Below, one piece after another: positions 1 to 64,000 of a stretch of 64,000 bases of DNA. Both the position numbers and the translations under genes were made by a program. Source of the DNA: Basidiobolus meristosporus CBS 931.73. Taxonomy: Eukaryota; Basidiobolomycota; Basidiobolomycetes; Basidiobolales; Basidiobolaceae. Numbering within the stretch: the first letter of the stretch is position 1; each line of letters begins with the position of its first letter. The notes beneath the pieces are model-generated. The model searched no databases and was not told the origin of the DNA. It was given only the letters and a program-made list of their open reading frames with translations. Where the stretch lies: contig MCFE01000091.1 of assembly GCA_002104905.1 (NCBI GenBank), positions 112,313 through 176,312 of the forward strand, read 5' to 3'.

Positions 1-1037
1 CTTTCCAAATGGGGATTGGCAGGAAACTATATGTATATGGATCATCTACAAGGTTTTACCAATCCAACAGGCCCCATGAGGTGTGCAGATATTAGAAACT
101 GCTGTATCAGCATAGGCAGGCACCTAGAGCATGATATATCAAGATTGAGACATACCTAGAGCAGATTGAGCTCATTTGTAGCACTGCAGATCACAGTTTA
201 TGTGTGAAACAGCTCAAAAAGGGTATGAACATCCTGGTCCTTTATGCAGACAACCAAATAATAGCTACAGGTGACCAGGAGGCACTAAAACAATAAAAGA
301 TTGAGCAAATCTGAGCCAGTTTAGGTGAAAATGGCTCAAGTATGGACCAAAACTTGCCCTATCAGCAAATTATTGGTAGCCCAATGTTCTTCATGGTGTC
401 TACAAATCTAGATTTTGCAGTAGCTTATGGAAAAGTCAGTCAATCCATGCAGACATATGGATCAGATCAAATTAGAGCAGTTAAGCAGATTTTCAGATAT
501 CTGCAAGGTACCATAAATATGGTACTGTAATATTCTGAAGCAGCTAATAAGCATAAGTTTGATTTCCATAGTAATTCAGATTGTAGAAGGGATTTGATTG
601 ACCAACACTCTACTGCTGGGTATGTATTACTTTATGATGGTGAGGCTATTACTTGGAAATACAAGTAACAACCATCTGTGGCCCTATCTACAATTGAAGC
701 TGAATATACGGCTCTTTTGCAAGCAGCTAAGGAGGCTATATGGCTACAGAAATTATTCAAAGACTTGGGCTTTAGTCCAGATGAGCCAATATGTATTTAC
801 AAATATAATTAAAGTTGTATTTCATTAGCTATAAGTCCTACTAATCATACCAGAGTTAAGCACATATATGTACATTGCCACTTTGTGAGGGAAGCTGTTT
901 AAAATAGCAAAGTAGAGTTGGCTTACTATCCAGTTGACAAAGTGGTGGAAAATATATTGACAAAACCATTAGCTAGACCACAACTTGAGAATCTCAGAGA
1001 GGAATTAGGATTAAGAAATTATTTAGTTGAGGGAGAG
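1..1037 (+). pseudogene. Ty1/copia pol remnant (end of RT and RNase H), 'Copia-A'
   Basis: Degenerate 3' part of a copia polyprotein that enters from the left window edge. Readable pieces are a worn YVDD-like stretch (about 238-290), the RT tail with a YQQIIGS...AVKQIFRYLQGT signature at 342-530, and an RNase H stretch (about 560-830) with the family's ALSTIEAEY motif in a shifted frame. Several stops and frame changes make it non-functional. It ends at a purine-rich tract (1030-1037) that abuts the LTR, as expected for the polypurine primer of plus-strand synthesis. Its codons differ clearly from the complete copia element further right, so this is a different, older copia family. Confidence 0.85.
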
Positions 1038-1406
1038 TGTTGAAATATTGGACTATTTAGTATCATTCAGCAGTTAAAAATCACTTAACAACTCTAGATT
1101 AGTCTCAGTCACTGTAGGACTAATTTACAGTCCCAACTCTGCCAGTTCCTTCAGGTCTATGATCTTGTGATTATTCCACTTTGGTCAAGAGCAAATTAAC
1201 AATTTCTACCAAACATTATTTATTAGCTCCAAAAATATTACCAAATACCCCTAAATGTTGAGAAACCCTCCTTGAGTAGTGTTACAGCTGTAATACATCT
1301 ACAAAGGTATAAATACTGACCTACTTTATCATTATACTACAGTTCAACTAAAATCACTATTTCTTGATAAGTTCCTTATTTTCAAATCACTTTTTAAAAT
1401 GCAACA
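1038..1406 (+). repeat. 3' LTR of Copia-A
   Basis: A 369-bp segment that begins TGTTGAAATA and ends GCAACA, giving perfect 5-bp terminal inverted repeats TGTTG/CAACA. It lies directly after the polypurine tract. A TATAAATA motif near 1309-1316 is a plausible LTR promoter. The 5' LTR lies outside the window, so the target duplication cannot be checked. The sequence to the right is Gypsy-1 coding sequence, so Copia-A landed inside a gypsy copy. Confidence 0.8.
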
Positions 1407-1930
1407 GAAACATGGAGGATGAACTTCAAGAAGACTCAGAGCTCACCTCACATATCATAGAGGCATTTTGATCCCAAATGACTTCAAACTCAGAAAGCTA
1501 TTATACTTGAATGGAGTAATCAATGGTAACCTGCCAGGATTATGTTTGACACAGGAGTATTGCATGAGTCTACATCAGAGCAATTTGTCTTGAATGCTGG
1601 AATCAACTCAGAGCCCACCAAAGCAACTTAAGTCTCAAAAGCGGATGGGAACCCTTACTTAATCAATCATAATACTCTGCCAGTAAGAATAAAGATCAAT
1701 GACTATGAAGAAGACCTCTAGGTCTACATACCTGGGAACTGCAAATTTGATCATGTACTTGGGAAAACATGGCTATTCTGCTGTAATCCATCAATTAACT
1801 GGAGAACCATGCCACCCCAATCCAAAGAGACAACAATACTGATCAGGTCTTACCTGCCAGACTGGATTCAGATTGACCAACTACAGTTTGTGTAAAAATA
1901 TTGAACTTAGCAAAATTCATATCCATGGGG
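1407..1930 (+). pseudogene. Gypsy-1 protease-region fragment
   Basis: Translation in mixed frames matches the Gag-end and aspartic-protease region of the Gypsy-1 copy at 3225-3600 (EDSEL, then the acidic protease segment). Stops and indels are frequent. It is cut on the left by Copia-A and joins the Gypsy-1 LTR at 1931 on the right with no polymerase sequence between. It is therefore either an internally deleted element or the target into which the next copy inserted. Confidence 0.7.
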
Positions 1931-2299
1931 TGTTATGATCTACCACTTGAATGTTTAGGTTAGATCAGCTTTTAGTCAAATCAATTAGTTATATGGTAAG
2001 CCTATCAGTAAATCAGTGTTATCTATCAAATCAGTAGTATTAGTCAGCAAATGAAAGATCAGATCCTTATCAGACAGAAATAGGTATATTATGCAGGATC
2101 TTATTGGGTGATGATAATGCAATCAAATGACTCATCAGTTACAACCTACATTAGGCAATACAATTAGTCAGCAATTGATTTGGCAAAATGTATGTAAGGA
2201 GCTGCTGGAACCTCAATACAAATCAGTTCAAGTTTTTGTGATTACAATACTGGCTAAACTCTGCTTTCCTCTACAACTCTTATATCAAGACTTGTAACA
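1931..2299 (+). repeat. Gypsy-1 5' LTR
   Basis: 369 bp, starts TGTTATGATC and ends CTTGTAACA, terminal inverted repeat TGTTA/TAACA. A diverged reverse-complement copy lies at 8240-8609, which defines the LTR length independently. The base after the LTR is followed at once by a primer-binding site. Confidence 0.85.
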
Positions 2300-3190
2300 T
2301 TGGTAGCAGCAATAATCAGAAACTTCCCCAAGAAAGAAGCAGCCTTCCTCAAGATGTTCAATAATGAAGTATGGAAGAATACTATGCAGCAGATCCTGGC
2401 CCAGCAGCAGCAGTTACTCCAGATCCTTAGCCAGCTACAGCAAGTAATGACTACCATGGCCCAAAGCCAGCAAAACCCTGTCAGTAGCAACTTTGGTGTG
2501 AAGGTCAAAGAGTACCATGGTAAAGTCAATGAAGACATGGGAACCTGGCTCTTTCAGATTGGAGAAGCTTTCAAGGCTGGGGGAGTTGCTGCAGAAATAA
2601 GTTACATTATGCAGCCTCTTACCTGGCAGATTCAGCTTTACAGTGGTACTATTACTAGATCAGCTCAGCCACCATGATGGGATGCTCTACAATCTCTACC
2701 TGGGGTGAGTTTGTGCTGGAAATTCAGATTGCTTTTGAACATCAACACCAGCAGTCACTGCCAAGAAGAAAGTTGAAGACACTCTGAAAGAAAGGAATGA
2801 TTCAAGAGTACTTCTATTAATATAAATATCTACTTGGTCATATTGAAAGAATGAACCCCTGGATCAAGTGGAATACTTTATTGATTGATTGAAATATAGA
2901 ACTTGCAAAGAAGTGAATTATCAAAGACATCAGACAATTGAAGAAGCCATCAAGATTGCTGTTGACTATGACTCAGCTATGTTTGGAGTTGGGGAGCCCA
3001 CAAAGACTAATCAGAGAGGCTACAATCACAATGAAAGAAGACAATCAGAAGCAGTGCCAATGGATATAGATTCTATGCAGAAGAATTCTCCCACTGAAGA
3101 ATGCAAGAAAAAAGGAATTTGCTATAATTGCCACCAGCAGGAAAATATTGCAAAGTGCTGCCATTGGGGGAGAAACAGTCACTAGCCATC
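2300..3190 (+). pseudogene. Gypsy-1 gag (inactivated)
   Basis: An opening ORF of 125 codons (2300-2677) carries a Gln-rich coiled-coil-like segment and the typical Gag matrix/capsid opening (YHGKVNEDMGTWLFQIGEAF). Frame breaks follow, and a 98-codon stretch at 2889-3185 ends in a zinc knuckle. That knuckle reads CYNCHQQENIAKCC: the conserved His of CX2CX4HX4C is replaced by Asn, whereas the minus-strand copy near 11060-11100 keeps it. Several stop codons disrupt the gene. The Gag would package element RNA. Confidence 0.8.
2301..2315 (+). other. Primer-binding site of Gypsy-1
   Basis: TGGTAGCAGC... begins one base after the LTR. A TGG start complementary to a tRNA 3' CCA end at this place is the standard gypsy primer-binding arrangement. 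The exact tRNA was not identified. Confidence 0.65.
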
Positions 3191-6100
3191 AAGAACCTTC
3201 AACCATGTTGAGACCCTTGAGCATAGTAACATTTGGGGATGAGCTTGAAGAAGACTCAGAACTCACCTTCCATATGACAGAAGAATACCTATCCCAGATG
3301 GCCTTGAACACAGGAAAGCTACTATATTTGAATGGAGTAATTGATGGAGTGCCTGCCAAGATTGTGATTGACTCAGGAGCATTGCATGAGTACATGTCAG
3401 AGCAATTTGCTTTGAAGGCTGGAATCAACTTGGAAACCAACAAATCAACTTTATTGCCAACAGCAGAAGGGAACTCTCATATAATCAACTATATTACACA
3501 GCTACTGAGGATAAAGATCAATAACTATGAAGATGACCTATATGCCTATATGTTTGGGAACTGCAGGTTTGACCTTTTACCTGGAAAAATCTAGCTAATC
3601 CTTCCACTCCAGCACCCCAGAAGGTCCCGGCCCCCTTGAAGGAACATTCAGATGTATTCCCAGATGAACTTGCAAACCTACCACAAGTCAGAAATGTATA
3701 TCATGCCATTAACACAAGAGATAGCACACCAGTGAGTAAGACACCTTACAGAATGAGTCCATTGAAGTTGGAAGGGATGAAGAGATAAGTTGATCATTTA
3801 TTAGAGCAAGGATATATCAGACCCAGCAAGTCACCTAGGGGAGCACCAGTGCTTTTGTGAAAAAGAAGGATGGAGAACTTAGACTGTGCATTAATTACAG
3901 AGACCTCAACTTGGTTACCATGAAGAATAAGTACCCTATTCCTTGGATTGATGAGCTTTTGAACTAACTCTATGGAGCTGCCATATCCTGAAAGATTGGC
4001 CTTATAACAGGATACTATCAGATTAGGGTGAGACAGAAGTCATCCCTAAGACAGCATTCAGGACTAGTTATGGATATTGCAAGTACTTAGTCATCAGTTT
4101 TGGCCTTGCCAATGCCCTTGCAACATTCATGGCCTTGTTGTAGACTGTCTTACAGGAGTACTTTGAAAAGATTGTGATAATCTACCTAGATGACATACTG
4201 ATATACACCAGGACAGAAGAGGATCACTTGATCCACATTGAAAAGGTCTTGAAGAAGGTAAGAGAGAACAAGCTATATGGAAAGCTGCCCAAATGCAAAT
4301 TCTTCAAGGAACAAATTGAATATCTGGGACACATAGTGACTAGTGCAGGAGTGATCTTAGACCATAAGAAGGCTAAAGTTATCAAGAATCTCAAGCATCC
4401 CTATAGCATAATAGAACTCAGATCATTCCATGGAATGGTCTCCTTTTGTTGGAGATTTGTCAAGTCCTTTGCAAGTATTGCAGCCCCTTTGACCAATATC
4501 CTCAAGAAAGACAACACCTTCAAGTGGGACAAAGCCTGTGAGACTGCCTCTTAGACTCTCAAAAATGAACTTGCTAAACTGCCACACTTAAGAATACCTG
4601 ACTTCAGAGAGAGTTTACTTTGAGCACAGATGCTTCAGATTATGCAATTGGGGGAGTGTTGAGCCAAGAACACAAGGGAAAGGACTGCCCAGCTGCCTCT
4701 GAATACAAGAAACTGAACTCAGCAGAACAGAACTTTCCAGTGCAGGAGAAGGAGATGTTTGCTATAATTCACTGCTTGAAGACATGGAGATGCTATATAG
4801 AAGGAGCCATATGCACTGTGACAACTGATCATGCCTCCCTCAAATATATATTTACTCAGAAGGTACTCTGCAGAAGTATGACAAGAAGGAGTGAATAAAC
4901 TCAGCAATTTGATTTGGAGATTGTCCACTGCCCCAGGAAAAACAACACTTATGACTTATGGGATATAGCCAGCGCAACTGCCTTATGGATGCTCAAGAAG
5001 GAACTTGCTAAGCCACCAAGTTTAGGAATACCAGACTTCAGAAAAGTGTTTACTTTATGCACAGCTGCTTCAGACTATGCAATTGATAGAGTACTGAGCC
5101 AAGAACATGAGGGAAAGGACTAACCAAGTGCATTTGAGTAGAATAAACTGCACCAAGCAGAATAAAGCAATTCAGTGCATGAAAAGGAGATACTTTCCAT
5201 AATACACTGCTTGAAGACCTGGAGATATTGCATTGAAGGAGTCAGGTGCAAACTGTCCATGCCTCACTCAAGTATACATTGGACTTGTTCCATCATTCCA
5301 GCTGATCATAGTGCCCAATTGTGCCATAGCATGCCAGATGGAGCATCATCATGCCACAGAGTGCCGGATGCGCCATACAGTGCCAATTTGGGATCAAAAT
5401 TGACATGCATATGACCCTAAAATATCAAATTAATAACAAGATATACAGCACTTTCTGGCACTATGATCAATGGCACAATGGAACAAGTCTATTTACTCAG
5501 AAGGTACTATCAGAAGAATGTCAAGATGGAGTGGATAAATTCAGCAATTTGACTTGCAGATTGTCTACTGTCCTGGGAAAAGCAATACAGTTGCTGATGC
5601 CTTATCAAGATTAGAACAAGTTGCACAACGCAACCTGGTGCATGTATTGGATTGGCCTAGCTTATTACGAAAGTACTTGGATGACTAAGCCATTCATAAT
5701 GAGTTAGATGAAGAGATTAACAAGAAAATCCAGGATGAAGCCAGCAAACCATTAATACAGGATTGAAAACTCCACCAAATTGTTGATGGAAGCCATATTG
5801 CCTATTGCCCTTATGTTGCTTGCCTAGATTTGATGCATAAGCTACACAAGGTATATGGACATCTTTGAATTGAAAGAACTTATAGCTGTGGGAATGCCAG
5901 AGCATGGTGTCCAAGAATGAAGCAAGATATTGAGAAGCTAGTGATAAAATGTCCAAATTGCCAAAACAACCAAGACAACCACTAAGAGTTATTTACTCTT
6001 TCTCCTGGAGCCTGTAGGATCATTTGAGAGATGAGGAACTGACTTTACTGGAAGACTGCCAACCACTAGGAAATACAACTTTTGGATACTAGTAGGAATT

Positions 6101-6815
6101 GAACATGCCACTATATGAACCATGGTGAAAGCAGTACCTGTAGCCATTGAACAAGAAGTTATAGTATGTATCTACCAAAAGATCCTTACAAAGCTTAGAT
6201 GCCCTGTAAAAACTTCATCCAATTGAGGAGCAAGCTTTGTGGCAAAGACGTTGGAAGTTTAGCTAGAAACAAGGCAGATCAAACACTTAACAACCCTGGC
6301 ATATCACCCTAGAACTAATGGAGTCACTGAGAGGTTTAATTGATTATTTGGAAAAGCACTGACCAAGTATGCAAATGCAGCAGTCAGTAGATGGGATGAG
6401 TATTTGGACTAAGCACTTCTTGCCTGCTGACTCAGAGTGCATACCATCACCAAACAATAGCCATTTTACTTGGTGTATGGATGCAAAACAAGGATCCCTG
6501 GAGATCTAACACAACCAAAGCTTACAGATGCCTCAGAAGATGAGCTCAGCCAGCCAAGTAGATACCAGCAGCTGAAACAAAGATATCAGGAGGCACAGGT
6601 CAAAGTATTGCAAAGTGATACAAAGTCAAAGCAGAGATATAATAAAATTATATCACCAGAAGCATTGATAGTGGGCATATTTGTATTGCTGAGAACAACA
6701 CTTGGAAGAAGTTTGAGCCACTGTGGACAGGATGTTTCAAAATCATTAGAGAATGTCTTTTGGAACTTGTCAACTAGTGGACAAGCAAGATATTACCTGG
6801 GAAGATTTAGTGATA
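3148..6815 (+). pseudogene. Gypsy-1 pol (protease, RT, RNase H, integrase; inactivated)
   Basis: Domain order is protease-RT-RNase H-integrase, which makes it Ty3/gypsy. The protease has an IVIDSGA active site (about 3360-3380). RT shows the YLDDILIYT box (4183-4210) and the downstream YLGHIV segment. RNase H begins STDASDYAIGG at 4620. An RNase H segment is repeated in tandem (about 4550-4900 and 4985-5260). A MITE interrupts it at 5277-5489. Integrase is recognisable from 5600 (H-H-C-C region) to the C-terminal LLRTT...LVDKQ region near 6690-6810. Many stops. The element breaks at about 6815, where copia Gag sequence begins abruptly. Confidence 0.85.
5277..5489. mobile_element. MITE copy 1 (about 213 bp, TA target)
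   Basis: Ends are TGGACTTGTTCCAT and ATGGAACAAGTC, which are inverted repeats (GACTTGTTCCAT on both ends). The element is flanked by TA (5275-5276 and 5490-5491). It interrupts a gypsy RNase H reading frame that is continuous without it (compare 4840-4860). A second copy lies at 25848-26059. It has no coding capacity. TA duplication and short inverted repeats suit a Tc1/mariner-type nonautonomous element. Confidence 0.75.
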
Positions 6816-7934
6816 GTTACCATCCTGGATAGCCAGCAGACAGGTTTCACACCCTTGTAGCAGCCCTAGAGTCCAGAACTGAAGACATGACCTTGTCACA
6901 TATACGGACAGCCTTTGGATGAAGAATTAAGAAAATTAAGCACCAACACAAAGGAAAATGAATATGCTTCAATAAGCAATGATAACAACCAAAGGAGATA
7001 CTTATGACCCTTGTAAGGCAAGAGCAACCTGTCATGTAACTGTTGCAAAACAAAAGGACACACATTGGGGTGGTAGCGCAAAAAGTGAAATAATCAGCAA
7101 TAAAATCCTAAATATGGAAATGCTGCAATAATTCAAAAACAGAATAAAAGAATAATCATATCTGCACTCAATTTGACCACAAACAAGGACTCCCAGACAT
7201 GTTGTATCAACTCTGGAGCGTTTCAACGCTTTACTCCTCAAAAACAACTTTGGAAATCAGTCATAATTTGAGCCAAAAAGTATAAAATGCTTATTTTTAG
7301 GCTAATGCAATAAGAGTAGGGCATACTGACTCAAAAATACCAAAGCAAAGAAGCTGCGTATATTGAGACCTACATACTGGTATCCAAGTTTATTTCTTTC
7401 AGACTTATATTGACTATTGCAGCCAAATATAAGCACTATATATATCAGATGGATGTAAAAGTGCATTTTAGAATGGAGAACTCAATGAGGATGTGTATAT
7501 GAACCAACCTGATGTGTTTGCTGATCAAGATAATCCCATTTGGTCTGCAAGTTTATAATATCTCTGAATGGATTCAAGCAAACACCCAGAGCCTGGAATT
7601 GCAAGATAGATTCTTATTTGGAATTTTTGAGTTTCGGAAGGAGTGATGCTGACTATTATATTTACTATAAGCCAGATAGTCCAGATCCTGCTTTATGAGC
7701 TTTACATTTGGATGATCCTATTATAGCTCCTAATAACCTAGAAATATCAGAAGAAGCTAAATCCAATTTATCTAAAGAGTTCAACATATTTAGTCTAGGG
7801 GAACTCAGTTACTACTTACAGATAAAGTTTTCTATAAACAGTTGTACCCAGACTATCACCCTGAGCCAATCCTGTGAACAAGCAGATACCCCAATAGAGA
7901 AAAACCTTCACTTAGTCAAAGCCAAAACAAATCA
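6816..7934 (+). pseudogene. Copia-B internal remnant, heavily deleted
   Basis: The sequence follows the complete Copia-B element (13539-19028) in pieces: Gag (about 6816-7030), zinc-knuckle and protease area (to about 7240), a jump into the integrase end (about 7240-7390), then RT (7390-7934). A readable RT stretch of 76 codons lies at 7708-7938. Large internal deletions and many stops are present. The left junction is with gypsy integrase at about 6815. Confidence 0.8.
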
Positions 7935-8239
7935 ATAGAGTCACTGATATCATCATCTTCATATCCTAGAGAATCCTGACTAATTTTTTTGTTGGGACTT
8001 ACTTCAAATCTTTTTACCAAGACATCAGGTACCCATAACATTAAAATTCTCAAAATCATCCAAATAGTCCCAAACTTTGCACACATATTCTTAGGATCTT
8101 CCTAAGCATTTTCTATGTGTTTTCTATGCCAAGACCATGCAAAGGTCTTAATACTTTCTTTACATCAAATAAATCATCAAGTGAAAATCATAAGACCTAC
8201 TTGTTCTCCCAATCACTTACAATATCTCCAAGACTTTTA
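7935..8239 (+). repeat. Copia-B LTR remnant, 5' truncated
   Basis: Aligns by eye to the Copia-B LTR from the CCTAGAGAATCCTGAC block to the terminal AATATCTCCAAGACT block, with many point changes. It is cut at its right end by the start of a minus-strand Gypsy-1 LTR (8240). Confidence 0.75.
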
Positions 8240-8609
8240 TGTTACAAGTCTTGATATAAGAGTTATAGAGGAAAAGGGAGTTTAGCTAGTATTGAATTCA
8301 CTAAAACTTGAACTACTTTTTATTGAGGTTCCAGCTGCTGCTTATATACATTTTTGCCAGATCAATTGCTGACTAACTGTATTTCCTAATGTAGGTTGTG
8401 GCTGATGACTCATTTGATTGCATCATCATCACCCAATAAGATCCTACTTAATATATCTATTCCTGTTTGATAAGGATCTGCTGAATCATCTGCTGACTAA
8501 TGCTACTGATTTAATTGATAACACTGATATACTGATAGGCTAATCATATAACTAATTGATTTGACTAAGAACAGATCTAACTTAAACATTCAAGCGGTAG
8601 TTCATAACA
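8240..8609 (-). repeat. Gypsy-1 3' LTR (minus-strand copy)
   Basis: 370 bp, reverse complement of the LTR at 1931-2299: it starts TGTTACAAG and ends TTCATAACA on the plus strand. The adjoining 8610-8622 TTCTCCCCTACTA is, on the minus strand, a polypurine tract touching the LTR. This fixes it as the 3' LTR of the element to its right. Confidence 0.85.
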
Positions 8610-11537
8610 TTCTCCCCTACTAAAGTTGAGAGGGTTCTCCTAAATCTCTATTCTTATGATACCAATATCTTGCTGGTTCAGTATTGTTGGCAAGTCTTGC
8701 AAGCTCAAGTCTGTCTCTATGAACTAAGTCTTCCCAGATATTTCCTTGTTTGTCCACTAGTTGGTAAGTTGCAAATGGACATTTTCTGATGATCCTAAGA
8801 TGACCCATTCATTGTGGCTCAAACATCTTCCAGGTATTGTTTCTCAGCAATACAAAGCTTCCAACTATCAATGATTCTGTTGATATAGTTGTGTCAAATC
8901 TCTGCTTCATCTTTTCTGCACTTTGAGATACTTTGGCCTGTGCCTGTTGATGTGTTTGTTTCAGCTGCTGGTGTCTACTTGGCTGACTGAACTCATCTTC
9001 TAAGGTGTCTGTAAGCTTTGGTTGTGTGAGATCTCTTGGAATTGTTGGTTTACATCTATACACTATGTAAAATAGCACTAAGTAAAATAGCAATTGTTGG
9101 GTGGTGTTGTGTACTCTAACACTGCATGCAAAGCATGCTTAGTCTACATACTCATCCCATCTACTAACAGCTCCACTTGTATACTTTGTCAGCATTTTTC
9201 CAAATAATCCACTAAGCTGCTCAGTGACTCCATTAGTTCTAGGGTGATATGCCAAGGTTTTCAAGTGTCTGATGTGCTGCATTTCCAGGTAAGCTTCCAA
9301 TGTCCTTGCCATAAATTTTGCACCTCTATGATATAGAATCTCTGCAGCGCATCCAAACATCATAAGGATATCCTGGTAGATGAAAACTGCAACTTCTTGC
9401 TCACTGGCTACAGGTACTGCTTTGGCCACAGGCTGTTTAATGGCATGGTCAATTGCTACTAGGATTCAACAGTTGCACTTCCCAGTAGTTGACAGTCTTC
9501 CAATAAAGTCAATTCCCCATCTTTCAAATGGTCCTATTGGCTCCAAGGGAAAGAGTTTGGCAATTCTCTGTGGTTGCCTTGGTTGATTTGGCAATTTGGG
9601 CATGTTTTCACTGGCTTCTCAATGTCTTGTTTCATTTTGGGCCATCATGCTCTGGCTTTCACAAGGCTATAGATTCCTTCAACTCCAAGATGAACATATC
9701 CATTGTGTAGATTATGTATTAAATCCAGGCAAGCAACATAAGGGTAATAGGCAATAGGGCTCCCATCAACAATTTGGTAGAGTGTTTCATCCTGTACCAC
9801 AAATTTGCTGGCTTCATCCCAGATTATCTTCTTGATCTCTTCATCCACCTCATTAGGAATGGCTTGGTCCTTCAAGTACTTTGGTTGTAGGCTAGGTCAA
9901 TCTGATTCATGCACCAAGTTAAGTTGTGCAACTTGTTCTAATCTTGATAAGGCATCAGCAACTGTGTTGTTTTTCACAGGGCAGTTGACAATCTCCAAAT
10001 TAAATTGCTGAATGTATTCACTCCTTCTTGTCTTTCTTCTAGAGAGTACCTTCCAAGCAAATATATACTTGAGGTGGGCATGGTCAGTCTTCATGGTGCA
10101 TTGGATCCTTCAATATAGCCTCTCGATGTCTTCAAGAAGTGTATCATAGCAAGCATCTCCTTCTCATGCACTGGATAGTTTTGTCAATGTGCACCATGTG
10201 ATCTTCTTCTGTCTTGCTCTATATCAATATGTCATCTACGTAGATTATCACAATCTTTTCAAAGTACTCCTGTTAGACAGTCTGCAACAGGGTCATGAAT
10301 GTTGCAAGGGCATTGATGAGGCCAAAACTGATGACTAAGTACTTGCAATATCCATATCTGGTCCTGCAAAAGAGTCTGGACCTTCTGGGGTACTGGAGTA
10401 GAGGAATCCTCCTGTAATACTGCCATGAGGAACATCTGGGTGCCTTTTCTAAGTGCTCTACAGAGCTGTGTCTTGCTAAGTTCACTTGTTTCACACACTC
10501 TGGAATTGACCCGGTTAAGATCTAGTCTGGCAGGTAATAGCACATAGGTCTTGTTGTACTGCTGGATCTGAGTAGCATAGGCTCTGCAGTGGATTGATGG
10601 ATTACAACAAAATAGCCTGATTTTTCCAAGTACAAGGTCAAACTTGCAGATCCCAAATATACAGGCCTGTAGGGCTTCTTCATTGCCATTGATCTGCATC
10701 CTTGCTGGCTCAGTAACATGGTTGATTATAAGAGAGCTCCCATCAGCTGTTGAGACTGAAGTTGATTTGGTGGGTCCCAAGTTGATTCCAGCTTTCAAAG
10801 CAAATTGCTCTGACATGTACTCATGCAATGCTCTTGAGTCAATCATGATCTTGGCAGGTACTCCATTGATTAGTTCATTGAAATATAATAGCTTTCCTGT
10901 GTTCAAGGCCATCTGGGATAGGTATTCTTTTGTCATATGGAAGGTGAGTTCTGAGTCTTCTTCAAGCTCACCCTCCATGTTACTATGCTCAAGCGCTTCA
11001 ATCTGGTTGAAGGCACTTGATGGCTGGTGTCCATTTCTTCTCTGAGGGCAGTACTTTGCAATATGTCCCTGCTGGTGGCAATTGAAGCAAAGTCCTTACT
11101 TCTTACATTCTTCTGAGGTAGGATTCTTCTGCATAGCATCTATTTCCATTGACACTGCTTCTGACTGTCTTCTTTCATAATGATTGTAGCTGCTTGGATT
11201 AGTCATTGTGAGCTTCCCAACTCCAATCATAGCTGAGTCACAGTCAATGGCAATCTTGATGGCTTCTTCAATAGTCTGGGGTCTTTGATAATTCACTTCC
11301 TTGCAAGTTCTTTCTTTCAACTAATCAGTAAAATATTCCACTTGATCCAGGGAGTCCATTCTTTGAATTTGTCTAAGTAGACATCTGTATTCACAGATGT
11401 ACTCTTGAACCATTCCTCTCTGTCTGAATGTCTTCAACTTTCTTCTTAGTAGTGTCTGCTAGTGTGGAGGTTCAAAAGCATTCTGAATTTCCAACACAAA
11501 CTCATCCCAGGTAGAGATTGTAGAGCATCCCATCATG
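8610..11537 (-). pseudogene. Gypsy-1 gag-pol (minus-strand copy, inactivated)
   Basis: Read on the minus strand from 11537 down to 8610. In order: Gag end with an intact-looking CCHC knuckle (near 11060-11100), protease (10978 to about 10600, VPAKIMIDSRA, where the usual Gly after DS is Arg), a short RT piece, RNase H end (10094-9897), integrase zinc-binding part (9875-9645), integrase core (9429-9139) and integrase C-terminus (9093-8620, ATYQLVDKQG). Much of RT is deleted: protease runs within about 300 bp into a TRYGYCKYLVISFG RT segment near 10370-10320. It is truncated inside Gag at about 11537 with no 5' LTR. Confidence 0.85.
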
Positions 11538-11817
11538 GGAATGTATAAAAATGTATGGATTTTATGGAAAATGTGATAAAAGATGAATTTTTATCACAAA
11601 ACAAATAATTACCAACTGCAACATACCAATTATGTGATGATACAACAATGCTAACAAATGGAACAAACTATATGTTGTTTAATGTACAACAATTTTTCTA
11701 TTATATTTGTAGGAAGAAGAATACAGGCAAAAAGAAGGAGAAGGAGGAAAACAAGGTTTAGTAAGATAAACAGTTAAAACTAAAACAAGGGTTGCAGATA
11801 AATAAGGCAGTAGAAAC
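11538..11817. other. AT-rich stretch, nothing recognised
   Basis: No reading frame, known repeat or RNA gene is visible. Very low GC and low complexity. It lies between truncated Gypsy-1 and a Copia-B LTR fragment. Confidence 0.5.
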
Positions 11818-12049
11818 TGTTGTAAAAATTTGTATTTCCACCTAAATATTCACCTAACTTAGTCACTTAGATCATTACCCTCAAATCCTAGAGAATACTG
11901 ACCAAATTCCTTGTCGGGATTTACTTAGAATATTTTCACCAAAATACCAGGTACCCAGAACATGAAAATTCTCAAAGTTGTCTAAACAGCCCCAAACTTT
12001 GCACACATGTTCTTGGGACCTTCCTTAACCTATTCTACGTGTTTGTAAT
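11818..12049 (+). repeat. Copia-B LTR fragment (5' two thirds)
   Basis: Begins TGTTGTAAAAATTTG and follows the Copia-B LTR closely up to the GTTTGTAATGCCAA block. The remaining third, with the TATA box, is missing and foldback sequence follows. Confidence 0.85.
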
Positions 12050-12052
12050 GCC

Positions 12053-12461
12053 AAATCAATTTTTTAACCTTTTTTTTGGGATCAAAATTGAGCATGATGT
12101 AAAAGAGCACAGACAGACTGAAGATATACATCTGGTACATAATACCTATGGCACTCTAAGTCTAGCCCCACAGGCTTGTAGCATGTCACAAAAATGCATG
12201 GCACTATCTTGGTCCACTGGTACTATCTGGCACTATACTTAATTATTTGCCCTAAAGTAAGATCCATACAAAGCATTTATAGTACCAGATAGCACCAGTG
12301 GACCAAGATAGTACCATGCATTTTTGTGACATGGTACAAGCCACAGGAGCTAGATTCAGAGTGCCATGGGTATTGAGCACCTAATGCATGACTTCAATCC
12401 TTTTATGCTCTTACACATCCTGCACAAAACTGACCTAAAAAAAAGGTCAAAAAATGGATTT
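12053..12461. repeat. Large imperfect inverted repeat (foldback element)
   Basis: Left arm about 12053-12240 and right arm about 12266-12461 are reverse complements with scattered mismatches. The centre is best conserved: GCACTATCTTGGTCCACTGG at 12201 pairs with CCAGTGGACCAAGATAGTAC at 12296. Only about 25-35 bp separate the arms, so a transcript would form a long hairpin. The outer arm shares the block GGGATCAAAATTGA with the MITE family, hinting at a common origin. No transposase. Confidence 0.75.
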
Positions 12462-12700
12462 TCTCCAACACAATGGGTGAAACACAGGGGCAGCTTTGCA
12501 TGAAGATGCAGAGCTATGTATCACACTCTGTGGCCATGTATAGGCTCACTTGGCCTCTCCGGCACACTAGGGCATTATTTCGCACTCATGGCTCAATGTG
12601 GCACTATACAATGGAACAAGTCAAGAGCCATACTGTAGCTACTGCATCTCATTGCCTAATTCATGCTTTGGCACAAGCCCTATAGACAATGCTACTTTGG
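12462..12700. other. Unassigned; contains a MITE-like right terminus
   Basis: No gene. ACAATGGAACAAGTC at about 12608-12622 matches the right end of the MITE family, but no matching left end was found. It may be a broken copy. Confidence 0.35.
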
Positions 12701-13032
12701 TCTAATGCCATAAGAGAGAGAAAAAAGATCATGAGAGTATTGTTACAAGACTCCTGGCCATGAATTCCACAGAGAGCATTGGAATTAGTGCAAAATTACA
12801 GCCAGTAATTTGCCATACCAGTTGTATTAGAGCATTTGTTTTTCAATACTGTACAAACACCATCTTGCAGACTGCTTGATGCTTCTATAATGGTACCTAG
12901 CCCCACTTATCACCTTATGCAAACTGAGTCAGGTGAGCTTGTGAAGCCTATTGGCTCACCTCAACATTCTGAATATGACCTGCAGAGTGATAGCTCTCTA
13001 GAAGAAGGCTAATTGATGGAGTCAAGTGAGCC
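12701..13032 (+). repeat. Repeat family Y, copy 1 (decayed)
   Basis: Aligns to 23304-23660 in the same orientation. Shared blocks are AGAGAGAAAAAAGATCATG, GCCATGAA, CACAGCCAGT-like, CAAACTGAGTCAGGTGA and GAGTGATAGCTCT. In this copy the reading frame is broken. Function unknown. It joins Gypsy-2 integrase sequence at about 13032. Confidence 0.55.
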
Positions 13033-13538
13033 CGGTAATCCATCTGTAGGTGAATGATGCAATTTTATGGCTAGAGAAGTGGCATGTTTCCACCATTATT
13101 GGTAATGAGTGCTTTGAGGATTTACTACTACTTCTTGCCAAAATCATCCCACAATGCAATTTACCATGTACTTGGTATAAATAGACAACCATCATGCAGC
13201 AGTGATCCATCTGACAACTTTGTATGGGCCTTCATATTTAGGGTTAAGTGCAGATAGTTGGATTGGATCTAGTGTCATGACATATGACCCATCTGGGAAG
13301 CTGCTGTTCCTGTGTCTTGAGGTGGATGTTGAAGTCATCTTTTGCTGTGATGTCTTACTTCTGGCACTGATAGCAGGGTAGACAATGTTGGTAAAGTACT
13401 CAAGTTAGTTCTTTAGCTTGTCTGTATTTGATTTTGCTAACTCTGTATTCTGGTAGTCTCCAAAGTGGTTGAATTTTCTTCCAAACATCAAGGAAAATGG
13501 CATTTATCCAGGTAGAGCAGCAAATTTGGTGTTGATAA
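13033..13538 (-). pseudogene. Gypsy-2 integrase C-terminus (left part of split element)
   Basis: On the minus strand this encodes LMFGRKFN, then DGSYVMTLDP and PKYEGPYKVVR. The last two are the GPY/F-type module that closes many gypsy integrases. The piece continues the integrase of the element at 19029-22272 and is separated from it by the inserted Copia-B element. The 3' LTR is missing; the element ends at about 13033. Confidence 0.75.
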
Positions 13539-13887
13539 TGTTGTAAAAATTTGTATTTCTACCTAAATATTCACCTAACTTAGTTGCTTAGAGCATTACC
13601 TTCAATTCCTAGAGAATACTGACCAAATTCCTTGTGGGGATTTACTTAGAATATTTTCACCAAAATACCAGGTACCCTGAACATGAAAATTCTCAAAGTT
13701 GTCCAAACAGCCACAAACTTTGCACACATGTTCTTGGGACCTTCCTTAACCTATTCTACGTGTTTGTAATGCCAAGATCAGGTAAAAGTATAAATACTAC
13801 TTTTACATTCAATAAATCATTAAGTGAAAACCACATAATCTACTTGTTCTCCCAATCACTTCCAATATCTCCAAGACTCTTACAACA
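13539..13887 (+). repeat. Copia-B 5' LTR
   Basis: Starts TGTTGTAAAA, ends CTTACAACA. A TATAAATACTAC motif (about 13789-13800) and AATAAA (about 13811) give a plausible promoter and polyadenylation signal. Confidence 0.92.
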
Positions 13888-13900
13888 GGTTATGAGCCCC
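13888..13900 (+). other. Primer-binding site complementary to the initiator tRNA-Met anticodon arm
   Basis: GGTTATGAGCCCC directly follows the LTR. Its reverse complement GGGGCTCATAACC contains GGGCTCATAACC, the anticodon stem-loop (CAT anticodon) of eukaryotic initiator tRNA-Met. Priming from an internal cut in this tRNA ('half-tRNA') is known for Drosophila copia and yeast Ty5. Confidence 0.8.
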
Positions 13901-13918
13901 AAGCTGTCACTCTCTGCA

Positions 13919-16900
13919 ATGTCTACTACTGCTATTACTGGAATTTTTCCCTCTGCTGAAAAGTTGGATGGATCTAACTACCAAGTGTGGAGGGTGAAGA
14001 TGAAGATGCTGCTACAAGAAAGAGGCCTTTAGGATATTGTCATGGGAGAAGAATGCCCTCCTAAAAATGTGGGAGAGGAAGCCTTAAAGTACCAGAAGAA
14101 AGAACAAAGTGCCTTTAACTGCATATGCCTTAATGTTGAGGACAAATTGCTAATTCAATGCTCAAGAGCAAAAACGGCAAAGAATGCCTGGAAAGCATTA
14201 GAAGACACCTACCAGTCATGTTCAGCTGCCAAGAAGATGTATCTGAGATGAAAATTCTTTACTACAAAGATGCTGCCAGGAGAAGAAATGAAAAATCTAA
14301 TTAACAGAATTACCCTGCTGGTAGATGAGATGGAATCTGTGGGCATACCAACTAGTGATGAGGATGTAATAGTTACCATCCTGAATAGCCTGACAGACAA
14401 GTTTCAGGGCCTTGTATCAGCCCTAGAGTCCAGAACTGAAGATTTGACCTTAAATTACGTATATGGAAGGCTCCTGGATGAAGAATTAAGAAAAACAAGC
14501 ACCAATAAGAAGGAAGAAGAAAATGCTTTAATAAGCAATGATAACCAACAAAGGAGGTACCCAAGACCCTACAAAGGCAACAGCAACCTGTTTTGTAACT
14601 ACTGCAAAAGGAAAGGACACACATCAGACCGGTGTCTCAAAAAGAGAGATTATCAGCAAAAGAAGCCTGAATATGGAAATGCTGCAACAACTGAAGATAG
14701 ACTATTCATATCTGCACTAAATATGACCACAAACAAGGATTCTCAGACGTGGTATATTGACTCTGGAGCTTCTCAACACTTTACACAACAAAAAGAACTT
14801 TTTACCCAATATCAAGAAATTCCAATTAAGAAGGTTTTCATGGGTGACAATAGAACACTTGATGCAGTGGGAGAAGGAACTATCCAAGTAAACCTTAGAA
14901 ACAGTGAAGGAAGCCATACACTGACCTTTAAAGAAGTACTCTATGTACCAGAAATAGCCAAGAACCTACTCTCTGTAAGCAAGGCCACAGCAGAAGGACT
15001 CAGTTTTAGTTTTGACAATTCTGGATGCAGGATCACTGATCAAAATGGTGCTCATATTGCTTTGGGCATCAGAGATCAGAATCTATACAAGCTGACTTAT
15101 ATTCCATCATATCTGGAAGCCAATATAAGTAACTTAAATGAAGAAACATCAATGCTTTGGCACAGGAGATTTGGACACATTAATTTTGATTATTTGCGTA
15201 AAATGATCAAAGATCAGCTAATTTCTGGAGTGAAAATTGATCCCCCAGCTAATTTGGAGCACTGTGAAGCCTGCATATATAAGAAACAAGCCAGACAACC
15301 ATTCAAGAGCTCTGGGTTAATCAAAACTAAGAAAAAATTAGATCTAATTCACTCAGATCTGTGTGGACCTATGCAAAATTTATCCTTAGGCAGGATGAAG
15401 TATTTAATCACTTTTATTGATGATTATACAAGATACACATGGGTCTACTTCATGGAGAGAAAGGAAGAAGCTTTGTCTAAGCTCAGGGAGTTTAAAGCCA
15501 TGGTGGAGAGAGAAACTGGTGAAAAAATCAAGAAAATACGCTCTGACAATGGTAGAGAATATACCTCAAAACTCTTCATCCACTTCTGCAAAATTCATGG
15601 GATAAAGCAAGAGACTACTGTACCATACTCCCCACAGCAAAATGGAGTAGCAGAACAAGCTAACAGATCAATAATTGATATGGCAAGATCTATGATCCAT
15701 GATCAAAATTATCCTATGATTTTTGGGCGGAATCAGTTGCCACTGCTGTATACCTTAACAATAGGAGTTATAACGGAATACTTTGTGATTCTACTCCATT
15801 TGAAGCATGGTATGGATACAGACCAAGTGCAGAACATCTAAGAATATTTGGGTGTACAGCATATGCCAAAAAACTGGCCGGAAATCAGTCAAAATTTGAG
15901 CCAAAAAGTGTAAAATGCATATTGTTGGGCTATTGCAATGAGAGTAAGGCATACAGACTCTACAATACCAAAGCAAAGAAGCTTATCAAGTCCAGGGATG
16001 TGTTGTTTGATGAAAATTCAAAATTTTCACAAAAAATGACATCAGATGATGACAAAAATTTGATCTCAAGTCCACCAATTGTCATGATTGAATCAGAGCA
16101 AAACAATGAAAATTCTTTCACTCCAGAGGACTCAACAACCATGGTTCAGCCAGAATCAGTGCCCAGGAATATCCCAGAAGTGATCATTCCAGTATCAAAT
16201 GCCTGGAGATCAAATCGGACAAGAAATAGCCCAAATTACTACATCAATGAGGGTACAAACTTAGCCTATGCCTATTCAGTCCATATTGATGAACCCCAGA
16301 CTGTAAAAGAGGCCCTAAATAGCCCTCAGACAAAGTTTTGGAGATCTGCAATGACTGAGGAATATCAGGCACTGATGGAAAATCAAACTTGGGACTAAAT
16401 CAAATTACCAATCAACCAAAAATCAATTGGATGCAGATGGGTCTTCAAGACAAAATACAAGGCTGATGGTACAATTGAAAGATACAAAGCAAGACTTGTA
16501 GCCAAAGGATACTCTCAAACAAAAGGACTTGACTATACTGAGACGTTTGCACCGGTAGCCAAGTTTAATTCCATCAGATTAATTTTGGATATTGCAGCCA
16601 AATATAAGTTTTTTATTCATCAAATGGATGTAAAAACTGCATTTTGAATGGAGAACTTGATGAGGATGTTTATATGGACCAGCCTGATGGGTTTGTTGAC
16701 CAAAATAACCCCCATTTGGTCTGCAAGCTTAAAAAGTCACTATACGGTGTGGTAGGGTAAACATACCTCCCACAGACAAATTTATTCATATAGTCATTAT
16801 GATATACTTATCCATATTTTATCTTATCAGTATTATCCCGTTCTTCTTTTGCCCATATTATCAGTATTATCCCCATATGATGTTTACCCTGATTAGTTAT

Positions 16901-18660
16901 TAGCATTAGTTATCCCAGATGTTATTCAGCTTTGTGATCAGTAGATGTATCTATATAAGGCAAGTACCCGCGTCAGTACCTGTGACACATGACCTAGGTT
17001 TGTGTTACCATCCCTACCATTTCAATACCATTTATGGTATTTCTATGTTGCACAGGTTTCAGACTACTGATTCCTGATTGGTTGAGAGTGCTGTGCCTTT
17101 TAGAACCTTCCTGGACATTCTTGGCATATTTTTTAGCTCATAGTGATGTCATCAAGAATTCCACTGATACCTAGAATCTTCTAGAACCTTGTCATTAGTA
17201 ATCACTTGGCAATCAGGAAAAGTATTTAAGGGAAAGCAATCCCTCATCAATAAATCATCCCTTCTATCAGTAACACTTCTCCCTTATTGATTAGCAGTTG
17301 ATCACTGCACCTGCCTTCAACAGTACATCTCAGACCTGCCATCAAGGAGCTTTTCAAGGTAGTGTACAAGACACACAGAGGCCTTTGGAGACACTTGGAG
17401 CACCTAGGAAGCTAGAGAAGCAGGAGCTTTTACTATAGAGACATACTGACAAAGACACCAGCAGTTTAGACCCAGAGGTTATTGCACCCATCAGACACCT
17501 CACACACCTTGAGTTGTGTAGCTTCTCCCAGGAGTACCTCTACACCACCACAACAGTCTCAAACAATCACCAAGAGCCTGGAATTGCAAGATAGATTCTT
17601 ATTTGGAATCTTTGAGTTTCAAAAGGAGTAATGCTGACTATAGTACATACTATAAGCCAGATAGAGCAAATCCAGTTCTATTAGCTCTATGTGTGGATGA
17701 TCTTATTATAGCCGCCAATAACCTGGAAACATTGGAAGAAACTAAATCCAGACTATCTAAGGAGTTCAAGATGTCTGATTTAGGAGAACTTAGTTTCTAC
17801 TTAGGGATTAAGTTCTCCATAGACAGAAGTACCCAGACTATCACCCTAAGCCAATCCAAGTATATTCAAGATATACTAAAGAAGTACAAAATGGAAGACT
17901 GTAAACCGGCAGCTACCCCAATGGAGACAAACCTTAGCTTGGTCAAAACTCAACCAAATCAAGAGAGCTTGGTGCCATCTGAAAGCCCTGACTTTCCTTA
18001 TCAATCTATGGTCAGCAGTCGGATGTATATCATGCTTGGAACACGTCCAGATATCTCATATTCAGTGGGAGTTGTCAGCCAACATAATCAGAACTATGGA
18101 TCTGATCATATTGCAGCAGTTAAGCGGATTTTGAGATACCTAAAAGGAACTGCTGATATCTGCTTAAGATACACTTATAAGGATTCAGAACAGGACCTTG
18201 TGGGATACTCTGATGCTGATTGGGGACAAAATTTGGAAGACAGAAGATCCACCACAGGATACACCTTTCTTTACTGTAAAGGAGCAATTTCATGGAATTC
18301 AAGAAAGCAACCAACCGTAGCACTTTCTACTACAGAGGCAGAGTTTATGGCAGCCTGTGAAGCTACAAAAGAAGCAATGTGGTTAAGAAAACTCTTTACA
18401 GATTTAGGCCTATGTCAAAAAACACCTATTACTTTATTTCAAGATAATTGAGGATGTATACAATTAGGTAGAAATCCAACTTTCATGCTAGAACCAAGCA
18501 CATAGATATTAGACATCATTTCATATGTGAATCTATAGAGAATAACTTAGTTAGCTTAGTTTACTGTCCTACAGATGAAATGATTGCAGACATATTTACC
18601 AAACCATTAGCTAGAGACAAATTTGAATATCTTAGGTCAAATTAGGGCAGGTCAGTATGA
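13919..18660 (+). pseudogene. Copia-B gag-pol (stops, frameshifts, nested LTR)
   Basis: A single polyprotein frame starts at ATG 13919 (MSTTAITG). Gag is of the UBN2 type (LDGSNYQVW), with a knuckle CNYCKRKGHTSDRC at about 14593-14634. Protease has YIDSGASQHF (about 14755). Integrase has its zinc region (about 15160-15300) and the D, D and E residues in HSDLCGP, RSDNGREY and NGVAEQ. RT and RNase H follow (17603-18451, CVDDLIIA in place of YVDD; YSDADWG; ALSTTEAEF). In-frame stops lie at 14030 (TAG), 14249 (TGA), 16396 (TAA) and 18449 (TGA). Frameshifts occur near 15735 and 16647. An 805-bp LTR interrupts RT. Not functional. Confidence 0.92.
16748..17552 (+). repeat. Solo LTR of a third family inserted in Copia-B RT
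   Basis: 805 bp beginning TGTGGTAGGG and ending CACCACCACA (inverted repeat TGTGGT/ACCACA). It splits the RT codons between SLYG and LKQSPRAWN. Removing it plus four bases restores the frame. Flanking ACGG (16744-16747) and ACAG (17553-17556) look like a 4-bp target duplication with one change. TATATAAGG lies near 16953 and AATAAATCAT near 17249. No internal region. Confidence 0.8.
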
Positions 18661-18679
18661 GCATTTAGCTGAGTGGGAG

Positions 18680-19028
18680 TGTTGTAAAAATTTGTATTTC
18701 CACCTAAATATTCACTTAACTTAGTCACTTAGAGCATTACCTTCAATTCCTAGAGAATACTGACCAAATTCTATGTGGGGATTTACTTAGAATATTTTCA
18801 CCAACATACCAGGTACCCAGAACATGAAAATTCTCAAAGTTGTCCAAACAGCCCCAAACTTTGCACACATGTTCCTGGGACCTTCCTTAACCTATTCTAC
18901 GTGTTTGTAATGCCAAGATCAGGTAAAAGTATAAATACTACTTTTACATTCAATAAATCATTAAGTGAAAACCACATAATCTACTTGTTCTCCCAATCAC
19001 TTCCAATATCTCCAAGACTCTTACAACA
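18680..19028 (+). repeat. Copia-B 3' LTR
   Basis: 349 bp, same termini as the 5' LTR, preceded by the purine tract GAGTGGGAG (18671-18679). Confidence 0.92.
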
Positions 19029-21139
19029 GATAACACACTGTACAGTTGGAATGTACTTGTCCCAATTCTACTTGATACCTCTGATAGATTTCCTGATGAA
19101 GTTCACTGATGTCCGAACATGTCTTTCAGCAAGTCCATTAGCCTTGGGATGATAGGGAGTCATCAGCCAGTGGCCAATGGTGCTATTCTGGCAAAGGGCT
19201 TTGATCATGTGATTCACAAATTCTGTTCCATTATCCAATTGAATGACCTTGGGGAATCCAAATAGGCAGAAGAGCTTGAATAGTTCTTGTGCAATTGTGG
19301 CAGCATACTTGTCTGGGATAGCTTTGAAGAAGATAAACGTGTGCAGACATCCGCAATCATAAAGAGGTGGTGATTGTCATCATCACTGGTGGTGAAAGGG
19401 CCTGCTAGATCAATTGCAATATGATCCATAGGAAGGCTTGTATGGATGGGACTCAAAGGGTGAAATCCATGGCAGCTGATATTGTAAAGTTGACATTCTC
19501 TGCAAGACTTGATAAACTCTAGGCAGTCAGCTTTGTTGTTTGGCCAATAATATCCATCAGAGTGTAGCTTCTTTGTAAGTATGTCAGCTCCAAAGTGGCC
19601 AAGTAAATGACTCTTCTGTATCAATGTTTTCCTTTCATTGGCTTGCAGGATTTTTAAAGTTGCTGAATTCAGTTGAGGAATTATTTTGGAAGCTGTAGTG
19701 AGCTTACTGATTATGTCAGTAATCACATGTCTCTCCCAAGGTGAAGTTGGGAAAAGTCTTGAAAGGTGGTAAGGCAGGATGTTGAGGATTCTGGAGCAAT
19801 GAATAACTGTATGGTCATAATCAAGTAGAGTATTAGGCCAGTTGGTGAGCATTGGAGTCAGAGTCTTTTGATTGTAAATGTAGACAAGGCTTGATGGTCA
19901 GTATACAAGGTAAGCAGATTACCATTTAAGTACTGATGAAACTTCTTTAAGGCAAAGACAATAGTAAGTAGCTCCTTCTTGGTGGCAGAGTAGTTTCTTT
20001 CAGCAGATTGTAGTGATCAGGCTTGAAAAGAGATCCAGTGAGGCAGATTTTGGTCTTCATCCTGGTATAGGACAGCCCCTAACCCAGCATTAGATGCATC
20101 TGTAGCAACAACAAAGGTCTTGGTAAAGTCTGGGTTGGATAGGGTGGGTGCTTGTGGGAGCAACTGGCAGAGTGACTCAAATACTTGATCATGAACCTTG
20201 TTCCAGGCTGAGGGAAGACCAGAACTATGGCATAATGCATCCAAAGGGGCACTCAAAGAGGGCATGAGAGGAATGTATTCCCTGAAATAATTGAATACTC
20301 CAAGATAATGATGCAGTTGCTTAGCGCTAGTGGGTTTTGGCCATTCAGGAATATTGACCAGTTTGAAAGGGTCAAGTTGATGGCCATCTGGTGTGACTAT
20401 GAATCCAAGTAGATTGATTTTGAGGCAAGCAAAACTGCACTTTTCAGCATTAAGAATCAGTCCAGTGGCTGTCAGTCTATTGATGACATCAATGACATGA
20501 GTTACATGATCATCACAGCTTGTAGAAAATATGATGATGTCATCAACATATACTAAGGTGTATGGTGCATTCTGGAGTATTTTAGTAATGACACTCTGAA
20601 ACTTGCTGGAAAGTGTCTTTAGGCCAAAGGGAGCTCCCTGAAACATCCATTGCATATTATTCCAAGTAAAGGCAGTCTTATACTGATGATTAGGATGGAT
20701 CTGGAATTGGTGATATGCATCCTTCAAGTCCAATTTAGAAAATACTTTTGTGCCTGATGGTGAGGAAAAGATATCCTGGATTCTTGGAACTGGAAATATA
20801 TCATTTTGGATAAGTTTGTTCAGAGGTCTAGGGTCCAAACAGGGTCTCTTCAGAGTTAGATTTCTATTTGTATCCTTCTTGGGTGCAAGCCTCAAAGGGC
20901 TGTTGAGTGTTGTGTTGACTGGGGCTTGAGTGATAATTCCACTGTCAGCCCACTTTTGGACTATTTCATCAACTAAGTGTTGACAAAAATGTGGAATGGG
21001 GTATTGCCTCCTCTATGATGACTCACCAGGTGGGGTTTCTAGCGTAACAATGGATTCTGGAATAGTGCAGAAACTGTTCCTAGGATGGTGTAGAGTTTTT
21101 CTCAGGACAGGCTGGTGATCTATGTCCCATCTTTCCACA
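19029..21139 (-). pseudogene. Gypsy-2 pol (RT, RNase H, integrase; inactivated)
   Basis: Minus strand. A 292-codon open stretch (20895-20017) carries RT: FSKLDLKDAYHQFQIHP, the YVDDIIIFS box and GFIVTPDGHQLDP. RNase H starts at ATDASNAGLGAVLYQ. A second 212-codon stretch (19852-19214) holds the integrase zinc-binding part (HFGADILTKKLH...CRECQLY) and the first catalytic Asp in IDLAGPF. The core continues across the copia insertion to 13033-13538. Stops separate the open parts. It is clearly distinct from Gypsy-1. Confidence 0.88.
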
Positions 21140-22231
21140 TTAAAAGCATTTGTCATCAGCATATGGATTATCAGTTTTGGCATTTTGCTGCTTTTCTGAC
21201 GTGTTTCCTGACTTGTTTGACTGCTCAGTGATGCCTTTGCATTCACTAGTAGAGTGATAGCATCTTCCATGAAGCTCACAATGCTTTGTAGTGGTTGACT
21301 TCTTCTTGGTCACATGACTGCTCTCTTTTCTGGTTGTTGCTGCATCTTGAGTGGAGTTGCCTGAAGCCTGGCTAACAGCCGCAGTCATGGTGATTGCAAG
21401 TGTGCAAATCTCTGAAAGTTTGTCATAAGTGCATGCAGGGTTGCATGCTTTGACAGTAGCAACATTGCTCTGTAGCTGGTCTGAAAAGTTTGAAAGAAAA
21501 TGAGAAGTAAGCAATGGATTGCCATCACTAACTCCAGCTGTTCTCATTTGTCTCTAGAATATATCACAGAAGTGTTGTACAGATTCACTTTGTTGCATTT
21601 TAGTTTTCCATAGGTTGCAGTTTAGATGCACTTTGTTAGGTGGATCTTCAAAATGGCCACAAGAGAGGTTCTGGGCAACTTCCCATGTACTATTGGAAAA
21701 AATTCTCACTTCAACCCAGTCAGCATTTTGCATGGTTAGACACTGAGGCAGAAGTCTAACCCAATTGATGTTGGGGACTAGCTAGTGCGTAGCTAAGACA
21801 TGACTAAACTTGTAAAAAAACTCAGTAGGATTCCCTATGGCATTGGCTCCTTTGGCATAAAGAGGCAAGGATCTTGGGACAATCACTGGGGCAGGTTCAG
21901 AGGGAGATGTAGATCTGTAGGATCTAAAAGCATGACTTCTTGGCAGCTGATGCAGAGCAAGGCTTGGCGGATTTTCAAGGCTATCAAGTACAATGGCAAC
22001 ATTCTCCAAAGCTTCTTTGATAATTCCAATCTCATCTTGGTAACCAGAAATAACTTCAACAAGTTCATATCTACAATGACTATCAGATCTTGTATTGGCA
22101 AGCTTTGAGTGCTCAAGCATCAAAGTGTTTCTTTCATGCATGATGTTTTCAAGCTGCTCAGTTAGCTCTTCCTGATTTCTGCAGGCTTCTTCCAACATGG
22201 AAAGATTTGGATTGCTTGCTGCTGAGGACAT
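21140..22231 (-). pseudogene. Gypsy-2 gag (inactivated)
   Basis: Starts at ATG 22231 (MSSAASNPNL), with a predicted coiled coil (LEEACRNQEELTEQLENIM) and a capsid-like centre. A stop at 21782 breaks the frame. The C-terminal part (21547-21140) has a CELHGRCYHSTSEC cluster, the compact Cys/His form often seen at the end of fungal gypsy Gag. Confidence 0.75.
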
Positions 22232-22272
22232 ATTGTAAAGCAGTTGAATGTAATGGAATTCAACAAAGAAAA

Positions 22273-22970
22273 TGTTGCATCCAAAAGAAAAGTGCAATAA
22301 ACCCTTGAATGAGTTAACTGAACCTGAGCAACAACTAAGTGCAGAATCTTAGAATTGTCAAGGGTTATAGAAATATTAGCAGAGAAGTTCTGGTCTAATA
22401 GTGGCTTTGTATATAGTTGAGTTGGGCTATAAAGGCAACAGAGTTGGTTGGCCATAGAGGCTAGGCTTGGTGTTTTTGGGAATGCTATATATGCTAGGCT
22501 TGGGTAGAAACTAGAACAAAATTGTTGAATTCTTAGTTTTGCAGAGGCACAATCTTAATTTTGTTGAGATACACACTAAACCAAAAGGTTTAGGAAGCTT
22601 TATTTATACTTTTCCAATCAAGTTGAATTAGTAAGCACCAAGACACTGGACTAATTGAAATCTGTTGGGGTGTTGATAGATGCATAGGATAAATGAAAAT
22701 TTGCATCATTAATTGGCTGATGTCTTGGCAACTGCTAAGTGGTTGGATAGATTGCAGATGACTAATCACTTGGAAAGGCTTAGCAGATTAGTTGAGGACA
22801 TAATGACCACATGAAAATTGATCAGGTGTGACAGCTAAAAATAGATTCTGAGAAGTGATAAAATAAAGCATAACTGGGATTAGTTATGTTTGGGATTGGG
22901 AAGATCAGTTAGGGTACTAGATTTTCTAATGGAGTAAAATAGGTTAAGTATTAAGTGTTGATGCACAACA
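22273..22970 (-). repeat. Gypsy-2 5' LTR
   Basis: 698 bp. The plus-strand ends are TGTTGCATCC and GCACAACA. Other copies are a solo LTR at 24005-24683, an inverted shorter copy at 28767-29285 and a fragment at 59882-60178. The minus-strand TATA-like region lies near 22600. Confidence 0.85.
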
Positions 22971-23289
22971 CTGCTGGTTGTACTGAATGTCAAAGCAAGC
23001 TGTTATTCAACTGCTCTTCTGTGGCTGTTGGCAGTGGAGCTCAGTTGGGAACCAGATGACTTTGTTTTTTTTTGGTGGCATAAATGTAGAAGTGAGTTAA
23101 ATCAAAGAGGAAATGATGTTACATATATGTGTGTATGTGGTGCCACAACTTTATTTGTAATGATTACTATGGTAGGTCATCATTGAATCTTACATTTATG
23201 TTGGTGCAATGTTGCAAATACATGACTGTCTTAAACTCACATAGTTATTGACAAAAAAATGATATAATAGCATTACATTGGTGAGTGTC
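22971..23289. other. Unassigned spacer
   Basis: AT-rich, no convincing ORF or repeat. Contains short T and A runs only. Confidence 0.4.
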
Positions 23290-23750
23290 AAGCGGTTTGC
23301 CCCATGAACAAGACTACTTTGATTCAGCACTTAAGAGAAGAGAAAAAAGACCATGTGGCTATTGTAGCAAGCCACTCAGCCATGAAGCTCACTGATAGCA
23401 AAGAAATAGTACAGGATCACAGCCAGTGTTTTGCCACACAAGTCATATTTGATCTTTCATCAGTCACTACTGTACCAACAGTATCTTACTGGCCAGTTGA
23501 TACCTCTATAGCAGCACCTGGCTCTACTTCTCACCTTGCTCAAACTGAGTCTGGTGACTTTGCAATGCCTTTAGGCTAAACCCAGCCTTCTGAATATGGC
23601 ACACAGAGTGATAGCTCTGGTGAAGCAGGCTCACTGATGGATTGTGAGCCTATCTCCCCTAACAACCATACCCAGCATGAGCCTGGCAACATCCCATTAT
23701 GCAATGAGACAACACCAGTGGAAAAAAAACACCAAGGATACTTTATGGTC
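23290..23750 (+). repeat. Repeat family Y, copy 2, with a 91-codon ORF
   Basis: ATG at 23304 opens 91 codons (MNKTTLIQHLREEKKDHVAI...), and the same frame reads on past one stop (23577) for about 50 more codons. Homologous to 12701-13032. The product is Ser/Thr-rich and matches no family I recognise. Being present twice in different contexts, it is most likely a piece of a transposon-borne gene. Confidence 0.45.
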
Positions 23751-24004
23751 ACTCTGGATATGCTCTGGTAATAATCTGTCTAATGAGGCTCACGCAGTCC
23801 AACAAATATTGTGAAGCTATAAAGACTGAACTCAGTATCAATTAAGTGCAAATATATCCAATATATTTAAAGGCAAACATTACAAACAGCTGAGATGCAA
23901 GGGCTACTTTGAAGGTATGTATGGCCATATCTTTGCCTGACACTTGATGGATTCTCATTAAACAAGTACACTTCAAGTAAATCCTTCTGGCCACTGATTC
24001 TTAT

Positions 24005-24683
24005 TGTTGTATCCAAGAGAAAAGTGTAGTTAAACTCTTGAATGAGTTAGCTGAAACTATGAGACAACTATTTGCAGAACCTCAGAATTGTCAAGAGTGA
24101 CAGAAATACTAGTAGAGAGGTTCTGGTCTAATATTGGTCTTGTATATAGCTGAGTTGGGCTATAAAGGCAACAGAGTAGGTTTGCTATGCAGGCTAGGCT
24201 TGGTGTTCTTGGGAGTGCTAAACATGCTAGGCTTGAGTAGAAACTAGAGTGGAATTGTTAATTTCTTAACTTTGGTGAGACACACACACTAAACAAAAAG
24301 GTTTAGGAAGCTTTATTTATACTTTTCCAATCAAGTTGAATTAGTAAGCACCAAGACACTGGACTAATTGAAATCTGTTGGGGTGTTGATAGATGCATAG
24401 GATAAATGAAAATTTGCATCATTAATTGGCTGATGTCTTGGCAACTGCTAAGTGGTTGGATAGATTGCAGATGACTAATCACTTGGAAAGGCTTAGCAGA
24501 TTAGTTGAGGACATAATGACCACATGAAAATTGATCAGGTGTTACAGCTAAAAATAGATTCTGAGAAGTGATAAAATAAAGCATAACTGGGGTTAGTTAT
24601 GTTTGAGTTTGGGAAGATCAGTTAGGGTACTAGACTTTCTAACAGAGTGAAATTGGCTGAGTTTTAAATATTGATGCACAATA
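24005..24683 (-). repeat. Gypsy-2 solo LTR
   Basis: 679 bp, TGTTGTATCC to GCACAATA. Flanks CTTAT (24000-24004) and CTCAT (24684-24688) look like a target duplication with one substitution. Its central 300 bp are almost identical to the LTR at 22273-22970 while its first 280 bp are strongly diverged. Confidence 0.8.
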
Positions 24684-25039
24684 CTCATCAACCTGAATCT
24701 ACTGCCTATCTTATGCTATCAGAACAGAAATCTGATGGTAGTCTCATGGGTATCTGGGCCTAAGTCACTGTCCATCCTGGAAAGCTACCTGTATCCATTG
24801 CTAGATCAATTTTGTAGGCTTTCCAGTGGGATAAGACTAAATGGCCATCATGTCAAAGCAGATATTACTCTGTGCATTGGGAATTCCCAAGTCATCAGCA
24901 AGATAGCCAGCTTTTCTGGGCACAATGAGCAGTATTGCTGTTAAATGTGTGAGATCCAGGGGACATACTCCATAACTCATATATATTATTATTACCCCAA
25001 CACCAACACTAAGAATATCATCTTCCCGCAAAGAGGATG
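24684..25039. other. Unassigned stretch
   Basis: Short open frames on both strands, none with recognisable content. Probably the continuation of the neighbouring repeat X. Confidence 0.35.
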
Positions 25040-26620
25040 TACAGAAGGCAGCATGTAGTTGTAGCAGAGTTGGCAAGCTATAAGCCATTGGCCAGAATGT
25101 GAAATTAATCAGAAACTGGAGATATGTATGATAGAGGGTATCTGTTGAAGCAAAAGCTCTCTGCTAGGTGCAATGCATTTGCTTTTCAGCAATATCCATA
25201 TACTGAAGATCAAGTTGTATATGAGGCATTTCAAGCCTAATGAGCCCTTTAAGATACCAGAGAAATTTGAAAGCATTGGCAAGATATTGCAGGGTATCAG
25301 CTACCTTAAGTACTTCTTGTGGGCTCCAACTAACATTCATACGCATATGCAGCAATACTGGTGCAAGGAGTGGATGAACTGGATATGTATTTATTCAAGT
25401 GGCCTTCTGAAGTCATTTCTACCAAGAGTACATTGGAAGCATTGGGAGTCATATGTGGATATTGTAGGAATATTTATCCAGAAGTGGATCACCAATGTCA
25501 ACCAAATGCATCTCCAGCTATTGTGCAAGGAGTTTATGACATGATTTGAGTGGCTATACTACAAACATAAAGCTGAACATGTAGATCTCTGCCACTACTG
25601 TATCCATTGTCTACTCTGTCTTGCTTGGTGTGGGGAGATATGAAGACAAGTCAAGTTGCAGGTACTACCATATCCCTATCTCATCAAGAATATAACCTTC
25701 AAGTCCATCATGGATGTGATGAGTTACCACATGGAGGACAGCCAGGAAAAGCTGGAAAATATTGAGGATAGATGTGCAGAAGGAGACACTTATGCCTATG
25801 GCATTAAGAAGCTAAGCAGCCCCAATGTGCAGGTAATCAGTTAGATAGTGGACTTGTTCCATCATTCCAGCTGATCATAGTGCCCAATAGTGCCATAGCA
25901 TGCCGTATGGTGCCTGATCATGCCACAGAGTGCCAGATGGTGCCATACAGTGCCAATTTGAGATCAAAATTGACATGCATTTGACCCTAGAATATCAAAT
26001 TAATAACAAAATATACAGCACTTTCTGGCACTATGATCAATGGCACAATGGAACAAGTCTAATGTAAAGTTGGATTGGGTGCAACAAGCAGCTGATCTTT
26101 GTTAGGAAAACTCTGCCAGAGTATGCCAGGTTTCTCTTGGTCACAAGCCATTTTCTACACCATTCAACACAGAATTCATATAAACAGGAGCCAGAGCACA
26201 CCTATAATGGGGAGTAGACTCCAGCAGGGAGATGGAATACATTGGCTAAGTAACAAAAAACTCTTTGCAAATGCTATGGAAGTATTCATGACAAAAGTGG
26301 AGGCAATCAAGCATATGCTTGCAAGATGTATATGTTATCAGCAATACAGATATATGGCTACTTTGCAAGTATTGCACTGAAAAGGCATAAAGTTGAGGTG
26401 ATAGAAGTGTGTCAGTAGCAGCAAGTGTGTGCATATGTAGAGGTTAGTAAGCAGAAGGCCATGGTTTTTTTGGCTCATACTGTATGTTGAATATTCATGG
26501 TAGCAGTGGGCTAGCAAATAATGAGGGGTGATTCTATAGCTAGGTATAGGAATAGTGCAAGGGGAGGTAGCAAAAGGAAACACCATTTGGTAAATTGGTA
26601 CAGTGGCATTATATAGGACT
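25040..26620 (+). repeat. Repeat family X, copy A (decayed coding repeat, carries a MITE)
   Basis: Inverted homologue of 52440-54545. A 123-codon frame (25173-25544) and a 62-codon frame (25656-25844, LPYPYLIKNITFK...MSYHMEDSQEKLENIE) are conserved at protein level in copy B (LLYPNLIKNIPSK...MSWHMKDSQEELENTA). That indicates a formerly coding element. A Cys/His cluster (CHYCIHCLLC) lies near 25600. The MITE at 25848-26059 splits it. Transposase or captured gene; the family is not recognised. Confidence 0.6.
25848..26059. mobile_element. MITE copy 2 (about 212 bp, TA target)
   Basis: Same family as 5277-5489, ends TGGACTTGTTCCAT...ATGGAACAAGTC, flanked by TA at 25846-25847 and 26060-26061. 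The homologous repeat X copy B has no insertion at this point (about 52950-52970), providing an empty site. Confidence 0.8.
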
Positions 26621-28766
26621 AGCCATCGTCTGAAGTACTGTCACTACAATGCCAGCACTGGTCAACTAAGAGGCCATCAAAATACCATCAAGTATTTTGC
26701 CAAGTAAGGCAGTTGAGTGCTTTGGCCAGTTAGGTCAGCTGGTGAAAGTCTGAGTAGAAGCAAAGAAAGTATACACAAGCTAGAGAGAGAACAATGTGGC
26801 AAGAGGAGAAGTTCTTGCCAACTACCCTGTTGACACTGCACAGTTTGGATCCCACAATAGCCAAAAAGAAATTGCCGCAAGACAACAGCTGTTTCACTAG
26901 AGTTTAAGGTGCATTCAATTGAGCCAAGTTTCAGTGAGGTAAGAGACCTTGCAAACAAAGGCACTTCTTCTACTGTAACCTTTGTGTCCTCTATCAAAGA
27001 CATAGTGGGGATCCCAATGATGAGCATGGTAGTAGTGTCAGCAATTGAAAGGTTTATTACCAAGACTGTAGTAGAATTTTAGCTCAGTGATATCCATACC
27101 TAGAGGCTGCAGCATATCTCCAATGGTAGCTTGAATGAAAATGCACTTGATTATTGCATGGAGATATTGTAAAAACTGACAGATCACGTACATGACCCTT
27201 CACTGCAGCCTAAACACAAGGACCTGTGGTAACTAGTGAGTTATGTGTGTCATAAAGTCTCAGGGTTCCCACCAAGGATATGGATAAAGCATGTTCAGGC
27301 AGAGGGGCCTATTCAGTGGTGGATATTAATACAATCACTTGCTCTTTGTGGGGTAAGGCTTACTATTGACATTGAGTATAGGGCCTTCTTTAGGTCTGTA
27401 AGCTCCAGGATTGAATTATATATGATTATGTAACAGAAATAAATCTGTTCATATGCATGAATAACTGACACACCAGTAATGTTAGTTGGGAGGTGCATGT
27501 AGTAGTGATTATACCCAATCTACTGACATGTAGGAAGTGACTGAGTGTCTGAGATTGGGAAGTGAGTGGGGTGGCATAAAGCTAATGAAACACAACTAAG
27601 GGAGCATTAAGGTGGGAAATTTGACCAATTTTTTTGTGAACTCCAGGGTGCAGTTTTTTCATATATCTCCTACAAAGTATCCTAATGGCATCAATACCTC
27701 TTGAGCGTAGGATTTAGACTCTGGAATAGGCTTATGTTTAGATAAATATAGTTACTTCTTGTAAGGATAACTCTATCAAAACCTCAAATGTCTTATGTTG
27801 TACATAAAGTAAGGATCTCACCAGTGAGTAAAGCAACATAGTCTGGAAGTCAGAGGCTAATCACAATGCCTACACTGGAGCTTTGGAGCAGTAATACACT
27901 TCTCAAAGGGTTGCAGCACTTTTTCAAGAGCAGTTTTAGTGAAAACCCATCTGAGTAGTGCAAAGATCTGCTGCAAGGACTAGTACATGAGCAACCAGAC
28001 CTTGCACTGTAGGCTGAAGGCAAGGATGTATGGGAACTAGTGAATAAACAATAACATGGAACTGCAGGGTTTCTGCTAATGGCATGGATGCAGGATACTA
28101 AGGCACAAGCACTTATTGAATGGTAAATTTCACTGGAGTGACTTATCAAATGTGGAGCTGGGATCTACATTGAAACTAGGTATAGGTACTTCCACATGTC
28201 AGTACAATCCAAGATTAAGCTCTATCTGAAAGCTCAGCAATAACATACCAATCCATATGAATGAGAAGTAAGAGCACCAGTAGATTCAGTAAGTATGGTG
28301 TGTAAAAACACATGTAGGAGAAGATTGAGTGTCTGGGATGAGGATGTGAGAGAAAAGACAGGAACCAATCAAAAGCTACTTGGGTACCATTGAGGTGATG
28401 GACTTTGTCTAGGTTTTGTGAGATGTGAGGTGCCATTTTTTTTCAGTGGTCTTTACATGGTGCTCTGATACCACCAATACCTTTCAGTCATATGTTATAA
28501 ATTTTGTGGTGGCATGTTGACAAGATCATCTTGGTACTTTTCAAAGGTTAGAGTGGATATGTTCAGATCACTGGTGTCAGGGCACTTGTGTTTCTGCATA
28601 TAATATATTAAGATTGGCATCCAGATATGATGAAATGTTAGGCAACTAGTATAGAATTCAGATCTTTGATACCTAAGATAATATGGGTGGGTTTTCCTTT
28701 GCAGTCACCAAGAGAAGGGCTTTCATTTCCTTTACAGAGTCTTTGGTGTATTCATTGATTGCAATC
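26621..28766. repeat. Low-CpG repeat DNA with a diverged direct duplication
   Basis: No convincing gene. Segments about 27180-27720 and about 27990-28490 align as direct, strongly diverged copies. Shared blocks include GGAACTAGTGA-like, GAGTGTCTGRGAT and ATACCWMCAATACCTYT. A 128-codon minus-strand frame at 26677-27063 has no recognisable domain. Confidence 0.45.
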
Positions 28767-29285
28767 TGTTGCACATCAACATTTAAATCTTAGCCAATTC
28801 AGCTCCATTAAAATATCTAGTAACCTCACTGATTTTCCCTAACCCAAACATGACTAGTCCCAGTTATAGTTTATTTTATCATTTCTCAGAATCCATTTCA
28901 ATTAATCCAATCTCTTGGTGCTTACTAACTCAACTTGATCAGAAAAGTATAAATAAAGCTGACTGAACCTTTTGGTTTAGTGTGTGTCTCAACAAAATTA
29001 AGATTGTGCCTCAGCAAAATTAAGAATTCACAATTTCATTCTAGTTTCTACTCATGCCTAGCATATCTAGCACTCCTATGAACACTAAGCCTAGCCTGCA
29101 TAGCAAATCAACTCTGTTGCCTTTATAGCCAAACCCAGCTATATACAAGACCAATATTAGACCAGAATCTCTCTGCTAATATTTCCACCACTCTCTGACA
29201 ATTGCTAGATTCTGCTCTTGGTCGTCTCTTATGTTCAGTTAAACCATTCAAGAGTTTTGTAGCACTTTTCTCTTGGGATACAATA
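28767..29285 (+). repeat. Gypsy-2 LTR, opposite orientation, internally deleted
   Basis: Starts TGTTGCACATCAAC and ends GGGATACAATA, 519 bp versus about 690 for its relatives. The missing part is the block that is nearly identical in the other two copies. No target duplication is evident. Confidence 0.75.
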
Positions 29286-29520
29286 TGGTTTCAGAAGGGT
29301 ATCTAGCCATTTTCATCAGCAATATGTACTCCCATTGATTTCACCTTATCTACTAGCATGGTAATTCTTTTGGTTAGGCTTCTCATTTCTTCTCCAGAGA
29401 GCATCTTTGTAGCCAAGAATTCTCATCCTATGTACATTCCTTGAGCAGCTGAGCATGGCTGACAGGTGTCTTCTAGTGCCTCAGAAATGTAAAGGTGATA
29501 TTTATAGCTTTACAAGGTCT
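29286..29520 (-). pseudogene. Copia-B gag fragment
   Basis: On the minus strand it reads ALEDTCQPCSAAQGMYIG-like residues and the following Gag helix (LTKRITMLVDKVKSMG), matching 14190-14345 of the complete element. Confidence 0.75.
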
Positions 29521-29539
29521 TGGCAAAGCAGTCATTTAC

Positions 29540-29720
29540 AACAGGCTTGAGAAGTTCCTAGGAGCATGTGCAGAAAGTTTAGGCAACCTTTGGATTTTCT
29601 CATGTTCCGAATACCAGGAATTTGGGTGAAATATTTGATGTAAATCCCAACAAGGAATTTGGGTGAGATACTCTATGATTTGTAGACCACAATTCGAGTG
29701 ACCAAGTGAATGGGAAATCC
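29540..29720 (-). repeat. Copia-B-related LTR fragment
   Basis: The reverse complement follows the LTR blocks CCAAATTCCTTG, GGGATTTAC, TATTT, GGTA..CAGAACATG and GCACATG. It still holds several CpG sites that the other copies lack, and lies exactly at the border of the CpG-rich gene island. Confidence 0.65.
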
Positions 29721-30150
29721 GGGTGTAATTGCGAGATTTCCCACCAAGATTAGCCCAATTCACCAATGCCAATATTCCAGTGACACTCTCGACAGCTCCG
29801 AAACGTGCGCTTAGCTGCTCATTGGTTTGATACCCTTCAGTCCAAGAGCGCCCAGAATTTCTCTTGGACACCACACCCGTCAGCAGAAACCCTGGTGCCA
29901 TAGATCACCAGACTACAATCGAGCCGTTTTGAGATGCTTGCAGTGGAATTTTTTTCCAACGGTGGGTAGGTGGTGTATTACCTCCCACGCTAGATTCTAG
30001 ACAGCAGTAATCGATGCCCGTTGAATTGAGCAGATGTTAAGGAAAACTTGGTTTGCTGAACTTACGGCCTTACTGAGGGATTGCTTGTGAGCATTAGGGC
30101 ATAGGCGTGATACTGTGAAGGGTAATCACGTTCCACCTGGTCAGCTGGTT
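29721..30150 (-). other. Possible 5' end of a truncated gene; otherwise unassigned
   Basis: A minus-strand frame from ATG 29901 (MAPGFLLTGVVSKRNSGRSW) stays open for about 60 codons in CpG-rich DNA and then runs into the LTR fragment. It could be the start of a gene cut by the retroelement, but no domain is recognisable. Confidence 0.25.
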
Positions 30151-30566
30151 TTAGGAATCAAGGGGGGGGAGATGGAAGACAGGGGCGCGTACCCTCCAGG
30201 TTTACTTGACGTGCACCACACCTTTTGGTAGACGACACCGACTTTGGCCTCCGATGACACATCCCGGAATGCCAGATCCGGTCTACCCACCACCATTCAA
30301 TGCTACTCGGTGGGTCGAGCCATCCGTGGATCTCGGGCAACACCAGATCTGGCAAGGGGCCAACTCTATCGGCGGGTACCGTCGCGATGGGGAGGGATTT
30401 TAGGTTTGGACGATCCCAGGCCATCCCAATCCGGACCCGACCGACCCGATCCAAGGATGATGTCAATGGAAGAAGCCACCCCACTCCGAATCCCCCTTGG
30501 AGGTGGATTCCCAGACCCCGACTGGTGGCGGAGGATAGGCGAGGGTGAGGGGAGGGGAGGGGTTCA

Positions 30567-30575
30567 CTATAAAAC
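30567..30575 (+). promoter_or_regulatory. TATA box of the four-TM gene at 30662
   Basis: CTATAAAAC, 87 bp before the start codon, within a GC-rich purine-strand stretch (GGGGAGGGGAGGGG). Confidence 0.55.
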
Positions 30576-30661
30576 CGCCCGGCTCCACGGGACGTCCCCC
30601 AGAAAATTTCGGTGGTGGTCTTCGCGCGAAACCAAGTGGAGTTCGTAAACGTTTGCGCTTC

Positions 30662-31365
30662 ATGTCAAGGGAACCGAGTGAGCATCCACGGATCAGGCCG
30701 GGACTTCGTACGGGGTGCCTGGTGGTGAGCTACTTCCAACTGGTAAGGGATCCGAAGCGGTGGTCGCTGTTGGTAGACCGCGGGACTCACCGGGAAGGTT
30801 TTTCTTTTCATCGGGAATAGATACTCGCCGTGGTGGCGGCCCTGTTGACCGTCATCCTGCTGGTGCTGCTGAGGTCCAGCAAGGAGACCTACCTCTTTGG
30901 TTACAAGATCCAGAGCATCCAGGTCATCTCCTACCTTCTGTTCGGTATCGAAACCCTCAACGTCATCGCGGGTTTCCTGGGCGTCTGGGGTACGCACAAG
31001 GTAAGTGACAGCGAGGTGAGGTGAGGTAAGGTGGGGGTGGGGTGGTGGGACTCTCCACTAACGATTACGTACAGCGACAATCCAGAACACTGTTCGGGTA
31101 CCTCGTGATGAACGGGGTGTGCGTGGTGATATGGCTAAGCGGGTTGGCCATCGCCATTCAAACCCAGAACCCGCCCTGGGGGATCCTGTTCGGCGTGATG
31201 GTAAGCGAAACGAATGTTCCCGATGGAAGCTCGGGAAGCCCTGTACTCACCCGGAAGATGTTCTAGATGGTGGTGCAGCTCCTTCTCTACTGCCCGGTGC
31301 ACTGGTATCGGCAGGAAATCCGGCGCGCGTCAAGCCAGGTCCGCGAATTCCCCCTGAAGAAGTGA
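30662..31365 (+). CDS. Small four-TM membrane protein
   Basis: Four exons: 30662-30742, 30821-31000, 31075-31200 and 31267-31365, giving 161 residues. All introns are GT..AG (78, 74 and 66 nt), and intron 2 has a CTAAC branch site 19 nt before its end. The protein begins MSREPSEHPRIRPG. It has four hydrophobic segments: about residues 20-47 (ILAVVAALLTVILLVLL), 57-80, 92-115 and 120-140. The tail RQEIRRASSQVREFPLKK is basic. Layout matches the gene at 39341-40004 (four exons with similar domain breaks, same topology), so the two are probably distant paralogues. The function is unknown; small tetraspan families such as LAPTM4 have similar layout, but that is topology only. Confidence 0.75.
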
Positions 31366-31634
31366 ACCCTCCTCCTCTTGGATGTTTTCTCGCCCTTCGC
31401 TTAATGTGTCTTAGATTGATCACGCGCAACATCCATTAGACCTTAGCGGGCAAGTGATTTCAACCGATCCAGCCCCTAACAGACTCGTGGTATCCAAATT
31501 AGTTCGAGGGGGGGGGGTGACCCGTGGAGTGTAGGTGTCAACGCTGGTCGCGATGGAAATAAAGCACACACTCAGACTGGGGGATTTTATTTACAATATA
31601 TTCAACAGGGTGGGGCGGTGGCAGCATCGGTCGA

Positions 31635-32723
31635 CTATCCGGAGGCGGATACGGACAGGTCTTGATGCGCGGACTCCTCGAAGGAATTCAAGATCCGTCT
31701 CATCGACTCGGCGGTGGAATTCAATCGAGCCTGCTCGTCGCGATTCAGGGGAATATCCGCGATCCACTCGACCCCGTTCGCCCCGATGGCCGCGGGCAAA
31801 CTGAGGTACAGCCCGTGGCGTTCACTCCAGCAACTTACCGGCTGGATACGCCCGACATCGTTGACGATCGATTCGCACAGGGAGCTGACGCAGGCTCCGA
31901 TCCCGTAGTAGGTGGATCCTTTGAGGTTGATGATGTTGTAGGCCTTGCGTGCGGCCTGACGCTCGATCTTCTTCAGGTCCAGCCTCTGGACCTGGGGGAA
32001 CGAGAGCAACGGCATATTCCCCACGTTTGCACATGACCAGGCGACGAACTGGGCGTCCCCGTGCTCCCCCAGCACGTAACTGTGAATGGCGGTCGGGTTG
32101 AAGCCAAGGTGGTTGGCCAGGATGTTTCGTAGACGGAGGGAATCCAGGAAAGTCCCGCTGCCGAAGACCTGATTGTGAGGCAGGTTGGTCAATTTCTGCG
32201 CGAAGTAGGTCAGAAGGTCGACGGGGTTGGCGACGACCAGGATCTTGGCGTCGGGACGGATGGGGGACATGGATTGAATGACGTCCTTCATGATGTGGTA
32301 GTTCTGCTCGATCAGCTGGAGCCGGGTCTCCCCTGGTTTCTGGTTGACTCCGGCGGTGATGACGATGATGTCCGCCTGGCCGCATTCCTTGTGGGTGGCA
32401 GTTCTGACCTTGGTTGTGGTGAGAAACTGGCAGTCGATCATATCCATCACCTGTCCGTGGGCAAACCCTGGCTGAGCATCGCAGAGCATGACAGTGGGGG
32501 CGACATTCCGGAGCATTAGAGCGTAAGCGGAGGAGGCACCAACCACGCCGCTCCCCACGATGGAGATCTTCTTGGTGGTGCCTTGATGCGAACTCTCAAT
32601 GATCCGGTTGCTCCTGACCGCCGATGGGGAGGAAAGCCATCTCAAACCCCCAATCCCGGCGAGACGAGAGAGCAAGGGCGAGCGGGTGTAAAAAAGACTC
32701 GTACGGGGCTTCAATAGGTTCAT
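31635..32723 (-). CDS. L-lactate dehydrogenase, probably mitochondrial
   Basis: Single exon, 362 residues from ATG 32723; an in-frame ATG at 32780 is less likely because a TATAAATAT box (32752-32760) lies between them. NAD-linked reduction of pyruvate to L-lactate. Motifs: nucleotide-binding GSGVVG (57-62), NQKPGETR with the LDH-type Gln rather than the malate-dehydrogenase Arg (127-134), LDSLRLR giving the catalytic Asp and substrate Arg (194 and 197), and GEHGD with the catalytic His (221). The NQKPGETR form is typical of bacterial LDHs rather than animal ones. The N-terminus (MNLLKPRTSLFYTRSPLLSR) is Arg/Ser-rich without acids and looks like a mitochondrial presequence. LDH is confident; the start and the location are inferred. 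Confidence 0.93.
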   Translation of the reverse strand: MNLLKPRTSLFYTRSPLLSRLAGIGGLRWLSSPSAVRSNRIIESSHQGTTKKISIVGSGVVGASSAYALMLRNVAPTVMLCDAQPGFAHGQVMDMIDCQFLTTTKVRTATHKECGQADIIVITAGVNQKPGETRLQLIEQNYHIMKDVIQSMSPIRPDAKILVVANPVDLLTYFAQKLTNLPHNQVFGSGTFLDSLRLRNILANHLGFNPTAIHSYVLGEHGDAQFVAWSCANVGNMPLLSFPQVQRLDLKKIERQAARKAYNIINLKGSTYYGIGACVSSLCESIVNDVGRIQPVSCWSERHGLYLSLPAAIGANGVEWIADIPLNRDEQARLNSTAESMRRILNSFEESAHQDLSVSASG

Positions 32724-32751
32724 GTTTACCTTCCACCGAGGCAACCCTCGG

Positions 32752-32760
32752 ATATTTATA
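32752..32760 (-). promoter_or_regulatory. TATA box of the lactate dehydrogenase gene
   Basis: TATAAATAT on the minus strand, about 30 bp before ATG 32723. This implies a very short leader and favours the inner start. Confidence 0.5.
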
Positions 32761-33419
32761 AAGAATCGGTCATTCAGCATTCTGTTGATAGGCCTTGTCT
32801 ATATGGGGATGTTGGAAATTTCGAAATTTCACGGTTCCATAGCCTCGAAGATTCGTGCTGGTGGGGAGTTCAGGTCAATCGATCCGCTCTGCAGTGGATG
32901 GGCGGATGGGCGGATGGGCGATAGAGGCAGATTAGCCGCTTGATTGTATTACGGAATCGTCTCAGGCCTTGGTATCTAGATGGAGGGGGATTCCGACTGT
33001 GTTGCTCACCGTTTCTCAATGTATTCCAGATAGCAACTCGAAGATACGGCAATCTCCGCAGGATCCATTCTAGCACATGATATTGAATCCACTAGCCCCA
33101 TTCCCCCTCCCGTTCCCACGGCCATTATATGTGAAGGCGAGCATCCGTCAAGCCAATGTCTCACGGCGCCTTCCATTAAGGTTTGTTGACCTTGTATGGC
33201 TTAGCTTGAGGGCCGATTCCAATTTAATCGGGGATTTATGTGGCAAGGAATAGCCCGAAGAACAAACTAGGAAATCACCTAGATGCTGGGTTGGTGGAGG
33301 CGTAACGTCATTCGCCTAAGCCTTCACTGCCTGATCATTAGCGAACAAATACGGAGAATGGATGAAAGGTGGATTTTATTCGGAATCCGTGTTTCTAATG
33401 TTGAACAGAGGGGAATGAC
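32761..33419. other. Intergenic, between the divergent-facing LDH start and the transporter 3' end
   Basis: No gene seen. A short GGATGGGC direct repeat (about 32897-32922) is the only pattern. Confidence 0.5.
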
Positions 33420-35559
33420 TTAGGCACCAGAGGGTTTCAACTTCAATGATAAATAGGCAGCCACGAACGAGCAAACCCCACCAACCCTAAGGACCCACCC
33501 GACAGAGTCTGTGGAGGACTCCTTCAAAAGAGTGAAAATGAACGTGCTAACCAGGATGATGACGAATTGCGGGAACACCACATACATGTTGTGGATTCCC
33601 AACACAATTCCAGAATCCAGCACTGGCTCCTGAGGCTCGGAATTGACCGTGGCCATGTTGCTTGACATGGTTATCACCGATGTGTTGTTTTCACTCGAGT
33701 AGAGAGTAGAAGTGGAGCTTTCTGGAACCGCCGGTAGACATTTTGTGTTCGCTGCCGATCCTGGGGTGGAATGGGAATGGGAATGGGAATTGGAAGAAAC
33801 AAACTCTCCAACTAGCGCGAATGGGATCCACAGGGCAATTCCCCATGATATACCGCAGAGCATGACGATGACGGACGCCTCCGTTGCAGACCCAACCCAG
33901 TAGGTCACCAACATGACAGTTCCAAAGAACACGAGCGAGAAGGTGTAGATGTTATGGATGTCGAAGAGATGGATGCACGCGTTCGAGCTCCACTTCTGGA
34001 TCTTCGTACAGGCAGAATCCTCACTTGCACACGGCTGCACCTCCTTCCCTTCCGATAAGTATTCTGTGAGCATTGGGAGAACCAATGTGGTCACCAACGA
34101 AACGATCGATTGAATGAATAACGCGAACGACCCGGCGCGAATGGCATCCTCAACTATGTCCGGATCTGTGGAACGGCTGTTTCGGATGTACACCTCGGTG
34201 ATCCAGGTGGTGCTACGAATAAAAAACCGATTAAAACATGAGCCGTACTCCAAGAGTGGATCCAGGCTCTCACCTATAAAAGAGAAACGGGAACCATCCC
34301 ATCCACGCGAAAAACTGCACGTTGCATATCTTCTGCACGGGGCTTGGAAGGTAGCGGAATCCGTACCAGATCTCTTGGAGGGTCGAAGTGATGGAGATTT
34401 TGCTGGTCGATGTCAGGGAGTTGGATGAGTGAAATGGTATCGAATAGACATGGAGCCAAGACTTACCGGGCTGGTCCAGGTGTATTCTCTTGGTGGGGCA
34501 CCACCTCGGTCACCGACAAACAGGTTATCCCTAAACTGAACACAAACACCATCCCGGCAATGGCGCACAAAATCTGCATCTGGGTCTTGCCTAACATTGG
34601 GAACACCTCGACCAGGTCGATGAATCCCATGAAGTAGCCAACCACACTCCCAATATTCAGCATCCTTCCGGCGTATGCATTTGCCACCTCTTGTTGATCG
34701 TGGGGAGCCCTGTCCAGGATCAATGCTCGACAGCATGCCTGCACAGCATTGATTGAAAAGTCCAAAATATAAAACGCCACCACCGCGATGAGGATCGCCA
34801 CGTTACGCTAGTGATGTCATTGGAAGCATGGTTCAGTCGAACGAGTCCATGAGAGAGAAGGTTGAGGTCAAGTGGGACGCTTTTTACCTTCACAGAGTCG
34901 TTGTCGGTCGAGTTGACTGCGAACAAATGAGCCAGCTCCTTGGCATAAGCTATGGCGGCCACTGACGACAAGACTAAAACACCGCCCCCAACAATATATG
35001 GTCTTCTTCTGCCATAGCGACATTGTGTGTCATCACTGATGGCCCCAATCACCGGTTGAATCAGCAAGCCTAGCGAGGAACTAACTTGTGAGCGATTTGG
35101 TCGTCCAAAGTCCACCACCCTTCCCCACCCTACCTGATAAAGGCCCAGCAAGCCAGACCAGAGACATCAGCGGTTTCGACAAGCCGAGCAGTAGAAGGTA
35201 AGGCGTGCCGTAGCTAAATTAGGCCCAGGGTCTACACGTTACTATCAGAAACTGTTTGGTTCTGGTCAAGACATACGTACGCTAGTTCCACCGTCCCTAA
35301 ATGTGCAGAAAGCAAACCAACAAAGTTAGAACTTGGGGGCATTTCGCAAACACTGAGGTTGAACTGGGAAGCAAAACTAACAGGTGAATTGCACGCCGGC
35401 CAAACATATGGATAGTTTGATGAGGTCGAGGACGCTTAGGGTGGGAGTGGTTGAGTTGGGAAGTACGGTGGTATGAACCCGAGGAAAACTCTTGTAGCCT
35501 GCTTCGGTGAGCGTTCTATGGATCAGAGGGGTTCTACTGGTGTCCTCTTCACTGGCCAT
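33420..35559 (-). CDS. Sucrose/disaccharide:H+ symporter-like MFS transporter (GPH family)
   Basis: Seven exons on the minus strand: 35559-35382, 35296-35281, 35213-35134, 35069-34888, 34807-34467, 34402-34274 and 34212-33420. These give 572 residues with every junction in frame. Exon 2 is only 16 nt and restores QFTWTVELAYGTPYLL, the conserved first-helix region of plant SUT, animal SLC45 and fission-yeast Sut1 proteins. Other hallmarks are AGPLSG followed by LLIQPVIGAISD, the loop CRYGRRRPYI (RxGRRR), and NVQFFAWMGWFPFLFY before TTWITEVY. Twelve membrane helices are expected. A variable loop has a His-Ser repeat (SHSHSHSH, from GGAATG repeats at 33768-33795) and Ser/Thr/Asn-rich sequence. 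It probably takes up disaccharide with protons at the plasma membrane; the substrate is not deducible. Confidence 0.9.
35281..35296 (-). other. 16-nt microexon of the GPH transporter
   Basis: GGACGGTGGAACTAGC with AG before it and GTACGTA after it on the minus strand. Required to encode the conserved W-T-V-E-L-A segment. Confidence 0.75.
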
Positions 35560-35930
35560 GACTGTCTGCTCACTGTGTACACAGTTGTACTTTGGTTATA
35601 TGCTTCTGGGCAAAAGATAGGGATTATGGGGATTATTGGATATTATTTGTACTGTGGGTTGCTTCGGTTTGGGTGAGATTAGCAACAACGGCTCATCAGT
35701 GATGCCAAATAAAGGAAGCAGTCCTACACAACCATCCCTATGTCACGCGGAGACGAGCTTGCACGGTGACGTCAAACCACCTGGATTCACGTCATGTGAA
35801 CATGAGGATTAACATCAAGGTGACCGTAGCCGCAACCGCAACCGCCACCAAAACTACATTCCTAATCTCCTCAAACCCTACCTATTACCGTGCTACATCC
35901 AGATTACCATGGGACTCACCCCCAACGGCA

Positions 35931-35948
35931 CCCTAACCCTAACCCTAA
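35931..35948. promoter_or_regulatory. Telobox cluster in the RPL37 promoter
   Basis: CCCTAACCCTAACCCTAA, three telomere-type hexamers about 155 bp upstream of the RPL37 start. Further CCCTA motifs lie nearby (35876, 36001). Telobox (TTAGGGTT/AAACCCTAA) sites control ribosomal-protein genes in plants and, through Tbf1-type factors, in several fungi. Confidence 0.65.
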
Positions 35949-36101
35949 GTCGAAATCAAAGCGTCATTGAACAAAATCCAGGCTAGGAACGAGATCACCC
36001 CTAACCCAATCACGAACGAGGAAAAAATCCAACTTGATATAACGTTAACCAAAGTCTAAGCCGGGCCATTCTTCCTTTCATATCCTTCAAGTCCATCTGA
36101 A

Positions 36102-36446
36102 ATGGTAGGTGGAATGCATCCATCGCGCGAGTCGACACCACCACTCATTCGTTTCAATTTCTAGACCAAGGGTACCCAAAGCTTTGGTAAACGCCACACC
36201 AAATCCCACACTCTCTGCCGTCGTTGTGGCAACCGCTCTTTCCACAACCAAAAGAAGACCTGCGCTTCCTGCGGATACCCCTCGGCCAAGATCCGCTCCT
36301 TCAACTGGGGCGAGAAGGCCAAGCGTAGAAAGACCACCGGCACTGGTCGTATGAGATACTTGAAGGATGTTTCCCGTCGTTTCAAGAATGGCTTCCGTGA
36401 GGGTGTTGTCGCTCAAAAGCACATTGCCGTCGCCGCCTCCGCCTAA
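36102..36446 (+). CDS. RPL37: 60S ribosomal protein L37 (eL37)
   Basis: Two exons: 36102-36104 (the ATG alone) and 36165-36446, 94 residues. A 60-nt intron follows the start codon directly, an arrangement common in ribosomal-protein genes. The protein reads [20 protein letters not shown] and has the zinc-binding CRRCG and CASCG pairs, then [20 protein letters not shown], all hallmarks of eL37. Length fits the family (88-97). A telobox cluster upstream fits coordinated ribosomal-protein transcription. It is the best anchor for housekeeping DNA in the window. Confidence 0.97.
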
Positions 36447-36652
36447 ACGACACTCGATCTATTCATCCCTTGGCTATGAATTCTCTCATGACTAAGAATA
36501 AAACTGATCCCATTGCCCCACGCCATCCATTCATCCCTATCCATCCATCTAATCTCTACCGTCCAGATTGACTAGACACTTTCACGAACAATTCGAGGTA
36601 GCGGAAGACTTCCAGGTGATTTATTCGAGAAACATGCAGTTTGGTGATAGGT

Positions 36653-37764
36653 CTATATACAGGGGGTTTTATGCAGAGCAAGCTCGTTTTGAACCTGCAT
36701 GATTTGGTGTTCAACCAAGTGTAATTTGTGGAGCCAAGATTGGGCGATTTCGTATTCATCACTCCCCATCCAACCTGGTCTATTCTGTGGGAGATTGGTT
36801 AATTCCATCACTAGTTCATCCAAGTTTCCGATGCTTTGTTTAGAGGTGGCCGCGATGGTGCTCACTGGATCAGCAGTGTCCTGCACCCCTTTCGCATGCG
36901 GATCTGAGCGAGACTTCTCAGTGCTCGCGTTGCAATCCCATTTTTGCTCCCAGTGATCGCTTTCAGCCGCGTCACTGGAGGTGTACACACTTTTGTCGGC
37001 ACTTCGCTCTCTCATTTCTACCACCCGCTTGCCACTTTTACTGAACCAATATTCGGGGTAACGGCGACCGATATTATTCACGATCAGCGCGACGACGAAC
37101 TGAACGGTCAAGCCGAAAAGAATGGGGGTGACCAGAAACATGAAGCCTAGGTTATATATCGTCGGGCCTCCGGAGAGAATGATCAACGCGGAGGCGGCAG
37201 CTGGTGGATGGGTGGTATTGGTGAGCTCCATCAACAGCATGGATAAGCTTAGCCCAAATGCGATTTGGAACCATATCAGGTGGTCCTCGGTGGGCAGCAG
37301 GCAGATGAAAAGTTTTTTCAGGCTGATGCACATCAAGTCCACCAGCAAATAGCCAAAAACTGGTCGAGAAGGTTAGTGGGGGGAGGGGTGGACAAGACTG
37401 GTGTATGGAGAATGAGCATTACCGAAATTACGAGGCATTGACGCAGTCAGATCAGCCGCACCATACAGCAGGACTGCTGAAGAGGCCTAGACTGGGTTAA
37501 GAGGATGAATGAGGGAAATTTAACTATATTGGTCGCTCAACTTACAAATGAAGGGATCAGGGTTGGCAGCCGGTTCGAGACAAAAAATTGGGTGTGGTAT
37601 GACAAGTAGGTGAGCAAACCTATGGTCAGAAATGATGCCGTAAATCCACGCAGAAAGCCCCATATATCCGGAACCCTGAGCTGCTTGCCTCCTGACGATC
37701 CTAACCACCTGGTCAGGTACTCTTCGATGAGGTGAAGTGGGTATTTTGCGATGGCTTGGCGCAT
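36653..37764 (-). CDS. HPP-family integral membrane protein
   Basis: Three exons on the minus strand: 37764-37546, 37486-37423 and 37359-36653, 329 residues. Introns are 59 and 63 nt. Hydrophobic helices lie near residues 32-60, 75-90, 97-115, 122-142 and 150-185. The family-defining HPP triplet is at 145-147 in ELTNTTHPPAAASALI, and ASSAVLLYGAADLTASMPRN matches the family's first conserved loop. The C-terminal 130 residues are hydrophilic and Ser/Lys/Asp-rich with a predicted helix (LHKLHLVEHQIMQVQNELAL). HPP proteins are bacterial, fungal and plant membrane proteins; a plastid nitrite transport role is known in plants, and the fungal role is open. Confidence 0.88.
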
Positions 37765-38315
37765 ATCCTAGCCCAAGACCACAGAGGGGGGAAATGGCAT
37801 TCCCGACGGCAGGTGAACTATATATATCATAGCTCAAGATTGAAGCACATGCCGGCCTTGATAGATCTGAGATGGATGAATGGGTGCTTCAATATGAAAC
37901 GTATCCTGGCTGTTAATGAGACTCGGATAAAGGTTTTCGAGACAAATTGTTACCCGAGATTGCAACTGCACTCTAGGTGTTGTCACACAACTTCCCTATA
38001 CCGCCCCACCGTAATGCTCGCCGTAATGCTAGATTGATTATCGGCAACAAGCAAGTGGAAAAACCTCATTGGGCGCGCCTTGCCACCGAAAATCAATTTC
38101 ATCAAACCCCTACTTGGGCCCGTTCAACATTCTTGGCGTTGTTTACGGGTCCAATCTAGCTATATTAATCAGGCATTGGTGAAGAGCAGATCCGCCGGCA
38201 CGCATCGTCGGATTTCCTTGGAAGTGGAATTAATTTACCTCGTTCGGGGTCTGCATTGATTATATTATCATCCGTTCCCCCCCAGCCTCCAAGACATTCT
38301 CTTTTCTTCGCTCGT
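37765..38315. other. Divergent promoter region between HPP and seven-TM genes
   Basis: No gene seen. ATTATATTA at about 38264-38272, 45-50 bp before the seven-TM start, is a candidate TATA element. Confidence 0.45.
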
Positions 38316-39238
38316 ATGGCGGCCCTGTCGGATTCGATTAGGGGTCAGATCCAGTACTCCAACGGAACTCTGATCCTGTACTGTGTCGCTTCGTGTGTTT
38401 ATTTTCATACTTTCTACCGGTTGAATCGAACCATCTCCCGCACATGCAGAAAGCCGGAGCTGGCTCTTTGCGGTCTAGCCAGCCTGGTGGGCCTGTTGTC
38501 AAGTATCTACATGCTTGTTTACTACTTCGTATACGACACCTCCTGCGTGCTTAGAAACCTGATCACCAGTATTGCCAATGGGCTGCTCTGTACTCTATTC
38601 CAAGTGGCTACCGCCATCTGGGTCTATCGCAACTTGAAGTGCAAAGTGATTCTGGCGTTCGTCGTCATCCTAATATTGGTTAGGACTGCCCCGCTGACGC
38701 TTGGTCTAGTGAGCGCCATCCAATATTCCCGAATTGTTGGGCTGTGTACACTCAGTGGACCACAGTTGCTGTATCAGTCAGCCGTGTTCGATATCACCAG
38801 CAACATCATATTTATCATGTCACTAAACTACTGCTTGTTCTACCAGTATCTGCCATTCAAACCCAAAACGACCCCCCTTTCTGATATGTCTGTGGAGGAT
38901 ATCACCAGGTATCAGCATTACTCTTCAGCAAGGATGCGGGCAGCATTGGGGCTTTTCATACAATGCTTCATACTAGCAGCAATCGTCACCGATACATCAC
39001 TGTACCCAGAGAGTAGCATGGCCATCACCAGCTTCCATTTCAGTTGTAAGTATGGGTTGGCAGAGCTAGATCTAAATGAGCCCACATCTAATGCCCACTT
39101 GGATTCGTAGTGTGTATCGCCTGCAAGCTGATCACCGACATTTTGTATCGGGTGCTCCCCCCGTTTGATGGCCCCAACCTGGATTCACCAGATGAGCCTG
39201 CGGGCTTCATCGTCACCGACGAATCAGTGAGGAAATAG
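38316..39238 (+). CDS. Seven-TM membrane protein, unknown family
   Basis: Two exons, 38316-39045 and 39111-39238, 285 residues. The 65-nt intron starts GTAAGT. Start ATG 38316 (MAALSDSIRGQ). Seven hydrophobic spans can be counted: about residues 19-38, 50-72, 80-103, 111-135, 150-172, 180-200 and 212-235. A Cys-rich loop (RTCRKPELALC) and a short hydrophilic tail (PNLDSPDEPAGFIVTDESVRK) follow the topology of a receptor or scaffold. I see no GPCR class signature. The intron just before the last cytoplasmic part keeps the frame (FHFSLCIACKLITDI). Confidence 0.7.
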
Positions 39239-39303
39239 GATAGATCGAGATCAACTAGCCCAGCCGAAAATGGACTGCTGAGCTGCCTCAGCCTTGGTCG
39301 ACT

Positions 39304-39313
39304 TCTATAAAAG
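39304..39313 (+). promoter_or_regulatory. TATA box of the gene at 39341
   Basis: TCTATAAAAG, 30-36 bp before the start codon. Confidence 0.55.
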
Positions 39314-39340
39314 AGAAAGCCACGGGAATCCTCCATCAAA

Positions 39341-40004
39341 ATGGTGCCGAGCCGTCAGACATGTTGTGGATGTATCAATCTCCGCGTAGGTAGTTTGCTG
39401 CTAACGATCTTCCAGATGGTAAGGGTGTTTGTTACTACGGGTGCCTGAGATATCTGCTGATGTGTTGACCCAGCTGCTGGGAATCATTGGATGCGGCCTT
39501 TCCATATGGATCCTCTTAGAGACCTCCAGGAGGTCACCTGGCTCCAGGGATCTGCTGTGGGCGGGTCCATTTGTCTTGTTGATCGCGTCAGCCATCGTGT
39601 TCACGGTTGGGATGATTGGAGTCATCGGAATAGCCAAGGTAAGACCGATGCGATTCCACATGCCGTTTTCATTGGAGCGACAGTGTACTGAATCATCATG
39701 CAGAGTAAAAGCACCGTCCTCTTGGTCTACCTGATCTTCAATACGCTTTCCGTGATGTGCTCCGTCGGCGCAGTGGTCCTGGCCTTCAAGAATGGAGACG
39801 TGCCGGGCGGGGTGCAGTCCGTCCTTGTGGTAAGCAGCAACATCCCTCTTTCCAACCTCCCTCGTGCCAATCTTCGCTTTGATCTAGGCTTTATTGCAGG
39901 TTTACTTCTTTTTCGTGATTCTCCGCTATCGAAGGGAGGTGAAGGCATTCAAACGGGCACACAACATGGTTCAGTTCCGACGAATCGAGAGTCCCGTCGT
40001 GTGA
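39341..40004 (+). CDS. Small four-TM membrane protein, N-terminal Cys motif
   Basis: Four exons: 39341-39418, 39474-39638, 39704-39829 and 39900-40004, 157 residues. Introns are 55, 65 and 70 nt. The start MVPSRQTCCGCINLRVGSLL has a CCGC motif just before TM1, as seen in LAPTM4-like and similar small fungal tetraspan proteins. Four helices: about residues 15-42, 60-80, 84-105 and 120-140. Exon architecture parallels the gene at 30662-31365. Probable endomembrane or plasma-membrane protein, exact role unknown. Confidence 0.75.
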
Positions 40005-40100
40005 ATTAGGTCTATACGTGTAGATACATGCAGTTGATACAAATAAATAAGCTGGGTTATGATTACATGGGAGCCAAAATCCATTCCTGATGGCGCGAGA

Positions 40101-41039
40101 TTAGCTGTAGATTGGTGGGCAATCAGCAGGCAATGAGATGTATGGTGGGAGAACGTCCGAGTCCTTGTGGGTTAGATGGATCTGATTCCTTATCAAGATG
40201 TATTTCTTCACTCCGGAGGAGCTTAGCATGCAAATTTGCACCTCGATCGAGTGCGAGACGCTCAGGTAGTCGCTCTTGGAATCTGGTTGGATGCCGGAGT
40301 CGACCGGGATTTTTAGGGTGTTTTGATGACGATTGGGGTTACGTCGTCTCAGGTCTTCATATCGGATGGTGTCGACCAACGGGCGTTTACTGGACTTGAT
40401 TGTCCCATGTTTGGTGTGGTACTTGGACACCTCAACTATGCAGGCTTGAATAGACTCGATCCTGGATTTGGTGTTTAGCAGTTTGGTCCCGATCTTCAGG
40501 GGCACTTCCTGGCCAGGCTGGTACGAGTTGGAGCTCGAGTAGATGGTGAATCCCAATTCACCTTGAATCTCCCCAAGCTTTAGTAGCTCTTGAGAATCCA
40601 TCTCGTTAGCGTCCAAGGACTGGATCCGTTGCACTTGGATCTCTCGCTCGGCTTTTAAATCAGTCTGGAAAGGAAAGCCCTCCTTCGTCGCCACCGCTTT
40701 GAGCATGTACTTTATCGAGCCGTTGCGAGAGTGGATCGTCTCTGGTTGATCGCCCATCAAGGAGAACTCGAATTGATAAATGTAGGTACCGCTTGAGAAT
40801 GCCTTCTTCGTCTCCGTTTCATTCAAAACCTGGGTCTGCTGGTGCAGGAAGGTCTCGGAACTCTCGCCTGGAATCGAGGCAACCCCTTGGAAACTAATCT
40901 CAAGCGAGGAGAATTTGCTGGTGTTACGTAGGCTCAACGTGACATAACCACGAAGTATGTGTCCCGAGGCGGTGTCTCTGTCGCCTCTGAGAACTACCGC
41001 CTCATTGTATAGGTGAATGTGTAAGTTGTTACCGAACCA
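40101..41039 (-). CDS. Arrestin-like (alpha-arrestin fold) protein 1
   Basis: Single exon; start taken at ATG 41039 (MWFGNNLHIHL, 312 residues) because a CTATAAAATGG box lies about 40 bp upstream and because the paralogue starts the same way. In-frame ATGs at 41060 and 41150 exist. Arrestin N-domain hallmarks: LHIHLYNEAVVLRGDRDTAS, then GHILRGYVTLSLRN (β-strand and inter-strand turn), and YQFEFSLMGDQPETI. The C-domain half has GYxxPGxEVPLKIGTKL-type sequence. The C-terminus DSDVLPPYISLPADCPPIYS is Pro/Tyr-rich with a PPxY-like PPYI. Fungal alpha-arrestins bring ubiquitin ligases to membrane transporters; that role is inferred. Confidence 0.85.
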   Translation of the reverse strand, partial: WFGNNLHIHLYNEAVVLRGDRDTASGHILRGYVTLSLRNTSKFSSLEISFQGVASIPGESSETFLHQQTQVLNETETKKAFSSGTYIYQFEFSLMGDQPETIHSRNGSIKYMLKAVATKEGFPFQTDLKAEREIQVQRIQSLDANEMDSQELLKLGEIQGELGFTIYSSSNSYQPGQEVPLKIGTKLLNTKSRIESIQACIVEVSKYHTKHGTIKSSKRPLVDTIRYEDLRRRNPNRHQNTLKIPVDSGIQPDSKSDYLSVSHSIEVQICMLSSSGVKKYILIRNQIHLTHKDSDVLPPYISLPADCPPIYS

Positions 41040-41593
41040 CATAGTTTGGTCTTTAGTCATAGCGCAGCCGGGCCATTTTATAGCAACCCAATTGTTGTAT
41101 GACGCTTTCCAACATGCGGTGAGGGATCTATTCATTTCTGGCCCATCCAATCAGACACATCCGAAGCCAAGCGATGATTCCACATAAACACTGAATGATA
41201 CCGAACGCTCACTTGAGCTTCGAAACTGGAACCTAATTTGGATCCCATCCAATGGCTGCGAGTGTGTCTCAACAACTATCATAGCCGATTGTCTGATTAT
41301 CCTTAGACCAGACTACTTGATTATCCTTAAACCCTACCTATCCAGCAAAACGCTACCAAATCTTTATGCAAGCGCGTCCTTCTAGAATGAACGGAAAGCC
41401 AAGCGTTCATGCAGCCCCATTCTTCCGGAACGAAGGCCAAGTGTTCATGCAACGGGGTTTTTTTTGGAAGGACAAGCGGTGACTGCCTTTTTTAAGTACA
41501 ATCCTAGCATCCAGTCATATGAGGGCTGAATGGGTTTTAATTGACTAATTTGTACATTGGTTCCGAGCGTATTTACATGGTTGCAGATGAGGA

Positions 41594-42574
41594 TTAAAAA
41601 TAGTACAATGGTTGATGGGATGTGCTGGAATAGCAGGGTGGCTCGATTAGCGCAGAGTCATAAGAGGGGAGCCGCTCATCGGATGTGGCGTCCAGGCTGG
41701 ATGTGAACTTGATGGGGGCTTTTATGAGGATGAATTTTTTCACATTGTCGACATCGGACATGCTGATGGTAATCTCCAGACTGTGTGTCACCTGGATGAA
41801 GTCATTATCGCAGTCGGGTTGGATGGTGTGCGATTTGGTCGACGTTTTCAGGACCATGGGTTCAACCCACATCCCGTTTTCAGTGGAATTCCAGCTGTGT
41901 GTGCAGTCAGTAACCTGATGCTTGTTGGGTTTGACCCATTCATCATTGAACTTACACCGGATGCTCTCCGATATACCAACTTGCACGCGGTTGATGCGGG
42001 CTCCCTCGGCAAGCGTCTTGATTCCAACGTTCAAAGGCACTTCGGACCCGCTTTTGTAGGTGGTTGATGGGGAGTGAAGGCAGAAGGCTATCTGCTTTGG
42101 AATTTCCCCTAGTTTGAGTAGCTCCTGGGCTTCGGAGTTGTCGGAGTCGAGAGAATTTGTTCGTCTAACAACCAACTCCTTTTCGGCTTTGAAGTCGCCC
42201 CATATGCTGGCTCTTTTGGCGACAGCAGTTAAGCAGTACCGCACCCCGGCCCCTTTGTATGACTCGACGGATTCTGGCAAATTCCCTGGTAAGGGAAACT
42301 CGAAATGGTACTTGTACAGTCCAGGATAAAAGTTCTTGCATTTGTCGATGTCTTCCAGAAATTGAATTCGGTGCTTCAAGAAGGTGTTTTGACAGGCGTT
42401 GCCAATCAATGAGTATCCAGCCATGGTAAGTTCAATTGAGGCAATGCTGCATAGGGAGTGCAAATCAAGTGACACGTATCCGCGAAGGATATGGCCCGAT
42501 GAGGAGCTTGTGGAGCCGTGGAAAATCACCACGTTGTTATCAAGATGAATGTTCATTGAGTTGGTGGACCACAT
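41594..42574 (-). CDS. Arrestin-like (alpha-arrestin fold) protein 2
   Basis: Single exon, 326 residues from ATG 42574 (MWSTNSMNIHLDNN). A CTATAAAAG box sits about 38 bp upstream (near 42612). It shares GHILRGYVSLDL, YHFEFPLPGNLPESV, the LxSxxxEAQELLKLGEI segment and the C-domain VPLNVGIKTL with the neighbour at 40101-41039, same strand, 550 bp away, so this is an old tandem duplication. The tail DERLPSYDSALIEPPCYS has a PSY/PPCY pattern comparable to ubiquitin-ligase-binding PY motifs. Confidence 0.85.
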   Translation of the reverse strand: MWSTNSMNIHLDNNVVIFHGSTSSSSGHILRGYVSLDLHSLCSIASIELTMAGYSLIGNACQNTFLKHRIQFLEDIDKCKNFYPGLYKYHFEFPLPGNLPESVESYKGAGVRYCLTAVAKRASIWGDFKAEKELVVRRTNSLDSDNSEAQELLKLGEIPKQIAFCLHSPSTTYKSGSEVPLNVGIKTLAEGARINRVQVGISESIRCKFNDEWVKPNKHQVTDCTHSWNSTENGMWVEPMVLKTSTKSHTIQPDCDNDFIQVTHSLEITISMSDVDNVKKFILIKAPIKFTSSLDATSDERLPSYDSALIEPPCYSSTSHQPLYYF

Positions 42575-43227
42575 ATTCTTGGATTGGCAGACTAACTGAG
42601 CAAACCTGGCTTTTATAGTGCACTAGCGTGTATGCAAGTGATGGTTCGATTTCTCTGCGGTTTCATTCCATTTTCACCTTTGCTTTGGTAGCCGCTGCTG
42701 ATATTCTTACAAAACCTTCCATCAGGACCGAGACATATTGGAATGCCTGATCCGGATCCGTAGGAATCCAATTTACCGTCATTGAGATCTGGATTCAATA
42801 TACTGTTTCACCTGATCTTATGCAGAAATCGAAGTGGTTTCCAGCTTTACAGTTGCCCAATAAGGTTTGGTCTGATTCCACTAGATTCACCGAATCATAC
42901 ACTGTTAGTTATTTTCAGGGATTCGGGCGCAGAGGATGAACAATAGATGGAACAGAGCCAATCACCGGGGCAGTCGACGACCAACACTGACCGGGTGTGG
43001 TGAAGAGCCAAGATCAAGTTCCAAGAGCAGTGAGTCTAAACTCACACATCTGTCACTCACTGCCGTCTATGGGAATATGAAGATTTAAGCAGGACTCTGA
43101 TGTGTTTATTGTTCATGATCATTAGATAACTAGGGAGCAAGGCTCAGTGTGTATACTATTACTATATTAGAAAGTAACCTGATGGGTATATATACATTAC
43201 ATGCTTAGAAATCAACTAGATAGATCA
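42575..43227. other. Intergenic
   Basis: Promoter of arrestin-like gene 2 at the left, then sequence without a supported gene or repeat. Confidence 0.5.
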
Positions 43228-45055
43228 TCACCTTCCTTCGTTTATCTTTTCATACAACGAGAGGCAGGCAGTGTATGTGCCAAAGCCACAGCTCATAAAT
43301 CCAATCAGGACAACGACTGTTTCCCAGGCCTTCCTCGAGAGGGCTGTTGGGCCGCCGAACAAATGATTATTAAAGACGATGGGAATCACCTTGGTGGGGA
43401 GGGGCAAGTGCCAATTAGTACACGCAACCACTGAACAGGCACAACCAATAATACTCACAAAGATCAACATCGAATTGGAGACCGCCCCCAGAAGAGTTAC
43501 GACCTCAGCAAAATAAGGGAGGTTGATGGCAACAAATGCTGAAGAGCCGAGCATGAGGCTTCGGAATGCGACTCTAGATAAGAGCTCTCTCCCACAAGAC
43601 ATGTGGATACGGTCAATCTTCATTGCATGCTCTGCCTGTGATCAATAGGGGGAAATTAGTGTGACGCCAAGAGATCAATCACCACACTTAATACAATCCA
43701 TACTTCCAAGGAGAGGGAGGCAAGTAGAATGGGATTTGTTAGTAGCACATGGGCAGTGATCACTACGATGGCGAAGTTTAAGCACAAGCCTACCAATAGA
43801 ATGAAGGTCAATGGATCCATCAATCCTGATGTCAACTGATGGCTGGGTTAGTTTACCTGAAGGTAAGGTTTTCAATATAGGGGATTCGACCGTATCACCA
43901 TACACATAATAGCCAACGAATGCGGTTACGAAATACATGGCAAAGACGGTGAGCAACGCATTCCTCAAGACCTTTGGCCAATCCTTTCTTTTTCCCATGC
44001 CGTGTTCCACATGGGGGAACACGCTATTCCCACCAAACGAGAACCCGATCGAGGCCAAGACAGAAGGGAACGCCATCCAATTCACGTATTCATGGTTCGC
44101 ATCTGAGTAGTGTGGAAGGTCCATCATCCCGGTTACCAGGACAATAAATACCATGATCAGGGTGGAAAAGGCTCCAAAGAAACTAGAGGACCATGGGCTG
44201 GGATTAGGGATGGCTTCTACAGTGGGTTGAGGCTACCATGTTACCTTAATATCGCCACTTCCTTCAAGGTTTTCATAAATACAAACGGAGGCCAGATCAA
44301 CATGGTGCACAGAATAATCCTACATAGCAGTATCAGTGTCTCCAACGATACTATGAAGTAGGCCATCAAACAAGCCTACCAATGGGTTCCAGTGATGCTG
44401 GGCAAGGTTTCGTGAAAGAGTTGACGGAAATTGGATGAGGCGAGGATGAAAAACAAAGCCGAGGAGCCAAACAACATGGTCCCCGTAAAGAAATTCACCA
44501 AAGCACGGCCAACGTTTCCATAAGTTATCTGGCCAACTTCGGCGAGATTGTTCAAACGTTTCCTAAGGTGGAAGTCCTAGTGAGTACACTCCTAACGGGA
44601 TGCTTTCAAGCCACTAACCCATCAACATAGAGGCATTTGATCAATAAAACCCCGCTGTAGTATGCGATATAGGAACACAAGGCAATGCTCCCCAATCCAA
44701 TCCATCCGCCTTGTCTCAAGCAGAATGGAAGCTGGAGGTAGTGACATGTTAAGAATAATCACCAACAATAAAGAAGCGACTGTACTCATATGACGAAAAG
44801 GATATCACACCCGAACCAGCCATTATGCACCTGTTGGATGGATTCACTCAATACAGAGAATAGCTGGTATCGTTAAAGTGAACATACTTACACTAGATTA
44901 AAGTAAGCACCCCAGTTAGATCCATGAGGAGTTTCGTCGTATACTTCAGGTTCCTCGTCGGTTTTGCCTTCCCAGCTCACACTTTTATACTTCGTGGTAG
45001 CGGGGCCTGATATTAGGGGTTGTTTATCCAGAGGTTTTATACTAGGCCAAGTCAT
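43228..45055 (-). CDS. AAAP-family amino-acid transporter (vacuolar AVT-like)
   Basis: Eight exons on the minus strand: 45055-44892, 44830-44809, 44731-44619, 44562-44380, 44319-44245, 44197-43857, 43825-43704 and 43635-43228, 475 residues. All junctions keep frame. The N-tail MTWPSIKPLDKQPLISG is hydrophilic. The hallmark start is GSNWGAYFNLVCIMAGSG, then QGGWIGLGSIALCSY; the middle has FSFGGNSVFPHVEHGM, the FxFGGxxxFP signature of the Aa_trans family. About eleven helices. The exon 2/intron 2 boundary is the least certain (22-nt microexon). The intron at 43826-43856 is only 31 nt. It probably moves amino acids across the vacuolar membrane. Confidence 0.85.
43826..43856 (-). other. 31-nt intron in the amino-acid transporter
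   Basis: GTAAAC..ATCAG on the minus strand with an ACTAAC branch-like motif five bases in. Without removal the conserved frame is lost (GLMDPLTFILLVGL follows only after splicing). Confidence 0.65.
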
Positions 45056-45682
45056 ATTGAATGAGATTTACAGAAGGCAAACGTCTAGCAAGGGGTTGTT
45101 GAGGGATAGTACAAAAAGTGAACCGAACCAGAGGTTCTTATACAGCAATGACTTGATCAAATAGGACGACCATGTTCTCTGAATGACCAAATCTGCAACG
45201 GAAAGCACCATATGTGGTGGCATAATATGGAAGCTACTCTATTTGCCAACTTCAAATTTATCCGACCCAGTATTTTTATGGATGATGGCGAAACATGCTG
45301 TTAGGTACATTGAGGTTTGGCATGTATTGAACGTAACGCATGATCGTAGATTCATATTAGTCAACGTAATGAGCCATCTGACCTATGCAACACCCTCGAC
45401 CCGTATGGCCATTGATTTATTTACTCACGAGGTGGCAACTGCTTTAAACTAATTAAGTAACCGGCTCTGGCCATTTATGGTTCAAGACCAATATGGCCAC
45501 AGGTGAGACACTACATTGTAATTTGTTTGCCTTTTCTTCTCAATTGAACCAAGCCAGTTGCCCAGCTGGTAAACTTAATGAAGTTGGGTAGCATCGCTGA
45601 CATGGTGATGATTGGTGATGAAACCTATCAATCAATTTATTCGTTACGAGTTTGTTGATTGTTGGAGGCAATTCATCTCTTT
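45056..45682. other. Intergenic, nothing supported
   Basis: An 89-codon plus-strand frame (45183-45452) has no recognisable features. No repeats were seen. Confidence 0.45.
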
Positions 45683-47442
45683 AGTAGCAGCTGTGTATCT
45701 CGTCCCGATTGTGGCTCTCACCAAGAGTCAAGATGAGGAAAAATACTCCAAACAATTGGAACCCTGCCAATCGGTAGGCTATCATATTGGTGACGTAGCC
45801 TGCGACCGTGGAGGTCAGTGTTGATGCTAACAAGAGCGCGGTGAGCATCAAAAGTAGCCAGCCGGGAATCGTGGCAAAGGCTAGGAGTGTGAGCTAGAGT
45901 ATGGGAATTAATTGTCAGCACATGGTGCAGTATTTAACGAACCGAGAGAACCCTACCCTGCGTATGCAGAGCTTTGATCTATCAGATAGTTGCATTATCT
46001 TGAGATTCTTCAGGAAGTAGCAGCCGTAGTAGCAGAGCAGTATAGCATTCAGTAGAAACAGTACCGGTACTTCATTGGTCATCAGTAGCACTCCTATTTT
46101 GTAGAGCGAGTTTACGCGACCGCACACCCCGGCAACCATAAGAGTAATCACCACGGTGAAGTTGATCATGGAGAAGTACAACATGAGGTAGAGGAGTTGA
46201 AGATTTCTCGGCCGGTGATACATACTCAAGACAACTTGACCCCTGAGAATCAGAATTAGCCATTTTGGCAGTCAGAGAGAATCATTTTCCCTTCATGCCC
46301 TACCAGGAAAGTAGTATTCCTCCATACGCCAATATCCAACTAGCCAAGAGAAGTAGATTGAAATTTGGCCGAGCACCCCATTCACCTTGTTCGTGTCCAC
46401 ACATACTCCTACTTTGTGTTGGAGAGAATGTTAGTCTTGTGATGACTTGATGGGAGGGGGCGAATGAAAGACCCCTACTCAGTAAATAGATGAATGATGC
46501 ACCATAGATCCCGACCCGGAGATCCAGTATGATTCGGTGCGTACTATAGAAGCAGTATAGACGGTACACGATATATGCTAGAAATAATATGGACTGGTGC
46601 CACGTTAGATGATGGTTGCGAATAGCACTTGTATGCTTCAGTAGCTTACTATTGCAAAGTATGTCCATCTCATGACGGCAAACCCAACCGATTTCAGCAG
46701 CTGGTTCCAAGGGCCAGGGTCTAAAGATTCTGGTCAGCACGGGGTGGTCACATCACGGACCATTCTTGAGTCATACCTTCCCATATCTGGATGCTGAGCG
46801 GCTTATTGGCCGAGTCTATGAGGTTTCCAAGGATCAGTCCATGGATCTTTGGCTACCAGGGCAAGATACACTCCGTCAGGCTTGCTCTTTGGGTAGTTCC
46901 CATAGCTCTCGTGGTACAAGTTGCCAATGGTATAGCTGCTGTCCAGGGCCGTGGTGAACAAGGTCACCTTTAGTGAGGGGTAGCTCAGGCCTTGCATTAG
47001 CTTAGCGTAGCCATTCAGTTGCTTCACAACCTATACATCGAGATCTGCTCGTTAGTGATTGGGACAGGTGCACTCAGACGATGTCAATCATCAGATCTCA
47101 TGCCTCAGCAAACTCGTAGCACCCTTTCTTGGAGGCGTCTTCCCAGTTGATCAATATGACGGAGCTGCTGGCATCAGGGAGGGTAGGCTGAGAGTTGTTT
47201 CGCAAAGGGACGGGAGTCAATTGGCAATTACTGGAGAGCTCAGCTCTTAGGAGAATTGCCGAGTAGTTGTAGAAGCCAGGAGAATCCTCGTAGAAGTCAT
47301 AGGAAGGGTAGTTGAGTGGGAGATCGGGAGTCATGGTAAGCTGGTTGGCATATTGGCTCAGCTGAATAGTGGCAGTAACAGGAGATAACCAACAAAGAAT
47401 AAAAGAGGGTATTCGGGCCAACCAATGGTATACCTTATTCAT
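45683..47442 (-). pseudogene. Broken tandem copy of the ectodomain-7TM gene
   Basis: Almost identical to 47875-49678 at an offset of about 2237 bp. The signal peptide (MNKVYHWLARIPSFILCWLS), ectodomain and exon borders are all recognisable. Two indels break it: one extra base near 46843 (CCATGGATCTTTGG against CCATGGTCTTTGG) shifts the frame after ALVAKD, and one missing base near 46330 shifts it within a membrane helix. The last exon diverges after LILTLGES and stops early (about 45683). Either a dead duplicate or an allele with assembly errors. Confidence 0.8.
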
Positions 47443-47874
47443 GTAAACTAGTGTAAGTAGATAGAGCAGAAAAAGCTAGAGACCACAGTGCATTACTTAT
47501 ACCGAAGAAAAATGGCATGTCTAGATATCTGTCTGAAACACTATAGCATTGGATAGGACCAAACTGGCTGAGCTTCATACCACAAAGAGTATCTTAAACA
47601 ATAAGAAGTGTGAGGATCAGCATCTTTTAGCTTCTTCAGCTGGATACGAGAGAGTGAACAGGATGTCAGTATTTCAGAGAGTGAACAGGATGTCAGTATT
47701 TCCATTGTACATTTATTACTTCAACAAAATCCGGATTATGCTTGTTACTTGATTAATTGGATATAGGGAGTGTGTTGGCCTGCTAGCATAGTCGCAGTAA
47801 TATAAACAGGATATGAAATGGGGGTGAAGATATGGATCACAAAATAAGATTTACACGTCTGGGTGTAGAAGCTC
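47443..47874. repeat. Spacer with a short tandem duplication
   Basis: GAGAGTGAACAGGATGTCAG occurs twice in tandem (about 47649 and 47675). Otherwise AT-rich spacer between the tandem genes. Confidence 0.5.
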
Positions 47875-49678
47875 CTACACTTTTAAACCGTTCTCCTGCA
47901 CTTCCTGGTGGCTCGAAGAGCTGTCGTTTGGGAGCTTTTGCATTTCCGCCTCTTGGTGGTTTTCCCCAAGTGTCAAGATGAGGAAAAATACACCATACAA
48001 CTGGAACCCCGCCAACTTGTAGGCTATCATGTTGGTGACGTAGCCTGCGACCGTGGAGGTCAGTGTTGATGCTAACAAGAGCGCGGTGAGCATCAAAAGT
48101 AGCCAGCCGGGAATCGTGGCAAAGGCTAGGAGTGTGAGCTGAAGTAAGGGGATCAAATATTAACAAATGGGACATCATCTGATCAACTGAAAGAACCCTA
48201 CCCGGCGTATGCAGAGCTTTGATCTATCAGATAGCTGCATTATCTTGAGATTCTTCAGGAAGTAGCAGCCGTAGTAGCAGAGCAGTATAGCATTCAGTAG
48301 AAACAGTACCGGTACTTCATTGGTCATCAGTAGCACTCCTATTTTATAGAGCGAGTTTACGCGACCGCACACCCCGGCAACCATAAGAGTAATCACCACG
48401 GTGAAGTTGATCATGGAGAAGTACAACATGAGGTAGAAGGGTCGAAGATTTCTTGGCCGGTGCTGCATATTCAATATTACTCGGCACCTGGTGACATAGA
48501 TTAGAAATTGAAACCGATAGCGCTTATTCTGGGAACATACCAGGCAAGTAACAACCCTCCATACACCCAGTAACCAACTAGCCAAGAGAAGTAGATTGAA
48601 ATTTGGCCGAGCACCCCATTCACCTTGTTCGTGTCCACACATACTCCTACTTTGTGTTGGAGAGAATGTTAGTCTTGTGATGACTTGATAGGGGGGGGAG
48701 GATGAAAGACCCCTACTCAGTAAATAGATGAATGATGCACCATAGATCCCGACCCGGAGATCCAGTATGATTCGGTGCGTACTATAGAAGCAGTATAGAC
48801 GGTACACGATATATGCTAGAAATAATATGGACTGGCGCCACGTTAGATGATGGTTGCGAATAGCACTTGTATGCTTCAGTAGCTTACTATTGCAAAGTAT
48901 GTCCATCTCATGACGGCAAACCCAACCGATTTCAGCAGCTGGTTCCAAGGGCCAGGGTCTAAAGATTCTGGTCAGCACGGGGTGGTCACATCACGACCAT
49001 TCTTGAGTCATACCTTCCCATATCTGGATGCTGAGCGGCTTATTGGCCGAGTCTATGAGGTTTCCAAGGATCAGTCCATGGTCTTTGGCTACCAGGGCAA
49101 GATACACTCCGTCAGACTTGCTCTTTGGGTAGTTCCCATAGCTCTCGTGGTACAAGTTGCCAATGGTATAGCTGCTGTCCAGGGCCGTGGTGAACAAGGC
49201 CACCTTTAGTGAGGGGTAGCTCAGGCCTTGCATTAGCTTGGCGTAGCCATTCAGTTGCTTCACAACCTATACATCGAGATCTGCTCGTTAGTGATTGGGA
49301 CAGGTGCACTCAGACGATGTCAATCATCAGATCTCATGCCTCAGCAAACTCGTAGCACCCTTTCTTGGAGGCCTCTTCCCAGTTGATCAATATGACGGAG
49401 CTGCTGGCATCAGGGAGGGTAGGCTGAGAGTTGTTTCGCAAAGGGACGGGAGTCAATTGGCAATTACTGGAGAGCTCAGCTCTTAGGAGAATTGCCGAGT
49501 AGTTGTAGAAGCCAGGAGAATCCTCGTAGAAGTCATAGGAAGGGTAGTTGAGTGGGAGATCGGGAGTCATGGTAAGCTGGTTGGCATATTGGCTCAGCTG
49601 AATGGTTGCAGTAACAGGAGATAGCCACAAAGGAGCAATGATAGTTACTCGAACTAACCAGTGGTATAGGCTATACAT
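47875..49678 (-). CDS. Secreted-ectodomain plus seven-TM protein (receptor-like)
   Basis: Seven exons on the minus strand: 49678-49340, 49266-49014, 48967-48888, 48831-48717, 48649-48541, 48487-48202 and 48138-47875, 481 residues with frame kept throughout. Start ATG 49678 (MYSLYHWLVRVTIIAPLWLS) is a signal peptide, and the broken paralogue has the equivalent start. An ectodomain of about 170 residues with several N-glycosylation sites follows (VILINWEEASKKGCYEF; YSAILLRAEL), suggestive of a protease-associated-like fold. Then seven helices begin at LLKSVGFAVMRWTYFAI. The tail is hydrophilic. Intron 1 uses a GC donor (GAG|GCATGA) with a CACTAACG branch site. The family is not recognised; receptor or sensor role inferred from topology. 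Confidence 0.75.
49267..49339 (-). other. GC-AG intron of the ectodomain-7TM gene
   Basis: Only a GC donor keeps the frame (YEFAE then VVKQLNGYAK). CACTAACG lies near the 3' end. The tandem pseudogene copy has the same donor. Confidence 0.6.
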
Positions 49679-50175
49679 AGGAGGACCTTCCAAAATCTTC
49701 ATGGGAGCCAGCCAAAGCACAAAATTGAATCTTGGCAATAGCTCTGGGACTTCTATACATTACTTATACCTTCATTCGGACATCTTTATCAACTAAGGGA
49801 TGATTCATGGGGGGGGTGGCTTTCGTACCAAGGCCATGAGCACAAATATACACCAACACATTTATCGTGGTGCAAAAATCAAGTTTGAATCTTTAATATC
49901 CATGCTGGGCAACAATCATAACAATCTGGCAATAGATATTACCAAAATTTGATCCGAGGATTGAAAATCAGACTTGTTTGCCGGTTTCGTTTTCATGCAT
50001 AGCGTCATGCATCCAGATTTGAGTGAGGAATTGGTTGTTTGCTACTGACAAATGTTCGTTTCGAGTATCATTGCGATTCAGCTAGAAAGGGAGCAATGGG
50101 AATTCAATATATTGGTCTTAAGCCTTTTATTCGATGTGGGGCTTAGATATCGCCAAACCAAGTCTCCTCCGTTGG
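49679..50175. other. Intergenic
   Basis: GGTATAAGTA on the minus strand near 49760 may be the promoter of the preceding gene. No other feature was seen. Confidence 0.4.
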
Positions 50176-51147
50176 TCAGAACCAGTCATTACCACCTAGA
50201 TGCCACACTGATACCTGTGTTGCACCTAAGCTCTCGACCAGTTTTCGCTTTACATTCATAGACTCCCTATCATTACTGACATAAACGGTGTTCCCCACAA
50301 CCTTGATGATTTCTGCAGAGGAATTATCTCGTATTCCACCATGATATCCGTTCAAATGTTTAATTTGCTCAAGGGATAAATTCTTGATGTTGTACTGTCC
50401 GAGGCTAGCAGTATACCCATAGGATGGTAGGCCAATCACCAACCGCTCATTTTTGAATAGCTTCTTCATCATCAAGATCCAACGCTTGAGCCATGCAAGA
50501 GGGCAAGTCGGTTGGCCAGCCCCATAATCCCATTGATAGTCGTAAACCATAGGGGTGATATAGTCTACGGGAAGGTTCACAAAATCGATATATTTCCACT
50601 GGTGTGGTGAGTGTGATGATGTCCACATTGGCCCACATACTGCCAACTTTTTACTGGATTTGTGCAGCTTTGATCCAAGAACGGATATGAAGTGTTTATA
50701 ATTCGTGTAGTCAGTCTTCGTCCATAGATTGTAGCTCTCGAAATCGATGTCAATCCCGGTCAACTGATGCTCATTGACAAAATCCACTAGTATGTCCACT
50801 ATACCAGTATAGTTGGTCGCCCTTTTAGCAAAGGCATTTCGCATCCCTGTGACATGACCAGAGATTGTGACGAGCTGCTCTTTTGAATACATCTTGAGCT
50901 CAGATATGTTTTTCTCGGAAAAGGCGTTCTGTGTAGTATATAGATCGTATGGATCCTCGTCAATACGTTGTAGGCTTCCATCATCTAGCAGATTGAAATA
51001 TTGCGGGCGCAATACATCAATCTTGTGCTTCTTGTAGGTGTCTGGAGCGTTTTGTGCAGGTGCGCCATAGTAAATCCAGGCATGTAGTGCGGTAGGATTC
51101 TGGGAGTTGAATATGCTGGAATGGGCAGAATGGTAGTTAGAAAGCAT
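50176..51147 (-). CDS. GH18 family (chitinase-like) glycoside hydrolase
   Basis: Single exon, 323 residues from ATG 51147 (MLSNYHSAHSSIF). The active-site strand LTGIDIDFES holds the DxDxE triad, with the putative catalytic Glu at 137. DYITPMVYDYQW is the second barrel motif that helps hold the substrate, and VSVWHLGGNDW ends the barrel with the conserved Trp. Length suits a single TIM barrel with no binding module. No signal peptide is visible, unusual for a secreted chitinase. Either the protein is intracellular or a 5' exon is missing: a possible intron (GTAAAAAG to CCATTCCAG, with a CTAAC site) overlaps the start at 51180-51115. Hydrolysis of chitin or related N-acetylglucosamine polymers is inferred. 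Confidence 0.85.
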   Translation of the reverse strand: MLSNYHSAHSSIFNSQNPTALHAWIYYGAPAQNAPDTYKKHKIDVLRPQYFNLLDDGSLQRIDEDPYDLYTTQNAFSEKNISELKMYSKEQLVTISGHVTGMRNAFAKRATNYTGIVDILVDFVNEHQLTGIDIDFESYNLWTKTDYTNYKHFISVLGSKLHKSSKKLAVCGPMWTSSHSPHQWKYIDFVNLPVDYITPMVYDYQWDYGAGQPTCPLAWLKRWILMMKKLFKNERLVIGLPSYGYTASLGQYNIKNLSLEQIKHLNGYHGGIRDNSSAEIIKVVGNTVYVSNDRESMNVKRKLVESLGATQVSVWHLGGNDWF

Positions 51148-51199
51148 TCCAGACACGCTTATTGTAGTTGGCTTTTTACCTGAGCTTCAACCCGCAGTG

Positions 51200-51456
51200 C
51201 TATTTAAACTCAATGAGTGCTTGAAGTTTTGATTGGTAACCCAAACTGCGTCGATCCTCCAGCTAAAAAGAGCAATTAATGAAGCCAGTCTATGAGGTGA
51301 TTGGCAGGATGGATTAAGGTTTTCCGCCCTTGAGCCCACAAACATTACTCCCACTACCAATAACGAAGGAGAATTCTCAGCAATCCAACTTTGGCTGATC
51401 TGATTTACCCGAGTCTTTCTTGAGTAATCTAGTTGGCGTTCAACTTCCTTTGCCAT
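51200..51456 (-). CDS. Possible tiny two-exon gene (36 residues)
   Basis: ATG 51456; exon 1 51456-51409 (MAKEVERQLDYSRKTR), a GT..AG intron 51408-51263, exon 2 51262-51200 (LEDRRSLGYQSKLQALIEFK, stop). In frame across the join, but the intron (146 nt) is longer than its neighbours and no homologue is known to me. It could instead be upstream exons of the GH18 gene. Confidence 0.2.
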
Positions 51457-51499
51457 TGCAATGAGTTTTTTACATGCATTCCTAGATTAATCGGTGCTG

Positions 51500-52439
51500 A
51501 ATGCCCCCAAGGATACTTAAGCTATGCTCGTTTCTAAGGAAAGAGATGGGCGTGGGATGCTCCCAATTTTGCAGTTAGAAAACAGTGCAGTGATACAAGT
51601 AAATCCCATTCCAAGCATTGGTTGAAAATTTATCCTAGTGGAAGAAAGTCTATCTACTTCAGGCAGCATTGTTCAAAGGAGAGAATTGAAAATGGGAATA
51701 TTTGGCTGATGACCCATTATGGCTGGCTATCTAGATACACAATCGATCTAATGGTGATTCTGGCGTATAAACGAGATATTGTACCCGTGATTAGTAATGC
51801 CGACTTCTAAATCAAATTTGTTTCTCCGTTTGTCTTGATCAATCATCTTGATTAATGGGACAGCTCACCTCAAGAATATCACATACACAAATAACCATAA
51901 TTTATCGTTAAGGTTCATTTTTACCATCGACTTGTTCGCTTTTCTTGCTGAAAAACAATATTACCTTAATTTATGCTGAATGGCGTGACAAAGGAGGATG
52001 AAATGATAATGCAATGGCTCTGGGTAAAGAGTATCTACCATCCTTCACTATTCTGAAACATTTCCCAAGTGTTTGAAATAAATCCGGAATTCTACAACTA
52101 GAGCAACTCTCATCAATACAGTTGTAGATTTGCTTGATATTTGTTTTCTATAAACTTTTGATCAAGTTCTTACACATACTGTTTTTACTGCCGAATTCTG
52201 TAATAAACTGATGGTTTTTCAATTGTATCTTGGCAGGACTTGCATGGCATTCTGACAGTCTTAATGTGGTATACATTTATTTGAGCAGACCTAACCAGCC
52301 AATACATGTAATTGCCTTATATGGAGATAAAATCAACGGTGTTTTGACAGCTTTGATGCAGACCATTGCTGGCATTATTATGGCAGTACAGTGGTCTACA
52401 GCTGGTCCAGTATAATGCTACTGTACCTATTTACCAAAT
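51500..52439. other. AT-rich intergenic DNA
   Basis: CpG becomes rare again from about 51.8 kb. No gene or recognisable repeat. Confidence 0.45.
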
Positions 52440-53635
52440 GATATTTCATTTTTTGCCTCCCCTTGTGCCATTCATATATGCCACTGTAGAATCATGACTC
52501 TTTATTTGCTTATCCACTACTACCATGGGTACTCCACATACAGCTCAAGTCAAAAAACCCATTCCCTCATGCTTACCCACCTCTAGATACACATACACCT
52601 GCTGTAACTAACACACTGCTATCACCTCAGCTTTACAGCTTTTCAGTGTGATACTGTAAAGTAGCCATATGTCTTGTTTTGCTGGTAACATATGCATCTT
52701 GCAAACATATGCTTGGTTGCTGCCACTTTTGCTATGGATGCCTCTTGAATATCTGCAAAATACTTCTTGTACTTGGCTGATATATTCCTTTTACCTGCTG
52801 GACTCTAGTCCCCCTTACAGATGTGCACTAGTACTTGTTTGTGTGAATTCTGTATTGAAAGATATGGAAATCAGATTGTACTCAGGATAAACTTGGCATG
52901 CTCTGGTACAGTTGTCTTAATGAAAATTAGTTGCTGGTTGCATCTAACCCTACCTTGCATTACTTAGCTGATCACCCATATATTGGGGCTGCTTGATATC
53001 TTAATGTTGAATGCATAGGTGTCTCCATGTGCACATCCCTGCGCAGTATTTTCCAACTCTTCCTGGCTGTCCTTCATATGCCAACTCATCATATCCTTGA
53101 CAGACTTGGAGGGAATATTCTTAATGAGGTTGGGATATAGTAGTACTTGCAACTTGTCTTGTATTGCTATCTCCCCACACATCTGCTCCATAGGAAGCTC
53201 ACAAAAGGTGAAGTAAGACCCAATTTTCTTCAGACACTAAGCAAGATGGGGGCAAAAATGGATTCAGTGGTGGCAGAGATCTATGCACTCAGATTTAAGC
53301 TTGTTGCATAGACACTTGTATCCTGTCCAAACTCTTTTCATGATAGCTGTGAGTGTGCTAAATTGACATTGGTGATCTGCTTCTGAAAAATATTCCTACA
53401 ATGCCAACATATGACTCCTAATGCTTCCAATGTACCCTGGTTAAAAATTACTTCAGTTAGTCACTTGAATGAATAGATATCTGGTTCATTCAGTGATTGT
53501 ATTTGTATTGTTGGATATGCATACAAATATTGAGTGGGGCTTGTAAGAAGTACCTTTGGTAACAAATACTCTGTAATATCTTGCCAATTCTTTCTAACTG
53601 CAATGGTATCTCAAAGAGCTCATTTAGCTTGAAAT

Positions 53636-54338
53636 TATTACAATATTCTGAGGAGTATTGGAAGTGATGTGGAGAATTAGAGTATTTATATGTAATTCAC
53701 ATGTAGATAGGTTGAGGAAAATTATAGATTGTATATTTTTGATATGGTAAGATAAATAACTGGATAGAGTTAGCTCAAGAATACCACAGGAATATGCGCG
53801 CAAAGTTTGAGGTCTTTTAGAGAACCTTGAGAAAGATCATAATCTGGATACTGTTGTAAGAGTCTTGGAGATATTGGAAGTGATTGGGAGGACAAGTAGA
53901 TTATGTGGTTTTCACTTAATGATTTATTGAATGTAAAAGTAGTATTTATACATTTACCTGGTCTTGGCATTACAAGCATGTAGAATAGGTTAAGGAGGGT
54001 CCCAAGAACATGTGTGCAAAGTTTGGGGCTGTTTGGACAACTTATCAAATTTTCATCTTCTGGGTACCTGGTATTTTGGTGAAAATATTCAAAGTAAATC
54101 CCAACAAGGAATTTGGTCAGTATTCTCTAGGATATGAAGGTTATGATCTAAGTGACTAAGTTAGGTGAATATTTAGGTGGAAATACAAATTTTTACAACA
54201 GATACCTGATAATCTGGTGAGAATATTCTAAGTAAGCCCCATCAAGAAATCTTGTCAGGACAGAATGCTAATCACAGAATAACATAAACATGACTAAGCT
54301 AGTATGAATCCCCAGGTGTCAAGTCAATAATTACAACA
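53636..54338 (-). repeat. Solo LTR, family C, itself interrupted
   Basis: Starts TATTACAATATTC (TGTTGTAATATTC in the sister copy 58868-59213) and ends AATTACAACA. A perfect target duplication GAAAT lies at 53631-53635 and 54339-54343. It is about 350 bp once the inner LTR is removed. Confidence 0.85.
53852..54200 (-). repeat. Solo Copia-B LTR inside the family C LTR
   Basis: 349 bp, exactly the length of the LTRs of the complete element, with TGTTGTAAGAG and TTTTACAACA ends. Perfect target duplication GATAC at 53847-53851 and 54201-54205. Confidence 0.92.
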
Positions 54339-54545
54339 GAAATATGCCACATATAACTTGGCCATCAGTGTTGGAATACTGTCAAAGAGCAAATGCATTG
54401 CTCCATATGGATAGCTTTTGCTCCAACACATTCCTACTATCTTGGTATCTCCAGTTTTTGATTAATTCCATGTTTGGCCAATGCTATAGCTGCTAGCTTC
54501 TGTAATGGCAAGCTGACTTCTCCATGTTCTCTGCTATGGGAAGAT

Positions 54546-54905
54546 GTTGTTGTTAGGGTGTAGGTGTTATAGTAAGGGCTAGGATATGGTTAGAAGAGCA
54601 GGGGGTCTGGGGGACAGAATCTCCAAGGGAGTAGAAAAGTAGGGGGCTTGGGGATGTATCCTCCATAGAACTCCTATACTCTTTAAAATCCCTCTGATTT
54701 ACCTTTCTTTCATTTGGAGTTCTTGTCCCATAGGGCTGCAATTCCCTCTGTTAAGCATAACCACCCTAATCATAAATGTCTTTACCCTGCACTTTGCACA
54801 TATGTCTAGTAATATAATAGGCATGTCTGGACCCATATTTGACTCCTTACTCTCTCTGTATGTAATATATAAGTCTTGCTAATTTATTGATTACTAAAGT
54901 GTTAC
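54546..54905. other. AT-rich spacer
   Basis: Short G-rich repeats (GGGGGTCTGGGGG and GGGGGCTTGGGG near 54600-54650) but no gene. Confidence 0.4.
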
Positions 54906-55218
54906 CTATGATGCTATAAATGATAATTTATGTAACTCATCCCAATCAGGCCACTTGTTCTTGTGTTGGAAATCACATTCCATTCTACTCCAGAACCGGC
55001 GCTGACAATGATCCACCACAGTGATGGCGAAGGTTTCCCCGGGGGTAAGTAGCCCCGCATTGGCAGGCAGGGGAGTGTTGTCCCAACGCCACCAACCATA
55101 CATCGTGGGTGCATTAGTTTTTGAAGACGATATTATGGACCAGCTCATCGACCAGCGCCAAATGCACAGTGGCAAGGAAGGCGAGGAGGGAGCCGATAAT
55201 TCTAACAGTAGACAACAT
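54906..55218 (-). pseudogene. Frameshifted small secreted protein
   Basis: ATG 55218 opens a strong signal peptide (MLSTVRIIGSLLAFLATVHL) and stops after 34 codons. The next frame then stays open to 54906 with a Trp-rich, plausible extracellular sequence (MYGWWRWDNTPLPANAG, FAITVVDHCQRRFW). One extra A in the A-run at about 55117-55121 would account for the break. GC and CpG content match real genes nearby. A dead gene, or a homopolymer sequencing error in an effector-like secreted protein of about 100 residues. Confidence 0.45.
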
Positions 55219-55980
55219 TCTAGAGGCTGATGACGATGATGGGAAACAGGCAAGGCGGGATTTTATAAGTTCCATTGTTTTTGGCCAACAAACCACTTGG
55301 TCTGTTTAGGTTAAATCCTTCCTAGTCTATTACCAAAACCATCCACCGATTTTCGCGATCCACAAGGCACCAAGCGGGTCTCCTTGCGCCGGTGTACGCG
55401 ACTTTTAACCGGGAAAACCGTGCACAGCTAGTTCACCTCATTGTTTACCATATCCCCTCCTTTGTTCTCGCGTTGATCTATGCGTTGTTTCGTGTCTTCC
55501 GTTTCCATGCTGGTAAGTTCCGAACCGCAGCGCGACCGAAAAGGAGCCCGATCCTACACCATCATCCCCGGCTGTCTCGAGTGTAAAACACCGCTGTTGT
55601 GGACGCAATAATATAAATCATTTCCAAAGGGTATGGGCACTCTTAAGCTGGTTGTGGTGGGTGATAATGCTCAAATCAAAGATCGCACCTCTGCGGTTAG
55701 CATTATCGTGAATACGACACAAATGCTCCAATCTACCATTCCCGCAAGCTACCCTCGTGGTAAATACCAGGTAGAGGCGGGTAAGAAACAGTCTTGTGGG
55801 GAGGATTTCCGCCAAGAAGCGAATTTCTATATTGGACTGCGCTGAAGGTGTCTAACCTCATGGATAATATAATACAACCGATTTGGAGCAAACAGAAACC
55901 GGTTTGGGCGAAAGCCGGCAGCCATGGTAGAGGGAACGGGTTGATTGGTCGTAGCATGGATTTTCTAGGTTTCGGAGGTC
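55219..55980. other. CpG-rich stretch, possible exon at 55345-55508
   Basis: A plus-strand frame with LLAPVYATFNRENRAQLVHL and a hydrophobic span (IPSFVLALIYALFRVF) ends at a good donor (GTAAGT at 55513). No start or downstream exon could be joined, so it may be a gene fragment. The rest is unassigned. Confidence 0.3.
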
Positions 55981-55983
55981 AAA

Positions 55984-55994
55984 ATTATAAAAGA
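55984..55994 (+). promoter_or_regulatory. TATA box of the stomatin-like gene
   Basis: ATTATAAAAGA about 55-60 bp before ATG 56047. Confidence 0.5.
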
Positions 55995-56046
55995 GCTGCG
56001 CACCCCCTCTATCTCGATTCATCCAAACCTCTATCCTTTCTAATCA

Positions 56047-56958
56047 ATGTCCAAGAAGCCATCTTCATCCACTCAGTCTGAGGCCTTGACCACTCAGCCA
56101 AGTAGCCATGTAATGTCCAAGTCTTTTGCCAAAGAAATCCCAGCAGAGCCAGTCGCGGGCTTCTACGGGGTTGCCATGCAATCCCTGGGAAATTTATTTG
56201 GGGCCCTTGGCTCTATTCCTGGGTGTTTCTGCTGTCCAAATCCCAACAAGGAGGTGGATCAAGGCTATGTTGGTCTGGTCTCTCGTTTCGGCCGAGTCTA
56301 CAAATGTGTGGATCCAGGTCTGACCACAGTGAATGTCTTTACCGAGAAACTGCATAGCGTTGATATCAAGTTGCAGATCGCTTTGATCGAGGACATTCGC
56401 ATCATGACCAAGGACAATGTAAACATCAAGATCGATTCGGTGGTTTACTACCATGTAGTGGACCCTTATCAATCATTATTCGGAGTTGGCGACGTTCGCC
56501 AGGCTCTAATTGAGCGTACACAAACCACACTCAGAGGGGTTCTCGGAACTCGAGTTCTCCAAGACTGTATTGAGAATCGAGAGACCATTGCTGATGACAT
56601 CCGTGAGATGATCGATATTCCAGCCAGAGAGTGGGGAGTCACCATCGAATCCATCCTGATTAAGGATCTTGAGTTCTCCAAGGAGCTACAGGAGTCGCTT
56701 TCCAGCGCAGCCACCCAAAAGAGAATCGGTGAATCGAAGGTGATTTCCGCCCAAGCCGAAGTGGACTCGGCCAAGTTGATGAGAGAGGCGGCGGAGATTC
56801 TCAACACTCCAGCAGCCATGCAGATTCGTTATCTCGAAACCCTGAGCTCAATGAGCAAGAACACGGGAACCAAGGTGATTTTCATGCCACTTGAGCATGG
56901 TTCTAGTAGCAATGCTATCCACAAGGCAGTGGTTCAAAATCAATTGGCCGAAATGTAA
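56047..56958 (+). CDS. Stomatin/SPFH-domain membrane protein
   Basis: Single exon, 303 residues. The N-terminal 55 residues are Ser-rich. A membrane hairpin/palmitoylation segment (SIPGCFCCPNPNKEV) precedes the SPFH domain. Stomatin hallmarks follow in order: QGYVGLVSRFGRVYKCVDPG, VDIKLQIALIEDIRIMTKDN, IDSVVYYHVVDPYQ, the RQALIERTQTTLRGVLG and WGVTIESILIKDL strands, and the C-terminal coiled coil ending ATQKRIGESKVISAQAEVDS. The last conserved part is MQIRYLETLSSM...TKVIFMPL. Full length for the family, no breaks. Stomatins form oligomeric scaffolds in membrane microdomains and tune channels and transporters. Confidence 0.95.
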   Translation: MSKKPSSSTQSEALTTQPSSHVMSKSFAKEIPAEPVAGFYGVAMQSLGNLFGALGSIPGCFCCPNPNKEVDQGYVGLVSRFGRVYKCVDPGLTTVNVFTEKLHSVDIKLQIALIEDIRIMTKDNVNIKIDSVVYYHVVDPYQSLFGVGDVRQALIERTQTTLRGVLGTRVLQDCIENRETIADDIREMIDIPAREWGVTIESILIKDLEFSKELQESLSSAATQKRIGESKVISAQAEVDSAKLMREAAEILNTPAAMQIRYLETLSSMSKNTGTKVIFMPLEHGSSSNAIHKAVVQNQLAEM

Positions 56959-57067
56959 ATCGTTTATTGATTGTGCTATACCCCTCGTAATGTTCCTGTT
57001 TGCCATTTTGTAAGCATGTACAACTACATAGTCCTAATACATATCCCAACATCAATTTATAAAATTT

Positions 57068-57120
57068 CACTGCTTCTATAACATGCTAGAATTAGCTGCT
57101 TCTATAACATGCTAGAATTC
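57068..57120. repeat. 26-bp tandem duplication
   Basis: CTGCTTCTATAACATGCTAG followed by AATTA/AATTC occurs twice in direct succession, downstream of the stomatin-like gene. Confidence 0.7.
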
Positions 57121-57411
57121 GTTACTGTTGGTTATTGTGCACGTTTCTTAAAATCCAATTCTGGCTTATGATTCGCCCTACACATGAGAGAACGGTTGAC
57201 AATTGTATATGCCAGATTCGTCGATCAATCACCTTTATCGATCACCACCTCAATATTAGATTCAAATGGTGCCAATTACCAGATATATAACAGCGCCACT
57301 CAGCTGGCCACTCGACTGGCCAATAGGTGGCCCAAGACACATTGATATGGATGGTTATGGGTTAATCGAGAATACCGGTTATCCAATGATATCATATATA
57401 GAACCCCGGTA

Positions 57412-57753
57412 TTAGAGCATTTGCCAGATCCAAGCCACTTCTTCAGATTTGCCAAGCAATGCTTGAACCCAGAATCCGGAAAACTGTTCATCTCAAACAT
57501 GCATCTCAATATGGGTGACGCGACAAGCGCTGGTTTTTATAATCCTAACACCGGGGAAAAAGTTTTGAGCTACTCCGCCAATCACTCAGCTCAGAACCTA
57601 ATCGAACAGGCCGAGGGGTGTGGGTTCATCTTTCTGGAGAAATTTGAAGATGGCGTGGAAGACGCTGCCCATGCCGAGAGATTGAACCTGAGAGCAAAGA
57701 AGTGGGTGGGTGTCAACATGTTGCTATCCTTGGTATTCGGCCTCCGTAATTGA
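57412..57753 (+). pseudogene. 5'-truncated gene, possibly methyltransferase-like
   Basis: An open frame of at least 110 codons to the TGA at 57751 (57421-57753) without a convincing ATG. FFRFAKQCLNPESGKLFISN resembles the strand-loop-strand (xLxPGGxLxIS) of SAM-dependent methyltransferases, and the tail ends AKKWVGVNMLLSLVFGLRN. CpG content is gene-like. No upstream exon was found, so this is a fragment or a gene with missed 5' exons. Confidence 0.35.
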
Positions 57754-58344
57754 ATCCTTACTTAGATGTTTGTATTGTACTCTAATAAATATTCATCCAT
57801 AAACGTTCATCTATCTGGTCTTTTCAATGTCGTTGAAGTAGTTTGGATACTCGTGTATACACTTGAAAGTGCGTTGTTTGGTACATTATTAATAAATAAA
57901 ATGCCCAACTAAAGCGACGTAAGAGTAAGGTACTCCGCATGATTCAAGTTGCGGGAGAGTAGGTTTTGTTGCTGGTGGCAGCGCTGGGTAGGCAAAATAT
58001 TGGTGAAATGCAAAGAAATCCTCCAACACTGATTTAACATTGGTTTGATGATCTCCAAGTCCTTGGTGACAATTGGTGACAAACTATATAATCCCAACAC
58101 TCAAAGCTCCAAAAATTCTTAGTATTCATGCGTACGATATAGGTAGTTTGACCAAAGTTTATCTAATTGGCAGCAATGGTAAGATTGAAGAGATATTTTT
58201 GGCTGACTGAAGTATATACTCCATCGATGCATTATATTCAAAAGTATATGATATAAGATATGTACCGGAGGGTGGCCAATGAAATGCTCAACTTTTATCC
58301 TGATAGATCTACTGTGCACTAGAATTTTGGCTGGGATGAGCTAG
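57754..58344. other. Intergenic, CpG falling
   Basis: No gene, only short minus-strand frames. Transition from island to repeat DNA. Confidence 0.4.
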
Positions 58345-58475
58345 ACATTGCAAGAGTCTTGGAGAAATTGAAGTGATTGCAAGCACACGTAGGTTTTAAG
58401 ATTTAAATTATCTATTTATCAAATGTGATGGTGGTATATATATGTCATGTAAAAAATGGTCAGGAAGGTCCAAAG
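58345..58475 (-). repeat. Old Copia-B-related LTR remnant, split by a later LTR
   Basis: TGCAAGAGTCTTGGAG to GGAAGGTCCAAAG follows the minus-strand Copia-B LTR. It continues at about 58812-58835 (GAACATGTGTGTAAAGCTTG) beyond the inserted LTR. Confidence 0.6.
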
Positions 58476-58806
58476 TGTTGTAAAAATTTGTAATTCCACC
58501 TAAATATTCACCTAACTTAGTCACTTAGATCATACCTTCAGATCCTAGAGAATACTGACCAAATTCCTTGTCAGGATTTACTCAGAATATTTACCCAGAA
58601 CATGAAAATTTGATAAGTTGTCCAAACAGCCCCAAGCTTTGCACACATGTTCTTGGAGCCTTCCTTAACCTATTCTACATGTTTGCTATGCCAAGACCAT
58701 GTAAAAGTATAAATACTACTTTTACATTCAACAATTCAACAAGAGAAGCCACATAATCTACTTGTCCGCCCAAATCACTTCCAATATTTCCAAAACTCTT
58801 ACAACA
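58476..58806 (+). repeat. Copia-B solo LTR
   Basis: 331 bp, TGTTGTAAAAATTTG to CTCTTACAACA. Flanks CAAAG (58471-58475) and CAATG (58807-58811) are a target duplication with one change. Confidence 0.85.
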
Positions 58807-58867
58807 CAATGAACATGTGTGTAAAGCTTGGGGCCCTCTGAATCAATGGTGATTCTTGGCTGATACC

Positions 58868-59213
58868 TGTTGTAATATTCTGAGGAGTATTAGAAGTGAT
58901 GTGGAGAACCAGAAGATTTACATGTAATTCACTTGTAGATTTATTGATCAAAAGTATGTTATATATACTTTCAGTAGAGTAGAGCAAACAAACATGTAGA
59001 GTTTGCTAAGGAAGGTCCCAAGAATATGTGCGCCAAGTTTGGGGGCTTTTGGACAACTTTGAGAAAGATCATAATCTGGGTACCTGATAATTGGGTAAAA
59101 ATATTCTAAGTAAATCCCAACAAGTAATTTGGTCAGGACAGAATGCTAATCAAAGAGTAAGATCTATGTGACTAATCTAGCATGAATATTTTGGTGACAA
59201 CTTAAAATTACAA
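58868..59213 (-). repeat. Solo LTR, family C
   Basis: 346 bp, TGTTGTAATATTC to AAATTACAACA, with a perfect target duplication ATACC at 58863-58867 and 59214-59218. Confidence 0.88.
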
Positions 59214-59510
59214 CAATACCATGCATTCATTCTGTTTCTGTACTCTAGTAAATCACAGGATAATTGCCCAAGTAATACTAATATGCCATGGTTCACTGTT
59301 CCATATCACTTGAAGATATGTTAGCCAATGTGAGAAAAGGGTGTCACCAAATGTGCAGTGGTGAGTAATATCCAATAGGTGCTTGTTGTGCCACAACATT
59401 CTTGTAATGAGAGACATGCATTGTAATATCTAATGTGAGGAAGGAAGGTTTATTTACCCAAATTGCAGATAGAACAATCAAGGGGAAGGAAGCAAATTAG
59501 GAGAAGGTTA
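59214..59510. other. Unassigned spacer before the telomeric array
   Basis: AT-rich, no recognised feature. Confidence 0.35.
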
Positions 59511-59857
59511 TGGGAGAGACAGCTATAAATAGGTGAAATTTTTTCCAGCTGAAACAAAGAAGCCAGCACTAATGTTGTAACCTTGATACAAGATGTGTAG
59601 CTGAGGGGTATTGGTAGATCAGTTAATAAGAAGTGATGATAGTTCTTCAGTGCTCAAGACACTATTCAGTGGGAAAGGGGGGAGCAAGAGGGGTAAGAAT
59701 GATTTGCAAACAACATTAATAAGAGAAATATGATAGGGATTGATATTCATCATAAAGGGAGTGTGCTGTTTCAGATATTGCTGCCAAAGGTCTGTCAAAT
59801 ATTTCAGGTAGGCCAGTTTGGGTTTTCTGACTTCACAATATATTGAGCAAACTTAAG
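59511..59857 (-). mobile_element. Telomeric array unit 1: LINE type 3, 5'-truncated, decayed
   Basis: Matches the 3' UTR and C-terminal ORF part of the unit at 61299-61824 but with stops. Its 3' hairpin is worn (AGCTATAAATAGGTGA). Its truncated 5' end meets GGTTAGGTTAGGGGGGAG at 59855-59872, i.e. telomere-like repeats followed by the tail of another copy. Confidence 0.65.
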
Positions 59858-59881
59858 GTTAGGTTAGGGGGGAGATGGTCA

Positions 59882-60178
59882 CTGCTATATCCAAGAAAAA
59901 AGTGTAATAAAACTCTTGAATGAGTCAACTGAACCTAAGTGACAACTAAGCACAGAATCTTAGAATTGCCAAGAGTGACAGAAATATTAGCAGAGAAGTT
60001 TTGGTCTAATATTAGTTTTGTATATAGTTCAGTTGGGCTAAAAAGGCAACAGAGTTGGTTTGCTATACCGGCTAGGCTTGGTGTTCTTGGGAATACAAGA
60101 TATGCTAGGCTTGGGTGCAAACTAGAATGGAATTGTTGAATTCCTAATTTTGCTGAGGAACAATCTTAATTTTGTGGA
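59882..60178 (-). repeat. Gypsy-2 LTR fragment inside the array
   Basis: TGCTATATCCAAG to TTAATTTTGTGGAGAC aligns with the first 300 bp of the Gypsy-2 LTR. The rest of the LTR is missing. Confidence 0.75.
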
Positions 60179-60180
60179 GA

Positions 60181-60799
60181 CAGGGGAGGGAAAGTCACCC
60201 AGGGAGGTGAAATCTTTATTTGATTTCAGACTAGTCTAACTACAAATAAAGAAGCCAGCTGGGTATAGAAGATTCCCAAAGTAAACACTAAGTTGAATAT
60301 GAATTATTCTAAGCTAAAGTTAAGGCAGTATTGCAGAGTACACTGGAGTTCAGGATCATGGGGGAGTGAAGTGGATAAGCTTGAGAGATATAATAATCTT
60401 TGAGGAAGTGGATAACTGCAGGTGAAGGGGAGCTTTTGATAAGTGGAGTGAGTCTTGAGATCAGAGATTCCTCTAATGAGAAGGTCTTGTAAACTGGAGA
60501 ATCAGGAAACTCTTTAAAGGCATGATCAGTAGGTTCCAAGCAAAATTGGTCAGACACATTTTGAGAGAATTGTTTGGCAATATTTTTGTCAAGTACTACC
60601 TCCAGAGTATGATTGTTGATAAATCTCATGTTAACAATCCTGGATAAATTGTAACCTGGTTGCTTGAGATACATCCTATGCTCAGATATAGCAATAAACT
60701 CCACAATGGCAAAGTGGCAGACAGCCCAGCCAGTAGCAGGAGGCAACTCAGAAGTGGCAGGAAACTTTCTTTTAGTCTTTGTAGGAGCAGCAGTATGTC
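60181..60799 (-). mobile_element. Telomeric array unit 2: LINE type 1 (ORF1), 5'-truncated
   Basis: Minus strand: ORF part 60821-60309, with the genuine element part starting about 60797 (170 codons including readthrough from the neighbour). It is homologous to unit 7's ORF1 (GYNLSRIVNMRFINNHTLEVV), then a 3' UTR and a tail with TCACC/GGTGA hairpin (about 60195-60210). The 5' end stops inside ORF1 and abuts TTAGGG (60800). Confidence 0.75.
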
Positions 60800-61298
60800 T
60801 TAGGGGGAGGAAAGTCACCAAGTGGTGAAATCTTTATTTACTTATGACAAGTATCTAAAGAAGCCAAGTTAATTTGAAGTAATTCCTAGAAAGCTAGGTC
60901 TGAGAGTTGAGAAGCTGAGTGGTACTATATTTCCTAGTTAGCTAGGTCTGAGAGAGGTTTCCTGGAAAGCCAGGCCTGAGAAGTGAGAATCTGAATATAT
61001 CTGAGCTAAGTTATACTGGTTTGCGGTAGCTGGATTGTGGCCGGAAAGGCCAGTAGACTGGGGGAACTGAGATGAATTTCTGGGCGATCACTGGCCAAAT
61101 TTACTAGGCAAATCTGGCCATTAGCATTTCAAGGATTTCAGCCAATCAGAGCCTTTACTTTGCCCGATGGTTGATCAAGCCATCTCCCAATGAGCACACA
61201 TCAATTTATTAATCAAATTTTTGCTGGATCCAGGATTTGAACCCACAACCATGGGTATGGAAGGGTTAGGGATAACCACAAGGCTAAGTGTTCTTGGG
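60800..61298 (-). mobile_element. Telomeric array unit 3: tRNA-derived SINE
   Basis: Minus strand, 5' to 3': tRNA-like head with A box TAGCCTTGTGG (61286-61276) and B box GGTTCAAATCC (61243-61233), a body with three small hairpins (60974-60885), and a tail AATAAAGATTTCACC shared with the LINE units. Begins on the plus strand at TTAGGGGGAGG. No ORF. Confidence 0.8.
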
Positions 61299-61824
61299 TT
61301 AGGGGGGGAGACAGTCACCAACCGGTGAAATCTTTATTTCAGTTGAAACAAAGAAGCCAGCGCTACTGTTGTAGCTTTGATACAAGAGTGTGTAGCTGAG
61401 GGGAATTTGTAGGTAAGTTAATAAGAAGTGATGATAGTTCTTCAGTGCTCAAGACACTGTTCAGTGGGAAGGGGGGTAGCAAGAGAGGTAGGAATGACTT
61501 GTGAACAACATTAATGAGGGGAATGTGATAAGGATTGATATTCATCATAAAGGGAGTGTGCTGCTGCAGATATTGCTGCCAAAGGTCTGTCAAGTACTTC
61601 AGGTAGGCCAGCTTGGGTTTTTCTGACTGCAGAATATAGTGAGCAAACTTCTTGACTTCAGGATCTCCAAGTATAGTTCTCCAGCAGGAGTCAGGTGTAG
61701 TGTGGTGTGTTCTCTTCCAGGCCTTAATCAGTGGGTTGTTGCAGTTGTGAAGTCTGAGGTATAATCTGGTTCTAAGGTAGAGAAGTCTGATCTTATAGGG
61801 CATAAACCCAAAAGCACCAAGAAT
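61299..61824 (-). mobile_element. Telomeric array unit 4: LINE type 3, 5'-truncated
   Basis: Contains a 146-codon frame (61803-61363) that reads as the end of a larger protein, so the element is 5'-truncated. Tail with AATAAAGATTTCACC and hairpin TCACC-loop-GGTGA (61315-61328), then TTAGGG at 61299. Its 5' end abuts TTAGGG (61825) of the next unit. Confidence 0.75.
61363..61803 (-). CDS. C-terminal piece of a LINE-type ORF
   Basis: 146 codons, MPYKIRLLYLRTRLYLRLHN..., rich in Leu/His/Lys, with RTHHTTPDSCWRTILGDPEV and YLKYLTDLWQQYLQQHTPFM. The 'start' Met is internal, and the frame is open only because of truncation. A decayed homologue sits in unit 1. No catalytic motif is present. Its position directly before the 3' UTR of a LINE-like element suggests the end of ORF2, but this is an inference. 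Confidence 0.45.
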   Translation of the reverse strand: MPYKIRLLYLRTRLYLRLHNCNNPLIKAWKRTHHTTPDSCWRTILGDPEVKKFAHYILQSEKPKLAYLKYLTDLWQQYLQQHTPFMMNINPYHIPLINVVHKSFLPLLLPPFPLNSVLSTEELSSLLINLPTNSPQLHTLVSKLQQ

Positions 61825-62351
61825 TTAGGGGAGGAAAGTCACCAAGTGGTGAAATCTTTATTTACTTATGACAAGTATCTAAAGAAGCCAAGTTAATCTG
61901 AAGTTATTCCTAGAAAGCTAGGTCTGAAAGATATCTTCCTGGTAAGCCAGGTCTGAGAGTTGAGAAGCTAAGTGGTACTATATTTTCCTAGTTAGCTAGG
62001 TCTGAGAGAGGTTTTCCTGGAAAGCCAGGCCTGAGAAGTGAGAATCTGAATATATCTGAGCTAAGTTATGCTGGTTTGCGGTAGCTGGATTGTGGCCGGA
62101 AAGGCCAGTAGACTGGGGGAACTGAGATGAATTTCTGGGCAATCACTGGCCAAATTTACTAGGGAAATCTGGCCATTAGCATTTCAAGGATTTCAGCCAA
62201 TCAGAGCCTTTACTTTGCCCGATGGTTGATCAAGCCATCTCCCAATGAGCACACATCAATTTATTAATCAAATTTTGCTGGATCCAGGATTTGAACCCAC
62301 AACCATGGGTATGGAAGGGTTAGGGATAACCACAAGGCTAAGTGTTCTTGG
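61825..62351 (-). mobile_element. Telomeric array unit 5: tRNA-derived SINE
   Basis: Near-copy of unit 3 but with an extra body hairpin (four instead of three). A box 62340-62330, B box 62297-62287 (minus strand). Same tail and TTAGGG junction at 61825. Confidence 0.8.
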
Positions 62352-62881
62352 TTAGGGGGGGGAGGAAAGTCACCAAGTGGTGAAATCTTTATTTACTTAT
62401 GACAAGTATCTAAAGAAGCCAAGTTAATCTGAAGTAATTCCTAGAAAGCTAGGTCTGAGAGATATCTTCCTGGTAAGCCAGGTCTGAGAGTTGAGAAGCT
62501 GAGTGGTACTATATTTCCTAGTTAGCTAGGTCTGAGAGAGGTTTCCTGGAAAGCCAGGCCTGAGAAGTGAGAATCTGAATATATCTGAGCTAAGTTATAC
62601 TGGTTTGCGGTAGCTGAATTGTGGCCGGAATGGCCAGTAGACTGGGGGAACTGAGATGAATTTCTGGGCAATCACTGGCCAAATTTACTAGGCAAATCTG
62701 GCCAATTAGCATTTCAAGGATTTCAGCCAATCAGAGCCTTTACTTTGCCCGATGGTTGATCAAGCCATCTCCCAATGAGCACACATCAATTTATTAATCA
62801 AATTTTGCTGGATCCAGGATTTGAACCCACAACCATGGGTATGGAAGGGTTAGGGATAACCACAAGGCTAAGTGTTCTTGG
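62352..62881 (-). mobile_element. Telomeric array unit 6: tRNA-derived SINE
   Basis: Very close to unit 5, same four hairpins (62440-62558), A box 62870-62860, B box 62827-62817. TTAGGG junction at 62352-62357. Confidence 0.8.
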
Positions 62882-63765
62882 TTAGGGGAGGGAAAGTCAC
62901 CAAGGTAGGTGAAATCTTTATTTGATTTCAGACAAGTCTAACTACAAATAAAGAAGCCAGCTGGGAATAGAAGATTCCCAAAGTAAACACTAAGTTAAAA
63001 ATGAATAAATCTAAGCTAAAGTTAAGGCAGTATCCCAGAGTACACTGGAGTTCAGGTTCATGGGGGAGTGAAGTAGATAAGCTTGAGAAATATAATAATC
63101 TTTAAGGAAGTGGATAACAGCAGGTGAAGGGGAGTTTTTGATAAGTGAAGTGAATCTTGAGAGCAGAGATTCCTCTAATGAGAAGGTCTTGTAAACTGGA
63201 GAATCAGGAAACTCTTTGAAGGCATGGTCAGTAGGTTCCCAGTAAAACTGGTCAGAGACATTTTGAGAGAATTGTGTTGCAATACTTTTGTCAAGTACTA
63301 CCTCCAGAGTGTGATGGTTGATAAATCTCATGTTAACAATTTTGGATAAATTGTAACCTTGTTGCTTGAGATACATCCTATGCTCAGATATGGGAATAAA
63401 CTCCACATTGGCAAAGTAGCAGACAGTCCAGTCAGTAGCAGGAGTTAAATCAGAATTGGCAGGAAACTTTCTTTTAGTCTTGGGAGGAGCAGCAGCATGT
63501 CTTGAGGGAGCAGGAACAGGCTTTTTGACAGCTTCAGAGTAGGAAGAGTGAGCAGGAGCAGGTGATTCTTGGGGAGTCTTGTTGACAGGAAGAGTTGGCA
63601 CAGGGACAATAGATTCTTGCAGATCAGAAAAGGCAGAGAACAACTTTTGAACTTGTTTCTTGAGTAGAGCATTTTCAGCTTCAACAAGTGCAAGCCTTTC
63701 CTCAAGGAAGGAAATCTGAAGGGAATGGAGTGAAGGCATAAGATATAAGAAGAAGAGGGTTGGAT
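62882..63765 (-). mobile_element. Telomeric array unit 7: LINE type 1, terminal copy with intact ORF1
   Basis: Starts (plus strand) at TTAGGG 62882-62887. Minus strand: ORF1 63739-63011, about 125 bp of 3' UTR, then the shared tail with hairpin TCACC-AAGGTA-GGTGA (62897-62912). Its 5' side is directly capped by G-rich degenerate and then perfect telomere repeats. There is no room for an ORF2. Confidence 0.75.
63011..63739 (-). CDS. ORF1-like protein of the telomeric retroelement
   Basis: 242 codons, complete, ATG 63739. Residues 8-45 form a leucine-rich coiled coil (LEERLALVEAENALLKKQVQ) suited to oligomerisation. A Pro/Ser-rich linker with a basic cluster (PKTKRKF, about 93-99) follows. The globular C-terminal half (WTVCYFANVEFIPISEHRMY to SPAVIHFLKDYYISQAY) may be an RNA-binding domain. 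Coiled coil plus basic linker plus a globular domain is the layout of many LINE ORF1 (Gag-like) proteins, but no zinc knuckle is present. A second, truncated copy in unit 2 is mostly conservative at protein level. The start lies only about 40 bp from the telomere repeats. Confidence 0.6.
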   Translation of the reverse strand: MPSLHSLQISFLEERLALVEAENALLKKQVQKLFSAFSDLQESIVPVPTLPVNKTPQESPAPAHSSYSEAVKKPVPAPSRHAAAPPKTKRKFPANSDLTPATDWTVCYFANVEFIPISEHRMYLKQQGYNLSKIVNMRFINHHTLEVVLDKSIATQFSQNVSDQFYWEPTDHAFKEFPDSPVYKTFSLEESLLSRFTSLIKNSPSPAVIHFLKDYYISQAYLLHSPMNLNSSVLWDTALTLA

Positions 63766-64000
63766 GGGGTGGGTGGGTGGGTTAGGGTTAGGGTTAGGGT
63801 TAGGGTTAGGGTTAGGGTTAGGGTTAGGTTAGGGTTAGGGTTAGGGTTAGGGTTAGGGTTAGGGTTAGGGTTAGGGTTAGGGTTAGGGTTAGGGTTAGGG
63901 TTAGGGTTAGGGTTAGGGTTAGGGTTAGGGTTAGGGTTAGGTTAGGGTTAGGGTTAGGGTTAGGGTTAGGGTTAGGGTTAGGGTTAGGGTTAGGGTTAGG
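63766..64000 (+). repeat. Telomere, TTAGGG repeats
   Basis: From 63780 to the window end about 36 units of TTAGGG, with two TTAGG variants (near 63827 and 63940). It is preceded by degenerate G-rich sequence (GGGTTGGATGGGGTGGGTGG, 63757-63778). G-rich strand runs 5' to 3' toward the right, as expected for a right chromosome end. Confidence 0.97.

Follow-up and report, generated by a model that had tools for sequence, protein, structure and literature searches.

Here we report that one end of a contig of the fungus Basidiobolus meristosporus carries a mixed array of retroelement units that share one orientation toward the telomere. As a whole explanation, we propose with a probability of about 80% a telomere-specific retrotransposition that is primed by the GGG-3' end of the G-strand, uses a 3' tail shared between element families, and is followed by re-capping by telomerase. 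The window (the entire 64,000-nt stretch of DNA that was analysed, C1213:112313-176312) contains at 59512-63781 eight minus-strand units, which are arranged head-to-tail and run into the terminal TTAGGG tract. Seven units were detected by BLAST and unit 2 by reading. Their 3' ends face the centromere, and TTAGGG is present at most unit borders. This organization agrees with a preliminary description of the same DNA, whose five TTAGGG starts (60800, 61299, 61825, 62352, and 62882) all match junction sequences; the seven units it counted are in fact eight, and instead of copies of one retroelement they represent a LINE (units 1 and 5), a gag-only element (units 3 and 8), a SINE-like element (units 4, 6, and 7), and one further type (unit 2). 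The units and their features are the following:

59512..59854, minus strand: unit 1, 5'-truncated 3' end of LINE-a, 87.6% identical to one LINE-a copy (reference 3844-4190)
59866..60178 (start approximate), minus strand: unit 2, an unassigned element type with the tail CAGTGACCATCTCCCCCCTAACC
60184..60801, minus strand: unit 3, 5'-truncated gag-only element A, 92.9% identity with a single copy (reference 403-1020 of 1020)
60803..61297, minus strand: unit 4, SINE-like element with both ends and an internal deletion, 93.0% (reference 3-526 of 526)
61304..61824, minus strand: unit 5, 5'-truncated LINE-a with the end of ORF2 and the 3' tail, 99.0% (reference 3670-4190)
61828..62353, minus strand: unit 6, full-length SINE-like element, 97.5% (reference 1-525)
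62358..62883, minus strand: unit 7, full-length SINE-like element, 99.0% (reference 1-526)
62818..62870, minus strand: 5' head of unit 7 with its tRNA-like boxes, A (TAGCCTTGTGG) and B (GTTCAAATC)
62886..63781, minus strand: unit 8, a copy of gag-only element A that breaks off within its 5' UTR, where the terminal telomere adjoins, 95.5% (reference 125-1020)
62886..62935, minus strand: 3' tail of unit 8 (two hairpins, then a C-run), to which the tails of units 3 to 7 are related
63011..63739, minus strand: ORF of unit 8 (242 aa) with a predicted long N-terminal helix, RRM-like domain, and C-terminal helices; homologue of LINE ORF1
63779..64000, plus strand: terminal TTAGGG telomere at the end of contig C1213, whose length is 176312 nt

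Unit 1 is the most divergent copy of the array, and its distal border reads GGTTAGGTTAGGG at about 59856-59868. A stretch of unit 2 recurs in loci L016 and L020 (locus L061 coincides with the window itself), and the border between units 2 and 3 (60180) lacks TAA, reading CCCCTGTCTCC in the element orientation. The last 148 aa of ORF2 are encoded in unit 5. The 5' ends, previously described as mostly truncated, are so in units 1, 3, and 5, whereas the SINE-like units 4, 6, and 7 extend to within 2 nt of the start of the reference copy, which has the tRNA-like head. The units vary in family, truncation point, and junction, which rules out simple tandem duplication of one segment as the source of the array. 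Recombination among chromosome ends, by break-induced replication or unequal exchange with few real insertions, is also unlikely to have made most of it: PMC7367193 documents that MoTeR arrays can expand in a break-induced manner and tandem SINE-SINE pairs exist, but neighbouring SINE copies are 0.4-4% apart (18 rows, some representing the same place), the families are mixed, and C-run lengths vary along with truncation points.

The longer LINE copies found elsewhere in the 89-Mb genome comprise ORF1 with an N-terminal zinc ribbon, an in-frame UGA-CUA, and a 922-codon ORF2 with a predicted APE-type endonuclease fold and a reverse transcriptase domain (RVT_1, 8.6e-26). Beyond the families of the window, the genome contains another LINE and another gag-only family. 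In an AlphaFold model, the N-terminal domain of ORF2 resembles the TRAS1 endonuclease 1wdu (E 5.6e-8, TM 0.68 on the target) and also APE1, while its Pfam endonuclease scores are below the cut-off. The N, GDxN, and SDH residues are kept in the LINE lineage and the usual catalytic Glu is Asp; because of this substitution and the low Pfam scores, nicking activity of the predicted endonuclease is uncertain. The matches of ORF2 include five close relatives, followed by aphid proteins as the best named ones (27-30%); one match, P0074 (27%), is named jockey. In TRAS/SART, the reverse transcriptase is of the R1 clade. Penelope-like elements, which encode a GIY-YIG or no endonuclease and a PLE-type reverse transcriptase, had been suggested as a parallel; this likeness does not hold, as an APE-like domain is predicted in ORF2 and its LINE-like reverse transcriptase is nearest to L1 ORF2p among solved structures. 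Likewise, a REL-type element of the MoTeR/FoTeR kind (CRE clade) was rejected, as neither the CCHC nor the RHD/N motif of the C-terminal REL endonuclease (defined as in PMC12857005) was found in the 922-codon ORF2 of L071, which has the predicted APE-type fold instead.

The ORF of the gag-only element is 35% identical to LINE ORF1 over 162 aa (E 2e-21) and is under purifying selection (pN/pS 0.30 in 18 distinct intact copies), so that a gag-only element stands here beside a reverse transcriptase-bearing element with a related Gag. At least 150 LINE 3' ends are nearly identical (98% or more over 148 aa), which suggests that the elements have recently been active. The genome also encodes a telomerase domain (Telomerase_RBD, 40.5 and 34.7 bits).

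The SINE-like element has its 3' tail in common with the partner LINE. Pol III promoters have the consensus boxes TRGYNNARNNG (A) and GWTCRANNC (B), and such a pair was located in the SINE copy of L071, the A box in the head having one mismatch and the B box being exact. A pair starting within the first 25 nt occurred in 0 of 5000 dinucleotide shuffles, and one located anywhere in 24 of 5000. There was no tRNA covariance match at E values up to 5 in the head of the one copy searched (unit 7), no tRNA reported by ARAGORN in the window, and no better folding of the head than of its shuffles.

The 3' tail, consisting of two hairpins and a C-run, is common to five families, namely two LINE, two gag-only, and the SINE-like one. 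The exact tail has 1646 matches genome-wide and none when read backwards, which is more than expected by chance. Across eight representatives of the five families, 97.3% of cells are paired, compared with 37-47% when slid; covariation is thin, with one base pair altered on both sides, a score reached by 9 of 500 shuffles and a number of such pairs equalled by 451 of 500. CCCTAA is located 4-24 nt after the tail in 1859 pattern matches genome-wide (one tail may count repeatedly), versus 2 matches with TTAGGG in its place. Among the tails listed, 82 of 93 have CCCTAA within 24 nt and 11 do not, as counted over the first 93 of 100 tails with the last 7 omitted, the list of CCCTAA matches ending at C90:10236. 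The C-run is present at 169 of 177 distinct junctions, and TAA follows it at 133 of those 169; the eight odd junctions were left unmeasured and one near a locus edge was dropped. No poly(A) was found at the 3' junctions, including the eight odd ones.

The lengths of telomeric sequence after the C-run (median 5 nt at the 169 junctions) bear on the way in which the copies joined the chromosome. In a TRAS-like process, the ORF2 endonuclease would nick the G-strand in double-stranded repeats, and short tracts would reflect a preference for the first repeats or later loss of repeats. This rather doubtful scenario draws on the predicted APE fold with the TRAS1 endonuclease among its structure matches, on the kept N, GDxN, and SDH residues, and on the few long inter-unit tracts (30 nt or more in 4 of 169, maximum 91); against it, fewer than 9 nt are left at 135 of the 169 junctions, which would rarely be expected from random nicks in terminal tracts of 77-249 nt, and the active-site Glu is replaced. 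The chances are about even for a HeT-A/TART-like attachment, in which RNA is reverse-transcribed without a nick at a chromosomal 3' end that is eroded or has just been seeded. The copy polarity fits, the 3' ends of HeT-A/TART/TAHRE also facing the centromere; at 92 of 169 junctions fewer than 6 nt follow the C-run and a complete second CCC is absent; and in the window array the proximal units are more diverged (87.6, 92.9, and 93.0% identity versus 95.5-99.0% for distal ones). Retention of the APE-like domain in ORF2 speaks against attachment to free ends. Short inter-unit tracts could instead reflect later repeat loss.

The elements have a strand-specific telomere target, the listed copies lie at the ends, and the tracts between units are short. 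Copies scattered through chromosome arms, which the preliminary description proposed to look for, do not occur among the listed tails: on the 11 contigs longer than 100 kb, all 37 are at most 22.1 kb away from the end faced by the 5' side of the tail. At 22 of 22 distinct telomere-terminal junctions, in loci picked by family, one of these families adjoins the telomere. An assembly artefact is highly improbable: the assembly has 1311 contigs, and 8 of the 20 contig ends examined contain no TTAGGG, several stopping inside elements, but 11 of the 20 have 21-32 TTAGGG in 199 nt, contig C424 is telomeric at both ends, and the same junction types occur in many contigs.

In the proposed retrotransposition mechanism, a telomere-specific LINE lineage of the APE type would provide reverse transcriptase for itself, the two gag-only elements, and the SINE-like RNA, with ORF2 possibly expressed by reading through the UGA or by reinitiating translation at a codon other than AUG. 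The RNAs of all families would be recognized via their common 3' tail, and first-strand synthesis would be primed by the GGG-3' end of the TTAGGG strand, with which the RNA C-run would pair; such priming would leave the 3' ends of the copies facing the centromere. Insertion would take place at telomeres that are very short or have just been seeded, with few repeats left on the distal side of the previous unit, and telomerase would re-cap the new end. Thus, for the earlier suggestion that retroelements insert into TTAGGG or extend ends that telomerase then caps, the target, polarity, localization, and telomerase domain are borne out, while we infer the capping, as well as priming, trans-mobilization, tail recognition by the reverse transcriptase, and readthrough or reinitiation at ORF2.

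On the best reading, the system works like TRAS and HeT-A/TART. With TRAS/SART it shares a predicted APE-type endonuclease (AlphaFold model match; Pfam below cut-off), two ORFs, a telomere-repeat target, and a fixed orientation (the 1859 CCCTAA versus 2 TTAGGG pattern matches). As a further parallel, the cited sections describe a 3' UTR that is needed for TRAS/SART retrotransposition in Bombyx mori (PMC7265360, PMC4700185). Bombyx telomeres are described with full-length copies only (PMC4700185); here, in contrast, the host is a fungus with TTAGGG repeats, a C-run rather than poly(A) stands at the junction, many copies are truncated, gag-only and SINE-like companions occur, and ORF1 has the zinc ribbon. 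Drosophila HeT-A/TART/TAHRE are described as mixed end arrays with a gag-only element beside reverse transcriptase-bearing ones (PMC4700185), as found here. The present system differs by TTAGGG tracts and a telomerase domain, the Drosophila host having neither telomerase nor short repeats, and by a gag-only ORF that is a diverged ORF1 (35%).

Among fungal elements, MoTeR1/MoTeR2 of Pyricularia are reported in head-to-tail order, short TTAGGG tracts separating the units (PMC7367193), and FoTeR of Fusarium with TAACCC after its 3' end (PMC12857005), thus resembling our elements in fungal host, TTAGGG target, truncated copies, and, for FoTeR, polarity. They differ in that their endonuclease is of the REL type and their relationships are with CRE/SLACS, that MoTeR2 carries an unrelated 786-bp sequence with no obvious function and not a gag, and that no SINE partner is described in the cited sections (PMC7367193, PMC12857005), whereas a SINE-like unit occurs here. 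The sharing of a LINE 3' tail recalls the stringent pairs of UnaL2 and zebrafish LINEs, whose SINEs have the 3' stem-loop of the LINE in the cited sections (PMC4176376, PMC5135761, PMC6510757). Here, the gag-only class also has the tail. To our knowledge, the stringent pairs are not telomere-targeted, and we know of no described fungal combination of LINE, gag-only, and SINE on telomere repeats in one orientation.

Telomere retrotransposons were already known from insects and, with a different endonuclease, from a few fungi; in Basidiobolus, an early-diverging fungus that has retained a telomerase domain, ends are occupied by an APE-type LINE together with gag-only and SINE-like satellites, a situation parallel to that in silkworm as well as in Drosophila. 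Tentatively, at somewhat less than an even chance, this telomerase-bearing fungus may have a second, retrotransposon-based end elongation, in which the free end of the G-strand primes a LINE reverse transcriptase and three kinds of RNA (that of the LINE, the mRNA of gag-only elements, and a SINE of the Pol III type) are added to ends that are almost bald; it would include the first telomere-specific SINE. It thus becomes testable how one reverse transcriptase and telomerase share a chromosome end, why gag elements without reverse transcriptase originate at telomeres, and how a SINE gains strict target specificity.

Some observations count against the proposed mechanism: plus-strand tails account for 138 of the 1646, but reverse (TTAGGG)8 matches for only 62 of 5883. 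Some plus-strand copies lie at a contig start showing no telomere (C80), and one lies ~10 kb inside contig C726, whose other copies are on the minus strand.

The last 4.3 kb before the terminal TTAGGG tract of the window consist of consecutive minus-strand units, every 3' end facing the centromere, which confirms in the window sequence the head-to-tail array of the preliminary description. BLAST against single genomic copies recovered seven units, and reading the gap added an eighth.

Array units in the window (59512-63781), numbered from centromere to telomere
Units 1 and 5, minus strand: 5'-truncated LINE ends (BLAST against single genomic copies)
Unit 2, minus strand: placed in no class (from reading the gap)
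Units 3 and 8, minus strand: gag-only element (BLAST against single genomic copies)
Units 4, 6, and 7, minus strand: SINE-like element, about 526 nt (BLAST against single genomic copies)

Within this one array and against single-copy references, the proximal units show 87.6, 92.9, and 93.0% identity and the distal units 99.0, 97.5, 99.0, and 95.5%; greater divergence of the proximal units is expected under distal addition.

Five families, namely LINE-a and LINE-b, gag-only A and gag-only D, and the SINE-like element, terminate in GGCUUCUUU (GGCUUCUCU in one of eight)...AAAUAAAGAUUUCACC-N4-6-GGUGA, followed by a short stretch and a C-run. Both stems of this tail form in eight representatives (97.3% of cells versus 37-47% when slid), and one stem pair varies between A-U (four), G-C (three), and, by hand alignment, C-G (the LINE); covariation is thin, being on two of five measures no stronger than in shuffles. 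Conservation of one block across otherwise different elements supplies most of the evidence for the tail.

The exact tail occurs 1646 times in the genome (89,006,234 bases in 1311 contigs, the window lying at the end of C1213), with 1508 occurrences on the contig minus strand and none when read backwards. Nearly all telomere-bearing contigs have the telomere at the right, (TTAGGG)8 being found 5821 times forward versus 62 times in reverse. Two of the 138 plus-strand tails lie near the start of contig C80, where no telomere shows, and a LINE copy is found some 10 kb into contig C726; element polarity and telomere side go together, though not perfectly. CCCTAA follows the tail at 4-24 nt in 1859 pattern matches, in which one tail may count repeatedly, versus two for TTAGGG, and is present in 82 of the first 93 tails listed. 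Among 100 listed tails, the 37 on the 11 contigs longer than 100 kb are all at most 22,134 nt away from the end faced by their 5' side; the remaining 63 belong to contigs no longer than about 20 kb, for which distance is little informative. A lone CCCTAACCCTAA was seen at window position 35931, within the chromosome arm.

Of 177 distinct junctions in the fetched loci, 169 were measurable. The C-run, 1 to 11 nt long, is followed by at least TAA in 133 of them; the telomeric nucleotides after it number fewer than six, with no complete second CCC, in 92, fewer than nine in 135, and 30 or more in four (median 5, maximum 91). Little or no telomere therefore separates most successive units. In 34 rows, some of them overlapping and limited by the contig end, terminal tracts measure 77-249 nt, and the DNA adjoining the telomere-terminal junction is a family member in 22 of 22 cases, in seven of which that member begins with CCC, also telomeric sequence. 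The short inter-unit tracts could have arisen by later repeat loss; as they stand, they fit insertion at a free or newly seeded end, not at random nicks in a long tract.

The Basidiobolus system works like TRAS and like HeT-A/TART, and its set of elements is unusual. Membership in the MoTeR/FoTeR group was rejected, since REL endonucleases are a feature of those elements (PMC12857005 and PMC7367193). The spacing between MoTeR units ranges from half a repeat to over 20 (PMC7367193), and the FoTeR 3' end is typically followed by 3 to 7 repeats (PMC12857005); MoTeR2 is also an RT-less partner, but its insert is unrelated.

Between its flanking stops, LINE-a ORF2 measures 922 codons in three loci (L071, L072, and L073), and its C-terminus has stop-free coverage in all 150 rows scored out of 1349 candidates. 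In Pfam the L071 product matches RVT_1 (8.6e-26) and, below the cut-off, Exo_endo_phos_2 (3.6e-4). The structure predicted for ORF2 (mean pLDDT 73.5, mostly above 70 in the N-terminal 210 residues) matches human L1 ORF2p, with single-domain matches including APE1 and the TRAS1 endonuclease 1wdu. The endonuclease alignment retains the first Asn, GDxN, and SDH but has Asp in place of the usual Glu; so far as their sequences extend, the relatives P0001 and P0003 also have Asp. Five close relatives of ORF2 have 48-80% identity; P0002 and P0079 seem to share one contig, as do P0001 and P0080. A zinc ribbon (CPNCGNKG...FLCKC) lies at the N-terminus of ORF1 and is also found in P0081, P0082, and P0084; ORF1 further gives weak coiled-coil-type Pfam matches below cut-off. 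At the ORF1 start in L137, the ribbon resembles those of bacterial transposases (Zn_ribbon_ISL3 and Zn_ribbon_InsA, both below cut-off), and the same locus carries a doubled 5' UTR repeat. LINE-b is known from ORF2 3' ends in L022 and L046.

ORF1 stops at UGA, and ORF2 continues in frame, lacking any ATG up to about codon 145, a single frame crossing UGA-CUA in L071, L072, L073, and L139. UGA-CUA is a favoured readthrough context, and stop readthrough is possible in the LINE; alternatively, translation may restart at a near-cognate codon, and the listed P0001 sequence begins with M at about the junction point. A genomic pattern allowing any codon at the stop gave 129 matches, with TGA in all those listed (the first 100 or so), which is limited-power evidence because the copies are young.

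The single protein encoded by gag-only A, 242 aa long, can be aligned with the C-terminal half of ORF1 (E 2e-21, 35% over 162 aa). In AlphaFold models of four sequences (mean pLDDT 72.6), a beta-alpha-beta-beta-alpha-beta domain is predicted between a long helix at the N-terminus and helices at the C-terminus, the same domain order as in L1 ORF1p; Foldseek returned no significant matches to the model. In the fetched loci, counting overlapping ones, 24 start sites had sufficient sequence, and the ORF is intact at 21 of them. Its pN/pS of 0.30 (18 distinct intact ORFs, 153 pairs), where restriction to intact copies takes out nonsense changes only, therefore indicates purifying selection. Gag-only D has a 266-aa ORF in L035 and, in L029, about four tandem 5' UTR repeats of about 104 bp containing CCCTAACCC.

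No gene product was recognised in the SINE-like element, and a tRNA covariance search of it gave no match. In its 5' head the B box is exact and the A box relaxed, with 44 nt from start to start; such a pair begins in the first 25 nt in none of 5000 dinucleotide shuffles, and anywhere in 24. Near-full-length rows from the fetched loci (75, with 58 distinct sequences) have a median identity of 98.9% to one copy.

PMC7466969 describes B. meristosporus CBS 931.73 as PacBio-sequenced. Two of the system's proteins have matches in Basidiobolus ranarum (P0078, 48%; P0085, 44%), which points to a Basidiobolus as the probable host. A Telomerase_RBD match lies on contig C880 in two neighbouring pieces (40.5 and 34.7 bits). 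Among 20 contig ends read, 11 have TTAGGG (21-32 repeats per 199 nt), one a single TTAGGG, and eight none; on C80 the elements sit at the opposite end from the one read. Four contigs with complete listings have 12, 17, 41, and 37 (TTAGGG)8 matches, from which some 200 telomere ends are estimated. The fetched loci were chosen by element matches, and the share of ends without elements is not derivable from them. Contig C424 (312,558 bp) begins and ends in telomere repeats, which means that the genome has at least one very small chromosome.

Other repeats were also seen in the window. The stretch 58476-59216, with inverted arms at 58592-58685 and 58989-59082 (77%), might be a DNA transposon, and its start recurs beside a gag-only copy in L013. 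ORFs at 14270-18451 and 19214-22297 resemble, by eye, Copia-type and Gypsy-type LTR retroelements, and a Copia-like stretch also lies near the C424 end.
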